Source: an uncultured SAR86 cluster bacterium
GTDB taxonomy: Bacteria; Pseudomonadota; Gammaproteobacteria; Magnimaribacterales; Magnimaribacteraceae
Assembly (NCBI GenBank): GCA_902517565.1
Contig: CABYCU010000007.1
Location: 1 to 52,992 of the forward strand
Length of the DNA: 52,992 nucleotides
Reading direction: 5' to 3'
Part shown: positions 1 through 52,992 of the stretch, in pieces
Layout: each line of letters begins with the position of its first letter
Position numbering within the stretch: the stretch's first letter is position 1
Made by a program: the position numbers and the translations under genes
Notes under the pieces: model-generated
The model's input: the letters and a program-made list of their open reading frames with translations, nothing else
Databases searched by the model: none
Told to the model about the DNA's origin: nothing

Positions 1-1
1 T

Positions 2-1036
<1,035 letters not shown>

Positions 1037-1045
1037 AGGAGAGAT

Positions 1046-1336
1046 ATGGAATCACCAACTTTTTTTGATCCTACTTTGTTTTTACTGCTTGGATTCATGG
1101 TATTGATATACTTTTTGATGATACGTCCGGAAAACAAAAGAAGGAAAACACATCAAGATATGCTTGCAAGTCTAGAAAATGGAGAAGAAATAGTAACCGC
1201 CGGAGGTATTTTAGGAAAAGTTTCTAAAATAACTGATCAATACATAGAGCTTTCAATTTCAGAGAATACTAAAATCAAAATTCAAAAAACCTCTATATCC
1301 GCGGTCTTGCCTAAAGGAACTCTCAAATCCATATAA
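1046..1336 (+). CDS. yajC: Preprotein translocase subunit YajC
   Basis: Small inner-membrane accessory of the Sec translocon that associates with SecDF. The 96-residue length is normal. One membrane segment lies at about residues 10-27, followed directly by the typical basic stretch MIRPENKRRK and a cytoplasmic domain containing GEEIVTAGGILGKV. An AGGAGAG Shine-Dalgarno lies just upstream of the ATG. It sits 9 bp after tgt and 3 bp before secD, so it is almost certainly co-transcribed with both. Confidence 0.95.
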   Translation: MESPTFFDPTLFLLLGFMVLIYFLMIRPENKRRKTHQDMLASLENGEEIVTAGGILGKVSKITDQYIELSISENTKIKIQKTSISAVLPKGTLKSI

Positions 1337-1339
1337 AAA

Positions 1340-3187
1340 ATGATGAGATACGGTCTTTGGAAATATTTGCTTATCTTAATAGTACTAGGATTTGGTATTG
1401 TCTACTCATTACCTAACTTATATGCACCTGATCCGGCTGTGCAAGTGTCGTATACAAGCAGCTCCCAATCCGCTGATCAATTTCTTGCGGATGAGATAAG
1501 AAATATTTTAAAAGATAAAAATTTAAATGCCCTCATAGAGCTAGAGGCAGACTATGTTTTAGTCAGAACAAATACCTATCAAAATCAATTAAAGATAAAA
1601 GATATTCTTTCTAGCAATTTAGTTAATGATGTTGTCATAGCTCTCAATTTGGCCCCTACAACTCCTAATTGGCTAGAAGATATAGGCGCCAATCCAATGA
1701 AGCTAGGTCTAGATCTCCGAGGTGGAGTACATTTTCTAATGCAAGTAGACACTGAAACTGCAATTAAAAATAGACAAGATGGTACGCTCCAAGATCTAAG
1801 AATCCGATTTCGAGAAGAAAAGATTAGATATACTCAGGCTCTTGTTGAGGACGACTCGTCAATTTATTTAAAATTTAATTCTGATGAGGCGACGGAAAAA
1901 GCAGAGGACTTTATAAAGGATAATTATAGTCAGTTTAATCTTCCTTTGATGAATGGTGATCAAGTTCTTATTCTTTCCTTGTCTGAAACTGAAATAGAAC
2001 AAATTGAGTCAGATGCCATAGACCAAAATTTAACAACTTTAAGAAATAGGGTAAATGAATTAGGTGTTTCAGAGCCCATAGTGCAAAGACAAGGAAAGAA
2101 AAGGATAGTCGTTCAACTGCCCGGGATACAAGATACGGCTGAGGCTAAAAATATCTTAGGTAAAACTGCTACTTTGGAGTTTCATCTAGAAGCGCAAATG
2201 GATACACCGAGGTCCCGAAAGACATCGTATCCCTATAGAAATGGATTAGGTGCACCTGCTTTTTTACAAGACTCAGTAATATTAGGTGGCGATCAGGTAG
2301 CTACAGCTCAAGCCTCTTTTGATGAAAATGGATTACCTCAAGTGAACATCACTCTTGATGGAGAGGGTGGCTCTAAGATGCATAGAGCTACTAGAGGTAA
2401 TATTGGTAAACGATTAGGAGTGTTATTTGTAGAACAAAAAACAAGAACTGTTTATCAGAGAGATCTCGAAGGTCAACAGACACCAGTTCAAGAATCCTAT
2501 GAAGTAAAAGAAATTATTAGTTTAGCAACTATAAGGGCTGCATTAGGTACGACATTTAGAATTACCGGGCTTGATAGCCCTAGTGAGTCTTCGGAGTTGG
2601 CGTTGCTGTTAAGGGCAGGAGCATTAGCAGCTCCAATGACTTTTGTTGAAGAGAGAACTGTAGGTCCTAGTTTGGGTGCAGATAATATACAAGCAGGTGT
2701 TTTTTCAATGCAGCTAGGTCTATTTCTTGTCCTTGGTTTTATTCTTTTTTATTATAGAATTTTTGGAATTGCTGCAAGCTTAGCGTTAACTTTCAATATT
2801 GTCTTACTTGTGGCAATTATGTCCATACTCTCTGCTACTTTAACTTTACCTGGCATTGCTGGAATAGTCTTAACTGTTGGTATGGCAGTTGATGCAAACG
2901 TATTAATCTTCTCTAGAATCAGAGAGGAGTTAAAAAATGGAAGGGATCCGTTAGATGCCATAGATGCGGGTTATAACAGAGCTTTTCTTACAATTTGGGA
3001 TGCTAACGTAACCACACTAATTGTTGCAGTTATATTATTGTCTTACGGTACAGGTCCTGTGAAAGGTTTTGCAATTACTCTTTCAATTGGCATCGTTACT
3101 TCAATGTTCACAGCTATTATGGGAACAAGAGCATTTGTTAATTTAATATACGGTTCAAAAAAGAATCTAGAAAGGATTTCAATATGA
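1340..3187 (+). CDS. secD: Protein translocase subunit SecD
   Basis: Proton-motive-force-driven component of the Sec machinery that helps pull proteins through the membrane from the periplasmic side. Length 615 matches gammaproteobacterial SecD. It has an N-terminal membrane segment (about residues 7-25), the [15 protein letters not shown] motif after it, a large periplasmic region, and five C-terminal membrane segments containing [19 protein letters not shown], the conserved TM4 motif with its Asp. Two consecutive ATGs occur at the start and the first is used here. The stop overlaps the secF start by 4 bp (ATGA), indicating translational coupling. Confidence 0.97.
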
Positions 3188-4101
3188 CTTTTAATATAGA
3201 TTTCTTAGCATGGCGGAAAATAGCATTAATTTTTTCGTCTCTATTCTTAGTTGTGTCTATCGCGTCCTTATTCTTGAAGGAACTCAATTATGGATTAGAT
3301 TTTACCGGAGGAACTTTAGTTGAACTCAGCTATCCTGAAGCAGCAAATATTTCGGAGATTAGAGCAACACTTATTCAGGGCAGTTTCGAGGGTGCTCAAG
3401 TTGCTAATTTTGGTTCAAGTAAAGAGATTTTAATCAAACTACCTGGAACTGTAAGCGACAGTTTAGGTTCAGAAATAGTATCTCTATTAAGCTCTGCAAA
3501 CTTAAATCAAGAAATCGATCTCAGAAGAATAGAGTATGTAGGTCCTCAGATCGGAAGTGAATTAAGGGACGATGGAGGAACAGCTATGTTAATCGCCTTA
3601 GCCTTCATGATGCTGTATATAGCTTTTAGATTTCAATCAATGTTTGCTGGTGCGGCAGTTATTGCACTTATTCATGATGTAATTATCGTGGTTGGTATCT
3701 TTTCACTTATCCAAATTGAATTTGATTTAACTGTTTTGGCCGCTCTACTGGCCGTAATAGGATATTCCCTTAATGATACAATTGTTGTATCAGATAGGAT
3801 TAGAGAGAATCTTCGATCAATGGACTCTGACAGCACAGAAGAAATAATCAATACCTCATTAAATCAAACGTTGGGCAGGACTCTAATAACTTCTTTAACT
3901 ACTCTCCTAGTTCTATTTTCCCTTTACTTTTTAGGCGGAGAGCTTATTAAGAATTTTGCTTTAGCTTTAATTTTTGGAGTTATAGTTGGAACTTATTCCT
4001 CTATTTATATAGCAGCAAATGCTTTAGTAATGATGGGCCTAAATAAAGATCACTTAAGAGTTGAGGAACCTGAGAATTCAGACGATAGCCTTTTACCTTA
4101 G
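3184..4101 (+). CDS. secF: Protein translocase subunit SecF
   Basis: Partner of SecD in the SecDF-YajC complex. The 305-residue length is normal. [15 protein letters not shown] follows the first membrane segment, and [20 protein letters not shown] is the conserved TM4 signature with its Asp. Six hydrophobic segments are visible. It begins on the ATGA overlap with secD. The 3' end overlaps the convergent suhB by 4 bp, leaving no room for a dedicated intergenic terminator. Confidence 0.96.
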
Positions 4102-4907
4102 TCTTCTACTATTGATGTGTAGGGTTTGATAGATTGAAGCATAGGCTTGAAACATTTGTTGGTCGAACAAATTATATTATCTCCTGAAAGATAATCAGGA
4201 TTTCCAAAATAATCACTAACTAAGCCACCAGCCTCTCTTACCAGCAAACCACCAGCTGCAATATCCCACATGCCAAGACCACTCCCCCAGAATCCATCTA
4301 ATCTTCCTGCGGCAACATTAGCCATGTCTAGTGCAGCTGATCCTGTTCTTCGTATGGTTAATCCATTTGAGTAAAGCGATCTGAAAGTAGACATATTGTC
4401 ATGTCTAACCCTTCCCCGATCTGTATCATGAGATGAATTGCTTAAAAGAGTTCCTGACAGATCTTTTGCTTTACTAACTCTTATTCTTCTATTATTCAGA
4501 TAGGCCCCTCTGCCGAAACTAGCAGTAAATTCATCTTGTCTTGCTACATCAATTATCAAAGCATGCAATGTTTTTCCTTTTTCAACATAAGCAATAGAAA
4601 TAGCGTAATAAGGAAAACCATGAATATAGTTAGTTGTTCCGTCTAAAGGGTCAATAACCCACATGGATTCAACATCTTTGCCAGACCCTTCAATTTTTCC
4701 TACTTCCTCAGAGATATAAGTATGTTTGGGATATATTGATTTCAAAGAATCTATGATTATAGATTCGACCTTTTTATCAAGTTGCGTAACAAAGTTTGAG
4801 GGACCTTTCTCTTTTATTTCTAACTGATCCAATCTGTATGCAAAACTTAACAACTCTTTGCAACCTGCTCGAGCAGCTTCTAATGCGATATTTACTTTTG
4901 GTTCCAT
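4098..4907 (-). CDS. suhB: Inositol-1-monophosphatase family protein SuhB
   Basis: Mg-dependent inositol monophosphatase fold. In E. coli, SuhB also serves in rRNA transcription antitermination complexes. The two family signatures are present: [17 protein letters not shown] with the metal-binding Asp residues, and [19 protein letters not shown] near the C-terminus, plus the upstream Glu pair in YISEEVG. Length 269 fits. It is divergent from trmJ across a 47 bp gap, the same suhB/trmJ neighbourhood as in E. coli and relatives, which supports the SuhB assignment over another IMPase paralog. Confidence 0.92.
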
Positions 4908-4954
4908 AATTAGATGCGCATCCTAACATATTGAATGCCTTCCCCTGATAGAAT

Positions 4955-5707
4955 ATGTTTATGGCGAAAAAAAAAGTTAATCCACTAAAATTACTAAGTT
5001 CGGTAAAAGTCGTTTTGGTTGGAACTACTCATCCCGGTAATATTGGCGCAACCGCTAGAGCAATGAAGAATATGGGGATACTCAACCTAGCTCTTGTTAA
5101 CCCAAAAGAATTTCCTAGTGACGAAGCAATTTATAGATCAAAATCTGCAAAGGATGTTCTAGAGAAAGCGAAAGTTTATAAAAATCTTCATGATGCAGTA
5201 TCTGATTGTGAATTGGTTATAGGTACTAGTGCAAGAGGAAGAAAAGTACCTTGGCCAGTTCTTAGTCCAAAAGAGTCTGCAAATGAAGTCGCAATACATT
5301 CATTAAATAATAAAGTGGCTATAGTATTTGGAAGAGAAGATAGAGGCCTTACAAATACTGAATTAGGTTTGTGTAATTTACATGTTCATATACCTTCTGA
5401 TCCTGAATATTCTTCATTGAATCTTTCTCAGGCCGTTCAAATATTAGTATACGAGATAAGGGTTGCGATAATAGAAGATCATAAAGACCAAGATTATTGG
5501 GATGTAGAGTTAGCCACCAATGAGCAAACTGAGCACTTGATTAATCACATGGATGAATTAATGAAAGAAATCGAATTCTATGACATTGAGAATCCTAGAA
5601 AACTATTACTTCGAGTGAGAAGATTTTTTAAGAGAAGTGGAATTGATGTTATGGAGACAAATATCTTTAGAGGGCTATTTGCAGCTATACAGAAGAAGTT
5701 AAAGTGA
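4955..5707 (+). CDS. trmJ: tRNA (cytidine/uridine-2'-O-)-methyltransferase TrmJ
   Basis: SPOUT-class methyltransferase that 2'-O-methylates position 32 of several tRNAs using SAM. Visible motifs are VKVVLVGTTHPGNIGATARAMKNMG (described as the N-terminal substrate loop), VFGREDRGLTN, and SDPEYSSLNLSQAVQ, which form the knotted SAM site, followed by a helical C-terminal extension. Length 250 is typical. ATG 4955 is taken; a second in-frame ATG at 4961 gives MAKKK and is equally plausible because neither has a strong Shine-Dalgarno. Confidence 0.93.
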   Translation: MFMAKKKVNPLKLLSSVKVVLVGTTHPGNIGATARAMKNMGILNLALVNPKEFPSDEAIYRSKSAKDVLEKAKVYKNLHDAVSDCELVIGTSARGRKVPWPVLSPKESANEVAIHSLNNKVAIVFGREDRGLTNTELGLCNLHVHIPSDPEYSSLNLSQAVQILVYEIRVAIIEDHKDQDYWDVELATNEQTEHLINHMDELMKEIEFYDIENPRKLLLRVRRFFKRSGIDVMETNIFRGLFAAIQKKLK

Positions 5708-5716
5708 AGCTTGTAT

Positions 5717-5738
5717 GTGTATTAGTAAAGTAATACAC
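5717..5738. promoter_or_regulatory. Perfect 8-6-8 inverted repeat upstream of the GntR regulator (probable operator)
   Basis: GTGTATTA (5717-5724), six bases, then TAATACAC (5731-5738) form a perfect inverted repeat 19 bp before the regulator ATG. GT...AC-bounded dyads are the usual form of GntR-family operators, and YtrA-type regulators commonly repress their own operon. There is no T-run after it, so a trmJ terminator is less likely. That it is the autoregulatory site is inference from position and symmetry. Confidence 0.6.
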
Positions 5739-5757
5739 TTACGAAGAGGATTGCTTC

Positions 5758-6102
5758 ATGCAGTGGACAAACGACCAACCTATCTATCAACAAGTAAGAG
5801 ACCATGTAGTCTCGCTCATAATCGACGGTGTTCTTAAATCGGGCGACTCAATTCCTTCAGTAAGGCAAATGGCTGTAGAAGGCGGCGTTAATCCCTTAAC
5901 GGTCTCTAAAGCTTATCAAGAACTTGTAGATTTAAATATTGTCGAAAAAAGAAGAGGACTTGGTATGTTTATTACCGAAAATGCAAAAAAAGAATTACTT
6001 AGTCTAGAAAAATCTAAATTTCTTAATAACGAATGGCCTAGTACTAAAAAAAGAGCGGAAAGTCTGGGTATAGATTTAATAAAACTTATAAAAAATAATT
6101 GA
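5758..6102 (+). CDS. GntR-family transcriptional regulator, YtrA subfamily
   Basis: Short regulator of 114 residues. The N-terminal winged helix-turn-helix (about residues 8-75) shows the family pattern: PIYQQVRDHVVSLIIDGVL, GDSIPSVRQMAVEGGVNPLTVSKAYQEL and VEKRRGLGMFI. The C-terminal part is only about 40 residues, with no room for an FadR- or UTRA-type effector domain, which is the YtrA layout. It directly precedes an ABC ATPase and permease, the usual YtrA partners, and follows a perfect inverted repeat. It is expected to repress this three-gene operon; the inducer is unknown. Confidence 0.9.
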   Translation: MQWTNDQPIYQQVRDHVVSLIIDGVLKSGDSIPSVRQMAVEGGVNPLTVSKAYQELVDLNIVEKRRGLGMFITENAKKELLSLEKSKFLNNEWPSTKKRAESLGIDLIKLIKNN

Positions 6103-6104
6103 AA

Positions 6105-6980
6105 ATGAGTAGCGATCTAGTTATCAAAGCATCAGAAGTTATAAAAAGTTATGAAGGTAATAATGCCCTTGATGGCATCAATTTAGAAGTAGCTTCTGGA
6201 CAAATATTAGGCTTAATTGGACCTAACGGTGCTGGAAAATCCACATTTCTTCAGACAGTACTTGGACTTATCAATACTGAAGGAAACTTAGAGGTTTTAG
6301 GTTTAGATCCAAGAAAAGATCGACATAAACTTTTGAAAGATGTCTGCTCCATAACCGATGTTGCTGTTTTACCTAAGTGGATGACAGTTGATCAAGTTCT
6401 AACCTATGTGAATGGTGTCCATCCAGGCTTTAACCTTCAAAAATGTCTTTCCATTCTATCTAGAACCAACATAAAACGAAGCTCAAAAATAAAAATACTT
6501 TCTCGTGGCATGGTAGTGCAACTCCATCTTTCTATCGTTATGGCCATTAATGCAAAACTATTAGTCTTAGATGAACCTACTCTAGGTCTTGATCTTGTAT
6601 ACAGAAAAGAGTTTTATTCCCAGTTAATTGAAGATTACTACGATGGCAATAAAACAATTCTTATTAGCACGCACCAAGTAGAAGAAATTGAAGGAGTATT
6701 ATCAGATGCTGTATTCATGAATCAAGGTCGAGTAGTGATGCAAGATTCAATCGAATCTATTAATAAGAAATTTCTGGAATTGAGGCCTAATCAAGAATCT
6801 GTAGAAAAAGCTCAAGCACTTGGCCCCTTGCACCATAGAACTGAGTTAGGTAGAGAAGTTTTTCTTTATGAAGATGCAGATATTAATGAACTGAATGGAA
6901 TTGGAGAAGTAAGACCTCCTGTCATTGCAGATTTATTTATTGCCATAATGGAGAAAACTAGAAAAGAGGTCGAGTTATGA
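6105..6980 (+). CDS. ABC transporter ATP-binding protein (YtrB-like)
   Basis: Cytoplasmic ATPase of an ABC-2 type exporter. Walker A is GPNGAGKST (about residues 40-48), the signature-motif region reads ILSRGMVVQLHLS (an unusual LSRGM form seen in regulator-linked exporters), Walker B is LLVLDEPTLGLD, and the H-loop is ISTHQVEE. I use ATG 6105. A TTG two codons upstream (6099) would overlap the regulator stop and is less likely. It is adjacent to the regulator and overlaps the permease by 4 bp (ATGA), so the three genes form one operon. Substrate unknown; cell-envelope stress or antibiotic efflux is the typical role of such modules. Confidence 0.88.
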   Translation: MSSDLVIKASEVIKSYEGNNALDGINLEVASGQILGLIGPNGAGKSTFLQTVLGLINTEGNLEVLGLDPRKDRHKLLKDVCSITDVAVLPKWMTVDQVLTYVNGVHPGFNLQKCLSILSRTNIKRSSKIKILSRGMVVQLHLSIVMAINAKLLVLDEPTLGLDLVYRKEFYSQLIEDYYDGNKTILISTHQVEEIEGVLSDAVFMNQGRVVMQDSIESINKKFLELRPNQESVEKAQALGPLHHRTELGREVFLYEDADINELNGIGEVRPPVIADLFIAIMEKTRKEVEL

Positions 6981-7891
6981 TGACAGTGCTTTTCACAATG
7001 ATTAGAAGAGAGATTCAAGAGCATAAGCTAGCCTTCATATATGCTCCGTTTGCAGTAGCTTTAGTCTTATGTCTCGTTATTGCCTCAGTTTATTTTGGCA
7101 TAACCGATATTCAAACTAATGAATTTAATTTCTCTACCGAAATATATGATGAGGAGTATCAAGAAGGGATGCTACTTGCCTCGCCGGAAGCCAAGGCAAG
7201 AGTTATACGCGCAGGCTTGATAGTTTTAGGCTTACCTATCCTATTAACGGTTGGTTTTGGATTGTTGGCATACAGTCTTTCAACTTTTGCCGATGAAAGG
7301 AAAGATAGAAGCTTAATCTTTTGGAGATCCATGCCTGTTTCAGATTTAACTACAGTTCTATCAAAGTTATTATTCGTTATCTTTGTCGTTCCTCTACTTG
7401 TTCTTCCAAATATTATTTTACTTCAGTCAGTAGCCATGCTCAGTGCGTCTATTTACTTTGTCACTAATGATATTGTCTCTTTTGGTTATTTATGGACATC
7501 TTATTTCATTACTGACTGGTTCCGTATTATCTTTAGTTTATGGGCTCAAGCTCTTTGGGGTCTACCGATATTTTTATGGTTGATGTTTGCTGGCACTTAC
7601 GCCAGAAGACCTCTAGTTGGAGCCGCAGTTCCAATAGTAGTAACAATTGTTCTGGAGGGAATAATTTTTAAAACCAACGTCGTATTAGAGTTTATAGAAA
7701 ATAGGCTAGGATTTTGGAGCAGGGCAGATAGTTTTCCTGTAGCTTCAGATGAGATACGTGTGGTGGATATATCAGATATTTTCTTAATGTTATCGACTCA
7801 AGCTTTTTGGATAGGCATGCTAGCTTGCATAATTTTAGTGGCTGGTATTGTGTATACCCGTTCTACCAATAATGATTATACGGTTGAGTAA
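6977..7891 (+). CDS. ABC-2 type transporter permease
   Basis: Membrane subunit paired with the upstream ATPase. About six hydrophobic segments are visible, for example residues 18-40, 75-100, 125-150, 185-210, 213-230 and 270-290. The cytoplasmic stretch STFADERKDRSLIFWRSMPVSDL between membrane segments is typical of ABC-2 permeases. It starts on an ATGA overlap with the ATPase stop; a second ATG follows immediately. No substrate can be read from the sequence. It is the last gene before tRNA-Glu and has no visible hairpin terminator behind it. Confidence 0.85.
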   Translation: MMTVLFTMIRREIQEHKLAFIYAPFAVALVLCLVIASVYFGITDIQTNEFNFSTEIYDEEYQEGMLLASPEAKARVIRAGLIVLGLPILLTVGFGLLAYSLSTFADERKDRSLIFWRSMPVSDLTTVLSKLLFVIFVVPLLVLPNIILLQSVAMLSASIYFVTNDIVSFGYLWTSYFITDWFRIIFSLWAQALWGLPIFLWLMFAGTYARRPLVGAAVPIVVTIVLEGIIFKTNVVLEFIENRLGFWSRADSFPVASDEIRVVDISDIFLMLSTQAFWIGMLACIILVAGIVYTRSTNNDYTVE

Positions 7892-7900
7892 AAAATAGAT

Positions 7901-7929
7901 TTGACCTAGAAGCACACCCTCCATACAAT
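7901..7929 (+). promoter_or_regulatory. Sigma-70 promoter for tRNA-Glu
   Basis: A -35 element TTGACC (7901-7906) and a -10 element TACAAT (7924-7929) are separated by exactly 17 bp. The tRNA begins 11 bp after the -10, giving a very short 5' leader. This is the best-formed promoter seen by eye in the window. Confidence 0.8.
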
Positions 7930-7939
7930 GCCCATTTTC

Positions 7940-8014
7940 GGCCCGTTCGTCTAGTGGTTAGGACATCTGGTTTTCATCCAGGCAACAGGAGTTCGATTCT
8001 CCTACGGGCTACCA
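7940..8014 (+). tRNA. tRNA-Glu (anticodon TTC)
   Basis: A full cloverleaf can be drawn. The acceptor stem GGCCCGT (7940-7946) pairs with ACGGGCT (8004-8010), with one G-U pair. The anticodon stem CTGG/CCAG encloses the loop TTTTCAT with anticodon TTC. The T arm GTTCGATTC is flanked by AGGA/TCCT, and A73 is followed by an encoded CCA (8012-8014). The body resembles gammaproteobacterial tRNA-Glu (GTTCGTCTAG in the D region). It stands alone, not in an rRNA operon. Confidence 0.96.
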
Positions 8015-8093
8015 CCTTCCAAAATTTTTAAAAAAAATAATCTTTGTTTGGCTTAAAGATGAAGTAGTATTCTCTTTATTAAGGAGAAATTCG

Positions 8094-8816
8094 ATGAAAA
8101 TATTAAAACCTATCACTTTATTTCTGGGCATCATTAGTCTTAATCTTTTCTCAATGCATCATGAATTATCTAATGAAGACGTTGCAAGAGGTTGGATAGA
8201 AGCAGGTTATGCAGGCAAGGATCAAGCAATTGCCTATGCTAAAAAACATATGGCTGAGGACGGTAGAAATTATCCAGGACGCTACGTAGGCTTTGGTTTT
8301 ACTTACAATCCTGATGCAGAACCAGGAACCATGATCATTACAGCAATAACACCTGAAAGCCCTGCTTCGGAAGTCTTAAAAGTTGGTGATAGCTTTACTT
8401 CAGTGAATGGAATTGCAGTCAATGAAGCTAATATGGATAGATTAAACTTCAGAGGAAAGCCAGGAGAAGAGGTCAAGACAACTCTTAATAGGGATGGAAA
8501 AAATTTAACCATCTCAGTTGCTAGAGGAATAATCTCAGCCAGTTATTCTAAGTCTGAAATCTTAGATAACATGGAATCGGGAAATGTAGATGACTGGGTT
8601 CCAGAAGAATCTAATATCATAGAAGTTCTAAGTAATGATGCGACCGTTTACGTGCTACACCGTTCAAAAGATACCGAGCAAACATCTGGTTTACCCTTTG
8701 AAGCAGTAAGTATGCACAGGTTTACTTTTGATGAGTCTGGAAATGTTGTTAGTATTAGAAGTCTATCTGAAGATCGATTTGTACTCGAACAACAAGGCTT
8801 CACTATATCTAGATAG
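8094..8816 (+). CDS. Secreted or periplasmic PDZ-domain protein
   Basis: A signal peptide occupies about residues 1-20 (MKILKPITLFLGIISLNLFS). A PDZ-like domain spans about residues 60-143, with the carboxylate-loop-like YVGFGF, then PESPASEVLKVGDSFTSVNG and GKPGEEVKTTLNRDGK. There is no protease domain, so it is likely a substrate-binding or regulatory protein rather than an enzyme. The C-terminal 95 residues form an unassigned beta-rich domain containing a SnoaL-like end. AAGGAG lies 9 bp before the ATG. It is monocistronic in appearance, between tRNA-Glu and a DUF805 gene. Exact role unknown. Confidence 0.8.
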   Translation: MKILKPITLFLGIISLNLFSMHHELSNEDVARGWIEAGYAGKDQAIAYAKKHMAEDGRNYPGRYVGFGFTYNPDAEPGTMIITAITPESPASEVLKVGDSFTSVNGIAVNEANMDRLNFRGKPGEEVKTTLNRDGKNLTISVARGIISASYSKSEILDNMESGNVDDWVPEESNIIEVLSNDATVYVLHRSKDTEQTSGLPFEAVSMHRFTFDESGNVVSIRSLSEDRFVLEQQGFTISR

Positions 8817-8842
8817 ATTAAGTAAAATTTCTTTAAAATTTA

Positions 8843-9304
8843 ATGAACTTTTTTGATTCAGTAATTTCTGTATTCAAGAACTATGTAAATTTCTCTGGCA
8901 GAGCAACGAGATCAGAATTTTGGTGGTTTTTCTTTTTTTGCATTCTTTTATACATGCTTACCTTTAGCTTCAATGGTATAGAATTTAGTGAGGTTTTATC
9001 CAATACAGATTTAAGGAAGGGCAACCCTTCTGTTTTGGTTGAACAATTCATTCAGTCTTGGTTCGGAGTTGCTATTCTGGTGACATTTATTCCATCTATT
9101 ACCGTAGCCGTAAGAAGGTTTCATGATTTAGGAATGACTGGCTGGTGGTATGCTGGCTTACAGATAGTGCCTTCGTTGCTTCCCAATATATTTATCTTTA
9201 ATTTGATATCCTTTTCGGCTCTGTTTCTTTTTATATATTTTATGTTGCAAGAAGGAGTAGGGGATAATCGCTTTGGCCCGGGACCATTTAGAGAAGATAT
9301 TTAA
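8843..9304 (+). CDS. DUF805 family inner-membrane protein
   Basis: 153 residues, four hydrophobic segments. The family pattern is clear: an N-terminal FFDSVISVFKNYVNFSGRATRSEFWWF and a central AVRRFHDLGMTGWW, followed by a C-terminal EGVGDNRFGPGP. DUF805 proteins are inner-membrane proteins of unknown function (E. coli YhaH/YhaI type). The end is 1 bp from the end of the convergent M20 gene. Confidence 0.9.
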   Translation: MNFFDSVISVFKNYVNFSGRATRSEFWWFFFFCILLYMLTFSFNGIEFSEVLSNTDLRKGNPSVLVEQFIQSWFGVAILVTFIPSITVAVRRFHDLGMTGWWYAGLQIVPSLLPNIFIFNLISFSALFLFIYFMLQEGVGDNRFGPGPFREDI

Positions 9305-9305
9305 T

Positions 9306-10478
9306 CTATTTAATAGGAGATAAGATTTCTTCAGCCATATTTACCCAATAAGTTGCACCTATGGGGAGTATCTCGTCATTGAAGTCATAACCTGGGTTAT
9401 GAAGCATACACGACCCTTCAACATCTCCATTTCCAATCCAAATATAACTTCCAGGTCTTTCTTGTAGCATGAAAGCAAAGTCCTCTGAACCCATGCTAGG
9501 TGTGGGAGAGGTGTGAACCATATCGCTACCGGAAATCTTTTGTGCTACCTTTTCAGAAATTGATACTTCTTCTGCAGTATTAACTGTAGCAGGGTATCTG
9601 CGTTCATATTCAAGCTCATAACTAGCGTTAAATGCAGAACAAATGGATGCAGTTATTTGCCTCATCTGTTTCTCCAATAACGATTGAATTCTAGAAGAAA
9701 AGCATCTTACTGTTCCTTTCATTTCTATTTCATTGGGTATCACATTATAAGCATCTCCGCCATGAAACTGAGTAACACTTAAAACTACAGGTTCTTGTGG
9801 GTCTATATATCTGCTGACAATTGACTGATAAGCATCAACGACTTTAGTCCCAATTATTATTGGATCGATAGCAGTATGAGGCATTGCTGCGTGACCGCCT
9901 TTACCAATAATTTTTAAGTTAAAGATATCGAATGATGCCATTATTGGACCAGGTTTCATTGCAAATGAACCTACAGGCATACCAGGTATATTATGCATAC
10001 CATAGATAGATTCCACCGGGTATTTTTCAAATAATCCGTCATCAATCATCACTTTCCCTCCACCTTCATTTTCTTCTGCAGGTTGAAAAATAAAAGTTAC
10101 AGTTCCATCAAAGTCTCCTTTTTCTGCTAGATACTTAGCTGCTCCTAATAACATTGTGGTATGTCCATCATGTCCACAAGCATGCATTTTTCCTGGATTT
10201 TTAGATTTATACTCAAAATCATTAGCCTCGTTTATTAATAGTGCATCTAGATCAGCTCTTAGCCCTATAGATCTATTACCAGTTCCTTTTTTTAAAGTAC
10301 CAACTACTCCAGTGCCGGCTAAACCAATTTCAACTTCAATCCCAAAACTTTCTAATTTTTCTGCAACTATTTGAGCTGTTCTGTGCTCTTCAAAGGCTAT
10401 CTCGGGGTGAGAATGAAAATCTCTCCTCCATGTTTGCATTTCGGGTTGTAATTCTTCTAAGTCTTTAATAATTTCCAT
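9306..10478 (-). CDS. M20-family amidohydrolase (hippurate hydrolase / N-acyl amino acid deacylase-like)
   Basis: Zinc-dependent cytoplasmic amidohydrolase that releases amino acids from N-acyl or amino-acid conjugates. The M20D pattern is complete: WRRDFHSHPEIAFEEHRTA, HACGHDGHTTMLLGAA, FQPAEENEGGG, the dimerisation-domain start GKGGHAAMPH, and SMGSEDFAFMLQERPG near the C-terminus. Length 390 is standard. No signal peptide is seen. Substrate cannot be decided from sequence; hippurate, indole-3-acetyl conjugates and N-acetyl amino acids are all known for this clade. Confidence 0.9.
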   Translation of the reverse strand: MEIIKDLEELQPEMQTWRRDFHSHPEIAFEEHRTAQIVAEKLESFGIEVEIGLAGTGVVGTLKKGTGNRSIGLRADLDALLINEANDFEYKSKNPGKMHACGHDGHTTMLLGAAKYLAEKGDFDGTVTFIFQPAEENEGGGKVMIDDGLFEKYPVESIYGMHNIPGMPVGSFAMKPGPIMASFDIFNLKIIGKGGHAAMPHTAIDPIIIGTKVVDAYQSIVSRYIDPQEPVVLSVTQFHGGDAYNVIPNEIEMKGTVRCFSSRIQSLLEKQMRQITASICSAFNASYELEYERRYPATVNTAEEVSISEKVAQKISGSDMVHTSPTPSMGSEDFAFMLQERPGSYIWIGNGDVEGSCMLHNPGYDFNDEILPIGATYWVNMAEEILSPIK

Positions 10479-10560
10479 AAATTTAATTTATATTGATTGA
10501 ATCTACAGAGCAAGAATAAATTGATGTGCGATATAATGGAAACAAAAAATTTATTTGAGA

Positions 10561-10851
10561 ATGACCATAACAATGAAGGAAGTTAGAGAAGAGATAGATC
10601 TTCTTGATAGGGAATTAGTCTTACTATTAGCGAGAAGGCAGAAATGTATTGAAATGGCTGCTTTAGTCAAAAATGATGAGACCCTTATTGTAGACAAAGA
10701 AAGGATTGAGGATGTCATCTCTAAGGTGACTGCATTTGGTGCGTCATGCGGCTTAAATCAATCCATTGCCGAACCTTTATGGAGAAAACTCATTGAGCTG
10801 TCAATAGAACATGAGTTTAAAGAGTTAGCTTATATTAAATCTGATAATTGA
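10561..10851 (+). CDS. Monofunctional chorismate mutase, AroQ type
   Basis: Converts chorismate to prephenate for phenylalanine and tyrosine synthesis. The single all-helical domain (96 residues) aligns with the E. coli chorismate mutase domain: VREEIDLLDRELVLLLARRQK, then VDKERIEDVI, then LWRKLIELSIEHE. The active-site Arg of the first helix (R9) and the ARR pair are present. Prephenate dehydratase or dehydrogenase domains are absent, so it is not PheA or TyrA. Start ATG 10561 is preferred over a TTG two codons upstream; another ATG at 10573 is possible. A TATAAT (10532-10537) lies upstream without a convincing -35. Confidence 0.85.
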   Translation: MTITMKEVREEIDLLDRELVLLLARRQKCIEMAALVKNDETLIVDKERIEDVISKVTAFGASCGLNQSIAEPLWRKLIELSIEHEFKELAYIKSDN

Positions 10852-10901
10852 TCTTAATATATTTATTCTTTCTGAGTTGAAACAATCACTAAACTAATCT
10901 A

Positions 10902-10932
10902 TCTTTAAATATTGCAAATAAATATTTAAGGA
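10902..10932 (+). promoter_or_regulatory. Inverted repeat able to sequester the Shine-Dalgarno of the AhpD-like gene
   Basis: TCTTTAAATATT (10902-10913) and AATATTTAAGGA (10921-10932) can pair as a 12 bp RNA stem with one G-U pair and a 7-base loop. The 3' arm includes AAGGA of the AAGGAG ribosome-binding site for the ATG at 10937. The inner 9 bp are a perfect inverted repeat. It could act as a translational switch or be a protein operator; function is inference, and AT-rich sequence makes chance repeats more likely. Confidence 0.4.
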
Positions 10933-10936
10933 GCGA

Positions 10937-11524
10937 ATGAAAGAAACTGAGATTACATATCTAGGCGGCGAGACACGCGAGCACTTTAAAGAACTTCAAG
11001 AAATTTTTAGCGCTGTTGAATCTTCGATGGGTTATCTTCCTAATGCTTATCTAACAATGGCTGAAAAACCTGAACTGCTTAAGGCATTTTCAAACCTTGC
11101 TATGACAGTTTTCATGTCGAAGGATATAGATATAGGCACTAAGCAGCTTATAGCGCTTGCATCTAGTCTCTCATCAGGCTGTAAATATTGTCAGGCCCAT
11201 ACTTCGCATGGCGCAGAGAGAGCTGGAGTTCAAGAGGAGAAGATTTTGGACATATTGAGATATTCAGATAGTAAGAAATATACTGAAGGCGAAAAGGCTC
11301 TATTAGATCTTGCTTTTGCTTCCGGCAGAACTCCAAATCAAACCACTAAAGAGCATTTTAATAATTTAGAGAAATATTATTCTAAAGCTGAAATAATCGA
11401 TATAGTTTCTGTAATCTCATTGTTTGGTTATCTTAATAGATGGAATGACACCATGGGAACAATCCTAGAAGACGTCCCTGAAGAATTTGTAGAAAATAAA
11501 TTAAAGCCTCTGGGCTGGAAATAG
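10937..11524 (+). CDS. AhpD-like carboxymuconolactone decarboxylase-family protein
   Basis: 195 residues of the AhpD/CMD superfamily. The redox motif SGCKYCQAHTSHGAERAG (CxxC followed by a His two residues later) at about residues 76-93 is the alkylhydroperoxidase D signature, so a thiol-dependent peroxidase or disulfide reductase activity is likely. KPELLKAFSNLAMTVF and the C-terminal RWNDTMG match the peroxidase-related subgroup. An AAGGAG ribosome-binding site precedes the ATG and lies in a possible hairpin. It is followed after 10 bp by an acyl-CoA ligase, so the two are probably one operon. It may protect against lipid peroxides; that is inference. Confidence 0.83.
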   Translation: MKETEITYLGGETREHFKELQEIFSAVESSMGYLPNAYLTMAEKPELLKAFSNLAMTVFMSKDIDIGTKQLIALASSLSSGCKYCQAHTSHGAERAGVQEEKILDILRYSDSKKYTEGEKALLDLAFASGRTPNQTTKEHFNNLEKYYSKAEIIDIVSVISLFGYLNRWNDTMGTILEDVPEEFVENKLKPLGWK

Positions 11525-11534
11525 GAGAGAAGAA

Positions 11535-13100
11535 GTGAATATACCTTATGATAAAACTATAGCTGATTTATTTAGGTGGAGAGTATCGCAATCTGGGGAT
11601 ATGGCTGCGCATAAATTCCAAGATAATGAGACAACTTATAGCCAGTTAGATTCTTACGCTAATAAAGTTGCTCAAGGATTAATAGGCTTAGATTGTAAGC
11701 CGGACAGTAGAGTTGCCTTTTTAGGAAAGAATTCCGACCTGTTTTTTGAATTCTTATATGGAACGATCAAATCAAATACTGTAACGGTCGGAATAAATTG
11801 GAGATTAGCTCCCCCAGAAGTTGCGTACATAATTAATGATTCTAATAGCGAAGTTTTGCTTGTTGGCCCAGAATTTTTTGGATTAATTGAAGAAATTAAA
11901 GATGATATACCTAGTGTTAAGAAAATAATCTCCGTTGGAGGTAACCACGAAGATTGGGAAGACTACATTGATTGGAGAGACTCGAAAGAGGATTTAGATC
12001 CGATGTTAGTAAGCAAAGGCGATGACGACGTTATCCAGCTTTATACATCCGGTACAACTGGCCATCCTAAAGGAGTACAACTAACTAATGATAATTTTAG
12101 TAGTTGTTTCTTAATGAATGAAGACTCTATGTATAGAGAAATGGATGAAGGAGAAATTAATCTCGTATGTATGCCTATATTTCATGTCGCAGGGACGAAT
12201 ATGGGACTGGCTGGTATGGTAACAGGTGCAAAGAATATAATAATTCCAGAAGTTGATCCAACACTTATACTTAGATTGATTGAGGAAGAAAAAATACAGC
12301 ATGCTCTTTTTGTACCTGCAGTTATTTTATTTCTGGTACAGCACCCGGAAGCAGAAAATACTGACTTTTCTTCCCTAAAGACAGTTATCTACGGAGCTTC
12401 ACCCATTACCGATGATACGTTAATCAAAGCTATGGAGTTGATGCAATGTGATTTTTGGCAGGTATATGGACTTACTGAAACAAATGGTGCTATAACCTTT
12501 TTGTATCCAGAGGATCATGATGTATCTAAGGGAAAATTGAGATCTTGTGGCAAGGCAGGTAAAGATGTGGGATTGAGGGTAGTAGACTCCAATGACAATG
12601 ATGTCCTTGTTGGTGAGGTAGGAGAAGTCATTATCCAATCTCTTAACAACATGAAGGGTTATTGGAATAGACCAGAAGCCACTGCAGAATCTATAAAAGA
12701 TGGGTGGTTCTATTCAGGTGACATTGGTTATTTTGATGATGAAGGATTTTTATATATCCATGATAGAGTCAAAGATATGATCGTTTCTGGTGGAGAAAAT
12801 ATTTATCCAGCTGAAGTTGAAAATGCATTACTAAGCCATCCTCAGATTGCTGATGCAGCAGTTATAGGAATACCTGATGATAAATGGGGAGAGGCAACAA
12901 AGGCATTCATAGTCCAAGCTGAAGGTGACCCTCTGGATGAGACTGAAGTAATTTCGTATGTGAGGACTCAAATCGCAGGTTATAAATGTCCCAAGACAGT
13001 TGAGCATATAGATGCATTACCACGAAACCCTTCAGGAAAAATCCTTAGAAAAGACCTTAGAGCGCCATATTGGGAAGGAAAAGAAAGAAACGTTTCTTAA
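11535..13100 (+). CDS. Fatty-acyl-CoA synthetase (AMP-forming, class I adenylate-forming)
   Basis: Activates a carboxylic acid to its CoA thioester through an acyl-adenylate. 521 residues. The P-loop is YTSGTTGHPKGVQLT (about residues 170-184), the adenine motif YGLTET, the ATP motif GWFYSGDIGYFDDEGFLYI, the hinge RVKDMIVSGGENIYPAEVE, and the catalytic Lys lies in PRNPSGKILRKDLR at the C-terminus. The start is GTG 11535 with AGGAGAG upstream. The long-chain/FadD13-like architecture suggests a fatty or aromatic acid substrate, but the exact chain cannot be read. Confidence 0.9.
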   Translation: MNIPYDKTIADLFRWRVSQSGDMAAHKFQDNETTYSQLDSYANKVAQGLIGLDCKPDSRVAFLGKNSDLFFEFLYGTIKSNTVTVGINWRLAPPEVAYIINDSNSEVLLVGPEFFGLIEEIKDDIPSVKKIISVGGNHEDWEDYIDWRDSKEDLDPMLVSKGDDDVIQLYTSGTTGHPKGVQLTNDNFSSCFLMNEDSMYREMDEGEINLVCMPIFHVAGTNMGLAGMVTGAKNIIIPEVDPTLILRLIEEEKIQHALFVPAVILFLVQHPEAENTDFSSLKTVIYGASPITDDTLIKAMELMQCDFWQVYGLTETNGAITFLYPEDHDVSKGKLRSCGKAGKDVGLRVVDSNDNDVLVGEVGEVIIQSLNNMKGYWNRPEATAESIKDGWFYSGDIGYFDDEGFLYIHDRVKDMIVSGGENIYPAEVENALLSHPQIADAAVIGIPDDKWGEATKAFIVQAEGDPLDETEVISYVRTQIAGYKCPKTVEHIDALPRNPSGKILRKDLRAPYWEGKERNVS

Positions 13101-13107
13101 TTTTAAA

Positions 13108-13521
13108 TTGGAATTTAAGTTAGATAAAAGACTATCAGATGATACTTACTTAATAGGAGATCTACCATTATGCAGAGTCTTGCTAATGGATGTTTCTAAT
13201 TTTCCATGGGTTATTCTTGTACCGAGACTTCAAGATAAAACTGAATTATTTCAGTTAAGCACCTCTGAACAGACAGATTATCAAAAGGAAACAAATTATT
13301 TTTTAGAGTCAATGTCAACATTGTATAACTCTCACAAAATGAATATAGCTAGCTTGGGTAATCTTGTTTCTCAATTGCACACTCATGTCATAGTGCGATT
13401 TAGGTATGATGACGCTTGGCCAAATCCTGTTTGGTCCTATCCGAGTATGAGTAGATATAACGAAATGGAATCGAATATGGAGATTGACAAGATTCGAAAG
13501 CTTGTTGATGATTACATTTAG
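13108..13521 (+). CDS. HIT-family protein (histidine triad)
   Basis: Nucleotide-binding hydrolase or transferase of the HIT superfamily. The domain begins FKLDKRLSDDTYLIGDLPLC, continues VSNFPWVILVPR and contains NLVSQLHTHVIVR, where HxH plus a following hydrophobic run replaces the full HxHxH of canonical members. I place the start at TTG 13108 (137 residues), because homologues begin a few residues before DDTYLIGDLPL. The longer frame from ATG 13012 would run 89 bp into the ligase gene and adds sequence foreign to the family. No strong Shine-Dalgarno supports either choice. It ends 10 bp before the dioxygenase. Confidence 0.8.
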   Translation: MEFKLDKRLSDDTYLIGDLPLCRVLLMDVSNFPWVILVPRLQDKTELFQLSTSEQTDYQKETNYFLESMSTLYNSHKMNIASLGNLVSQLHTHVIVRFRYDDAWPNPVWSYPSMSRYNEMESNMEIDKIRKLVDDYI

Positions 13522-13531
13522 GGAGAAGAAT

Positions 13532-14398
13532 ATGAAAGACTTTAGTCCAGAGACCTTTGAAAATAGAAATTTACCTTTTACAGTCAATAGACTCAGCCCA
13601 ACAATTGGTGGAGAGATTCTCGGTATAGATTTATCTCAGCCTGTTGATCCTGAAACAAAAAGTTTAATTTATGAGGCTTTGCTGGTCTACAAGGTTATTT
13701 TTTTTAGGGATCAAAATATATCTACAGAACAACATCTCAATTTTTCTAAGAATTTTGGTGATCTAGAGATACATCCTTTCGCTCCAAAAAAAGATTTATT
13801 TCCTGAAGTATTAGTAATAACCCACAATGAAAAGAGTAAGGGTCAGGAAAATACCTGGCATTCTGATGTTACTTGGAGAGAAAAGCCTTCTCTAGGATCT
13901 GTTTTAAGAATGATTGAAAAGCCCGAGCATGGAGGAGATACATTATTTGCTGATATGTATGCAGCTTACGAAGGACTAAGTGACGAAATAAAAGAGAAAC
14001 TAGAAGGTGCAATAGCTGTTCATGATTTTGCTAACTTTAGAAACCGTTTGATTAAAGACGGCAAGTCTGACGAAGAAATTGAAGCATTCAATAAACAGTA
14101 TCCAATGCCTGAGCATCCTGTAATAAGAACTCATCCCGATACAAATAAAAAGGTACTTTATGTAAATGCTGCGTTCACTCAATACATTAAAGATTGGGAT
14201 CCTTCAGAATCTCAAGAAATGTTGAAATTTTTATACTCAAGAGCATCCGTGCCTGAATATCAATGTCGTTTTGCTTGGCAAGATAATTCTATAGCCTTTT
14301 GGGATAATAGAGCCTGTCAACATTACGCTAACTCCGACTACTGGCCAAATGTAAGAAAGGTGGAGAGAGTTACGATTATTGGAGATCGACCTTACTAA
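13532..14398 (+). CDS. TauD/TfdA-family Fe(II)/2-oxoglutarate-dependent dioxygenase
   Basis: Oxygenase using Fe(II), 2-oxoglutarate and O2, related to taurine and 2,4-D dioxygenases. The metal triad is visible: HxD in NTWHSDVTW (about residue 110) and the distal His in AFWDNRACQHYA (about residue 262), with the 2-oxoglutarate-binding Arg shortly after (VRKVERVTI). N-terminal GGEILGIDLSQPV is typical. Start ATG 13532 has GGAGAAG at ideal spacing; a TTG start further up would overlap the HIT gene. Length 288. Substrate unknown; no sulfonate transport genes are adjacent, so taurine is not implied. Confidence 0.9.
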   Translation: MKDFSPETFENRNLPFTVNRLSPTIGGEILGIDLSQPVDPETKSLIYEALLVYKVIFFRDQNISTEQHLNFSKNFGDLEIHPFAPKKDLFPEVLVITHNEKSKGQENTWHSDVTWREKPSLGSVLRMIEKPEHGGDTLFADMYAAYEGLSDEIKEKLEGAIAVHDFANFRNRLIKDGKSDEEIEAFNKQYPMPEHPVIRTHPDTNKKVLYVNAAFTQYIKDWDPSESQEMLKFLYSRASVPEYQCRFAWQDNSIAFWDNRACQHYANSDYWPNVRKVERVTIIGDRPY

Positions 14399-14429
14399 TC
14401 ATACTAAGTAGGCATTTAACAAATTACAT

Positions 14430-15302
14430 ATGCAAAAGAATTCAGTTATAGACTGGTCTCTTATCATTGCTATAGGAATAGCTTGGGGATCATCTTTTTT
14501 ATTCATTAAGATTTCTGCTCCTGCAGTAGGACCTATTACATTAGTGTTTTCAAGACTCTTAATTGCATCTCTAATTCTGACTCCTTTTTTTATCACTAAG
14601 AAGCACTTAAGGAACATTAAAAATGACTTCCCCTCAATTTTATTTTTGGCTTGTATTAATGCCTCCATACCTTTTTACCTTTTTTCAAGAGCTGCTTTAG
14701 ATTTAAATGCCGGAACTATGTCAGTTATAAATGGCACAACACCTTTATTCGCTTTTATTATAGCTAGCCTATGGTTAAGGTTAAGTTCAAACTGGATACA
14801 GTTATTAGGGATATCTATTGGTATGGTAGGTCTACTAATTTTTGTTGGCTATGAGTCCTTAGAATTTTCCCTTTTTGCATTGGTTTTATGCCTTCTTGCA
14901 TCTTTCTTTTATGCCTTTAGTTCTAATTTTATCTTTAAAACCAAGGAAATAGATGCTACCTATTTAGCTTCTATGACTCTTCTAGTGGCAACATTCTTAG
15001 TATTCCCTTTTACTTTCTTAGAAAGTGGATTGAATCTAAGTCACCCCAGTGAAGTATTAATAAGCGTTTTCCTCTTGGGATTCATGTGTACCGGTTTAGC
15101 TTATATGGGATATGTAGTTTTGATCAAAAGAATAGGTCCAGTAAAAGCTTCTACTGTTGTTCTTATTGTTCCTGTTTCTGGAATGTTGTGGGCAAATATA
15201 TTTCTTGATGAAGTTATTACGCCAACAATGCTGATGGGATGTCTGCTGATTATTACAGGAGTAGGCTTGGTAAACTTTTTTAAGGATGAAGCGTCTACTT
15301 AG
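14430..15302 (+). CDS. EamA/DMT-superfamily transporter
   Basis: 290 residues with about ten hydrophobic segments in two EamA repeats. The first begins SLIIAIGIAWGSSFLFIKIS and the second with FALVLCLLASFFYAFSSNFIF. Drug/metabolite transporters of this type usually export amino acids or other small metabolites. The last segment pattern (GCLLIITGVGLVNFF) is typical. The 3' end overlaps the convergent acetyltransferase by 8 bp. Substrate not deducible. Confidence 0.88.
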   Translation: MQKNSVIDWSLIIAIGIAWGSSFLFIKISAPAVGPITLVFSRLLIASLILTPFFITKKHLRNIKNDFPSILFLACINASIPFYLFSRAALDLNAGTMSVINGTTPLFAFIIASLWLRLSSNWIQLLGISIGMVGLLIFVGYESLEFSLFALVLCLLASFFYAFSSNFIFKTKEIDATYLASMTLLVATFLVFPFTFLESGLNLSHPSEVLISVFLLGFMCTGLAYMGYVVLIKRIGPVKASTVVLIVPVSGMLWANIFLDEVITPTMLMGCLLIITGVGLVNFFKDEAST

Positions 15303-15789
15303 AAGGCCTAGTTAAATATACCACACTATGGTCTTCGTAGTCCTTAGTGCCAACTTCTTTAAATCCAAAGCTATCATGAAAAGCTAAAGAAGGATCATTT
15401 CTAGGGATAGTATTTACCTCACAGCAAGTGGGTACATTCAGTTCTTTAGCAATATCTATTGTTTTTTCGTAAATCATACGCCCCAATCCTTTTCTTCTAT
15501 GACCATCTTTTATGGCAATTCTATCCACATAAAGGAAGGGATAGTCTTGGGAATTAAAGAAATCATAATTTAAGGAGTCATAACCTTGATTTTCTCTCAT
15601 GAGTATTATGAACCCAGCAATTTCTTGGTCTTTAACAATAATTATATGGCTACTCCAATCTATAAGACTTTTGAGCCTTTCCAGACTTGGCACATCGCCA
15701 ACTTCAGGAATATTAGCTTGGTTTATGGCCCATATCTGATCTAGATGTGAAGGATCAAGAGGTTGACTTAATAATTCAATATTATACAA
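15295..15789 (-). CDS. GNAT-family N-acetyltransferase
   Basis: 164 residues with one GNAT domain. The acetyl-CoA binding motif appears as LYVDRIAIKDGHRRKGLGRMIYEKT (motif A, R/QxxGxG/A as RRKGLG). A later FHDSFGFKEVGTKDYED is the motif B region. It starts 3 bp after the monooxygenase stop, so it is probably translated from the same mRNA. Substrate unknown. Confidence 0.87.
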   Translation of the reverse strand: MYNIELLSQPLDPSHLDQIWAINQANIPEVGDVPSLERLKSLIDWSSHIIIVKDQEIAGFIILMRENQGYDSLNYDFFNSQDYPFLYVDRIAIKDGHRRKGLGRMIYEKTIDIAKELNVPTCCEVNTIPRNDPSLAFHDSFGFKEVGTKDYEDHSVVYLTRPSK

Positions 15790-15792
15790 AGA

Positions 15793-17676
15793 TTAGTGGA
15801 TCTCCAGACCTTCTAGGTTTCCTTTAGATCTCCATTCTTCTAACAGCTCATAGAAGGCAACTGCGCCTCCACCATATCTGTTATTTTGTGGAATATTATT
15901 GATTTTTCCTTCGTTATTGTAATAGCCAGGAGTACAGTTTTCTTGGAAATCAGCCATCATCCTCGACGATTCAATAATTTCTGATATCCATTCTTTCTCT
16001 GCTTCTTTTGTTGCTTCAATGAAGGACAGATTTCTTTTCTTCAGCACATCAACAATGTAAGCAAGATGGATGCTTTGTTGATCTAATGCATAAGTGTAAG
16101 TTGCGGTATAACCTGACTGAATGGGTCCAAAAAAGAAACTATTAGGAAATCCCTTGATGTGCATTCCATGGAAAGTAGCAGCACCAGATTCAAATTTTTT
16201 GGTTAGTGTCATATCTTCCACTCCATTAATTTCATAACCTGCTTGACGAGAAAAACCCGTACCTACTTCAAATCCAGTGGCAAAAATTATGCAATCAACT
16301 TCATATTCCTTCCCGTTAAAAATAATCCCTTTATCTGTAATTTCTTCCACTCCCTTTCCATCTGTATCAATAAGACTTACGTTTGGTAGATTGAATGTCT
16401 GAAGGTATTCATCATGGAAGCAGGGCCTCTTACACATCTGATTGTAATAAGGTTTTAAGGACTCAGCTGTATCAGGATCTTCCACTATTGTCTGTGCTCT
16501 GGATCTTATTTGCTCCATTTTATTGAAATTAGCCATTTGCATTTCTTCAGCAAAATCTACCTCTTGAGCTGTTTTCGTGAGTAGGTATGACTTAGGTCCC
16601 TTAAGATAGAAATCTTTTTTTAGAAGTCCTTGTAACGTCCACTTTAAGTATTTGGATTTAGAGGGAGCCTTTGTTCTCAATGCACTAACAAACATTCTAA
16701 CCATTTCTGTCCAACCATCTTTTACCAAATCTTCTTTCACCATTCTTCCCGAAAGCAGACTTTCAAAATTATTTACTCTTTCTTGCTGCCAGCCTTTATC
16801 TTGATTTGCTATCCAGTTAGGTTCAGTCTCAGTATTATTTCTGACATCAACAGGAGAAGGAGTTCTTTGGAACACTAAAAGCTCTTTAGAGCCTAAACCC
16901 AAATGAGGAATGCATTGAACAGCAGTTGCCCCAGTACCTATTATCGCAACTTTCTTATCAGCAAGTTTTGAGAGGTTTCCATTTGAGTCACCGCCGGTAT
17001 AAGAATAATCCCATCTACTCGTATGAAAAGTATGACCTTTGTAATTATTGATTCCTTTGATTGAGGGTAGTTTCGGTTTACTTAGAGGTCCATTTGTATG
17101 GACAACAAATTTTGCATTTATTACATCATCTCTATTTGTTTTAATTACCCATGTCTTTTCAGTTTCATTCCAGTCGCAAGAGGTTACTTCTGTTTGAAGG
17201 CATGAGCTTTCATACAGACCAAATTTTTCAGATAAAACTTTGCAATATTCAAGTGTTTCAGGTGCGTTAGTATATTTGAATTTAGGAGTAAAACCTGTTT
17301 CTTCCAGCATAGGTAGATATATATATGATTCAATATCACAAGAAGCCCCAGGATATCTGTTCCAGTACCAAGTACCTCCGAATCCACTTCCTTTTTCAAA
17401 AATTAAGATATCTTCAATACCTTTTTGCTTTAGTCTAGCTCCCGCGAGCATTCCACCAAAACCGCCACCTATAATTGCTACTTCTATTGATTTGTTCAAT
17501 GGATCTCTAATAATTTTTTCTTCGACGTAAGGATCTTCTTCAAAGTAAGCAAATTCGCCTTTTACTTCGATGTATTGATCATTACCATCTTGTCTCAGAC
17601 GCTTGTCTCTCTCTTCTCTGTATTTCTCTCTGAGTTGCTCAGGATCGAAATCAAAATTTTCAAATTCTACTGCCAT
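15793..17676 (-). CDS. Flavin-containing (Baeyer-Villiger type) monooxygenase
   Basis: Class B flavoprotein monooxygenase using FAD and NADPH. The FAD Rossmann motif GGGFGG is at residues 70-75, GGTWYWNRYPGASCD at about 100-114, and the NADPH Rossmann motif GTGATA at 247-252. The Baeyer-Villiger fingerprint lies at residues 212-223 as YKGHTFHTSRWD, with Tyr for the usual leading Phe. ATGFEVG near the C-terminus completes the family pattern. The 627-residue length includes an N-terminal extension of about 65 residues, as in 4-hydroxyacetophenone-type enzymes. AAGGGGA precedes the ATG. It is in tandem with an acetyltransferase and downstream of folE. Likely acts on ketones or steroid/terpenoid-like compounds. 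Confidence 0.9.
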   Translation of the reverse strand: MAVEFENFDFDPEQLREKYREERDKRLRQDGNDQYIEVKGEFAYFEEDPYVEEKIIRDPLNKSIEVAIIGGGFGGMLAGARLKQKGIEDILIFEKGSGFGGTWYWNRYPGASCDIESYIYLPMLEETGFTPKFKYTNAPETLEYCKVLSEKFGLYESSCLQTEVTSCDWNETEKTWVIKTNRDDVINAKFVVHTNGPLSKPKLPSIKGINNYKGHTFHTSRWDYSYTGGDSNGNLSKLADKKVAIIGTGATAVQCIPHLGLGSKELLVFQRTPSPVDVRNNTETEPNWIANQDKGWQQERVNNFESLLSGRMVKEDLVKDGWTEMVRMFVSALRTKAPSKSKYLKWTLQGLLKKDFYLKGPKSYLLTKTAQEVDFAEEMQMANFNKMEQIRSRAQTIVEDPDTAESLKPYYNQMCKRPCFHDEYLQTFNLPNVSLIDTDGKGVEEITDKGIIFNGKEYEVDCIIFATGFEVGTGFSRQAGYEINGVEDMTLTKKFESGAATFHGMHIKGFPNSFFFGPIQSGYTATYTYALDQQSIHLAYIVDVLKKRNLSFIEATKEAEKEWISEIIESSRMMADFQENCTPGYYNNEGKINNIPQNNRYGGGAVAFYELLEEWRSKGNLEGLEIH

Positions 17677-17747
17677 AAAGTTCCCCTTAAAAAAATGTTA
17701 GTTTAATTTTTCCATAATTTCATCAAAATAAGAAGATATAAATGTAA

Positions 17748-18326
17748 CTATATATTTCCAGATATTAAGTTTAAAAGTTCCATACGTGATTTTTGATTCT
17801 CCCTAAATACACCTAACATTCTGCTGGTGATAGTGCTTGCTCCATGTTTACTTACTCCTCTGCTGCTCATACATTGATGCTCCGCATCAATTATGACTGC
17901 AACTCCTCTTGGTTTTAGAACTTCATCAATAGTATCAGCAATTTGAGCCGTCATTGTCTCTTGAGTCTGGAGTCGTTTACCAAACATATCGACAACCCTT
18001 GCAAGTTTGCTCAATCCAACAACTCTCTGATCGGGTAAATATGCAACATGAGCTTTGCCTATAATAGGAACCATGTGATGTTCACAGTGAGAATGTAAAG
18101 GTATATCTTTAACTAATACAATTTCATCATAACCTTCAATTTCTTCAAAAACCTTTGAAAGAATTTCTTCTGGGTTTTGATCATAGCCTTCATAGAATTC
18201 TTCGTAAGACTTTACTACTCTTTTAGGTGTCTCAATTAGACCTTCACGCTCTGGATTATCTCCAGCCCATGATATGAGCGTTCTCACTGCCTCTTCGGCT
18301 TCTTCTCTAGTGGGTTTTTTGTTCAT
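17748..18326 (-). CDS. folE: GTP cyclohydrolase I
   Basis: Converts GTP to 7,8-dihydroneopterin triphosphate, first step of folate and also of queuosine precursor synthesis. Motifs include [18 protein letters not shown] with the zinc-binding Cys and catalytic His residues, [32 protein letters not shown], and [11 protein letters not shown] with the second zinc Cys. Length 192 is typical of the shorter bacterial FolE. It has its own upstream gap of 120 bp, shared divergently with the SDR gene. The BVMO gene follows 71 bp downstream on the same strand. Confidence 0.97.
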
Positions 18327-18446
18327 TTGTATTTTGTATTGTTAATGAAGTCTCAATTATACATCAGTATAAGCAAACAAAATGTATATAGATTTATCGT
18401 ATCAATAGATATAAATTACTAAAACTTATTAATAATTGGAGAGGAC

Positions 18447-19226
18447 ATGAGTGATTTTGAAACACCTAATTTTTCAGTAGACCTTTCAGGGCAAGTTGCA
18501 TTAGTTACCGGAGCTTCTTCAGGCCTAGGCTATCGGTTTGCCAAGATACTTGCTAAGTGCGGTGCAAAGGTTGCATTGGCAGCTAGACGAGTTGAAAAGC
18601 TAGAGGCCTTAGAAAAAGAAATCCGCGAAGATGGAGGAGACTGCGCAGTAATTCCTCTGGATGTTATGGATAGAGATAGCATTCGTAATGCAGTCGATGT
18701 TGTAGAAAATCAGCTTGGGTTAATTAATACTCTAATCAATAATGCGGGAATGGTGGATGCTCAGTGGGCAATTAAGCAAGACGAAGCTCTAATCGATGGT
18801 GTGGTAGACACTAATCTTGTTGGGCCTTATCTCTTATCAAATGAGGTCGCTAGAAGACTAATTAAGAGCGAATCTCCGGGTAGGATGGTCAATATAGCTT
18901 CCATGGCAGCATTCAACATATCACCTAATTCTGCCTCAGTACTATATTCAACAACTAAATCTGCAATTGTAAGAATGACTGAGTCTTTAGCCGTCGAGTG
19001 GGCAAAACATCATATAAATGTAAACGCTATTGCTCCTGGTATATTCCATTCAGAAATGGCTGACAAGATGTTGGAAAGAATAGGAGATGTAAGCAAAGGG
19101 CTTCCTAGAAAAAGAATATGTGTACCTGAACAAATGGACTCAACTCTATTATTTCTTGTGTCACCATCATCTGAATGTGTGACTGGCACCTGCATTAAGA
19201 TTGATGATGGACAAACTGCTCGCTAA
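18447..19226 (+). CDS. Short-chain dehydrogenase/reductase
   Basis: Classical SDR of 259 residues. The cofactor motif is VTGASSGLGYRFA (TGxxxGxG), followed by NNAGM, the catalytic Ser in MVNIASMAA, and YSTTKSA as the YxxxK active site. The Arg pair after the second strand (AARRVEK) favours NADP(H). An AGAGGAC ribosome-binding site precedes the ATG. It ends 8 bp before matB, so the two are probably co-transcribed. Substrate unknown; a 3-oxoacyl or hydroxy-acid substrate would fit the partner. Confidence 0.88.
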   Translation: MSDFETPNFSVDLSGQVALVTGASSGLGYRFAKILAKCGAKVALAARRVEKLEALEKEIREDGGDCAVIPLDVMDRDSIRNAVDVVENQLGLINTLINNAGMVDAQWAIKQDEALIDGVVDTNLVGPYLLSNEVARRLIKSESPGRMVNIASMAAFNISPNSASVLYSTTKSAIVRMTESLAVEWAKHHINVNAIAPGIFHSEMADKMLERIGDVSKGLPRKRICVPEQMDSTLLFLVSPSSECVTGTCIKIDDGQTAR

Positions 19227-19234
19227 ACCGCGCT

Positions 19235-20728
19235 ATGGGCAACCTCTATCTAACCTACAGAGAAGGTTTTCCTAAAGACCTAAAAAGTCCTTTTCTTGAG
19301 AATTGTGATGGTTCGTTCGTTACTTATGGAGAGCTAGAAGAACAATCAAGCGAGTATGCTAATGGCTTTTATGATTTAGGCTTGCAACCGGGAGATAGAG
19401 TATCCGTACAAGTAGATAAATCCCCTGAAGTTATATTTATCTATTTGGCTTGTTTGCGATCGAATCTGATCTTCCATCCATTGAATACTGCTTATAAGGA
19501 AGCTGAATTATCCTTCTTTCTAGATGATGCAGAACCGTCTATCTTCATTTGCAAAAAAGAAATATATAACAATATCTCTTCGTTAGACCTTAAGAAGACA
19601 CCACAGAATATTTTTACTCTTGAATTTGATGAGGATACATCAATCCAACATATAAAGAAGAAGGGCGAACACAAGGTTATGGATTGCTCAAGCGAACATA
19701 CCGCAGCATTGCTTTATTCTTCAGGAACTACCGGAAAGCCAAAAGGCATTATGTTAACTCACGGAAATATTGGATCAAATGCACAAGCGCTGAAAGAAGC
19801 TTGGAATTTCACACAAGAAGATTGTTTGCTTCATGCATTACCTATTTATCATGTTCATGGACTCTTTGTAGCTCTGGGATGTGTTTTCCTATCAGGCTCT
19901 AGAATTCTATGGATGAATGCTTTTAATGTGGATGAAGTTCAAGAGGCAATCCCGAAATGTTCTGTGATGATGGGGGTTCCGACTTACTATACTAGACTTC
20001 TTTCGAACCCGAAGCTCAATCATGATACGGCGGCTAATATGAGAGTCTTTATATCAGGGTCAGCACCTCTTTTAGAAGATACTTTTAATGAATTTCATTC
20101 TAAAACAGGTCATTATATTTTAGAGAGGTATGGCATGACAGAAACCAATATTATTTGCTCTAACCCAATAGAAGGTAAACGCAAACCTAGCACTGTAGGT
20201 TTACCTCTAGAAGATCAAGATATTAGGATCGTAGACGATCATTTAAATAATCTTAATATGAATGAAATAGGTAATATTCAAGTAAAAGGCCCAAATGTAT
20301 TTAAGGGTTACTGGAATTTACCTCAGAAAACTAAAGAAGATTTGAGTGACGATAATTTTTTTAATACTGGCGACAAAGGTTTTCTTGATCAAGATGGTTA
20401 CTTGACTATTGTTGGTAGGTCAAAAGATATGATTATTTCTGGAGGATTGAATGTTTATCCTAAAGAAATTGAGTCTCTAATAGATGATTTAGAAGGAGTA
20501 GGAGAGTCAGCTGTGATTGGAGTCAAGGATGATGATCTTGGAGAAAAGGTGGTCGCTATAGTAGTTAGAAAAGAAAAATCAGAAGCAAGTGAAGAAGAGC
20601 TGATAAGCGCTCTTAAAAACAATATTGCAGGTTTTAAAGTCCCTAAAAAAATCTTTTTTGTAGAAGAATTACCTAGAAATGCTATGGGTAAGGTTCAAAA
20701 GAATGTTCTTAGAGATAATTATCAGTAA
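19235..20728 (+). CDS. matB: Malonyl-CoA synthetase (MatB-like)
   Basis: ATP-dependent ligation of malonate (or methylmalonate) to CoA. The P-loop is YSSGTTGKPKGIMLTHGN. The stretch ALPIYHVHGLFVALG, then MMGVPTYYTRLLSNP, RVFISGSAPLL and LERYGMTETN is characteristic of MatB/ACSF3-type enzymes rather than general acyl-CoA ligases. The hinge is GRSKDMIISGGLNVYPKEIES and the catalytic Lys sits in PRNAMGKVQKNVLR. Length 497 matches. It follows the SDR by 8 bp. A malonate transporter (madLM) lies 12.6 kb downstream on the same strand, giving a physiological partner. Confidence 0.88.
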   Translation: MGNLYLTYREGFPKDLKSPFLENCDGSFVTYGELEEQSSEYANGFYDLGLQPGDRVSVQVDKSPEVIFIYLACLRSNLIFHPLNTAYKEAELSFFLDDAEPSIFICKKEIYNNISSLDLKKTPQNIFTLEFDEDTSIQHIKKKGEHKVMDCSSEHTAALLYSSGTTGKPKGIMLTHGNIGSNAQALKEAWNFTQEDCLLHALPIYHVHGLFVALGCVFLSGSRILWMNAFNVDEVQEAIPKCSVMMGVPTYYTRLLSNPKLNHDTAANMRVFISGSAPLLEDTFNEFHSKTGHYILERYGMTETNIICSNPIEGKRKPSTVGLPLEDQDIRIVDDHLNNLNMNEIGNIQVKGPNVFKGYWNLPQKTKEDLSDDNFFNTGDKGFLDQDGYLTIVGRSKDMIISGGLNVYPKEIESLIDDLEGVGESAVIGVKDDDLGEKVVAIVVRKEKSEASEEELISALKNNIAGFKVPKKIFFVEELPRNAMGKVQKNVLRDNYQ

Positions 20729-20733
20729 TCGTT

Positions 20734-20739
20734 TATAAT
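20734..20739 (+). promoter_or_regulatory. Possible -10 element of tRNA-Gly
   Basis: A consensus TATAAT lies 10 bp upstream of the tRNA, at the same distance as the -10 of tRNA-Glu. No good -35 is seen 16-18 bp further up, where the sequence is the end of matB, so the call rests on position and the exact hexamer. Confidence 0.45.
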
Positions 20740-20749
20740 GCTGGCTCAA

Positions 20750-20823
20750 GCGAGATTGGTATAGTGGTATTACGCAACCTTGCCAAGGTTGAGAGACGAG
20801 TTCAATTCTCGTATCTCGCTCCA
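20750..20823 (+). tRNA. tRNA-Gly (anticodon GCC)
   Basis: The acceptor stem GCGAGAT (20750-20756) pairs perfectly with ATCTCGC (20813-20819). The anticodon stem AACCT/AGGTT encloses TGCCA with anticodon GCC. The T arm GAGTTCAATTCTC is intact; the discriminator T is followed by an encoded CCA (20821-20823). It starts 21 bp after matB. Confidence 0.96.
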
Positions 20824-20870
20824 GCATAATTAGCTCTAATCCATTAATAAACTAAAAAGAGTTAAATTTA

Positions 20871-22301
20871 GTGCAAGAACTCCAAAAAAAATATCTTAAT
20901 TCATGGGCAGTAAGTTCTGCAGGTGGTGGAGCTTCTGAGGCTTTTCTTTCTATGTTCTTGCTTTATTTTTATAATCAGGTTTTAGGATTAGATCCTTTTC
21001 TATGCGGCCTAGGTATAGCTCTTTCTCTCTTTGTAGACGCCTTTACTGATCCGATGATTGGAGGTATTTCAGATAGAACAACCACTCGTTTCGGGAGAAG
21101 AATCCCCTACATGGCATTTGGGTTGTTTGGTTTTGCTCTTGGAGTATTTCTGCTTTTTAATATTCGTCTTGGAGACAGTCAATTTGCATTATTCTCGCAA
21201 CTCTTATTATTCATAATCATAACCAGAATAAGCAGCACTATGTTTTTTATTCCCAGATCATCTTTAGGGGTGGAGATGATAAAAGGTTACGAGCAAAGAA
21301 ATTTACTCCATGCCAGAGATAACAATTTTGGAATCCTCGGTACAGTAATATTTTATAGCGCTATCGCGATCATTTTTGGAAATAATTGGAATCAAGAAGA
21401 TGGCTATAAAGCTGTATCCTTAATAGTTATCTGTCTTTTTTTGATCACAAGTCTATATTCTGTTTTTAGGCTTAGAAACATTGAGTCTCAATTCGAAAAA
21501 ACCACATCATTAGATGAAACAAAACAGACAGGGGTTATTAAAGGACTTATCTTGCTTTGGAAAAATGATTCTTGGCGCAATTTAATCATTGGAACATCTT
21601 TATTCGGAATTGTTGGTTCTTTATCGAGCGTTTTCAGTATTTATATGATTAATTTCTTTTGGTTATGGTTACCAGATGAATTTACCCTCATACTGGCTCT
21701 ATCTGTTCCTGGGGCGATGATTGCGGGATTAAGTGCTAACAAACTTTTAGAAAATAAAGATAAGAAAAAAACGGTTCTAGTGCTCACTTGCATAATGATT
21801 TCGATCGGACCTTCTCTTACCATTTTTAGAATAATAGATATTAAATTTGGAACTAATATCCTTCCAGAGGTTGGACTCGGTATTTATAGTCTACTTTTTA
21901 TTCTTGTAGCTGTTCATTCTTCTTTTATGGCCGGTATAAGAGTAATAAATGGAGTTGTTTTTAGTTCTATGTTTTCAGATGTCGTTGAGGATCATCAAAA
22001 AAATACTCATTCCAGATCCGAAGGTTTAATAATTTCTGTGAATGGATTATCAGGCAAAGTTTTGGGAGGGGTTGGTATTTTATTATCTGGTGTGCTTCTT
22101 TCTTTAGTGGGATTTGGAGAGGAGGGTTCAATTGAAGACAAAAGAGAGGCAGTGACTTCTCTTGCAATCTTTTCAACCTCTTTATTATTTATAATTGCTC
22201 CAATATCTTTGTTCTTTATTTCAAAGTACAGAATCAATAAGTCTATACATGAGGATAATCTTAAAGATTTAGGCTATCAAACAGGAAGGGTAGAAATATG
22301 A
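20871..22301 (+). CDS. MFS transporter, GPH (glycoside-pentoside-hexuronide) cation symporter family
   Basis: 476 residues with about twelve hydrophobic segments. The N-terminal half has the GPH pattern: ALSLFVDAFTDPMIGGISDRTTTRFGRRIPYMAFG, where the DP in helix II and the DRTTTRFGRR loop are typical of MelB-like symporters. The start is GTG 20871, 47 bp after tRNA-Gly. GPH family members mostly carry sugars or sugar acids with Na+ or H+, but marine homologues are poorly characterised. It appears monocistronic; no sugar-degradation enzyme is adjacent, so substrate stays open. Confidence 0.85.
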   Translation: MQELQKKYLNSWAVSSAGGGASEAFLSMFLLYFYNQVLGLDPFLCGLGIALSLFVDAFTDPMIGGISDRTTTRFGRRIPYMAFGLFGFALGVFLLFNIRLGDSQFALFSQLLLFIIITRISSTMFFIPRSSLGVEMIKGYEQRNLLHARDNNFGILGTVIFYSAIAIIFGNNWNQEDGYKAVSLIVICLFLITSLYSVFRLRNIESQFEKTTSLDETKQTGVIKGLILLWKNDSWRNLIIGTSLFGIVGSLSSVFSIYMINFFWLWLPDEFTLILALSVPGAMIAGLSANKLLENKDKKKTVLVLTCIMISIGPSLTIFRIIDIKFGTNILPEVGLGIYSLLFILVAVHSSFMAGIRVINGVVFSSMFSDVVEDHQKNTHSRSEGLIISVNGLSGKVLGGVGILLSGVLLSLVGFGEEGSIEDKREAVTSLAIFSTSLLFIIAPISLFFISKYRINKSIHEDNLKDLGYQTGRVEI

Positions 22302-22345
22302 GTATTTATTTCCTGAATGATTTTATAAAACTGTAAACTACCGCT

Positions 22346-23242
22346 GTGATATTAGAATCTTTAATAATTTTATTACTTATTTTATTAGTAGTTATTGTTT
22401 CTATTATCCTTTACACACTTAAATCTAAATCAAAAAAAAGTGATGAAAGTGAATCTTTATCAGTCATTGATAAGGCAATAGAGATTCAGCAATCTTCAAT
22501 CAATGAGATTTCTAAGGACTTGCAGGCTTTTCAAGATCCTCTAAGTAAACTAAATAGATATTTATCGGGCGGAACATTAGCCGGTAAATTTGGTGAGTGG
22601 TCTTTGGAGGCAATAATAAAGGACATTTTTCATACAAATCAATATGAAAGTAACGCAGAAGTAATTCCTGGTAGCGGTAAAAGAGTCGAATTTGTTATTA
22701 AGCTTCCTGAGGGGTTGCTACTACCAATTGATGCCAAATTTCCTTCTGCTCTATTTGATAATTATGTTAATGCCAGCGAAAAGGGAGATGAAAAGCTCGT
22801 AAAAAAAACCGCTGATGATATTAAGCGACATGTCTTGAAGGATGCTGCAGATATCAAGGAAAAGTATATCCAGACAGGAATAACTGTAGATCTTGGAGTC
22901 ATGTACATACCTAGTGAAAGTCTTATGCAGATTATTGATTCTTTAGAGAATATTAGAGAATCTATTTTTCGCGATTATAGAATATTAATTATGGGTCCAA
23001 ACTCACTGGCTGCTTATTTAATAAGCATTCATATGGGTTTTAGAACCTTAGCTTTAAACGAACGTGCTGGAGAAATAATGAATGAATTTGGAAAATTAAA
23101 AAAAGAATTTGAAAAGTTTAGCGGCTCTACTGATGACATGATGAAGAAAGTAGATTCTCTACAAAAGTCTATCAATGAATATTCTACTCGTGAAAGACAA
23201 ATGGAGAGAGTAATCAGTAATATGGATAAATTAGATTCTTAG
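22346..23242 (+). CDS. rmuC: RmuC-family DNA recombination protein, short form
   Basis: Nuclease-like fold implicated in limiting DNA inversions. One N-terminal membrane segment (about residues 3-24), a short coiled-coil region, then the RmuC domain: GTLAGKFGEWSLEAIIKDIF, VEFVIKLPEGLLLPIDAKFP with the PIDAKFP nuclease-like motif, and GPNSLAAYLISIHMGFRTLAL. A second coiled coil ends the protein. At 298 residues it is far shorter than E. coli RmuC (about 475), mainly through loss of the N-terminal coiled coil. The start is GTG 22346. It is followed by the Pif1-like helicase after 10 bp, so the two may form a DNA-maintenance pair. Confidence 0.86.
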   Translation: MILESLIILLLILLVVIVSIILYTLKSKSKKSDESESLSVIDKAIEIQQSSINEISKDLQAFQDPLSKLNRYLSGGTLAGKFGEWSLEAIIKDIFHTNQYESNAEVIPGSGKRVEFVIKLPEGLLLPIDAKFPSALFDNYVNASEKGDEKLVKKTADDIKRHVLKDAADIKEKYIQTGITVDLGVMYIPSESLMQIIDSLENIRESIFRDYRILIMGPNSLAAYLISIHMGFRTLALNERAGEIMNEFGKLKKEFEKFSGSTDDMMKKVDSLQKSINEYSTRERQMERVISNMDKLDS

Positions 23243-23252
23243 TACTTAAAAT

Positions 23253-24536
23253 ATGTCTTTTGAAAATATTCATGATGAAATAATTGATCTTTTATCTGAT
23301 GAAGAAGATCAACAGTTTATTTTCTTAACAGGGGCAGCCGGCACAGGCAAAACAACCCTTCTAGAAAGAGTTAAAAATCAGTTATCTTTAAAGAAAATGG
23401 TTGTTGCCCCAACAGGCATAGCGGCATTAAATATTGGCGGTACAACAATAAATTCAGCTTTTCGTATCGGTTTTGACACTATTCCAAATATTACTAAATC
23501 AAAAGACCCCAGGTTTGCAAAACTATTAAGAAATCTTGAACTGCTAATCATAGATGAAGTATCGATGGTTCGTTCTCCAATGATGGATGCCATATCACAA
23601 AGTTTACAAATTCATAGAAATTCAGAAGCACCGTTCGGTGGTATTCATGTTCTTGCATGTGGGGATCTTTTCCAACTTCCTCCCATTATCAAAGAAAGCG
23701 AAGAGAGAATTATTTATGAGAAGTATGATTCAGTATACTTTTTTGATTCCCACTCTTTCAAGGATATGAAGAATATAAGTTTCTTTGAGCTTACAGAATC
23801 ATTCAGACAAGAAGAGGATCAAAGATTTTGTGATTTACTCAATAATATTCGTATAGGTAATGATCTTGAAAATACAATTAATCAAATTAATTCTAACTGT
23901 TTTGATCCAACTCTAGAGTCAGATTTCTTTATGACTCTTACATCAAGAAAGAAAAGAGCAGAAGAGCTCAATGAATATAAATTAAGTCATATAGATGGTA
24001 AAGAAGAGCTTATCAAATCTAAAGAAACTGGTGAATTAAATGAAAATGATCTTCCTGCACCGAGAGAACTAAAGATTAAAGTTGGTGCGAATGTAATGTT
24101 TATAAAGAATGATTCTGAAGGGAGATGGGTGAACGGAACTCTAGGAACTGTAACGGAATGTTTAGATAAGAAGAAAAAGAACATAAAAATTAAGATAAAT
24201 GGCAAAACTCATAAAGTTGAGAGAGAAGAATGGAATAAGGTTAGGTTTACTTATGATCAAGACTCTGACGAAGTACTCGAAGAAGTTATCTCTTCCTTTA
24301 AACAATTTCCAATTAAGTTGGGTTGGGCTGTAACCATTCATAAATCTCAAGGACTAACTTTAGAAAGTTGTTCAGTTGATCTTGGTTCTGGTGCTTTCGC
24401 TACAGGTCAGGCTTATGTAGCTTTAAGTAGGTGTAAGAATTTAAATTCCTTAAATCTTCAAAGAGAATTAAAAGTTTCCGATGCTTTGGTTGATCCTGAT
24501 ATCATTGATTTCCATAAGAATTTTATAAGTAATTAG
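23253..24536 (+). CDS. Pif1/RecD-like superfamily 1 DNA helicase
   Basis: ATP-dependent 5'-3' helicase of the Pif1 group. Motif I is FLTGAAGTGKTTLLERV, followed by the Pif1-type VVAPTGIAALNIGGTTINSAF, motif II LLIIDEVSMV, motif III GDLFQLPPII, an ELTESFRQEED segment (motif IV region), and the C-terminal WAVTIHKSQGLTLE plus FATGQAYVALSRCKNL (motifs V and VI). Length 427 is compact but all motifs are present. It has no accessory domain. It starts 10 bp after rmuC and ends 1 bp before the M20 peptidase. Confidence 0.92.
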   Translation: MSFENIHDEIIDLLSDEEDQQFIFLTGAAGTGKTTLLERVKNQLSLKKMVVAPTGIAALNIGGTTINSAFRIGFDTIPNITKSKDPRFAKLLRNLELLIIDEVSMVRSPMMDAISQSLQIHRNSEAPFGGIHVLACGDLFQLPPIIKESEERIIYEKYDSVYFFDSHSFKDMKNISFFELTESFRQEEDQRFCDLLNNIRIGNDLENTINQINSNCFDPTLESDFFMTLTSRKKRAEELNEYKLSHIDGKEELIKSKETGELNENDLPAPRELKIKVGANVMFIKNDSEGRWVNGTLGTVTECLDKKKKNIKIKINGKTHKVEREEWNKVRFTYDQDSDEVLEEVISSFKQFPIKLGWAVTIHKSQGLTLESCSVDLGSGAFATGQAYVALSRCKNLNSLNLQRELKVSDALVDPDIIDFHKNFISN

Positions 24537-24537
24537 A

Positions 24538-25905
24538 ATGAATAAATTTATCTTAGCTTTTATTTTATACCTTACCTCCTATGTTTCATGGACTGAAACA
24601 CTAGAAACTGAAGCAGTGGAACTTTTACAGGCCTATTTACAAGTGGATACTATTAGTCCACCCGGAAATGAATATAGGGCTGTAGATTTTTTAGCTAAAA
24701 TATTTGATGAAGAGGGAATAGAGTATGCCTCTGCCGAAAGCGCTCCAGGAAGAGGAAATATCTGGGCAAGGTTAAAAGGGGGCGATAAACCGGCTCTAAT
24801 TTTACTGCATCACTCCGATGTCGTTCCTGCTGATAAAGAATATTGGGACTTTGACCCTTTATCTGGTGAGATCAGGGATGGCTTTATCCAAGGTCGTGGT
24901 GCCTTGGACATGAAGGGAACAGGTATTTCTCATCTTGCAAATTTCCTTAGAATTCATAGATCAAATAAAAAGTTAAATAGGGATATTATTTTTATAGCTG
25001 CTGCCGATGAGGAATCAGGTGGTGCGTTTGGCATGGGATGGCTAGTAGAAAATAGACCTGAGATTTTTAATGGCGCAGCCTTATTATTGAATGAAGGAGG
25101 GAGCGGGTTTAGATCAAAAGATAAGGTTGGATTTAGTATTGAGATCACTCAGAAGATACCAGTATGGTTAAGATTAACTTCTATTGATCAGCCTGGGCAT
25201 GGCTCTTCACCTAGAACCACTAGTTCTGTTTCAAGAATAGTCGACGCTTTAAATATTATTTGGAATAACCCTTTTGACCCGAGAGTAATTCCCGAAGTAG
25301 ATAGAGTTTTCAAAGATAGATCGATTGGCCTAGATGAACCCTTTCAAAGCAAATACAAGAATATTAAAGAAGCAATAGAAGACCCTAGTTTTATGAAAGA
25401 GCTGCAAGAGTTCTCTCCTTCTTCTCATGCCCTCACTCGTAATACATGTTCTTTAACAAGAATGGAAGGGTCTAATAAGATTAACGTCATCCCACCTAAA
25501 GCTTGGGCAGAGATAGATTGCAGAATATTACCTGACAATGATCCAGAAGAATTTATTAATCAAATAGAGAATCTTATTAAGGATACAGGAGTTACAGTTG
25601 AACCAATTATGTTAGGTTTTCCCGGTTCTTCACCGATGGACTCTGAGCTTTATCTTGCGATTGAAGATTTTATTGAATCAAATTATCCTGGTTCAAGATT
25701 GTCTCCTTCGGTCAGTACTGGATTTACAGATAGCAGATTTTCAAGAGGTATAGGGATAGCTAGCTATGGCTTCAATACATACATATATGAAGGCAATGAA
25801 TCCTCTTCAATCCATGGCAATAACGAACGTATTCATGAAGTTAGATATCGTAAAAGTGTTGGCGACCTGTCCATCATATTAGACAAAGTTATTTATGACG
25901 AATAA
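24538..25905 (+). CDS. Secreted M20-family metallopeptidase (carboxypeptidase-like)
   Basis: 455 residues with a signal peptide at about 1-18 (MNKFILAFILYLTSYVSW), so the enzyme is probably periplasmic. Metal-site motifs of M20A are visible: LLHHSDVVPA (first His), GRGALDMKGTG (bridging Asp), AAADEESGGAFG (catalytic Glu pair), plus GHGSSP in the dimerisation domain and the final His in SSSIHGNNERI. It differs from the cytoplasmic M20D enzyme at 9306-10478, so the two are not recent duplicates. Likely removes residues from peptides or N-acyl amino acids in the periplasm. Confidence 0.87.
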   Translation: MNKFILAFILYLTSYVSWTETLETEAVELLQAYLQVDTISPPGNEYRAVDFLAKIFDEEGIEYASAESAPGRGNIWARLKGGDKPALILLHHSDVVPADKEYWDFDPLSGEIRDGFIQGRGALDMKGTGISHLANFLRIHRSNKKLNRDIIFIAAADEESGGAFGMGWLVENRPEIFNGAALLLNEGGSGFRSKDKVGFSIEITQKIPVWLRLTSIDQPGHGSSPRTTSSVSRIVDALNIIWNNPFDPRVIPEVDRVFKDRSIGLDEPFQSKYKNIKEAIEDPSFMKELQEFSPSSHALTRNTCSLTRMEGSNKINVIPPKAWAEIDCRILPDNDPEEFINQIENLIKDTGVTVEPIMLGFPGSSPMDSELYLAIEDFIESNYPGSRLSPSVSTGFTDSRFSRGIGIASYGFNTYIYEGNESSSIHGNNERIHEVRYRKSVGDLSIILDKVIYDE

Positions 25906-25909
25906 CAAG

Positions 25910-25932
25910 AAGCGCTTAAAGGTTTAACGCTT
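25910..25932. repeat. Inverted repeat in the gap between convergent genes (possible weak bidirectional terminator)
   Basis: AAGCG-C-TTAAA (25910-25920) can pair with TTTAACGCTT (25923-25932) with one bulged C. It covers the 18 bp between the M20 peptidase and the convergent amidase and runs into the amidase stop. There is no T-run, so it is at best a weak terminator. Confidence 0.3.
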
Positions 25933-27309
25933 AGGATCAATAGGAGTAGGACAGGGTACCTCATTTTGAATAAGTTCTGCAGCATGCAGACAAAGGTCTT
26001 CTCTATATAATTCTGAATAGATTTGAATTCCTGTTGGTAATCCATTATCGATACCCATTGGTAGGGCTACGGAAGGAATTCCTAGACAGTTTCCAGGTGC
26101 AATAAACATGAAACTTTTCCTGAGAACTTCATCTCCTAACTCAGGATTTAAATCCATATCAATTGGCCATTGAAGATTTGACCATGTAGGTCCAACGCAA
26201 ACTGTGTAGTCTGTTAAGAATGCTGACCATGATCTTCTGAGTCTTCTTCTTTCTAGCAAAGCCTCATCTAGGGCAATATCTTCAGATGTTGCTTCACTAA
26301 ATCTTTTCAAATATGCAGCTGTTTCTGGTTTAAATATCTCTTCTGGCAGAACATCAAGTAAACCATGATTTAAAATTGAGCCCCATATTTCATAAACACG
26401 CTCGACTTCTGGCGCTTCAACTTCATCCACTTGCCAACCTTTAGATTTTAATATTTCACCAGCTTTATCAATTTCTCTTATTGTTGCTTCAGGTAGTTTT
26501 ATATCACTAACTTGCTTAATCAGCGCTACTTTAGGTTTATCAGGGATATCTCCTTCTAAAGGACAATCAATAGATTGAGGATCATCTATATGTCTTCCAG
26601 ACATAATCGATAGTCCCATTTTTAAGTCTTTTACCGATCTGGCCATAGGCCCATCACTTAAAAATGCACCTGATATTCCTATATCTTCGAAAGGCGCTAT
26701 TGTTCTAACAAAAGGAATTCTACCTATAGATGGTTTGAGTGCTGTAATCCCACAACAATATGCGGGGTTTCTTAGAGAACCCCCTATGTCATTTCCTATT
26801 CCAAATGGACTCATCCCAGTAGCAATGGCCGCTCCTTCACCGCCACTCGATCCTCCAGGAGTATTTTCTTTATTCCAAGGATTAAACGTTCTACCTCTTA
26901 ATGGATTATCCGTATCTAAGCGCATCCCCATTTCAGGCATATTTGTTCTACCAATAGGGATAGCACCTGCTTTCAAGATTCTATCCACTAGAGGAGTATT
27001 TCGTGGAGGCATAGAATCAGCAAGTAAGGACAGTCCATTTGTTGTAGGAGTGCCAACAAAGTCTATGTTTTCTTTTATTGTTATTGGAACACCATGAAAT
27101 GGCCCACTCGTATCGACATTAAGAGACTCATCGGCTTTATCAGCTTGTTTTAATGCAGAATCTTCAAGAACTATCGTTATTGCATTGATTTCTGGATTAA
27201 CTTCTTTAATTCTAGTTAGATGAGATTCTACAACCTCCCTGCTGGAAACTTCTTTTTTTCGAATTAGGTCCGCTAGTTCTAATGCAGTTTTTCGAATGAG
27301 CTCATTCAT
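25924..27309 (-). CDS. Amidase signature family enzyme
   Basis: 461 residues. The Ser-cisSer-Lys triad is visible: Lys in PITIKENIDFVG (about residue 78), the Gly/Ser-rich TPGGSSGGEGAAIATGM, and the nucleophile in GNDIGGSLRNPAYCCG. The family hydrolyses amide bonds; GatA is excluded because gatB/gatC are absent and the C-terminal half diverges. It lies 9 bp downstream of the FadB-like gene on the same strand, so a shared mRNA is likely. Substrate unknown. Confidence 0.87.
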   Translation of the reverse strand: MNELIRKTALELADLIRKKEVSSREVVESHLTRIKEVNPEINAITIVLEDSALKQADKADESLNVDTSGPFHGVPITIKENIDFVGTPTTNGLSLLADSMPPRNTPLVDRILKAGAIPIGRTNMPEMGMRLDTDNPLRGRTFNPWNKENTPGGSSGGEGAAIATGMSPFGIGNDIGGSLRNPAYCCGITALKPSIGRIPFVRTIAPFEDIGISGAFLSDGPMARSVKDLKMGLSIMSGRHIDDPQSIDCPLEGDIPDKPKVALIKQVSDIKLPEATIREIDKAGEILKSKGWQVDEVEAPEVERVYEIWGSILNHGLLDVLPEEIFKPETAAYLKRFSEATSEDIALDEALLERRRLRRSWSAFLTDYTVCVGPTWSNLQWPIDMDLNPELGDEVLRKSFMFIAPGNCLGIPSVALPMGIDNGLPTGIQIYSELYREDLCLHAAELIQNEVPCPTPIDPKR

Positions 27310-27318
27310 ATCTACCTT

Positions 27319-29391
27319 TTAAAGAATGTTTATTTTTTCAGCAACAACTCTCTCTAAGTAAGGTGAAGGCTTAAATTCTGGGCCAAGCTCCTTCTCTGCA
27401 TTTTTCAGCCACTCTAATACTTTGTCATAACCAACCAGGTTCCCATAGAACATAGGTCCTCCTTCGTATACAGGCCAGCCATATCCATTTGTCCAAACAA
27501 TATCAATATCACTTGCTCTTATCGCCATACCTTCTTCTAGAATCTTAAAACCTTCATTGATCATTGGATAAAGACACCTTTGGAGAATCTCTTCTTTAGA
27601 GATATCTCTCATCTGCACTTGTCTTTCTTCTCCAAACTTTCTAATGAGAGCTTCGACCTCAAGATCAGGAGACTTATTTCTGTTTTCATCGTAAACATAA
27701 AATCCTTTACCAGATTTCTGTCCTAACCTTCCTGCTTCACATAAAACATCTCTTAATGTCTCTCCATTTGAATTATCTTTATTCCAGCCAATATCGAGAC
27801 CGGCTAAATCAGACATTGCAAAAGGACCCATTGGGAAACCAAAATCAAATAATGCGTCATCTATATCCCACGGAAGGGCACCTTCAAGAATAAGTTTATT
27901 AGCTTCTCTTTGCCTTTGAGCAAGTATCCTGTTTCCTACAAAGCCAGGACACACTCCAACAACGGCAGCAATCTTTTGTATTTTTTTAGCAACAGCTAAA
28001 GAGCTTGCCACAACCGTCTTGGACGTTTGATCACCTCTGACTATTTCTAAAAGCTTCATGACATTGGCCGGACTGAAGAAATGAAGACCTATCACATCTT
28101 CTGGTCTATTCGTCTCAGCTGCTATTTCATTTACATCTAAAGCAGAAGTATTAGATGCCAAGATAGCACCTTCTTTACAAATACCATCTAGCTGTTTGAA
28201 TATATCCTTTTTGAGATCCATATTTTCGAATACAGCTTCAATAATTAAATCCTGTGTACTCAGTTCTTCGATAGATGTTTGACCGTTAATAAGGGCCATT
28301 CTTTCTTCTACTTGTTCACTTGATATGCGTCCTTTTGCAGCAGTATTTTCATAATTCTTTCTAATGATGCTCAAGCCTTTATCCAGTCTCTCCTGACTTT
28401 GTTCAATGATTGTCACAGGTATACCAACGTTAGCAAAGTTCATAGAAATACCTCCACCCATAGTCCCCGCGCCTATAACTCCTACAGAGTTAATTTCTTT
28501 TAAAGGTGTTTCTTTTTCTATATCGGGTATCTTTGCTACTTGTCTTTGTGCAAAGAATATATATCTCTGAGCCGCAGACTGAGATCCGGTCATAAGCTTC
28601 ATAAATAATTCCTGTTCAACCTTTAGTCCTTCTTCAAAAGGCAGGTTAACTGCAGCCTCAACACATTGGATGTTATATTCAGGAGCCAAGAATCCTCTAG
28701 TCTTTCTTAATATTGATTTTCTGAAATCAGAGAAAAGAGCTTCATTGCCTTTATCACCTTGTATTTTGTCACTAGCATCTCTTACCTTAACTAGTGGCCT
28801 TCCCTCAGAAACTATCTTATTAGCAAAAGCTACGGCATCATGTTCTAACTCTCCTTCAGCAGCAAGCTCATCTACTAGGCCCATATCGAAACATTGATTT
28901 GCGGGTACATGCTCTCCACTTGTCATCATCACTAATGCTTTTTGGGCACCAACAATACGAGGCAATCGTTGTGTTCCACCAGCACCGGGCAATAAACCTA
29001 AATTAACTTCAGGCAGACCACATTTTGCCGAAGGTACAGCAATTCTATAGTGACAAGTTAGAGCTACTTCCAGACCCCCACCTAAGGCTGTTCCATGGAT
29101 AGCCGCAATAACTGGTTTTGGAGAGTTTTCAATCATATCTTGTACTTCGTATAGTGAAGGACCTTTTGGCGCTTGACCAAACTCAGTAATATCAGCTCCA
29201 GCTATAAAGGTTCTGCCCTCACAAATAATAACAATGGATTGAACAGAACTATCATTGATTGCGTTACTTACTCCATCATTTAATCCTTCTCTAACATTTG
29301 CTGACAAAGCATTAACAGGAGGAGAATTAAGAGTTAGGATTGCAACTCCGTCTTTAACTTCCAGAGTTGTAACTTCATTTATGGTTGGCAT
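27319..29391 (-). CDS. Bifunctional enoyl-CoA hydratase / 3-hydroxyacyl-CoA dehydrogenase (FadB/FadJ-like)
   Basis: Fatty-acid beta-oxidation enzyme of 690 residues. The N-terminal crotonase domain (about 1-190) contains IHGTALGGGLEVALTCHYRIA and CGLPEVNLGLLPGAGGTQRL, which carry the two catalytic Glu positions. The central NAD-binding domain starts GVIGAGTMGGGISMNFANVG (about 300), and the catalytic His is in IGLHFFSPANVMKLLEIV. Two C-terminal 3HCDH domains follow (FVGNRILAQRQ; MINEGFKILEEGMAIRASDID). There is no thiolase gene alongside, unlike fadBA operons. The 133 bp gap to malate synthase holds no clear signal. Confidence 0.92.
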   Translation of the reverse strand: MPTINEVTTLEVKDGVAILTLNSPPVNALSANVREGLNDGVSNAINDSSVQSIVIICEGRTFIAGADITEFGQAPKGPSLYEVQDMIENSPKPVIAAIHGTALGGGLEVALTCHYRIAVPSAKCGLPEVNLGLLPGAGGTQRLPRIVGAQKALVMMTSGEHVPANQCFDMGLVDELAAEGELEHDAVAFANKIVSEGRPLVKVRDASDKIQGDKGNEALFSDFRKSILRKTRGFLAPEYNIQCVEAAVNLPFEEGLKVEQELFMKLMTGSQSAAQRYIFFAQRQVAKIPDIEKETPLKEINSVGVIGAGTMGGGISMNFANVGIPVTIIEQSQERLDKGLSIIRKNYENTAAKGRISSEQVEERMALINGQTSIEELSTQDLIIEAVFENMDLKKDIFKQLDGICKEGAILASNTSALDVNEIAAETNRPEDVIGLHFFSPANVMKLLEIVRGDQTSKTVVASSLAVAKKIQKIAAVVGVCPGFVGNRILAQRQREANKLILEGALPWDIDDALFDFGFPMGPFAMSDLAGLDIGWNKDNSNGETLRDVLCEAGRLGQKSGKGFYVYDENRNKSPDLEVEALIRKFGEERQVQMRDISKEEILQRCLYPMINEGFKILEEGMAIRASDIDIVWTNGYGWPVYEGGPMFYGNLVGYDKVLEWLKNAEKELGPEFKPSPYLERVVAEKINIL

Positions 29392-29524
29392 ATTTATTCC
29401 TTATTTAATTTTTTAATCGGCTTGCTATGCTAGCCTAATTACACTTTAAAAAAAATATTATTTATCTAAATTCGTTATCACTGTAAGATTCAATAACTCA
29501 AATAAATCAAACTAAAGGATTAAA

Positions 29525-31690
29525 ATGTCACAAAGAATTAAAAATGGGAATTTACAAGTTTCAACTGAACTTGATACCTTTTTAAGAAATGAAGTCCTTC
29601 CAGGTCTAGACATTGCGCCTAACAAGTTCTGGGATTCTTTTGAGAAGTTACTAATGGAGTTCAACGAAAGAAATAAAGCTCTTTTAGACAAGCGGCTAAA
29701 TATTCAAAATCAGATTGACGAATGGCACTTAGCAAGAAAAGGTCAGCCTCACAACCAAATGGAATATATTGATTTTCTTAAAGCAATAGGATATTTGATT
29801 GAAGAAGGAGAAGATTTCGAGATCACTACAGAAAATGTAGATGAAGAAATAAAAACGATTGCTGGTGCTCAATTAGTCGTTCCGGTTATGAATGCAAGAT
29901 TCTCACTAAATGCTGCCAATGCAAGATGGGGGAGTTTATATGATGCCTTGTACGGTACAGATATGATATCTGAAGAAGGTGGTGCTGAGAGATCAGGTCC
30001 ATATAACTCTATTCGTGGCGACAAAGTAATAGAGTTTTCTAAGTCTTTTCTAGATAATTCAGCTCCTCTAGTATCTGGAAACTATAAAGATGTAACAGGC
30101 TTTAAAATCCACAATGGAATGCTAGAAATCAATTTAAGTGATCAATCTATTGGTAAATTATCAGACGAATCTCAGTTTATAGGATTTACAGGAGAGGCAG
30201 ATAGTCCCAAAAGTATATTATTAAAAAACAATAACCTACACATAGAAATACAAGTAGATCATGAACATTCAATTGGGAGAGATGATGCCGCTGGCATCAA
30301 AGATGTTATTTTAGAATCTGCTGTAACAACAATACAAGATCTAGAAGATTCAGTTGCAGCTGTAGATGCAGAAGATAAAACATTAGCTTATAGAAACTGG
30401 CTAGGTCTTATGAAGGGAGACTTAAAAGAATCATTCTTGAAAGGTGAAGAAATGATGACCCGTTCTTTAAAAGAAGATAGATACTATTCAACTAAAGACG
30501 GTGAAGCAATGTCATTACCAGGAAGAAGTGTTCTCTTAGTTAGGAACGTAGGACACCTCATGACCAATCCTGCAATCCTAGATGTTGAGGGTGAAGAAAT
30601 ACCTGAGGGAATTATGGATGCAATGTTTACTATATGTATTGCTAAACATGACCTTCTCAAGAAAGGTAAATTATCTAATTCTAGGACTGGTAGTGTATAC
30701 ATTGTTAAACCAAAGATGCATGGTCCCGATGAAGTTAAGTTTACTTGTGATTTGTTTACACGAGTTGAACAAGAGCTTGGGCTTGATCCTCTAACAGTTA
30801 AAATTGGCATCATGGACGAAGAAAGAAGGACGACAGTTAATCTTAAAGAATGTATTCGAGCAGCTAAAGACAGAATAATATTTATCAATACTGGATTTTT
30901 AGATAGAACAGGAGATGAAATTCATACCAGTATGGAAGCAGGCCCGGTTGTCCCTAAAGCTCAAATGAAACAGCAACCTTGGATAAATGCATACGAAGAT
31001 TGGAATGTGGATATAGGACTAGAGACTGGTTTTAATGGTAGGGCGCAGATTGGTAAAGGTATGTGGGCCATGCCTGATGAAATGTTGGGTATGTATGAGA
31101 GCAAAGCCACGCACCCTGAAGCAGGAGCAAACTGTGCATGGGTTCCATCACCAACTGCTGCAACGTTACATGCGATTCATTATCACCAAGTTTCTGTTAC
31201 ACAGCGTCAAGATAATCTGAAAACAAGACCTAGAGCCTCCTTAGAAGATATACTCACAATACCCATACTAGATGATCCTAACTCTCTAACAGATGATGAT
31301 ATACAAGCCGAACTAGATAATAACTGTCAGGGAATATTGGGTTATGTCGTAAGGTGGGTCGATTTAGGTGTAGGTTGTTCAAAGGTTCCAGATATAAATA
31401 ATATGGGCCTTATGGAAGATAGAGCTACTTGCAGGATTTCGAGTCAGCATATTGCAAATTGGCTTCATCACGGCCTTTGTTCAGAAGAGCTAGTATTGGA
31501 ATCTATGAAAAAGATGGCCGTTGTAGTGGATGAACAAAACGCAAATGATCCAGAATATAAAAATATGTCTCCTGATTATGATGGCATTGCATTCACAGCT
31601 GCATTAGATCTGGCACTTAAGGGCAGATCTCAACCGAGTGGTTATACAGAACCAATTCTTCATTCCAAGAGATTAAAATATAAAAGCTAG
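29525..31690 (+). CDS. glcB: Malate synthase G
   Basis: Condenses glyoxylate with acetyl-CoA to malate, completing the glyoxylate bypass or glycolate use. 721 residues, as in E. coli GlcB (723). Recognisable blocks include [51 protein letters not shown] with the conserved Arg, [39 protein letters not shown], and [18 protein letters not shown]. It is a stand-alone gene here; isocitrate lyase and glycolate oxidase are not in the window. Its divergent neighbour is the FadB-like gene, consistent with growth on acetyl-CoA-yielding substrates. Confidence 0.97.
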
Positions 31691-31699
31691 TACCGAAAT

Positions 31700-31727
31700 T
31701 TGACCTCTAAGGTGTATTCTTTAGACT
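31700..31727 (+). promoter_or_regulatory. Putative promoter of the madLM operon
   Basis: TTGACC (31700-31705), a 16 bp spacer, then TAGACT (31722-31727), 22 bp before the ATG at 31750. A perfect 7 bp inverted repeat, AGCTAGT (31685-31691) and ACTAGCT (31725-31731), brackets the promoter. The -35 is near consensus but the -10 is only fair. Confidence 0.45.
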
Positions 31728-31749
31728 AGCTATTAATCGAGGTTAAAAG

Positions 31750-32271
31750 ATGAAGAAAATAATTTTTTTATGCACCCTAGTCTACATGGGTCAATGTTTC
31801 ACAAATGAAAACTCAAGCGATTTCACATGTGATCCAAAAAAGTACTTACCTGAGAACTTAGTAGAAAAGGTTTTAAAACACCGCGAATCTGCTTTCAATA
31901 TTTGCTTAAACTGCACTGGAGATGATTGCTCTTTCAAAAGCCAGCTCTTAAAAAATGAAGAAAGTCTAAATTTATGTAAACGGCTATTTTGCAGTGCTTC
32001 TTTTGCAAGTAGAGGCTTTGAAATGCCAGCTGATTCGCCAAGAGGAAAGAGTGCTTTTAAATATACTTATTCTATTTCGAAGAAAGGAACTGTTGAGAAT
32101 CTAAAAATAACAGAAACTACAGGGGCATTTTCTTCAAAAGATGCTTTAAAGTTCTTAAAATCGCTCACAAGAAAGACAAAATATGAACCGATAAATTATC
32201 AAGGAAATTTTTATAAATTAAGCGGCCTATCTGCAGAAATGAGCTTAAATACTAAATTAGTAAATGAGTAA
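31750..32271 (+). CDS. Secreted Cys-rich protein with a TonB-C-like C-terminal region
   Basis: Not assigned to a known family. 173 residues with an N-terminal signal-like segment (MKKIIFLCTLVYMG). The mature part has seven or so Cys in the first 75 residues (CDPKKYL, ICLNCTGDDC, LNLCKRLFC), suggesting disulfides in the periplasm. The last 75 residues (KYTYSISKKGTVENLKITETTG, then KTKYEPINYQGN) have the strand-turn rhythm of TonB C-terminal domains; that comparison is by eye. It is first in a tight seven-gene run through 35092. The stop overlaps the next ATG by 8 bp. Confidence 0.65.
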   Translation: MKKIIFLCTLVYMGQCFTNENSSDFTCDPKKYLPENLVEKVLKHRESAFNICLNCTGDDCSFKSQLLKNEESLNLCKRLFCSASFASRGFEMPADSPRGKSAFKYTYSISKKGTVENLKITETTGAFSSKDALKFLKSLTRKTKYEPINYQGNFYKLSGLSAEMSLNTKLVNE

Positions 32272-32560
32272 TAATAAAAAAGGTTATTGGATAACGTTAT
32301 GTCATGTAACAGACAGTTTGGGCTATGGAGAGTATATAAAACTTGCAGGTCCTGCCATCGAGAAATTCGGAGGTAAATTTTTAGCCCGAGGTGGAGAACA
32401 GTTCAAGCTTGAAGGAGATTCCTATGAGAGAACTGTAGTAGTTGAATTTGATTCAATCCAAGCAGCAAAAGATGCCTACAATTCTGATGATTACAGAAAA
32501 GCTCTTAAACATTCAGCATCCTCATCTGAAAGACATTTGGTAGTTGTTGAAGGTATTTAA
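32264..32560 (+). CDS. DUF1330 family protein
   Basis: 98-residue dimeric ferredoxin-like fold protein. The DUF1330 pattern is visible: GYWITLCHVTDSLGYGEYIKLAGPAIEKFGGKFLARGG, then ERTVVVEFDSIQAAKDAYNSDDY, ending RHLVVVEGI. Members are small cytoplasmic proteins of unknown enzymatic role. Its start overlaps the preceding secreted protein by 8 bp and the TSUP transporter starts 9 bp later, so it is cotranscribed. Confidence 0.9.
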   Translation: MSNNKKGYWITLCHVTDSLGYGEYIKLAGPAIEKFGGKFLARGGEQFKLEGDSYERTVVVEFDSIQAAKDAYNSDDYRKALKHSASSSERHLVVVEGI

Positions 32561-32569
32561 GCACGCAAT

Positions 32570-33319
32570 ATGGAACCCTTAAATTTAATATGGGTTTGTC
32601 TGGCAGCTTTTTTTGCAGGAGGCTTAAACTCTTTAGCAGGAGGAGGAAGTTTCATAACTCTCCCTGCGCTCTTGTCCACAGGCATCTCACCGGTTTTGGC
32701 CAATACAACCAGTGCCGCAGTTCTATTACCTGGTTATCTGGGTTCGGTTGTAGGATTTAAAAATACTTTCTCAAGTATAGAACTGAAAAGATTAATACCT
32801 CTACTGGTTTTAACCATTGTCTTTTCTATTGGAGGAGCGTCTTTTCTAATAAATTCAAGCGATGAATTTTTCTTAAAGCTTATTCCTTTTTTAATTTTGA
32901 TAGCGACCTTATTATTTCTTTTTAATCCAACGTCTGAACAAGTTGTTGCAGTTCGAAGAAACTGGCTTCAAAAATTTAGCCTTTCTATTGTCAGTATTTA
33001 TGGAGGATATTTTAATGGAGGACTTGGGATCGCCTTACTTTCTATTCTTTCATTAGGTACAGAGTTTTCCTTAAAGCAAATGTCTGCAATAAAATCCTTA
33101 CTATCCTTTTTGATAACAAGTGTTTCTGTAACTGTGTTCTTACTAAACGGCTTTATAGTTTGGTCTTATGTTCTTTATATGGTCCCTTTCTCAATACTAG
33201 GAGGTTTCATTGGTGCCAAGTTTACAGAGGTTTTACCTACGAAACTCGTGAGAAAGTTCATCATCTTTGTTGGGTTATCTTTAAGTGTTTCGTTAATTTT
33301 TATAGGGTATATTAAATAA
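32570..33319 (+). CDS. TSUP/TauE-SafE family membrane transporter
   Basis: 249 residues with about eight hydrophobic segments. The N-terminal LAAFFAGGLNSLAGGGSFITLPALL is the DUF81/TauE signature, repeated as SIYGGYFNGGLGIALLSIL in the second half. Members move sulfite, sulfonates or other organic anions. It is 1 bp upstream of madL in the same operon, so a role in carboxylate flux is an alternative to sulfur compounds; neither can be decided. Confidence 0.87.
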   Translation: MEPLNLIWVCLAAFFAGGLNSLAGGGSFITLPALLSTGISPVLANTTSAAVLLPGYLGSVVGFKNTFSSIELKRLIPLLVLTIVFSIGGASFLINSSDEFFLKLIPFLILIATLLFLFNPTSEQVVAVRRNWLQKFSLSIVSIYGGYFNGGLGIALLSILSLGTEFSLKQMSAIKSLLSFLITSVSVTVFLLNGFIVWSYVLYMVPFSILGGFIGAKFTEVLPTKLVRKFIIFVGLSLSVSLIFIGYIK

Positions 33320-33320
33320 G

Positions 33321-33677
33321 ATGGTTATATACGGAATAGCTTTACTCGGTATTTGTACACTAGCTGGGTTATTTTTTGGTGAATTACTGGGCTCACTATT
33401 TGGCATCAATGCGAACGTAGGAGGAATCGGTATTGCAATGTTCCTATTAATGTACTTTTCTAGTTCTTTGAATACTCGCTTTAAAATAGGCGATGTTTCA
33501 GAAAAAGGTATCACCTTTTGGAGTATGATCTATATTCCTATTGTAGTAGCCATGGCCGCTAAACAGAATGTAGTCGGAGCCCTTGATGGCGGACTAATGG
33601 CTTTGATGGCCGGGATTGTGGTGGTTTCAGTCTCTTTTATGTTTATTCCTATAATCTCTAATTTTAAGAAAAGATAG
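33321..33677 (+). CDS. madL: Malonate transporter subunit MadL
   Basis: Small subunit of the two-component sodium-dependent malonate carrier first described in Malonomonas rubra. 118 residues, four hydrophobic segments. The N-terminus MVIYGIALLGICTLAGLFFGELLG and the following INANVGGIGIAMFLLM match MadL. It is immediately followed by madM without a gap, the conserved madLM order. It lies 1 bp after the TSUP gene. Confidence 0.9.
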   Translation: MVIYGIALLGICTLAGLFFGELLGSLFGINANVGGIGIAMFLLMYFSSSLNTRFKIGDVSEKGITFWSMIYIPIVVAMAAKQNVVGALDGGLMALMAGIVVVSVSFMFIPIISNFKKR

Positions 33678-34436
33678 ATGGACATTATTCAAGAAGTTTT
33701 AGTCAAAAATAATCTTATAACTGCTTTTGTCTTTGTAGGTTTAACAGTCTATATGGCTTATTTAATTTCAGATAAATTTACTCAGGGACGTTTCCATGGT
33801 TCTGCTATCGCTATAATTTTGGCTCTACTATTTGCTTACTTTGTAGGAGTCTCAACAAATGGAGAAAAGGGTGTAGCTGACATAGCTATATTATCTGGCG
33901 TAGGCATATTGGGTGGATCTATGTTAAGGGACTTTGCCATTGTCGCTACTGCTTATGGGGCTAAGTTTAGTGATTTAAGATCTTCTGGTGCGGCTGGTGT
34001 TTTCTCTCTCTTTTTTGGTGTCATTCTCTCCTTTTTATTGGGCGCAATGGTAGCAATTGCATTTGGATATAAAGATCCTGTAAGTATTTCTACAATCGGC
34101 GCAGGTACCGTAACCTTTGTTGTCGGACCCGTCACTGGTTCTGCTATAGGAGCAACTAGTGACGTTATAGCTTTGAGCATTGCAGCAGGACTTGTTAAGT
34201 CTATTCTGGTGATGACGATTACACCAATAGTTGCAAAGAAGATTGGACTTGATAACCCTAAATCAGCAATGGTCTTCGGTGGACTGATGGGAACAAATAG
34301 TGGGGTAGCGGCAGGTCTAGCAGCAGTGGATCCAAAACTAGTACCCTATGGTGCTATGACAGCAACTTTCTATACAGCAGTAGGATGCTTAATCGTTCCA
34401 TCTTTATTATTTTTTTTAGTTGGATTATTTTTTTAA
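33678..34436 (+). CDS. madM: Malonate transporter subunit MadM
   Basis: Large subunit of the malonate carrier. 252 residues with about seven to eight hydrophobic segments. VSTNGEKGVADIAILSGVGILGGSMLRDFAIVATAYG and the C-terminal FGGLMGTNSGVAAGLAAVDPKLVPYG are typical of MadM. ATG abuts the madL stop. No malonate decarboxylase genes are in the window; matB (19235-20728) is the only malonate-using enzyme here, implying activation to malonyl-CoA. Confidence 0.9.
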   Translation: MDIIQEVLVKNNLITAFVFVGLTVYMAYLISDKFTQGRFHGSAIAIILALLFAYFVGVSTNGEKGVADIAILSGVGILGGSMLRDFAIVATAYGAKFSDLRSSGAAGVFSLFFGVILSFLLGAMVAIAFGYKDPVSISTIGAGTVTFVVGPVTGSAIGATSDVIALSIAAGLVKSILVMTITPIVAKKIGLDNPKSAMVFGGLMGTNSGVAAGLAAVDPKLVPYGAMTATFYTAVGCLIVPSLLFFLVGLFF

Positions 34437-34437
34437 T

Positions 34438-34758
34438 ATGAAAACTTATTTATTAATAATTTTTTTTGTCTTATCCTCATGTTCGACGAGTGCAAATTTC
34501 GCTAGCAAAATCTCCGAAGGTGATAGTTTCTTTCTTTGCTTTCCTTCTGCCAATACAGCCTATTCAAAACTAAGTCTTGAAGAGAAAGTTGAACTACAAA
34601 AAAAAATTGCTTTGGAAAAAAATAAACGCAATCTAGTTTGCGAAGAATACTCTGAGTTAACCAGTGCAGAGGATAATTTGGAACAACTTAATCAGAGAGA
34701 AATGTCTAGGAGGCTCAATAAATGCATATATAGAGGAGAGCCTTGTAGATATGATTAA
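34438..34758 (+). CDS. Small lipoprotein of unknown function
   Basis: 106 residues with a lipoprotein signal: hydrophobic MKTYLLIIFFVLSSC, with Cys at residue 15 in the lipobox LSSC. The mature part is mostly helical (KLSLEEKVELQKKIALEKNK) and has four further Cys (LCFPS, LVCEE, KCIYRGEPC). I start at ATG 34438, 1 bp after the madM stop, rather than an upstream start that would overlap madM. No family recognised. The C-terminus overlaps the next gene by 8 bp. Confidence 0.65.
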   Translation: MKTYLLIIFFVLSSCSTSANFASKISEGDSFFLCFPSANTAYSKLSLEEKVELQKKIALEKNKRNLVCEEYSELTSAEDNLEQLNQREMSRRLNKCIYRGEPCRYD

Positions 34759-35092
34759 TAAACTAATATTAATCACCTTTCTTATTTTTTCAGCTTGCGT
34801 TAAAGCAGAATTTTTAAATTTAGAGTGCAAAACACAAAATGAGAATAAAGACAGAATAGCCTCCTTTAACCTTTTGATAGGAACTGAAAGTAAGAAAGCT
34901 ACTCAAATATTAAAAAAAGGGCAGTTACAGATGGATCTCTTAATAACAGACAGTCATTATGAAATTGGCCAGTACACTGATGAAAAGAAGACGGAGTTGA
35001 TACCAGTTATGAAAGTAAATATAGATGACCTAAAGATTGAATATGCAAAATATATAGATTTAGTTAGGCCAATTATTTGTGAAAAAACATAA
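34751..35092 (+). CDS. Small periplasmic protein of unknown function
   Basis: 113 residues. The N-terminus MINKLILITFLIFSACVKA is a cleavable signal peptide ending KA, leaving a mature protein with two Cys (LECKTQ and IICEKT at the C-terminus) that could form one disulfide. I use ATG 34751, which overlaps the lipoprotein gene by 8 bp, rather than an upstream start that would run through that gene. Last member of the 31750-35092 operon. Family not recognised. Confidence 0.6.
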   Translation: MINKLILITFLIFSACVKAEFLNLECKTQNENKDRIASFNLLIGTESKKATQILKKGQLQMDLLITDSHYEIGQYTDEKKTELIPVMKVNIDDLKIEYAKYIDLVRPIICEKT

Positions 35093-35140
35093 GTTATATC
35101 TTTAGTTAGAAGTTGCGTATTTTATCTTGATTATCATGAC

Positions 35141-35485
35141 TTAGTTTATTGTTGGTCTCGTTTGAATTTCTTTCGATGAGGGTACACCACGATTTATTTC
35201 GTCAAGAATATCTACAACATGAGATCTTCCATCGAGTCCAAAGTAATTACATCTTTCATTAAAAAGACTTAGTACTCTGAAAAGGTATCGATAGATCAAA
35301 TCTGCATTAATCTTCATTTCTTTCTCAGCTTCAATAAGCACTTTAAATTTATCTATGAATTCCATAGATTGACTTGTCTTTAAAGGACTACCTTCTTCAT
35401 GCTTCGTTTCAGTTAATTCTCTTTTACGATAAAGTGCAACCAACCTTATCTCTTCTTCTGAAAGCTCAAATCTTTGTTTAATCAT
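35141..35485 (-). CDS. Hypothetical protein divergent from the P19-like gene
   Basis: 114 residues, soluble, predicted mostly helical and charged (FELSEEEIRLVALYRKREL; KFKVLIEAEKEMKINADLIYRYL). No signal peptide, membrane segment or known motif; two residues of note are a single Cys in ERCNYFG and the sequence GRSHVVDILDEINRG. Its start is 31 bp from the perfect Fur box at 35516-35530, on the opposite side from the P19-like gene, so the box could also control it. Convergent in orientation with the preceding operon. Real gene status is likely but unproven. Confidence 0.6.
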   Translation of the reverse strand: MIKQRFELSEEEIRLVALYRKRELTETKHEEGSPLKTSQSMEFIDKFKVLIEAEKEMKINADLIYRYLFRVLSLFNERCNYFGLDGRSHVVDILDEINRGVPSSKEIQTRPTIN

Positions 35486-35515
35486 TAAATTTCCGCAACT
35501 TATATAAAATAGTAA

Positions 35516-35530
35516 TGATAATCATTATCA
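35516..35530. promoter_or_regulatory. Fur box (perfect 7-1-7 palindrome)
   Basis: TGATAATCATTATCA is a perfect odd palindrome and an exact match to the 7-1-7 Fur consensus. The surrounding 19-mer (35511-35529) matches 17 of 19 positions of the classical E. coli iron box. It lies between divergent genes, 50 bp before the P19-like iron protein and 31 bp before the hypothetical gene on the minus strand. Confidence 0.88.
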
Positions 35531-35580
35531 TCTATAATTCAAGTCCATCTTATCCTTTAATAATTAGTTAAAATTAAATC

Positions 35581-36126
35581 ATGATTAGTAAACTTTTTAT
35601 AAGCATCATCTTGTCTCTTACACCTATTCTTCGAGCAGAATTACCTGAGATGGTTATAGGTGAAGAGTCGATATTACCTGGTATAAATCTGGTCTTTGAG
35701 GCGGCGATTAAAGATGATGTTTTTCCTCCAAATCAGTTTGGCCTAGAAAACGAATCAGACATACATATTGAAGTACTTGCTAATTGGAATGTGAATGCAC
35801 CCCAAGGATCACCCTTGAATGGGTTTGTTGCTTATCTACAAATAGAAGCTGAAATTCTAAATCAAGCGAAATCAGCAACTAAAACTATTGTCTTACTTCC
35901 CCATGTTAATCTCACTGATAGTCTGCATTATGCTCTAAATACTTCCTTGCCCGGTAGGAGGGATGATCTATATACGGTGATTTTCACTGTGACTCCTCCC
36001 CATGAATCATCTATTGGATTACATTATGATTGGCGAGAAGAGGTCGGCTCTTTCTTGCCTAAAACTTATAGATTTGTTTATAAGGATTTAGATTTTTATG
36101 AGATAGCCAATTCTTCCAGGAGATAG
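35581..36126 (+). CDS. P19/FetP-like periplasmic iron-transport protein
   Basis: 181 residues with a signal peptide (about 1-19). The mature part follows the Fe2+-transport P19 family (Campylobacter P19, E. coli FetP): PGINLVFEA for the N-terminal strand, SDIHIEV with metal-ligand His62 (P19 has ADIHLE), GFVAYLQIEAE for the PYLTI-containing strand, LLPHVN at the MPMVA position, SLHYALNTSLPG (His116; P19 GPHYG), and GLHYDWREEVG (His148; P19 GRHxD). The P19 Met ligand is replaced by His108. P19 proteins work with a membrane permease (FTR1 or FetM) in iron uptake; none is in the window. A perfect Fur box lies upstream. Confidence 0.8.
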   Translation: MISKLFISIILSLTPILRAELPEMVIGEESILPGINLVFEAAIKDDVFPPNQFGLENESDIHIEVLANWNVNAPQGSPLNGFVAYLQIEAEILNQAKSATKTIVLLPHVNLTDSLHYALNTSLPGRRDDLYTVIFTVTPPHESSIGLHYDWREEVGSFLPKTYRFVYKDLDFYEIANSSRR

Positions 36127-36129
36127 TTA

Positions 36130-37125
36130 TTAAGTAGTAATAACAACTTTTCCTACGAGTTTCCTTTGAGATAAATACTGTACCGCTTCTTTCGCATCTT
36201 CCAGATCAAACTCTTTGCAAATATACGGACTAAAATGGCCTTTCTCACATATTTCTCTAATAGCTCTATTATTCTCAATACCCGCTTCAGGGTCTTTACG
36301 CCCATATTCTCCTGCTCGAACACCTATCACGGAGAAACCTTTAATTAGAGCCATATTTATCGGAAGATCCGGAATTCTTCCACTAGCGAACCCAACAACT
36401 AATAACCTTCCTCCCCAATTTATACACCTCACAGAATGATCAAATACATCTCCTCCAACAGGATCATAAATAACATCTGCACCTTTGCCATCTGTTAATG
36501 CTTTTACTTCTTCTCGAAATTCAACTATTCCGTCTTTGTGAGTCAAGATCGTATGATCTGCCCCCCAATCCTTGGTCAACTTGAGTTTATCTTCTGAAGT
36601 TCCAGTGGCTAACACTTTCGCTCCCAAATATTTACCCAATTGTACTGCCGCCATTCCTACTCCACCGGTAGCACCGTGAACTAATAAATTTTCTCCTTTT
36701 ATTAAATTACCCCTTCTAACCAATGAAACATATGCTGTTAGGTAAGCAGTTTGAAATGCAGCAGCTTGTGAAAAAGAAAGATTGCTGGGCATTATTTCTA
36801 CAGCTTTTTCATTTAGTACCAAGTAATCAGAGAAAGCGCCTTGCCCCAAGGCACCAAAAGTAACCTCATCAGAAACTTTAAAATTTCTAACATCACTACC
36901 AATTTTCTCTATTATTCCAGATCCTTCCATGCCCATCCCAAAAGGTAGATCTGGTTTATGTTGATATTTACCTTGAGTCATGAGGTAGTCTGGAAAGTTA
37001 ACCGAGCTTGCTTTGACTCTAACCAACACCTCATTAGATCCTGGATCTTTAATTTCCTTATGTACTAAGATGACACCAGACATGTCATCACTTAAGAATT
37101 GGCATTCTAAAGTTCTTGATTCCAT
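36130..37125 (-). CDS. Zinc-independent MDR-family NAD(P)H:quinone oxidoreductase
   Basis: 331 residues of the medium-chain dehydrogenase superfamily, quinone-oxidoreductase branch. N-terminal GroES-like domain with VLVRVKASSVNFPDYLMTQGKY and PFGMGMEGSGIIEKIG. Catalytic-zinc ligands and the structural-zinc Cys cluster are absent. The NADPH Rossmann motif is LLVHGATGGVGMAAVQLGKYLGAKV. It starts 2 bp after the GST-like gene on the same strand. Substrate unknown; detoxification of enones or quinones fits the GST neighbour. Confidence 0.9.
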   Translation of the reverse strand: MESRTLECQFLSDDMSGVILVHKEIKDPGSNEVLVRVKASSVNFPDYLMTQGKYQHKPDLPFGMGMEGSGIIEKIGSDVRNFKVSDEVTFGALGQGAFSDYLVLNEKAVEIMPSNLSFSQAAAFQTAYLTAYVSLVRRGNLIKGENLLVHGATGGVGMAAVQLGKYLGAKVLATGTSEDKLKLTKDWGADHTILTHKDGIVEFREEVKALTDGKGADVIYDPVGGDVFDHSVRCINWGGRLLVVGFASGRIPDLPINMALIKGFSVIGVRAGEYGRKDPEAGIENNRAIREICEKGHFSPYICKEFDLEDAKEAVQYLSQRKLVGKVVITT

Positions 37126-37127
37126 TG

Positions 37128-37778
37128 TTATTTACTTAGATCAGAAGGTCCTGAAGGACCTGGTCCATCATATTTATATTCGATTACTTTTTTAAATGCA
37201 TCTCTTTCAAATAGCATATCTGTCCATCTTTTAATATTTGGTTTAAAAGCTTGTTCAATACCTAATGTCCCAGCTAGATATATAGCATAACTGACACATA
37301 TATCGGCGATAGTAAATCTATCGCAGCATAAGTACTCTCTATCATTAAGTGTAGCCTCGAGAAGCTTGAGTCTTGCAACAAACCAACGTTTATAACCTTC
37401 TGCAGCAGCATCGGCCACTCCTGGTTCTTGTAACGTATATCTTATAAAAACTGTTTGCGGAAAGGTTAATGTGGCATCTGCATGAGTTAACCAGTTGAGG
37501 TAGGCTCCATAATCATCTTCATCAACGTTAACTTTAAGGTCTGTGGGACCATATTTATCTACAAGATATTGACTAATGCCAACTGACTCTGTCATTTTGG
37601 TTGTGCCATCTATCATACAAGGGATAGTGCCTAGAACATTTACTTCCAGATATTCTGGTTTCATAAATCTAGGAGGGAAGGGCATCATCTCAATTTCATA
37701 GTCCAAACCCATTTCTTCAGCTGTCCATATGGGCCTTACACCTCTTGATCCTTCAGTACTATAAATTTTTATTGTCAT
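37128..37778 (-). CDS. Glutathione S-transferase family protein
   Basis: 216 residues. The thioredoxin-like N-terminal domain (about 1-80) reads IKIYSTEGSRGVRPIWTAEEMGL and has the GSH-binding GTIPCMIDGTTKMTESVGISQYL (cis-Pro and the TES motif). The helical C-terminal domain contains DREYLCCDRFTIADICVSYAIYL, the N-capping box region. Ser9 or Ser2-like residues at the N-terminus could be the catalytic group. AAAGAAGG precedes the ATG. First of a two-gene unit with the quinone oxidoreductase. Confidence 0.9.
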   Translation of the reverse strand: MTIKIYSTEGSRGVRPIWTAEEMGLDYEIEMMPFPPRFMKPEYLEVNVLGTIPCMIDGTTKMTESVGISQYLVDKYGPTDLKVNVDEDDYGAYLNWLTHADATLTFPQTVFIRYTLQEPGVADAAAEGYKRWFVARLKLLEATLNDREYLCCDRFTIADICVSYAIYLAGTLGIEQAFKPNIKRWTDMLFERDAFKKVIEYKYDGPGPSGPSDLSK

Positions 37779-37808
37779 TGCCTTCTTTCCTCTACTTATA
37801 TTGTATAT

Positions 37809-37838
37809 AAAAAAAGGGGGCTAATACCCCCTTTTTTT
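37809..37838 (-). terminator. Rho-independent terminator after the 37852-38265 gene
   Basis: Seven A, GGGGG, loop CTAATA, CCCCC, seven T: a perfect 12 bp stem that works on either strand. It lies 13 bp downstream of the stop of the minus-strand membrane protein and upstream of the GST start, so it isolates the two transcription units. Confidence 0.9.
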
Positions 37839-37851
37839 CTCTGTAAAAGCT

Positions 37852-38265
37852 TTAACTTTTCTTGGTCATCCAAATTCCAGATAACTGCATAACTAAGACA
37901 GAAAGTAGAAATAATCCCGAGAATACATTAGGTATCAAAGAAAAAGGAGCCCCTGGATCATTAGCGTCAATTAGTATTTGACCGCCAGCTGAAATACCTT
38001 CAGTAGTTTCTTTCAAGTAAGCCAGACCTGCAGCTACTTGATTGAGGTTCCACTCAACTACTGCTCCATTAAATAAATAGAACATACCTACTGTGAGAAC
38101 AAAAACACTTGCTGTAATTTTACCTACAATATTTTTATCAGTGCTATTGTACATTGCTCCTGATATCCAAAAACCCATGCCTATAAATATTGCTACAACT
38201 ATGCCTTGAGTTGCACCAGTACTGAGTGCATTTTGCATATAATTCCATACGTCCATTTCGTTCAT
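37852..38265 (-). CDS. Small three-TM membrane protein, divergent paralog A
   Basis: No known family recognised. 137 residues with three hydrophobic segments (about 16-38, 45-67 and 106-130). ATG 38265 is used because AAAGGA lies just upstream; an upstream ATG at 38337 would put the Fur-like box inside the coding region. It is clearly related to the divergent protein at 38397-38801: shared MDVWNYM/EVWNLFW start, a central VEWN, and a C-terminal GAPFSLIPNVFSGL, ending MQLSGIWMTKK. The promoter gap between the two holds a perfect palindrome. A strong terminator follows. Function unknown. Confidence 0.82.
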   Translation of the reverse strand: MNEMDVWNYMQNALSTGATQGIVVAIFIGMGFWISGAMYNSTDKNIVGKITASVFVLTVGMFYLFNGAVVEWNLNQVAAGLAYLKETTEGISAGGQILIDANDPGAPFSLIPNVFSGLFLLSVLVMQLSGIWMTKKS

Positions 38266-38295
38266 AATTTTTTCCTTTTGGTTGGTAATTTTTAA

Positions 38296-38324
38296 TTGAG
38301 AATAATTCTCAACAACTATATTAT
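38296..38324 (+). promoter_or_regulatory. Putative promoter of paralog B and secreted partner
   Basis: TTGAGA (38296-38301), a 17 bp spacer, then TATTAT (38319-38324), 72 bp before the ATG at 38397. The -35 lies inside the Fur-like palindrome, so binding there would block RNA polymerase. Confidence 0.5.
38297..38311. promoter_or_regulatory. Fur-like 7-1-7 palindrome between divergent paralogs
   Basis: TGAGAATAATTCTCA is a perfect palindrome with the same 7-1-7 layout as the Fur box at 35516-35530, differing only by symmetric substitutions (T to G, A to C) at one position of each arm. It extends to 17 bp (38296-38312). It overlaps the -35 of a plus-strand promoter, as expected for a repressor site. 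Fur is the best guess; another dyad-binding regulator is possible. Confidence 0.65.
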
Positions 38325-38396
38325 GATTAAATAACATGAGTCGTCAATATGTCGACTTTGTTTTAAAAAATAAATATAAACATATAGGAGAATAAA

Positions 38397-38801
38397 ATGG
38401 TTACAGAATTTGAAGTATGGAATCTTTTTTGGCTAGCTAGTTTAGCTAACGCAGCTTGGATGGCAGGATTAGCTTTCCTTATTTGGGTTACTTTTAGAGC
38501 AGCAAATATGGTTGGAGAGTCAGATAATATTTTCTCAAAAGCTGTAGTGACAGTTTTTTGTCTAGTAATAGATTATCAAGTAAATTTCACTTTAGCAGCA
38601 GTTGAATGGGCGAATAATGGCGTGGCTGGAGCTTTTGCTTTCATGCAAAGTTCAGGTACGGAAATAAGTGAAGGTGCTCAAAGATTTGTTGAATATTGGA
38701 GCCCCGGAACACCATTTAATTTAATACCTGATGTTGTTGGTGGGTTGTTAGTACTTACCATTTTGCTCATGCAAATGTCTTCAATTTGGATGAAAAAGTA
38801 A
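38397..38801 (+). CDS. Small three-TM membrane protein, divergent paralog B
   Basis: 134 residues with three hydrophobic segments (about 10-34, 45-66 and 103-129). It shares with paralog A the start EVWNLFW, a central VEWANN, and GTPFNLIPDVVGGL through MQMSSIWMKK at the end; the segment between TM2 and TM3 (SSGTEISEGAQRF) matches KETTEGISAGGQI in A. ATAGGAG precedes the ATG. It is followed after 1 bp by the secreted protein gene, so the two are translationally linked. Function unknown; neither a transporter nor an enzyme motif is visible. Confidence 0.82.
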   Translation: MVTEFEVWNLFWLASLANAAWMAGLAFLIWVTFRAANMVGESDNIFSKAVVTVFCLVIDYQVNFTLAAVEWANNGVAGAFAFMQSSGTEISEGAQRFVEYWSPGTPFNLIPDVVGGLLVLTILLMQMSSIWMKK

Positions 38802-38802
38802 A

Positions 38803-39543
38803 ATGAAAAAACTAGTAATTCTACTTCTGACTTTTTCCTTCTTTGTGAATGCTGAGGATTATAAATACGAACCGATAGCCAATAAAGCTGAGTATTTCTC
38901 TGGTAAATTTAATAGAAACAAAGATATGGAAGATCTATTAGATTGGGGAGATAAATTTGTAGACTGGATGGAAGATAAAAGTGCCTGGGATTCTATGGAA
39001 ACTGTTGTTTTCACTCCTTATTTTTCTGATGATATGCAAAGGGCTGATTATGTTTGGTTAAATTTATGGCCCTCATCAGGAGAACAGTACAATGCTATCG
39101 ATCAATGGTTAAAAGAAGGTGGTTCGATGATGAGCTCTTTACCTGTTACTAATCAAAGGGTTGTAGATGTTTGGCAGTGGGCAATCTCTGCTCCTGAAGG
39201 AGAAATAGGTGATAATGGTTTTGTCAGGTTTACTCAATGTACTTTGAAAGACGGCGTAAGTATGAGAAAAGCATTTGATACATATATGGACTTTGCAAAA
39301 AAAGCAAAATCTACAGGAGATAATATGGGTAGAAAAATGATGTTTGCTTCCTCTGGAGCAGGCATATATGACTACGATTATGTTTATTCTTTATATGGAA
39401 ATACACCTGCAGAATATGGCGAAAATGTCGATAATTTTGGTAAAAATCTTATGGGAACGCCTGAAGTTGAAGCTTTAGATGAAATATCTGAATGTAACAA
39501 TGGAAGAAGTTTCTCAACAGTAAGGATCAAAAAAGCAAAATAA
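38803..39543 (+). CDS. Secreted protein of unknown function, partner of paralog B
   Basis: 246 residues with a signal peptide (about 1-17, MKKLVILLLTFSFFVNA). The mature part is acidic and aromatic-rich. Two stretches (YVWLNLWPSSGEQYNAIDQWL; DYVYSLYGNTPAEYGENV) have the strand-helix rhythm of tandem ferredoxin-like domains, as in NIPSNAP/Dabb folds; that is a by-eye guess. Two Cys (FTQCTLK and SECNNGR) could form a disulfide. It starts 1 bp after paralog B and is closed by a strong hairpin, so B plus this gene form a two-gene unit. Confidence 0.78.
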   Translation: MKKLVILLLTFSFFVNAEDYKYEPIANKAEYFSGKFNRNKDMEDLLDWGDKFVDWMEDKSAWDSMETVVFTPYFSDDMQRADYVWLNLWPSSGEQYNAIDQWLKEGGSMMSSLPVTNQRVVDVWQWAISAPEGEIGDNGFVRFTQCTLKDGVSMRKAFDTYMDFAKKAKSTGDNMGRKMMFASSGAGIYDYDYVYSLYGNTPAEYGENVDNFGKNLMGTPEVEALDEISECNNGRSFSTVRIKKAK

Positions 39544-39545
39544 AG

Positions 39546-39573
39546 AAAAGGGGTCGAGAGGCCCCTTTTTTTT
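39546..39573 (+). terminator. Rho-independent terminator after the secreted-protein gene
   Basis: AAAAGGGGTC, loop GAGA, GGCCCCTTTT, then more T to 39573. The stem is 10 bp with one G-T pair. It begins 3 bp after the stop at 39543, ending the paralog B unit. The 125 bp between it and the next start is AT-rich; it holds a 7-2-7 palindrome (39674-39689) but nothing else I can name. Confidence 0.9.
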
Positions 39574-39698
39574 GGTTCCCTACAAATGCCCTTATCTTTT
39601 CTCTAATTTCCTCAAAATATTACAATACTCTTTTTAAAAAAATTAAACTTACTGTGATTTCAGAAGTCATCTAAATCAATTTATTGATTATAATTCTT

Positions 39699-41816
39699 AT
39701 GAAATTCAAGGAGATTAAAACGACAAGAGCGGTTAGTATTTATTTTCTTATTATTTTAATGGGGTGTGTTTCAGAATCTGAAAAAATGGAATATCCAGAA
39801 ACCAAAAAAGAGCTCTTCGAAGAAAGCCTATTTAGTAAGCAAATTGATGATCCATATCGATGGCTTGAAGACTTTACTAGCAAGGAAGCCTCTGACTGGG
39901 TTAATAAACAGAATGATTTAACGGACACTTTAATCACAAATAAATATCAAAAAGAAATAAAAGAAAAGCTAGAAGATATATGGATAACCTCTGATATAAG
40001 TATCCCTTTTAGAAGAGAAAAAAAGACTTTTTATTATTTTAATGACGGAATTCAGCAGCAGGCTGTTTTCATGATGAAGTATTGCGATGAATGTAAGCCA
40101 AGAGTATTGATAGACCCCAATAAATTCTCAGTTGATGGAACAATTTCTTTATCAGATATAAGTGTAAGTCCGAATGGAGAGTTTCTTGCCTATTCTATCT
40201 CTGATGGTGGTTCTGATTGGAGGACTTGGAGAGTACTGAATATTGATGAGGCAGAGGAGACGGAAGATTTAATTGAGTGGTCTAAATTTTCATATGCTGT
40301 CTGGGAATCAGATAGTTCAGGATTTTATTATCAAAAATATCAAGAACCTGAAGAAACCCTTTCAGATATCAATAGAAGCCCGCAATTATTTTTTCATAAG
40401 CTTGGAGACGAACAAAAGAAAGACAAGCTCGTTTATGAAGATAAAAAAAATCCTGATCTATCTTGGTCTATACATGTACCCGAAAGAGGGTCCTATAGAA
40501 TTTTATCTATAGGAGAAGGTACTGATGAAAGAAACTTTATATCAATCAGCTTTGATAAATCCTTAAACTTTATTCCTTTAGTTGATAAGTTTGAAGCTAG
40601 TTATAGGTTTCTTGGAGGCAATGAAGATACTTTGTGGTTCTTTACAAACTTAGACGCACCCAATGGAAGGATACTATCCCTAAAGATTACAAATCAAAAT
40701 TTCAAGTGGACTGAATTAATAGCTGAAAAAAGTTTTCCTATCTCCAGTGCCTCCATTGCTGGCAATAAATTGATTATAAATTACCTTAAAGATACTCTTT
40801 CAAAAGTAGAATTCTATGACCTTAAAGGTAATTTTATAAAGGAGTTTCCGTTTGAAGGTAATGGAACCTTAGCTGGATTTTATGGCAAATTAGATAATTC
40901 GATTAGTTATTTTGAATTTTCTAATTTTACTTCGCCGCAGAAGATTTATGAGTTGGACCTAGATTCACTTGACTATGATTTGTATTGGGAAACTAAAATA
41001 AAAGATCTGAATGTGGATGATTACTTGAGTAACTTGCAATTTTATAAATCTAAAGATGGAACAGATATTCCTATTCATATAGCTCATCATAAGGATCTCA
41101 AAATAAATTCTGACACACCAATTCTTCTTTATGGTTACGGTGGATTCAATATTTCGATTCTTCCTTACTTCAGTAAAACCTTTTATATGTGGATAAAATC
41201 AGGTGGAGTTTTAGCCATAGCCAATATCAGAGGTGGAGGAGAGTATGGAGATAATTGGCATAAGAGCGGTATGTTATTGAATAAACAAAATGTCTTTGAT
41301 GACTTTGCTTATGCAGCTAAATATTTACATTCAAAAAATATTGGATCTCCTCAAACAACTGCTTCGCTTGGAAGGTCAAATGGGGGGCTATTGGTTGCTG
41401 CAACTATGCTTCAATATCCTGATCTATTCAAAGTCGCTATACCTCAAGTAGGTGTATTAGACATGCTTAGATTCCATAAATTTACAATAGGATGGGCCTG
41501 GGAGAGCGACTACGGAGAACCGGAGAAGGAAGAGGATTTTCTAAACTTATTAAGTTATTCTCCCTATCATAATATTCAAGAAGATGTTTGTTATCCAACT
41601 ACCTTAATCACTACTTCAGCCAGGGACGACAGAGTAGTTCCGGCTCATTCTTATAAATTTGCAGCAAGATTACAGGAGAGACAATCTTGCCCTAACCCCA
41701 TTCTATTAAGAGTAGAATCTCGGGCAGGGCATGGAGCTGGCACTTCAAAAGATAAACAAATAGATGAAATTGCAGATGTTTTTGGTTACGCTTTGAATGT
41801 AATAAAAGAGAAATAG
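39699..41816 (+). CDS. Prolyl oligopeptidase family (S9A) lipoprotein
   Basis: Serine peptidase of 705 residues, cutting short peptides after proline. An N-terminal lipoprotein signal with lipobox LMGC (Cys about 24) is unusual, because most prolyl oligopeptidases are cytosolic or soluble periplasmic enzymes. The beta-propeller spans about 75-430. The catalytic domain has Ser560 in GRSNGG, Asp643/644 in ARDDRVVP, and His678 in AGHGAG, nearly the porcine numbering (554/641/680). ATG 39699 is chosen over an upstream TTG. It is followed 1 bp later by an amidohydrolase. Confidence 0.9.
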   Translation: MKFKEIKTTRAVSIYFLIILMGCVSESEKMEYPETKKELFEESLFSKQIDDPYRWLEDFTSKEASDWVNKQNDLTDTLITNKYQKEIKEKLEDIWITSDISIPFRREKKTFYYFNDGIQQQAVFMMKYCDECKPRVLIDPNKFSVDGTISLSDISVSPNGEFLAYSISDGGSDWRTWRVLNIDEAEETEDLIEWSKFSYAVWESDSSGFYYQKYQEPEETLSDINRSPQLFFHKLGDEQKKDKLVYEDKKNPDLSWSIHVPERGSYRILSIGEGTDERNFISISFDKSLNFIPLVDKFEASYRFLGGNEDTLWFFTNLDAPNGRILSLKITNQNFKWTELIAEKSFPISSASIAGNKLIINYLKDTLSKVEFYDLKGNFIKEFPFEGNGTLAGFYGKLDNSISYFEFSNFTSPQKIYELDLDSLDYDLYWETKIKDLNVDDYLSNLQFYKSKDGTDIPIHIAHHKDLKINSDTPILLYGYGGFNISILPYFSKTFYMWIKSGGVLAIANIRGGGEYGDNWHKSGMLLNKQNVFDDFAYAAKYLHSKNIGSPQTTASLGRSNGGLLVAATMLQYPDLFKVAIPQVGVLDMLRFHKFTIGWAWESDYGEPEKEEDFLNLLSYSPYHNIQEDVCYPTTLITTSARDDRVVPAHSYKFAARLQERQSCPNPILLRVESRAGHGAGTSKDKQIDEIADVFGYALNVIKEK

Positions 41817-41817
41817 A

Positions 41818-42846
41818 ATGGCTAAGATTCATGAAGTTGTAGATTGGATAAACGGTGTAAAAGAGGAGATTATTGACCCTGAGAGAGAAATTATTGATCC
41901 TCATCATCATCTTTGGCATGGTCCTGACAATCCTCCTGGAATAAAAGAAAGTTACAGATATCTTCTCCAAGACCTGTGGAAGGACACTTCGAGTGGACAT
42001 AATATTAAAAAAACCGTATTCATCGATTGTGGACAAGAATACTATTCAGATGGTCCTGAGCAATTCAAACCAGTTGGAGAAACAGAGTTTGTGGCTGAGA
42101 TTGCTGCCCAAGCAACATCGGATCAATCTCAAGCTCAGATATCTGGAATCATTGGGCATGCCAATATGATGCTTGGTTCAAATGTTAAAGAAGTTTTAGA
42201 ACTTCATAAAGAAAAAGGTAATGGTCTTTTTAGAGGTATTCGTCACGCAGGTGGGTGGGATTCAGATGAAAGAGTGAAAAATGCTCATTCTCATCCCACG
42301 CCTCATATATATTTAGAAGATAAGTTTCAAGAAGGTCTTCAAGAGTTGTCTTCTTTAGATATGGTATTTGATACATGGCATTACCATAATCAAATAAAAG
42401 ATCTTACTAAGCTAGCCAAAAACATACCTGAACTAATTATTGTCCATGATCATTTTGGCGGTCCCCTAGGAATTGGCCCTTATGAAGATAAAAGAGAAGA
42501 AATATTTGTTCAATGGCAAGAGGATATTCATGAGTTAAGCCAATGTCCCAATGTTTATTCAAAATTAGGTGGACTAGCCATGCCCGTAAATGGGTGGGAT
42601 TGGCATAAAAAAGAATTACCCGCCACTTCTGATGAAATTATCTTAGAACAAGAAAGATACTATCTTCATACTCTAGAATGTTTCGGATCAAATAGATGCA
42701 TGTTTGAAAGTAATTTCCCTGTTGATAAACAATCAGTTTCTTATCATGTCATCTGGAACGCTTATAAGAAGTTAGTTAATGATTTCGATGATAAGACAAA
42801 AGATGATTTATTCTACAATACTGCAGAGAAGGTCTATAAGTTATAG
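41818..42846 (+). CDS. Amidohydrolase family 2 protein (ACMSD/LigY-like TIM barrel)
   Basis: 342-residue metal-dependent TIM-barrel hydrolase or decarboxylase of the PF04909 type. Metal ligands appear as HHHLW in EIIDPHHHLWHG, His in FRGIRHAGG, IIVHDHFGG for the strand-6 His, and the Asp-equivalent in MFESNFPVDKQ. It lies 1 bp after the peptidase gene and overlaps the convergent acyl-CoA dehydrogenase by 6 bp. Likely substrates include lactones or carboxylated aromatics; not decidable from sequence. Confidence 0.87.
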   Translation: MAKIHEVVDWINGVKEEIIDPEREIIDPHHHLWHGPDNPPGIKESYRYLLQDLWKDTSSGHNIKKTVFIDCGQEYYSDGPEQFKPVGETEFVAEIAAQATSDQSQAQISGIIGHANMMLGSNVKEVLELHKEKGNGLFRGIRHAGGWDSDERVKNAHSHPTPHIYLEDKFQEGLQELSSLDMVFDTWHYHNQIKDLTKLAKNIPELIIVHDHFGGPLGIGPYEDKREEIFVQWQEDIHELSQCPNVYSKLGGLAMPVNGWDWHKKELPATSDEIILEQERYYLHTLECFGSNRCMFESNFPVDKQSVSYHVIWNAYKKLVNDFDDKTKDDLFYNTAEKVYKL

Positions 42847-43983
42847 TCCTAGTTGTTTAACAGTGAGATCTTTCATGATCTCTTTTGATCCGCCGCCTAT
42901 CGCCATTACTTTTACTTCTCTGTAAATTCTCTCTACAGCATTACCTCTCAAGTAACCTGCTCCTCCAAGAATCTGCATAGATTCGCTTGCGATTGACTCG
43001 ATACATTCGGAGCAAAAGAATTTGATTTTACTGATTTCAGCTACTGGCATTTCACCGTCATTCATAAGTTGAGCAACCTGATTCAGATAAGCATCCATAG
43101 CATCGATTTTGGCAGACATATCTGCTAGCTTATGACGAATTACTTGGTGCTCAATAAGACTTTTGCCAAAAGTTTTTCTTTCTTTACTGTACTCAACGCA
43201 TTCTTCAAAACACCTTTTTGCCATACCAAGCATTTGGGCTCCCATCATATACCTTTCGTAATTAAAATTATTCATGATGGCATAAAACCCTTTGTTCTCT
43301 TCTCCCATTAAGTTATCTGCTGGTATCCTACAATCATCAAAGTAAAGTGTGGCAGTATCAGAACTCCACCATCCCATTTTCTTTTCAATTGCTGATCTGG
43401 TGAATCCGGGAGTATTCGCTTCAACAAAAAATAATGAAATACCTCCAAGACCTTGGTTTCCCGTTCTTGCGCCAATTACAAAATATGAGGCTTGCATTCC
43501 TCCAGTAATAAATGTTTTAGAACCATTTAGCACCCACTCATTACCATCCTTATAGGCCACTGTTTTCATTTGAGCGACATCAGAGCCCCCACCAGGTTCT
43601 GTTATACCTAATGAACCTCCCTTTTTACCTGACATTAGGTCGGGTAGTGCTTTCATTTTTATGTCTTCGTTAGCTAATTCAGAGAGAGGGCCTAGCATGA
43701 TATTTCTTGACCCTACACTAGCAAAAAGACCTCCTGCACTTGTTCTTCCCATTTCTACAGAAATATCTTTTCTCATGAATTGATCATCAAAACCAAGTCC
43801 ACCATATTTTTCATCAATTCCAAAGCCAAATACTCCTAATTCACAAACTTTTTCATTAATTTCATGAGGGTACTCTCCCGATTCATCCCATTCGTCAACA
43901 TTAGGCCAAATCTCACTTTCTAAGAATTTGGTAACCATTTCTCGAAATGATTTTCGATCGTCTGTATCAAAAGGATTACGCAT
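42841..43983 (-). CDS. Acyl-CoA dehydrogenase (catalytic, IVD/LCAD-type base position)
   Basis: 380-residue FAD enzyme forming 2-enoyl-CoA. FAD and substrate motifs are LGITEPGGGSDVAQMKT and GSKTFITGG, then the C-terminal ILGGAGYLRGNAVERIYREVK. The usual MCAD catalytic Glu position reads AIGGGSKE (Gly there), but a Glu in NYERYMMGAQMLG occupies the isovaleryl-CoA or long-chain dehydrogenase base position, so it should be active. Third of a three-gene minus-strand set with 2 bp gaps. Overlaps the amidohydrolase end by 6 bp. Confidence 0.92.
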   Translation of the reverse strand: MRNPFDTDDRKSFREMVTKFLESEIWPNVDEWDESGEYPHEINEKVCELGVFGFGIDEKYGGLGFDDQFMRKDISVEMGRTSAGGLFASVGSRNIMLGPLSELANEDIKMKALPDLMSGKKGGSLGITEPGGGSDVAQMKTVAYKDGNEWVLNGSKTFITGGMQASYFVIGARTGNQGLGGISLFFVEANTPGFTRSAIEKKMGWWSSDTATLYFDDCRIPADNLMGEENKGFYAIMNNFNYERYMMGAQMLGMAKRCFEECVEYSKERKTFGKSLIEHQVIRHKLADMSAKIDAMDAYLNQVAQLMNDGEMPVAEISKIKFFCSECIESIASESMQILGGAGYLRGNAVERIYREVKVMAIGGGSKEIMKDLTVKQLGL

Positions 43984-43985
43984 GT

Positions 43986-45074
43986 TTACTGATCAAAACC
44001 TTGAAGTTTTCCAGCTTCCTCCCTGATTAGTTCGGGAGAACCCAATAGCTGCCTATTTAAACCAATTCTTTTAAACCAATAATGCAATCCAAGCTCGTCA
44101 GTAAATCCCATCCCACCATGCACTTCTGTTGCAGTTTTTGATACTTGTTTTCCGACTTCAGACACATGTGCTTTTGTTTGACATGACATTAAGCGTGCTT
44201 CTTCTGGAACATGATCTAAACAATGGGCCGTATGCCATATCATAGAATGACAGGGCTCAAGATCTGCTGCCATTTCAGCGCACATATGTTTTACTGCTTG
44301 AAATGATCCTATTAATCTACCAAATTGTTTTCTTTCTAATGAGTAAGCTACAGATTTATCGAGCATAACTTGCGCCGCTCCTACGGTATCAGCAGATAAC
44401 ATTAATCGTCCAGCATCTAAGACTTTTTCTATCACTGATTGATCTTTCGAACCAGTCAGTAGTTCTGCATCTACATCTTTTAAGATCAATTCTATGGACG
44501 TCCTAGTTTTATCTACTGTAGTAAGCTCTATAACTTCTATTCCAGAGCTTGAAGCATCAATCATGTACAACTCTCCAGATTTATTAGCCAATAGATAGGC
44601 ATTGGCATCTTTACCGTCAATTAGAAACAGACTTCTTCCTGATAATTTACCATTTGCAAATTCTATTCCTGCATCTTCTCTAGCTCCGACATATTCTGAC
44701 AATCCTACTCCAATAACACATTCACCTCCTGCTATTTTTGGAAGCCATTGATTCTTTTGATTTTGGTCTCCACCTAAATTTATTGCTAGCGGTGCCATAA
44801 CATAAGCTCCTGCGTAAGGAACTGGAGCAGTTCCTGATCCTAAAGTTGCAGCAACTACTGTAGCGAAAAGCATATTTAATTCTAGGCCTCCATACTCTTC
44901 CGGTATTACTAGGCCGCTTAGCCCTAGCTCTATAATTCCTTTATGTACCTCTTGAGCTTTATCTCTTTCACCATTTGCTACTGCTTTTATCGTTTCTAAA
45001 GGAGCATTGTCAGCAAGGAATCTACTTATATTTTCTTCTAAACTTTTCTGTTCTTCTGATAGTCCAAAATACAT
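43986..45074 (-). CDS. Acyl-CoA dehydrogenase-like subunit lacking an obvious catalytic base
   Basis: 362 residues with the acyl-CoA dehydrogenase fold: LSEEQKSLEENISRFL, GLVIPEEYGGLELNMLFATVV, YSLERKQFGRLIGSFQAVKHM, and TEVHGGMGFTDELGLHYWFKR. At the MCAD base position it has LLGSPELI (no Glu), and at the IVD/LCAD position DAGRLMLSADTVG (Gly). It lies 2 bp after the 395-residue dehydrogenase and probably forms a heteromer with it, as the Mycobacterium ChsE1-ChsE2 pairs do. The pairing is inference. Confidence 0.88.
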   Translation of the reverse strand: MYFGLSEEQKSLEENISRFLADNAPLETIKAVANGERDKAQEVHKGIIELGLSGLVIPEEYGGLELNMLFATVVAATLGSGTAPVPYAGAYVMAPLAINLGGDQNQKNQWLPKIAGGECVIGVGLSEYVGAREDAGIEFANGKLSGRSLFLIDGKDANAYLLANKSGELYMIDASSSGIEVIELTTVDKTRTSIELILKDVDAELLTGSKDQSVIEKVLDAGRLMLSADTVGAAQVMLDKSVAYSLERKQFGRLIGSFQAVKHMCAEMAADLEPCHSMIWHTAHCLDHVPEEARLMSCQTKAHVSEVGKQVSKTATEVHGGMGFTDELGLHYWFKRIGLNRQLLGSPELIREEAGKLQGFDQ

Positions 45075-45076
45075 GA

Positions 45077-46264
45077 TTAAGCTCCTTGAATTTTTGGTTC
45101 TTTAGGCATGCCTAAAGCACGTTCACTAATGATATTTTTTTGGATTTGATTAGTTCCACCGCCTATAATCAACCCAAGATAATACATATAAGTCATTTGC
45201 CATACCCCGTTATCTCTTAGGTGTGGGCTGTCCTCATAGAGAGTACCTAATTCCCCCATGGCATCAATTGCAAGACCTTCTAGTTCGTGCCTTAACTCAG
45301 TACCTTGAAGTTTGACGATAAATTTTGCCAAGCTGGCATCTTGATCTTTATTTATTTGAGACGAAAGAATTCTTAACGCGTTTGAGTGTTGTGCCATTAA
45401 TCTACCTTGTATTGAAAGAAGTCTGTCTCTAAAAATAGGTTTATCTATTACTCTTTGTCCATCTATAGTCTCATTTTTCATAAGATCAATAAGAGAGTTC
45501 AACCTGTTCTGAGTGACATTTGGGTCGGCTAAAGAACCTCTTTCATGCCCTAGAGTGGCATTGGCAACTTTCCAACCTTCACCTCTATCTCCTACAATAT
45601 TTGCAGCTGGTATTCTTACATCTGTTAAGAATAATTCATTAAAATCAGAGTCACCTGTCATTTGTTTTATAGGCCGTCTATCGATGCCATCTGCATCCAT
45701 TGGCATTAAAAGATAACTTATACCTTGATGTTTAGGAGCATCAGGCTCAGTTCTGACCAAAATAAAGCACATCTGAGAGAGATGTGCAGTACTGGTCCAA
45801 ATCTTTTGACCGTTGATAACCCATTCATCGCCATCAAGCTCTGCTTTTGTTTGTAGGCTAGCTAAGTCACTACCTGAATTTGGTTCAGAATAACCCTGGC
45901 ACCAAAGTATTTCGCCTCTTAAAGTCGGTTTTATATATTCTTGCTTTTGTTCCTCAGTACCTAATGATAATAAGGTTGGAACGAGCATCTGGATGCCTTG
46001 TCCTCCAGCGGGTTTGGGAATAGGGGATTTAGCAAACTCTTCAGCAATAATCCTAAGTTTAATGATATCCATATCTCCGCCATAGCCGCCATATTCTTTC
46101 GGTATTGATCTAGCAAAGTACCCGTTATCAATTAACTTCTGTTGCCAAGCAACTCTACTCTCACTTCTTGGTGGTCCATTGAGTTTAGTATTTTCATTTT
46201 CTTTTATAAAGTTAATGACCTCTGTTCTGAAATCATCATATTGTGGTCCGTATTCAAGATCCAT
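45077..46264 (-). CDS. Acyl-CoA dehydrogenase, likely catalytic partner
   Basis: 395 residues. The FAD-binding loop reads CQGYSEPNSGSDLASLQTKA and NGQKIWTSTAHLSQM, and the C-terminal GGGTNQIQKNIISERALGMP is typical of the FadE26/FadE29-like branch. The MCAD base position is Gly, while TLGHERGSL supplies a Glu at the IVD/LCAD position. First of three dehydrogenases in one operon. Together with the base-less subunit it resembles steroid side-chain dehydrogenase heterotetramers. Confidence 0.92.
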   Translation of the reverse strand: MDLEYGPQYDDFRTEVINFIKENENTKLNGPPRSESRVAWQQKLIDNGYFARSIPKEYGGYGGDMDIIKLRIIAEEFAKSPIPKPAGGQGIQMLVPTLLSLGTEEQKQEYIKPTLRGEILWCQGYSEPNSGSDLASLQTKAELDGDEWVINGQKIWTSTAHLSQMCFILVRTEPDAPKHQGISYLLMPMDADGIDRRPIKQMTGDSDFNELFLTDVRIPAANIVGDRGEGWKVANATLGHERGSLADPNVTQNRLNSLIDLMKNETIDGQRVIDKPIFRDRLLSIQGRLMAQHSNALRILSSQINKDQDASLAKFIVKLQGTELRHELEGLAIDAMGELGTLYEDSPHLRDNGVWQMTYMYYLGLIIGGGTNQIQKNIISERALGMPKEPKIQGA

Positions 46265-46346
46265 GAATGCCTCCTATTAAATCTTATTAATATACATAGA
46301 ATAAAGTCAGTCCCTCATAGAAACAAGACTATTTGAATAGCTTTAA

Positions 46347-47105
46347 TTAATATATAAACGGAAATATAGCTTTCCTATTTTCTGGATAATTAGGTAAGTT
46401 TGACTTGGACCAATTATGATTTGACAGAGCCCTCGGAACCAGGTTAGCAAAAGTCCATATAAAAAATACCAAGCCAGCTGGACTCATCGTTAATAATGCC
46501 CATCCCATCCATTCAATGATTTCTCCAAAATAATTTGGACAACTTAAATATTTATATAAAAAGCCATGAGGTACATGGTAGCCCGTGCCTTTATCTTCTC
46601 TTAATTTCATTAGAATGTTATCGGATCTGATATTAATCAACATGCCAATATAAAATAGAACAAGACCACTTATGAATATTGGTGATAACAACCATCCTGG
46701 ATCATGAGAACTTAGAAAAAAGATCCACACGCACTGCAAGCTAATATTGACTATATTGAAAAGCAAGGCCATCAAAACAACGTTTATAGTCATTTTCTTA
46801 CCTTTTAATTTTGCTCTAAAGGGCCAAATAAGAGTTCTATGTAGATAGTGTGAGAGGAATATAAGACTAAATATAATTTCAACCAAACCTATTGTTTCAA
46901 GGAACCAAAAGAGAAAAATAAAAATACCAATGATGGTAGGTGATTCCATGACTATCCAACCAATTCTAGAAGAAATTGAGTATGAAGAGTTTAAATTTAT
47001 AAATCTGCCATAAGGTGCATTTTTATAAAATAGAGAAATAAAGACTACTGCTGCTATAACACTCCATAGTATAAGGAAATTGTAAAAGATAGCCTCTAAG
47101 CCCAT
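46347..47105 (-). CDS. Steroid 5-alpha-reductase family protein (SRD5A-like)
   Basis: 252 residues, about seven membrane segments, closely patterned on human SRD5A1/2. C-terminal features: SGLVLFYIGMLINIRSDNIL, GYHVPHGFLYKYL, NYFGEIIEWMGWAL (NADPH-binding Asn191 and Glu195), and RKAIFPFIY. The catalytic region has Glu54 and Tyr87 (SHYLHRT), but the residue before Glu54 is Met53 where SRD5A has Gln (LQELP versus VMESP). A 3-keto-4-ene reduction is the family's reaction; the Gln to Met change makes the substrate uncertain. It lies 41 bp downstream of the small LexA-box gene and 82 bp upstream of the dehydrogenase set. Confidence 0.87.
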   Translation of the reverse strand: MGLEAIFYNFLILWSVIAAVVFISLFYKNAPYGRFINLNSSYSISSRIGWIVMESPTIIGIFIFLFWFLETIGLVEIIFSLIFLSHYLHRTLIWPFRAKLKGKKMTINVVLMALLFNIVNISLQCVWIFFLSSHDPGWLLSPIFISGLVLFYIGMLINIRSDNILMKLREDKGTGYHVPHGFLYKYLSCPNYFGEIIEWMGWALLTMSPAGLVFFIWTFANLVPRALSNHNWSKSNLPNYPENRKAIFPFIY

Positions 47106-47146
47106 TGAGAGAGCTTAACAGCATAATCATTATTCAGGTATTCTAA

Positions 47147-47335
47147 TTAAAGTGCAGCACCTAACATAAAAGCTAGTGAGATAACTGTTAAAGAGACTGA
47201 TAAAACTATGTACAAAGAAGTAATCAACCTATCTATCCAAAGATAATTTAATGCTTCAGTTAACTCTATTGCTTCTGCGCTTCTTATTGCCATTGGTTGG
47301 CTTGTGCGTCTATTTTTTCTGTATATATCATTCAT
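47147..47335 (-). CDS. Small single-TM protein at a LexA box
   Basis: 62 residues: a basic, polar N-terminus (MNDIYRKNRRTSQP), a short amphipathic part (SAEAIELTEALNYL), then one membrane segment at about 38-60. No Shine-Dalgarno precedes the ATG at 47335, which touches the LexA box; translation may be leaderless or begin at Met15 (47293). Size, topology and SOS control resemble small SOS membrane inhibitors or toxins (SidA, TisB) but there is no sequence match that I can see. The SRD5A-like gene starts 41 bp downstream. Confidence 0.6.
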   Translation of the reverse strand: MNDIYRKNRRTSQPMAIRSAEAIELTEALNYLWIDRLITSLYIVLSVSLTVISLAFMLGAAL

Positions 47336-47354
47336 ACTGTATAAATATACAGTA
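47335..47354. promoter_or_regulatory. LexA (SOS) box
   Basis: TACTGTATAAATATACAGTA differs from the E. coli LexA consensus at a single central base (19/20) and contains the full CTGT-N8-ACAG core (47337-47352). On the minus strand, TTGTAA and, 16 bp on, TATATT inside the box give a possible promoter for the 62-residue protein. A second half-site, CTGTATATAT, lies at about 47320. Confidence 0.85.
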
Positions 47355-47458
47355 TTTTATAAAAATTACAATAATTTCTAAAATGTATTGAAATGTAGGC
47401 TTTTCAAGTCTATTTTAAATTGCTAAATTGTCTGTCAATCAATTCTGGGGAGGCTTGA

Positions 47459-47548
47459 GTGGGCATAATTATAAAAACTTTCGTAGTAGCTCTTTTATTA
47501 TCAGTCATAATTTTTGTTTTAGGCGCAAACAATGTTTTTTCTATGTAA
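47459..47548 (+). CDS. Possible 29-residue hydrophobic peptide
   Basis: Starts at GTG 47459 with a strong Shine-Dalgarno GGGGAGG (47447-47453) at 5 bp spacing, and ends with TAA at 47548. The product has one hydrophobic segment (about residues 3-22: IIIKTFVVALLLSVIIFVLG), then ANNVFSM. It lies 105 bp from the LexA box on its plus-strand side. The ribosome-binding site is the chief evidence. The rest of the 364 bp gap (47336-47699) holds the LexA box and a weak 5 bp hairpin (47552-47570) after the stop; I see nothing else in 47571-47699. Confidence 0.45.
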   Translation: MGIIIKTFVVALLLSVIIFVLGANNVFSM

Positions 47549-47699
47549 GACGATGAAATGGTCATCTTTTAGTTAACACAAAAGTCCAAACAAATTAATC
47601 GGGTTACTTGTTTTGGTAATCATTTTATTTTTGACTAAACATAAACTTCCCATCATCAATTAATATTGTTAAATTATTGACTATTAACCGGGGATAAAA

Positions 47700-49784
47700 A
47701 TGCTGAACGTACAGAAATTTTTAATAAGTCTATTCTTGTTTGTGTGTCTTTGGAGTTGCACGTCACCAAATGATATTGTTGACTATACCGAAGACTTGTC
47801 GGTAACTGATCCCGAGCCTGGAAGCACTGCGGGGTTTAATGAAGAAAAAAATGTCTATTTTGGAGATCTCCATGTGCACACTAAACATTCTTTTGATGCA
47901 TATATCTTTGGAACAACCGCAACACCAGATGATGCTTACGAGTACGCCAAAGGAAATGCTATTCAACATCCCCTTGGATATGACATGCAGCTAAGGGAAC
48001 CTTTAGATTTTTATGCAGTAACTGATCATGGCTTTTTATTGGGCAGCGTAGAGGGCTGGTCAAATCCTGATAATGGTATTGCAGGCACAGAACCATTTCA
48101 TAATTTAAATGCTCCTGAAAATTTAACTCAAGATTCAGTAGCTTATAGGTCAAACTTGTTTCAAGATTATGTTAGAAATATTGCACAATTTAGTAATATT
48201 TGGACTCGAACAGTTGCTTATTTAACTGGGGATACCGCAAGAGGATCTACAATTTACGATGTTGATATCCATAGAACAGCTTGGAAAGATGTAATTAGAA
48301 GTGCTCAAAGACATAACGATCCAGGAAATTTTACAACTTTTGTAGCCTACGAATATACTGCATCCACAACGAGATCAGCAAATACTCAAGGCGCGTCTGC
48401 ATTTAGTTGTTGGTTGAGCGGAACAGGATGTGCTTTTGAAGGTTCTCCTCCATTTGAGAATGCTAATTTACATCGAAATGTAATCTATAAAGGCAATAAG
48501 TTTACAGTTGAACCCTACACAAGACTTAAGTCAGTTAATCCAGAAAATTTATGGTCTTGGATGGATGATTTACGAGAAAACGGAGTTGACACAATAGCTA
48601 TCCCACACAATTCAAATGGCTCTAATGGCCAAATGTTTGAAATGGAAAATTGGGAAGGACTTCCCATCAGTACTCAATATGCGGAATTCAGAATGCGAAA
48701 TGAACCATTGGTTGAGATGACTCAAGTAAAAGGAACCTCCGAAACTCATCCCATACTCTCTCCAAATGATGAATGGGCTGATTTCGAGATTATGTGGCAA
48801 AGGGTAGGTAATTCTGCATATAGTAGACCTTTTGGTAGCTACGTAAGACAAGCTTATTTAGACGGTCTTGGCATGGAAGAAGAAGGTAGGGGTAATCCTT
48901 ATAAATTTGGAATGGTCGGAGCTAGTGATACACATACAGGCGCTATTTCAGATGATGAATCAGATTTTCATTCCAAAGTAGGTATTTTAGATGGTACAGC
49001 TATAGCCAGAGGGTCAGTGCCGATTTCAGATCAACAAGTTCAAGATTTAACAGGTGGAAATGCGATCAGACAGCTTGCCTTCAAAAAGATAGGAAACAGA
49101 AATTTTAATAATGCTATTTTTAATACCTGGGGAGCATCAGGTATAGCTGCAGTTTGGGCCGAAGAAAATACGAGAGACTCAATCTTTGAAGGCTTTAGAA
49201 GAAAAGAAACTTACGCTACTTCCGGAAATAGAATTAAGCTCCGATTTTTTGGTGGGTATGATTTTGATGAATCTTTACTATCAAAAGAAGATCTTGTGAA
49301 AAAGGCATATGAGAATGGTGTTCCAATGGGGCAGGACCTTGAGGCTTCAGATGGTAAACCACCGTCTTTCTTAATATGGGCTATGAGAGATAAAAATTCT
49401 GCTCCTTTACAAAGGGTGCAAATTATTAAAGGTTGGGTGGACAGACTATCAGGTAAACCTTATGAAGAAGTCATTGATGTTGCCTGTTCAGATGGCTTGA
49501 TTCCTGACTCAAATTCCAAAAGATGCCCTGACAATAATGCCTTGGTTGATATTTCAGATTGCTCCATTAGCTCTGACAGAGGAGCTAATGAAATTAAGAC
49601 AATCTGGACCGATGATTCTTTTGACTCAACCGTTAAGTCTTTCTATTATGTTAGAGTATTAGAGAATCCTAGCTGCAGATGGTCAACTTGGGATGCAGTT
49701 AAAAATGGAACTGAACCTAGAGAAGACTTACAGCCAACTATACAAGAGAGGGCTTGGTCCTCTCCAATTTGGTATTCGTATTAA
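47700..49784 (+). CDS. DUF3604 family lipoprotein (PHP-like metal hydrolase fold)
   Basis: 694 residues. Lipoprotein signal MLNVQKFLISLFLFVCLWSC with the lipid-bearing Cys at about 20. The N-terminal FGDLHVHTKHSFDAY and FYAVTDHGFLLGSV give HxH and DH motifs as in PHP-type phosphoesterases, and VGASDTHTGAISDDES lies in the middle. A distal beta-rich part with six Cys (CSDGLIPDS, RCPDN, DCSIS, SCRWS) probably has disulfides. DUF3604 proteins are common in marine bacteria and lack a described function. It is followed by the dehydrogenase gene after 23 bp. Confidence 0.9.
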   Translation: MLNVQKFLISLFLFVCLWSCTSPNDIVDYTEDLSVTDPEPGSTAGFNEEKNVYFGDLHVHTKHSFDAYIFGTTATPDDAYEYAKGNAIQHPLGYDMQLREPLDFYAVTDHGFLLGSVEGWSNPDNGIAGTEPFHNLNAPENLTQDSVAYRSNLFQDYVRNIAQFSNIWTRTVAYLTGDTARGSTIYDVDIHRTAWKDVIRSAQRHNDPGNFTTFVAYEYTASTTRSANTQGASAFSCWLSGTGCAFEGSPPFENANLHRNVIYKGNKFTVEPYTRLKSVNPENLWSWMDDLRENGVDTIAIPHNSNGSNGQMFEMENWEGLPISTQYAEFRMRNEPLVEMTQVKGTSETHPILSPNDEWADFEIMWQRVGNSAYSRPFGSYVRQAYLDGLGMEEEGRGNPYKFGMVGASDTHTGAISDDESDFHSKVGILDGTAIARGSVPISDQQVQDLTGGNAIRQLAFKKIGNRNFNNAIFNTWGASGIAAVWAEENTRDSIFEGFRRKETYATSGNRIKLRFFGGYDFDESLLSKEDLVKKAYENGVPMGQDLEASDGKPPSFLIWAMRDKNSAPLQRVQIIKGWVDRLSGKPYEEVIDVACSDGLIPDSNSKRCPDNNALVDISDCSISSDRGANEIKTIWTDDSFDSTVKSFYYVRVLENPSCRWSTWDAVKNGTEPREDLQPTIQERAWSSPIWYSY

Positions 49785-49807
49785 TTAGTTATTAAAGGAG
49801 AAATAAC

Positions 49808-51061
49808 ATGCTACAAAACGATCCTGAACTTTTTGAACTTTCCATGTCTGAAAAAACTCAGCCATTAATGGATTTAGTAAAAAAACATTGTGAAGAAAAT
49901 ATCAAACCGATACAGCAAGAATATTCTGCTTTGCAGAATGAGAAAGAAGATAGATGGTCTTGGCATCCAAGACAGATCGAGCTAATGGAAGGTGCTAAAG
50001 AGAAAGCAAGAGAGCTGGGCTTATGGAATTTCTTTCTGCCTGATCCCGATGGGAATATAGGAGATGGCCTGACTAATCTTGACTATACCTATGTAGCAAA
50101 TGAAATAGGTAAATTTCCTCTAGCTTCAGAAAGCATGAATTGTTCGGCACCAGATACCGGAAATATGGAGGTGTTGGAAAGGGTTGGTACTGAAGAGCAA
50201 AAGAAACAATGGCTTGAACCTCTTCTTAATGGAGAGATCAGATCTGCTTACGCAATGACAGAACCAAACTTAGCATCTTCAGATGCAAAAAACATAAGTA
50301 CTAGTGCGGTTTTAGATGGAGATGAATGGGTCATAAATGGAGAGAAGTTTTATATTTCTGGTGCGGGAGATCCACGGTGTAAGATCATGATAACAATGGT
50401 TAAAACTAGTCCAGATGCCCATCCCTCCAAACAGCAGTCTCAGATTTTGGTTCCTAAAGATACTCCAGGTGTTGAGATCTTGGAAGGAATGCAGGTATTC
50501 GGTCACGATCATGCGCCACATGGTCATATGCATATAAAGTTTAATAACGTAAGAGTACCTAAAGAAAACATATTGCTCGGTGAAGGGAAGGGTTTTGAAA
50601 TTTCTCAAGTAAGGCTAGGTCCAGGTCGAATTCATCATTGTATGAGGACTATCGGTAAAGCTGAGATTGCACTTGAGTTAATGGTCAAAAGAGCAGGGAC
50701 TAGAGAGGCCTTTGGTAAACCTATCGCAAAGCTAGGTGGCAATCTGGAAATTATTTCTAGAGCAAGAATTGAAATCAATGCAATGAGACTCGCCGTACTT
50801 CAAGCCGCTAAAGCTATGGATGTATTGGGAAATAAAGAAGCAAGAGTTTATATAAGCGCAATTAAAGCTATGGTACCTGAAAAAGTTTGCAAGATTATAG
50901 ATCAAGCTATTCAAATGCATGGGGCAGCAGGGATTTCACAATGGACTCCTCTAGCAGGACTTTATACAGATATAAGGCACTTAAGATTTGCTGATGGTCC
51001 TGACGAAGTTCATCATATGGTTGTGGGTAGAGCCGAAATGCAAAAATACGATCTATGGTAG
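49808..51061 (+). CDS. Acyl-CoA dehydrogenase, ACAD10/11-like
   Basis: 417 residues. MTEPNLASSDAKNISTSAVLDGDEWVINGEKFYISGAG forms the FAD/substrate region. The C-terminus contains MHGAAGISQWTPLAGLYTDIRHLRFADGPDEVHH, a hallmark of ACAD10/11, where Asp rather than Glu occupies the catalytic base position. Those enzymes handle long or branched 4-hydroxyacyl-CoA chains. AAAGGAGA precedes the ATG. It lies 31 bp before the carboxylase gene. Confidence 0.92.
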   Translation: MLQNDPELFELSMSEKTQPLMDLVKKHCEENIKPIQQEYSALQNEKEDRWSWHPRQIELMEGAKEKARELGLWNFFLPDPDGNIGDGLTNLDYTYVANEIGKFPLASESMNCSAPDTGNMEVLERVGTEEQKKQWLEPLLNGEIRSAYAMTEPNLASSDAKNISTSAVLDGDEWVINGEKFYISGAGDPRCKIMITMVKTSPDAHPSKQQSQILVPKDTPGVEILEGMQVFGHDHAPHGHMHIKFNNVRVPKENILLGEGKGFEISQVRLGPGRIHHCMRTIGKAEIALELMVKRAGTREAFGKPIAKLGGNLEIISRARIEINAMRLAVLQAAKAMDVLGNKEARVYISAIKAMVPEKVCKIIDQAIQMHGAAGISQWTPLAGLYTDIRHLRFADGPDEVHHMVVGRAEMQKYDLW

Positions 51062-51092
51062 AAACTAGTTTCTAAGCTTTAGAAAAAAGTTT

Positions 51093-52992
51093 ATGAAGAA
51101 AGTCTTAATAGCCAATAGAGGCGAAATTGCAATTCGTATTGCCAGGACTTGCAATGACCTAGGCCTTAAAACGATTGGTATTTATTCTGAAGATGATGCC
51201 AATTCTCTTCACCTTTCAAAAGTAGACGAAGCCTATAAAATTGAAGGAAGAGGGGCACAAGCTTATCTTGATATAAGAGGGATAATCAGCATAGCCAAAA
51301 AGTCTAAGGCAGATGCTATTCATCCTGGCTATGGTTTTTTAAGCGAGAATGCCTCTTTTGCCTCATCTGTTAAAAGGGCCAAAATTAAATTTATAGGGCC
51401 TAATGAAAAAACCTTAAAAATATTTGGTGATAAAACTTCAGCCAAGGAGCTTGCTTCGAATCTAAATATTCCAGTAATTGCCGGAACACATGAAAAAACA
51501 TCTTTAAGACAAGCTCAAAGCTTCATGAAGTCTTTAAAAAAGAATTCCTCAGTTGTTATTAAGGCTATTTCAGGAGGAGGTGGCAGAGGTATGAGGGTTG
51601 TCTCAGACATTGATAACTTAAAAGAATCTTTTGATAGGGCTGCTTCCGAAGCGAAAGCATCTTTTGATTCTCCTGACTTATATCTAGAAGAGTATCTAAA
51701 AAACTACAGACACATCGAATTTCAGATAATTGGTGATGGAACAGGAGCAGCAAGCCATTTACATGAAAGAGAATGCTCTATTCAAAGGCGACATCAAAAA
51801 CTAATAGAAATAGCCCCTAGTCCAAGTCTCAATCTAGATTTAAAAACCAAAATGATTGAGGCATCCTTGGCACTTTCAAAGACACTGAAATACGAAGGTC
51901 TGGCAACTATAGAGTTTTTGGTTAATGTTGAAAAAAATGATTTTCGATTTATTGAATGCAACCCCAGATTGCAAGTAGAACATACAGTCACTGAATCAGT
52001 TTTATTTTTGGATCTTGTAAAGGCACAAATTCAAGTTGCTTCAGGTAAAACCCTCAAACAAATCAAGCTAGAACAAAAAAATATACCAGAACCTAAGGGG
52101 TATGCAATTCAATCAAGAGTCAATATGGAAACTATTGATTCTCAAGGGAATGCCAATCCTGGAGGGGGAATTTTTGAAAAATTTGATCTACCGTCTGGTC
52201 CAGGTGTGAGAGCAGATAGTTATGGTTATGCAGGGTATGAAACAAGCCCATTATTTGATTCACTAATTGCAAAAATAATTACTCATTCTTCAGAGGATAA
52301 CTTCAAGCAAGCTATCAAAAGAAACTATAGATCTCTTTGTGAATTTAAAGTTACTGGAGTGCCAACTAATTTAGACTTGCTCAAAAATATCTTAGTGAAC
52401 CAAGATTTTAAAAATAATAAAGTCCACACCAATTTCTTTGAAAATAATATAAAAGCTCTTACTGACCCTAAAACACATTCTGATCTTTCCGATATAAGTA
52501 GAAGTATCCCTAAAGATAAGACCACGAGAGGGAAGATAGAGAACCTTGATCCTTTGGCGGTGCTTGACCATGGAAAGTCTGGAGGAGTTTTCGTCGATCA
52601 ATCAGAAAATATTCTAGAGCTCCAACAACAAGAAATAAGAGAAGGTTATGAAAGTGTCAATGCTCCTATGCAGGGAATGATCGTAAAATTTGATGTCAAG
52701 GTAGGAGATAGTGTCTGGGAAGGCAAGACTTTGGGAATCATGGAAGCCATGAAAATGGAACATGAAGTAATTTCGCAAGTAAGTGGAGTAGTAGAAGAAA
52801 TATCAGTTACAAGTTCAGATACGGTTTTTGAAGGACACTCATTAATGATTATTCGTCTAGCCAGTGTTGAAAAACAAATATCTTCTGAAGATGAAGACAT
52901 TGATCTGGATTGGATTAGGCCAGATCTAAGAGAGGCTCTTGATAGAAAGCAAGCTAGTCATGATATTAATCGCCCCGAAGCTGTTAAGAAGA
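51093..52992 (+). CDS. Single-chain acyl-CoA carboxylase (BC-BCCP-CT), 3'-partial
   Basis: Open from ATG 51093 through the window end (633 codons). The biotin carboxylase domain (about 1-445) shows LIANRGEIAIRIARTC, HPGYGFLSENA, KAISGGGGRGMR, and ECNPRLQVEHTVTE. The BCCP domain (about 525-590) has EAMKME with the biotinyl Lys at 554. Then DLDWIRPDLREALDRK and RPEAVKK begin a carboxyltransferase domain, so this is a fused BC-BCCP-CT enzyme like the long-chain acyl-CoA carboxylases, not separate accA-D. Substrate (acetyl-, propionyl- or longer acyl-CoA) depends on the CT part outside the window. Confidence 0.92.
   Translation, partial: MKKVLIANRGEIAIRIARTCNDLGLKTIGIYSEDDANSLHLSKVDEAYKIEGRGAQAYLDIRGIISIAKKSKADAIHPGYGFLSENASFASSVKRAKIKFIGPNEKTLKIFGDKTSAKELASNLNIPVIAGTHEKTSLRQAQSFMKSLKKNSSVVIKAISGGGGRGMRVVSDIDNLKESFDRAASEAKASFDSPDLYLEEYLKNYRHIEFQIIGDGTGAASHLHERECSIQRRHQKLIEIAPSPSLNLDLKTKMIEASLALSKTLKYEGLATIEFLVNVEKNDFRFIECNPRLQVEHTVTESVLFLDLVKAQIQVASGKTLKQIKLEQKNIPEPKGYAIQSRVNMETIDSQGNANPGGGIFEKFDLPSGPGVRADSYGYAGYETSPLFDSLIAKIITHSSEDNFKQAIKRNYRSLCEFKVTGVPTNLDLLKNILVNQDFKNNKVHTNFFENNIKALTDPKTHSDLSDISRSIPKDKTTRGKIENLDPLAVLDHGKSGGVFVDQSENILELQQQEIREGYESVNAPMQGMIVKFDVKVGDSVWEGKTLGIMEAMKMEHEVISQVSGVVEEISVTSSDTVFEGHSLMIIRLASVEKQISSEDEDIDLDWIRPDLREALDRKQASHDINRPEAVKK

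Follow-up and report, generated by a model that had tools for sequence, protein, structure and literature searches.

Genes and features of the locus

The DNA examined here (the window, 52,992 nucleotides) belongs to contig C7 of a 1.21-Mb SAR86 assembly that is 74.6% complete; SAR86 appears under the order name Magnimaribacterales in a passage of PMC11582366. The locus of interest comprises two membrane-protein genes encoded back to back, A and B, followed on the B side by a gene for a secreted protein, S (Table 1). As a preliminary description of this DNA had noted, S begins 1 bp past the stop codon of B, and its product carries a signal peptide, recognized by eye. We placed the start of A at the ATG at 38265; the mechanically called open reading frame extends to 38337. 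The named sequences closest to S are from a genome of SAR86, with 83% identity, and from a gammaproteobacterial MAG, with 82%; the other named matches are mostly from SAR86. Relative to the nearest related locus, L118, dN was 0.07 to 0.10 for the three genes, with dS of 1.05 (A), 1.27 (B), and saturation (S); low dN against high dS thus indicates that A, B, and S are under purifying selection.

The hairpins that close the two units fold well (−18.7 kcal/mol, z −5.4, and −20.4 kcal/mol, z −3.6), in agreement with the earlier claim of strong terminators at both ends. A consensus terminator scan, however, listed neither in the expected sense: the A-side hairpin was absent from its output, and the one at the S end appeared on the strand opposite to S. 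No Rfam element was detected across positions 34000 to 42000.

Table 1. Genes and sequence features at the A/B/S locus (window coordinates)
Feature	Coordinates	Strand	Description
Gene A	37852..38265	-	137 aa; three hydrophobic helices, N-out/C-in by charge; M family
Gene B	38397..38801	+	134 aa; paralog of A
Gene S	38803..39543	+	246 aa; secreted (signal peptide by eye)
17-bp palindrome	38296..38312	.	Holds Fur-type 7-1-7 site TGAGAATAATTCTCA at 38297-38311
Promoter-like site towards B/S	38296..38324	+	TTGAGA-17-TATTAT; -35 inside palindrome; consensus match
Promoter-like site towards A	38320..38347	-	TTGACG-16-CATAAT; palindrome just downstream of -10; consensus match
Terminator-like hairpin after A	37809..37838	-	By folding energy
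Terminator-like hairpin at S end	39541..39574	+	By folding energy
Second perfect Fur-type site TGATAATCATTATCA	35516..35530	.	Between 114-aa gene and P19-type gene
P19/FetP-type periplasmic iron protein	35581..36126	+	PF10634 Iron_transport, E 4.5e-24

A and B belong to a three-helix membrane family

A and B had been proposed to be divergently encoded paralogs with common motifs, and this was borne out: 49 of 135 aligned positions are identical (36%; E 5e-21 at nominal database size), and both proteins carry E-x-x-V-W-N, VEW, G-x-P-F-x-L-I-P, and MQ-x-S-x-IWM. Searches with B as the query gave matches in 65 of 101 relatives, in 34 of 39 when good genomes are considered, and in all four SAR86 families (f1 to f4); we refer to these proteins as family M. 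Iterated HMM searches of the selected loci retrieved 58 M genes, which group into 33 clusters and stand singly or in arrays of 2 to 4. The clusters were drawn from 30 of the 65 M-matching genomes, which were picked for family spread before site scoring. When a 30-row M profile was run against 274 genomes of the class, it matched the source genome and two others of the same order; two marginal matches in this sample, both with internal stop codons, were dismissed as chance. Within that class sample, family M has thus been seen only in the SAR86 order. Phylogenetic analysis placed nine B-type and five A-type sequences in separate clades (support 100/99), implying that the A/B duplication predates the divergence of these genomes.

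Lysine and arginine residues per M sequence are few at the N end (0.20) and in loop 2 (0.43) and more numerous in loop 1 (2.17) and at the C end (1.80); from this charge pattern, rather than from a transmembrane predictor, we derive a topology of three helices with the N end out and the C end in. The structure model of B (pLDDT 92.6) has helices at residues 4 to 40, 45 to 85, and 113 to 131, with a short one at 92 to 100 in the second loop. F54 and W131 are invariant in the family, and none of the metal-ligand-like residues of M is invariant.

The check for a characterized family proposed in the preliminary description returned no convincing match to a known one for A or B. Searches of A, B, and S against Pfam, NCBIfam, and PHROGs gave just scattered weak matches that we take as chance, Pfam searches with 30 M and 23 S members were likewise weak and scattered with none convincing, and sequence searches of the PDB with M and S stayed at chance level. 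As judged from these searches, neither family M nor family S has a convincing Pfam or PDB sequence relative. Foldseek comparison of the B model with PDB and BFVD gave best E values of 1.4 and 0.68, respectively, so that we claim no related fold for B and give matches such as SdhC or ExbB no weight. We also compared M with FTR1-type permeases, which have seven transmembrane segments and an R-E-x-x-E motif. A and B differ from the FTR1/EfeU/FetM permeases in having three helices each and, by eye, no such motif; neither has a Pfam FTR1 match, and the hhalign probability for M against FTR1 is 0.2%, which rules out M as half of an FTR1 protein. One of the 30 M members reached E 0.047 against the FTR1 model. 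Titles, abstracts, and passages of the open-access literature yielded no paper describing the M or S family.

S is a secreted protein with a predicted known fold

Among 25 S sequences, an alanine of the signal peptide region (A17) and two cysteines (C146 and C231) are invariant (25/25 each). The S model (pLDDT 90.3) consists of two fused ferredoxin-like domains, and among the 50 Foldseek matches listed, HemQ and chlorite-dismutase-like chains stood at the top and DyP lower, with TM-scores of about 0.5. S therefore resembles the HemQ/chlorite dismutase/DyP group in its modeled fold (E 6.6e-8 to HemQ, 5loq), but differs in its low identity (7 to 15%), its signal peptide, and its lack of histidine. 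HemQ, chlorite dismutase, and DyP haem proteins have a conserved histidine as proximal haem ligand. Histidine is absent from mature S of this locus and reaches 7 of 25 sequences in the best column of the family, so that His-ligated haem is unlikely; a role for S as a haem enzyme is not supported. PDB 2pgc, a marine metagenome protein, leads the 50 listed matches in TM-score (0.58 to 0.59 normalized by S, 0.68 to 0.69 by 2pgc); it shares 12% identity with S and was missed by the sequence searches. S is thus predicted from its model to have a known, HemQ/chlorite-dismutase-like fold although the Pfam and PDB searches gave it no convincing sequence relative. The earlier statement that the proteins are of unknown type holds for A and B, and for S at the level of sequence, but gives way for S at the level of the modeled fold.

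S matches occur in 54 of the 101 relatives. The source genome has seven, one of them read over a stop codon and five in one array; this five-gene array (L088, G000:C4:76000-88000, positions 5948 to 10516) has a gene for a secreted protein of another group, c31, inside it. No Fur-type site was found at the six other S genes of the source genome, including those of the array. The S profile matched, among the 274 class genomes, the source genome, two genomes of the same order, and one outside the order (G266), and, in a phylum sample of 299, the source genome plus one partial match. The match in G266 (L109, G266:C16:70222-70929) is a clear S relative from the same class (E 3.8e-44).

Linkage of M and S genes

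M and S lie side by side in 15 of the 33 M clusters. A B-type M gene is followed by S on the same strand in eight f1 genomes, with gaps of 1 to 12 bp; in two genomes of one f2 genus, M and S overlap at another chromosomal place, probably reflecting one event. The unit had been described as compact and self-contained. The B-S linkage in f1 agrees with this, but A, B, or S may be missing in relatives: S occurs without B, yet opposite an M gene, in five genomes (G004, G010, G012, G013, and G017), and B occurs without S in G018. Furthermore, M genes elsewhere stand alone or in arrays, and none of the seven f3 loci has an S gene. Gene order around the module is stable within the genus, and our searches recovered no relatives of A or S in viral contigs, of B in phages, or of S in plasmids; on these grounds a mobile-element origin was ruled out.

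In f2, some lone M genes adjoin genes for other secreted proteins of 230 to 244 aa, namely c29 (L081, L091, and L095) and c31 (L083 and L100), which match the S profile weakly (hhalign probability 32% and 38%, respectively) and each other at 2.5%. In f3, M lies near COX3-SURF1-COX15-COX10-SCO1 genes in 7 of 7 clusters (assigned by Pfam in L076 and without Pfam in the others), directly after SCO1 in five, and those five bear a Fur-type site. These are L076, L077, L078, L097, and L098, in which M arrays with a Fur-type site of their own stand right behind oxidase assembly genes ending in SCO1. In the loci examined from f1, f2, and f4, inspection by eye showed no oxidase genes close to M.

A Fur-type palindrome separates A from B

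The intergenic palindrome, TTGAGAATAATTCTCAA, is perfect around a central A, and its core, TGAGAATAATTCTCA, matches 12 of the 14 positions of TGATAATNATTATCA, which we take to be the consensus of the 7-1-7 Fur-type operator. As stated in the preliminary description, it overlaps one −35 element, that of the promoter-like site towards B/S (TTGAGA at 38296-38301; −10, TATTAT), with the qualification that promoter-like consensus matches occur at chance level (7 found versus a mean of 7.1 in shuffled sequences). In an alignment of the intergenic regions of this locus, L118, and L119, the longest invariant run spans 17 columns and contains the whole 15-bp core; it consists of one base to the left of the palindrome and the first 16 palindrome bases, and the last A varies. 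In the stretch that leads from the Fur-type site to B (or S), we noticed by eye a further motif, which reads GTCGTCAATATGTCGAC at 38340-38356 and CGTCAATGTGACG in L118 and was seen in L123 too; this could be an additional operator.

Within the 1.21-Mb assembly, the pattern TGAGAATNATTCTCA has exactly two occurrences, one at this locus and one at C9:14716 before a TonB receptor gene. With two mismatches allowed, the narrower pattern is slightly enriched in the genome (15 sites versus 11 in the control). Zero-mismatch TGAKAATNATTMTCA sites number 21 in six SAR86 genomes. TonB-receptor, SBP, or Peripla_BP_2 genes account for 11 of them, the P19/AhpC unit and M genes for 4 each, and other genes for 2, the gene families having been assigned by Pfam for ten proteins and one more and by eye for the others. 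Of the last two, one is L179, beside genes for a hydrolase and a phosphodiesterase with no apparent link to iron, and the other is L182, next to an Rrf2-type gene (all by eye). In L182 (G006:C12), the site lies between the Rrf2-type regulator gene and an open reading frame that resembles, by eye, an integrase start fused to glutamate-synthase-like sequence. With at most one mismatch, TGAKAATNATTMTCA sites were more numerous than those of the reversed control in each of the six genomes (6 versus 1, 9 versus 1, 15 versus 3, 11 versus 3, 8 versus 3, and 11 versus 3). Thirteen further regions were examined, comprising the zero-mismatch sites that lay outside the other loci and the one-mismatch sites of the source genome. 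The iron-type sites of the source genome are those of the TonB receptor on C9 and of P19, with zero mismatches, and of a TonB receptor and a Peripla_BP_2 gene at C3, with one; a further one-mismatch site (L188) is more than 400 bp from any gene start. In L176, a one-mismatch site lies upstream of an FTR1 gene. The TonB-receptor and periplasmic-binding-protein genes of SAR86 thus have the same operator type upstream as A and B, but they represent known uptake families, unlike A, B, and S.

Sites matching at least 13 of 14 positions were present at 15 of 33 M clusters, compared with 16 of the 471 remaining genes of these loci, a count that uses the best of up to four upstream regions per cluster and thereby favors M somewhat; the count per gene, unaffected by this, was 22 of 58 M genes versus 16 of 465 other genes. 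The site-bearing clusters are distributed as 9 of 15 in f1, 5 of 7 in f3 (at −38 to −43), 1 of 9 in f2, and 0 of 2 in f4, leaving 6, 2, 8, and 2 clusters, respectively, without such a site. Among the 16 site-bearing control genes, 8 are members of the P19/AhpC unit, counted with its divergent 114-aa gene, 2 share the site of M, and 6 are others, including a PEP-carboxykinase/hydrolase pair (named by eye). Outside the 33 clusters, a one-mismatch site was observed 44 bp before an M match in f3 (G036:C1:22450-22464). The source genome has one Fur-family gene (G000:C5:53053-53418, E 6.3e-42), and one such gene exceeded the cut-off in 37 of 41 genomes, the remaining four, which are incomplete, having none.

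The label "Fur-like" that the palindrome had been given is therefore well supported at the level of sequence: the same motif stands at iron-uptake-type genes, there is one Fur-family gene, the box is conserved within diverged intergenic DNA, and it recurs in a second SAR86 family. Its conservation has two sides, the core being kept in L118 and L119 but the site being found at fewer than half of the M clusters. As judged from the sites, control of the Fur type would be frequent in f1 and f3 without extending to M as a whole, and the absence of a site at 18 of 33 clusters suggests that iron control is either not ancestral or not essential to the family.

Iron-uptake genes in the neighborhood

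A P19/FetP-type gene and a divergent 114-aa gene (35141-36126) share a perfect Fur-type site at 35516-35530, which lies 2.8 kb from the palindrome of A and B; in the relatives L064 and L065, an AhpC-type gene is added to this unit. In all 10 f1 genomes with both genes, P19 and M are 1.8 kb apart; three other f1 genomes have P19 and no M match. The gene order of the genus is conserved overall, so the closeness of P19 to M is not independent evidence of a common function. Within the genus, P19 is present in 10 of 19 genomes and FTR1 in 0 of 19 (completeness 50 to 95%, several being incomplete); G004, the most complete (95%), has P19 and M and lacks FTR1 and FecCD. Of the 101 genomes, 3 contain P19 together with FTR1, 18 have P19 and lack FTR1, and 37 have FTR1 and lack P19, a mutual avoidance with Fisher p 0.011. 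P19 and M co-occur (p 0.023), and M and FTR1 are unlinked (p 0.53), all three values being without correction for kinship. The permease survey covered FTR1 and FecCD. FecCD permease genes are present in 13 of the 101 genomes, including the source genome, in which a classical inner-membrane route hence exists.

In passages of PMC6083913 and PMC10783030, P19 (FetP) of Campylobacter and E. coli is described as the partner of the FTR1-family permease FetM, and the Campylobacter P19 cluster as Fur-controlled. The module studied here resembles the FetMP/P19-FTR1 system in adjoining a P19-type gene (PF10634) with a perfect Fur-type site, in its putative Fur-type control, and in its layout of membrane plus periplasmic proteins; it differs in that S is not P19 and in that the genus is without FTR1.

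Interpretation and alternative readings

Our preferred reading, to which we give a probability of roughly 0.5, is that A, B, and S make up an inner-membrane/periplasm module of SAR86 that Fur represses and iron starvation induces. The support for it is the paralogy of A and B, the charge pattern, the secretion signal, the conserved B-S linkage, and the Fur-type site kept in two near relatives; from these we infer Fur binding, A-B and B-S contact, and iron handling. When iron is present, Fur dimers would sit on the single operator at 38296-38312, covering the −35 of the promoter-like site of B/S and lying near the start of the A transcript, and would turn off transcription in both directions; under iron scarcity, the A and the B/S units would be expressed together. 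The paralogs A and B, each with three helices in N-out/C-in orientation, would then enter the membrane and probably assemble with each other, and exported S would dock on the acidic loop that connects helices 2 and 3 on the periplasmic side. Beside the P19-type protein, the resulting complex would most likely handle iron, or a ligand of iron, at the inner membrane or in the periplasm. Against this reading stand the 18 of 33 M clusters that lack a site, the zero-mismatch site at L179, the slight enrichment of the two-mismatch motif, the want of invariant metal-ligand-like residues in M, the six other S genes with no site, and the oxidase assembly genes that precede the M arrays in f3. The parts of the reading differ in strength: Fur control of A, B, and S in the source genome is highly probable given the sites, a physical membrane-periplasm complex is rather likely, and iron handling as its job is tentative.

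A different origin of the site, as the operator of another regulator or a fortuitous palindrome, is very improbable. The two-mismatch motif is hardly enriched (15 versus 11) and promoter-like sites are at chance level, which speaks for it, but the zero-mismatch sites stand mostly at iron-uptake-type genes, the core is kept in diverged sequence, and 37 of 41 genomes have one Fur-family gene each. Somewhat unlikely, in our estimation, is an older, general envelope system of M and a secreted two-domain protein with a non-iron job, for example the binding of hydrophobic or porphyrin-like compounds, that Fur recruited later, mainly in f1 and f3. The presence of M in 34 of 39 good genomes from all four families, the restriction of sites mostly to f1 and f3, the other S genes without sites, some in a tandem array, and the f2 lone M genes that adjoin secreted c29 and c31 proteins all fit such a history; against a wider pairing of M with secreted proteins, c29 and c31 are weakly S-like (32% and 38%) and mutually unlike (2.5%).

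The oxidase neighborhood in f3 would suit yet another role, in which M adjusts or supports a haem-copper oxidase at low iron with S as a periplasmic accessory. The proximity in 7 of 7 f3 clusters, with 5 of 7 M arrays or genes right after SCO1 and provided with a Fur-type site, argues for this role, whereas the lack of oxidase genes (by eye) near M in f1, f2, and f4 and the lack of S in f3 argue against it, and we hold it to be unlikely. Improbable to a greater degree is the proposal that A and B, six helices together, make a hetero-oligomeric inner-membrane iron path, a new kind of small-subunit importer, that replaces FTR1 as the partner of the neighboring P19-type protein in this genus, with S as the periplasmic dock. 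It is compatible with the genus counts of P19 (10 of 19) and FTR1 (0 of 19), with the avoidance of P19 and FTR1 among the 101 genomes, and with the spacing of P19 and M in f1; it is weakened by the absence of invariant metal ligands in M and by the three f1 genomes that have P19 without M.

The preferred reading, a Fur-repressed module of A, B, and S, could be tested in field data, since TonB-transporter genes of SAR86, among those of other groups, are reported as differentially expressed or upregulated in passages of an iron-limitation field study (PMC11069385). Family M, which has no convincing Pfam match in 30 members, bears a Fur-type operator at most of the f1 and f3 clusters examined and gives a testable entry to the iron biology of SAR86, an abundant marine group that is hard to culture and for the most part uncultured. 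M clusters could serve as a marker in metatranscriptomes of iron-amendment experiments, and, to judge from their operators, they would point to an undescribed part of the SAR86 response to scarce iron.
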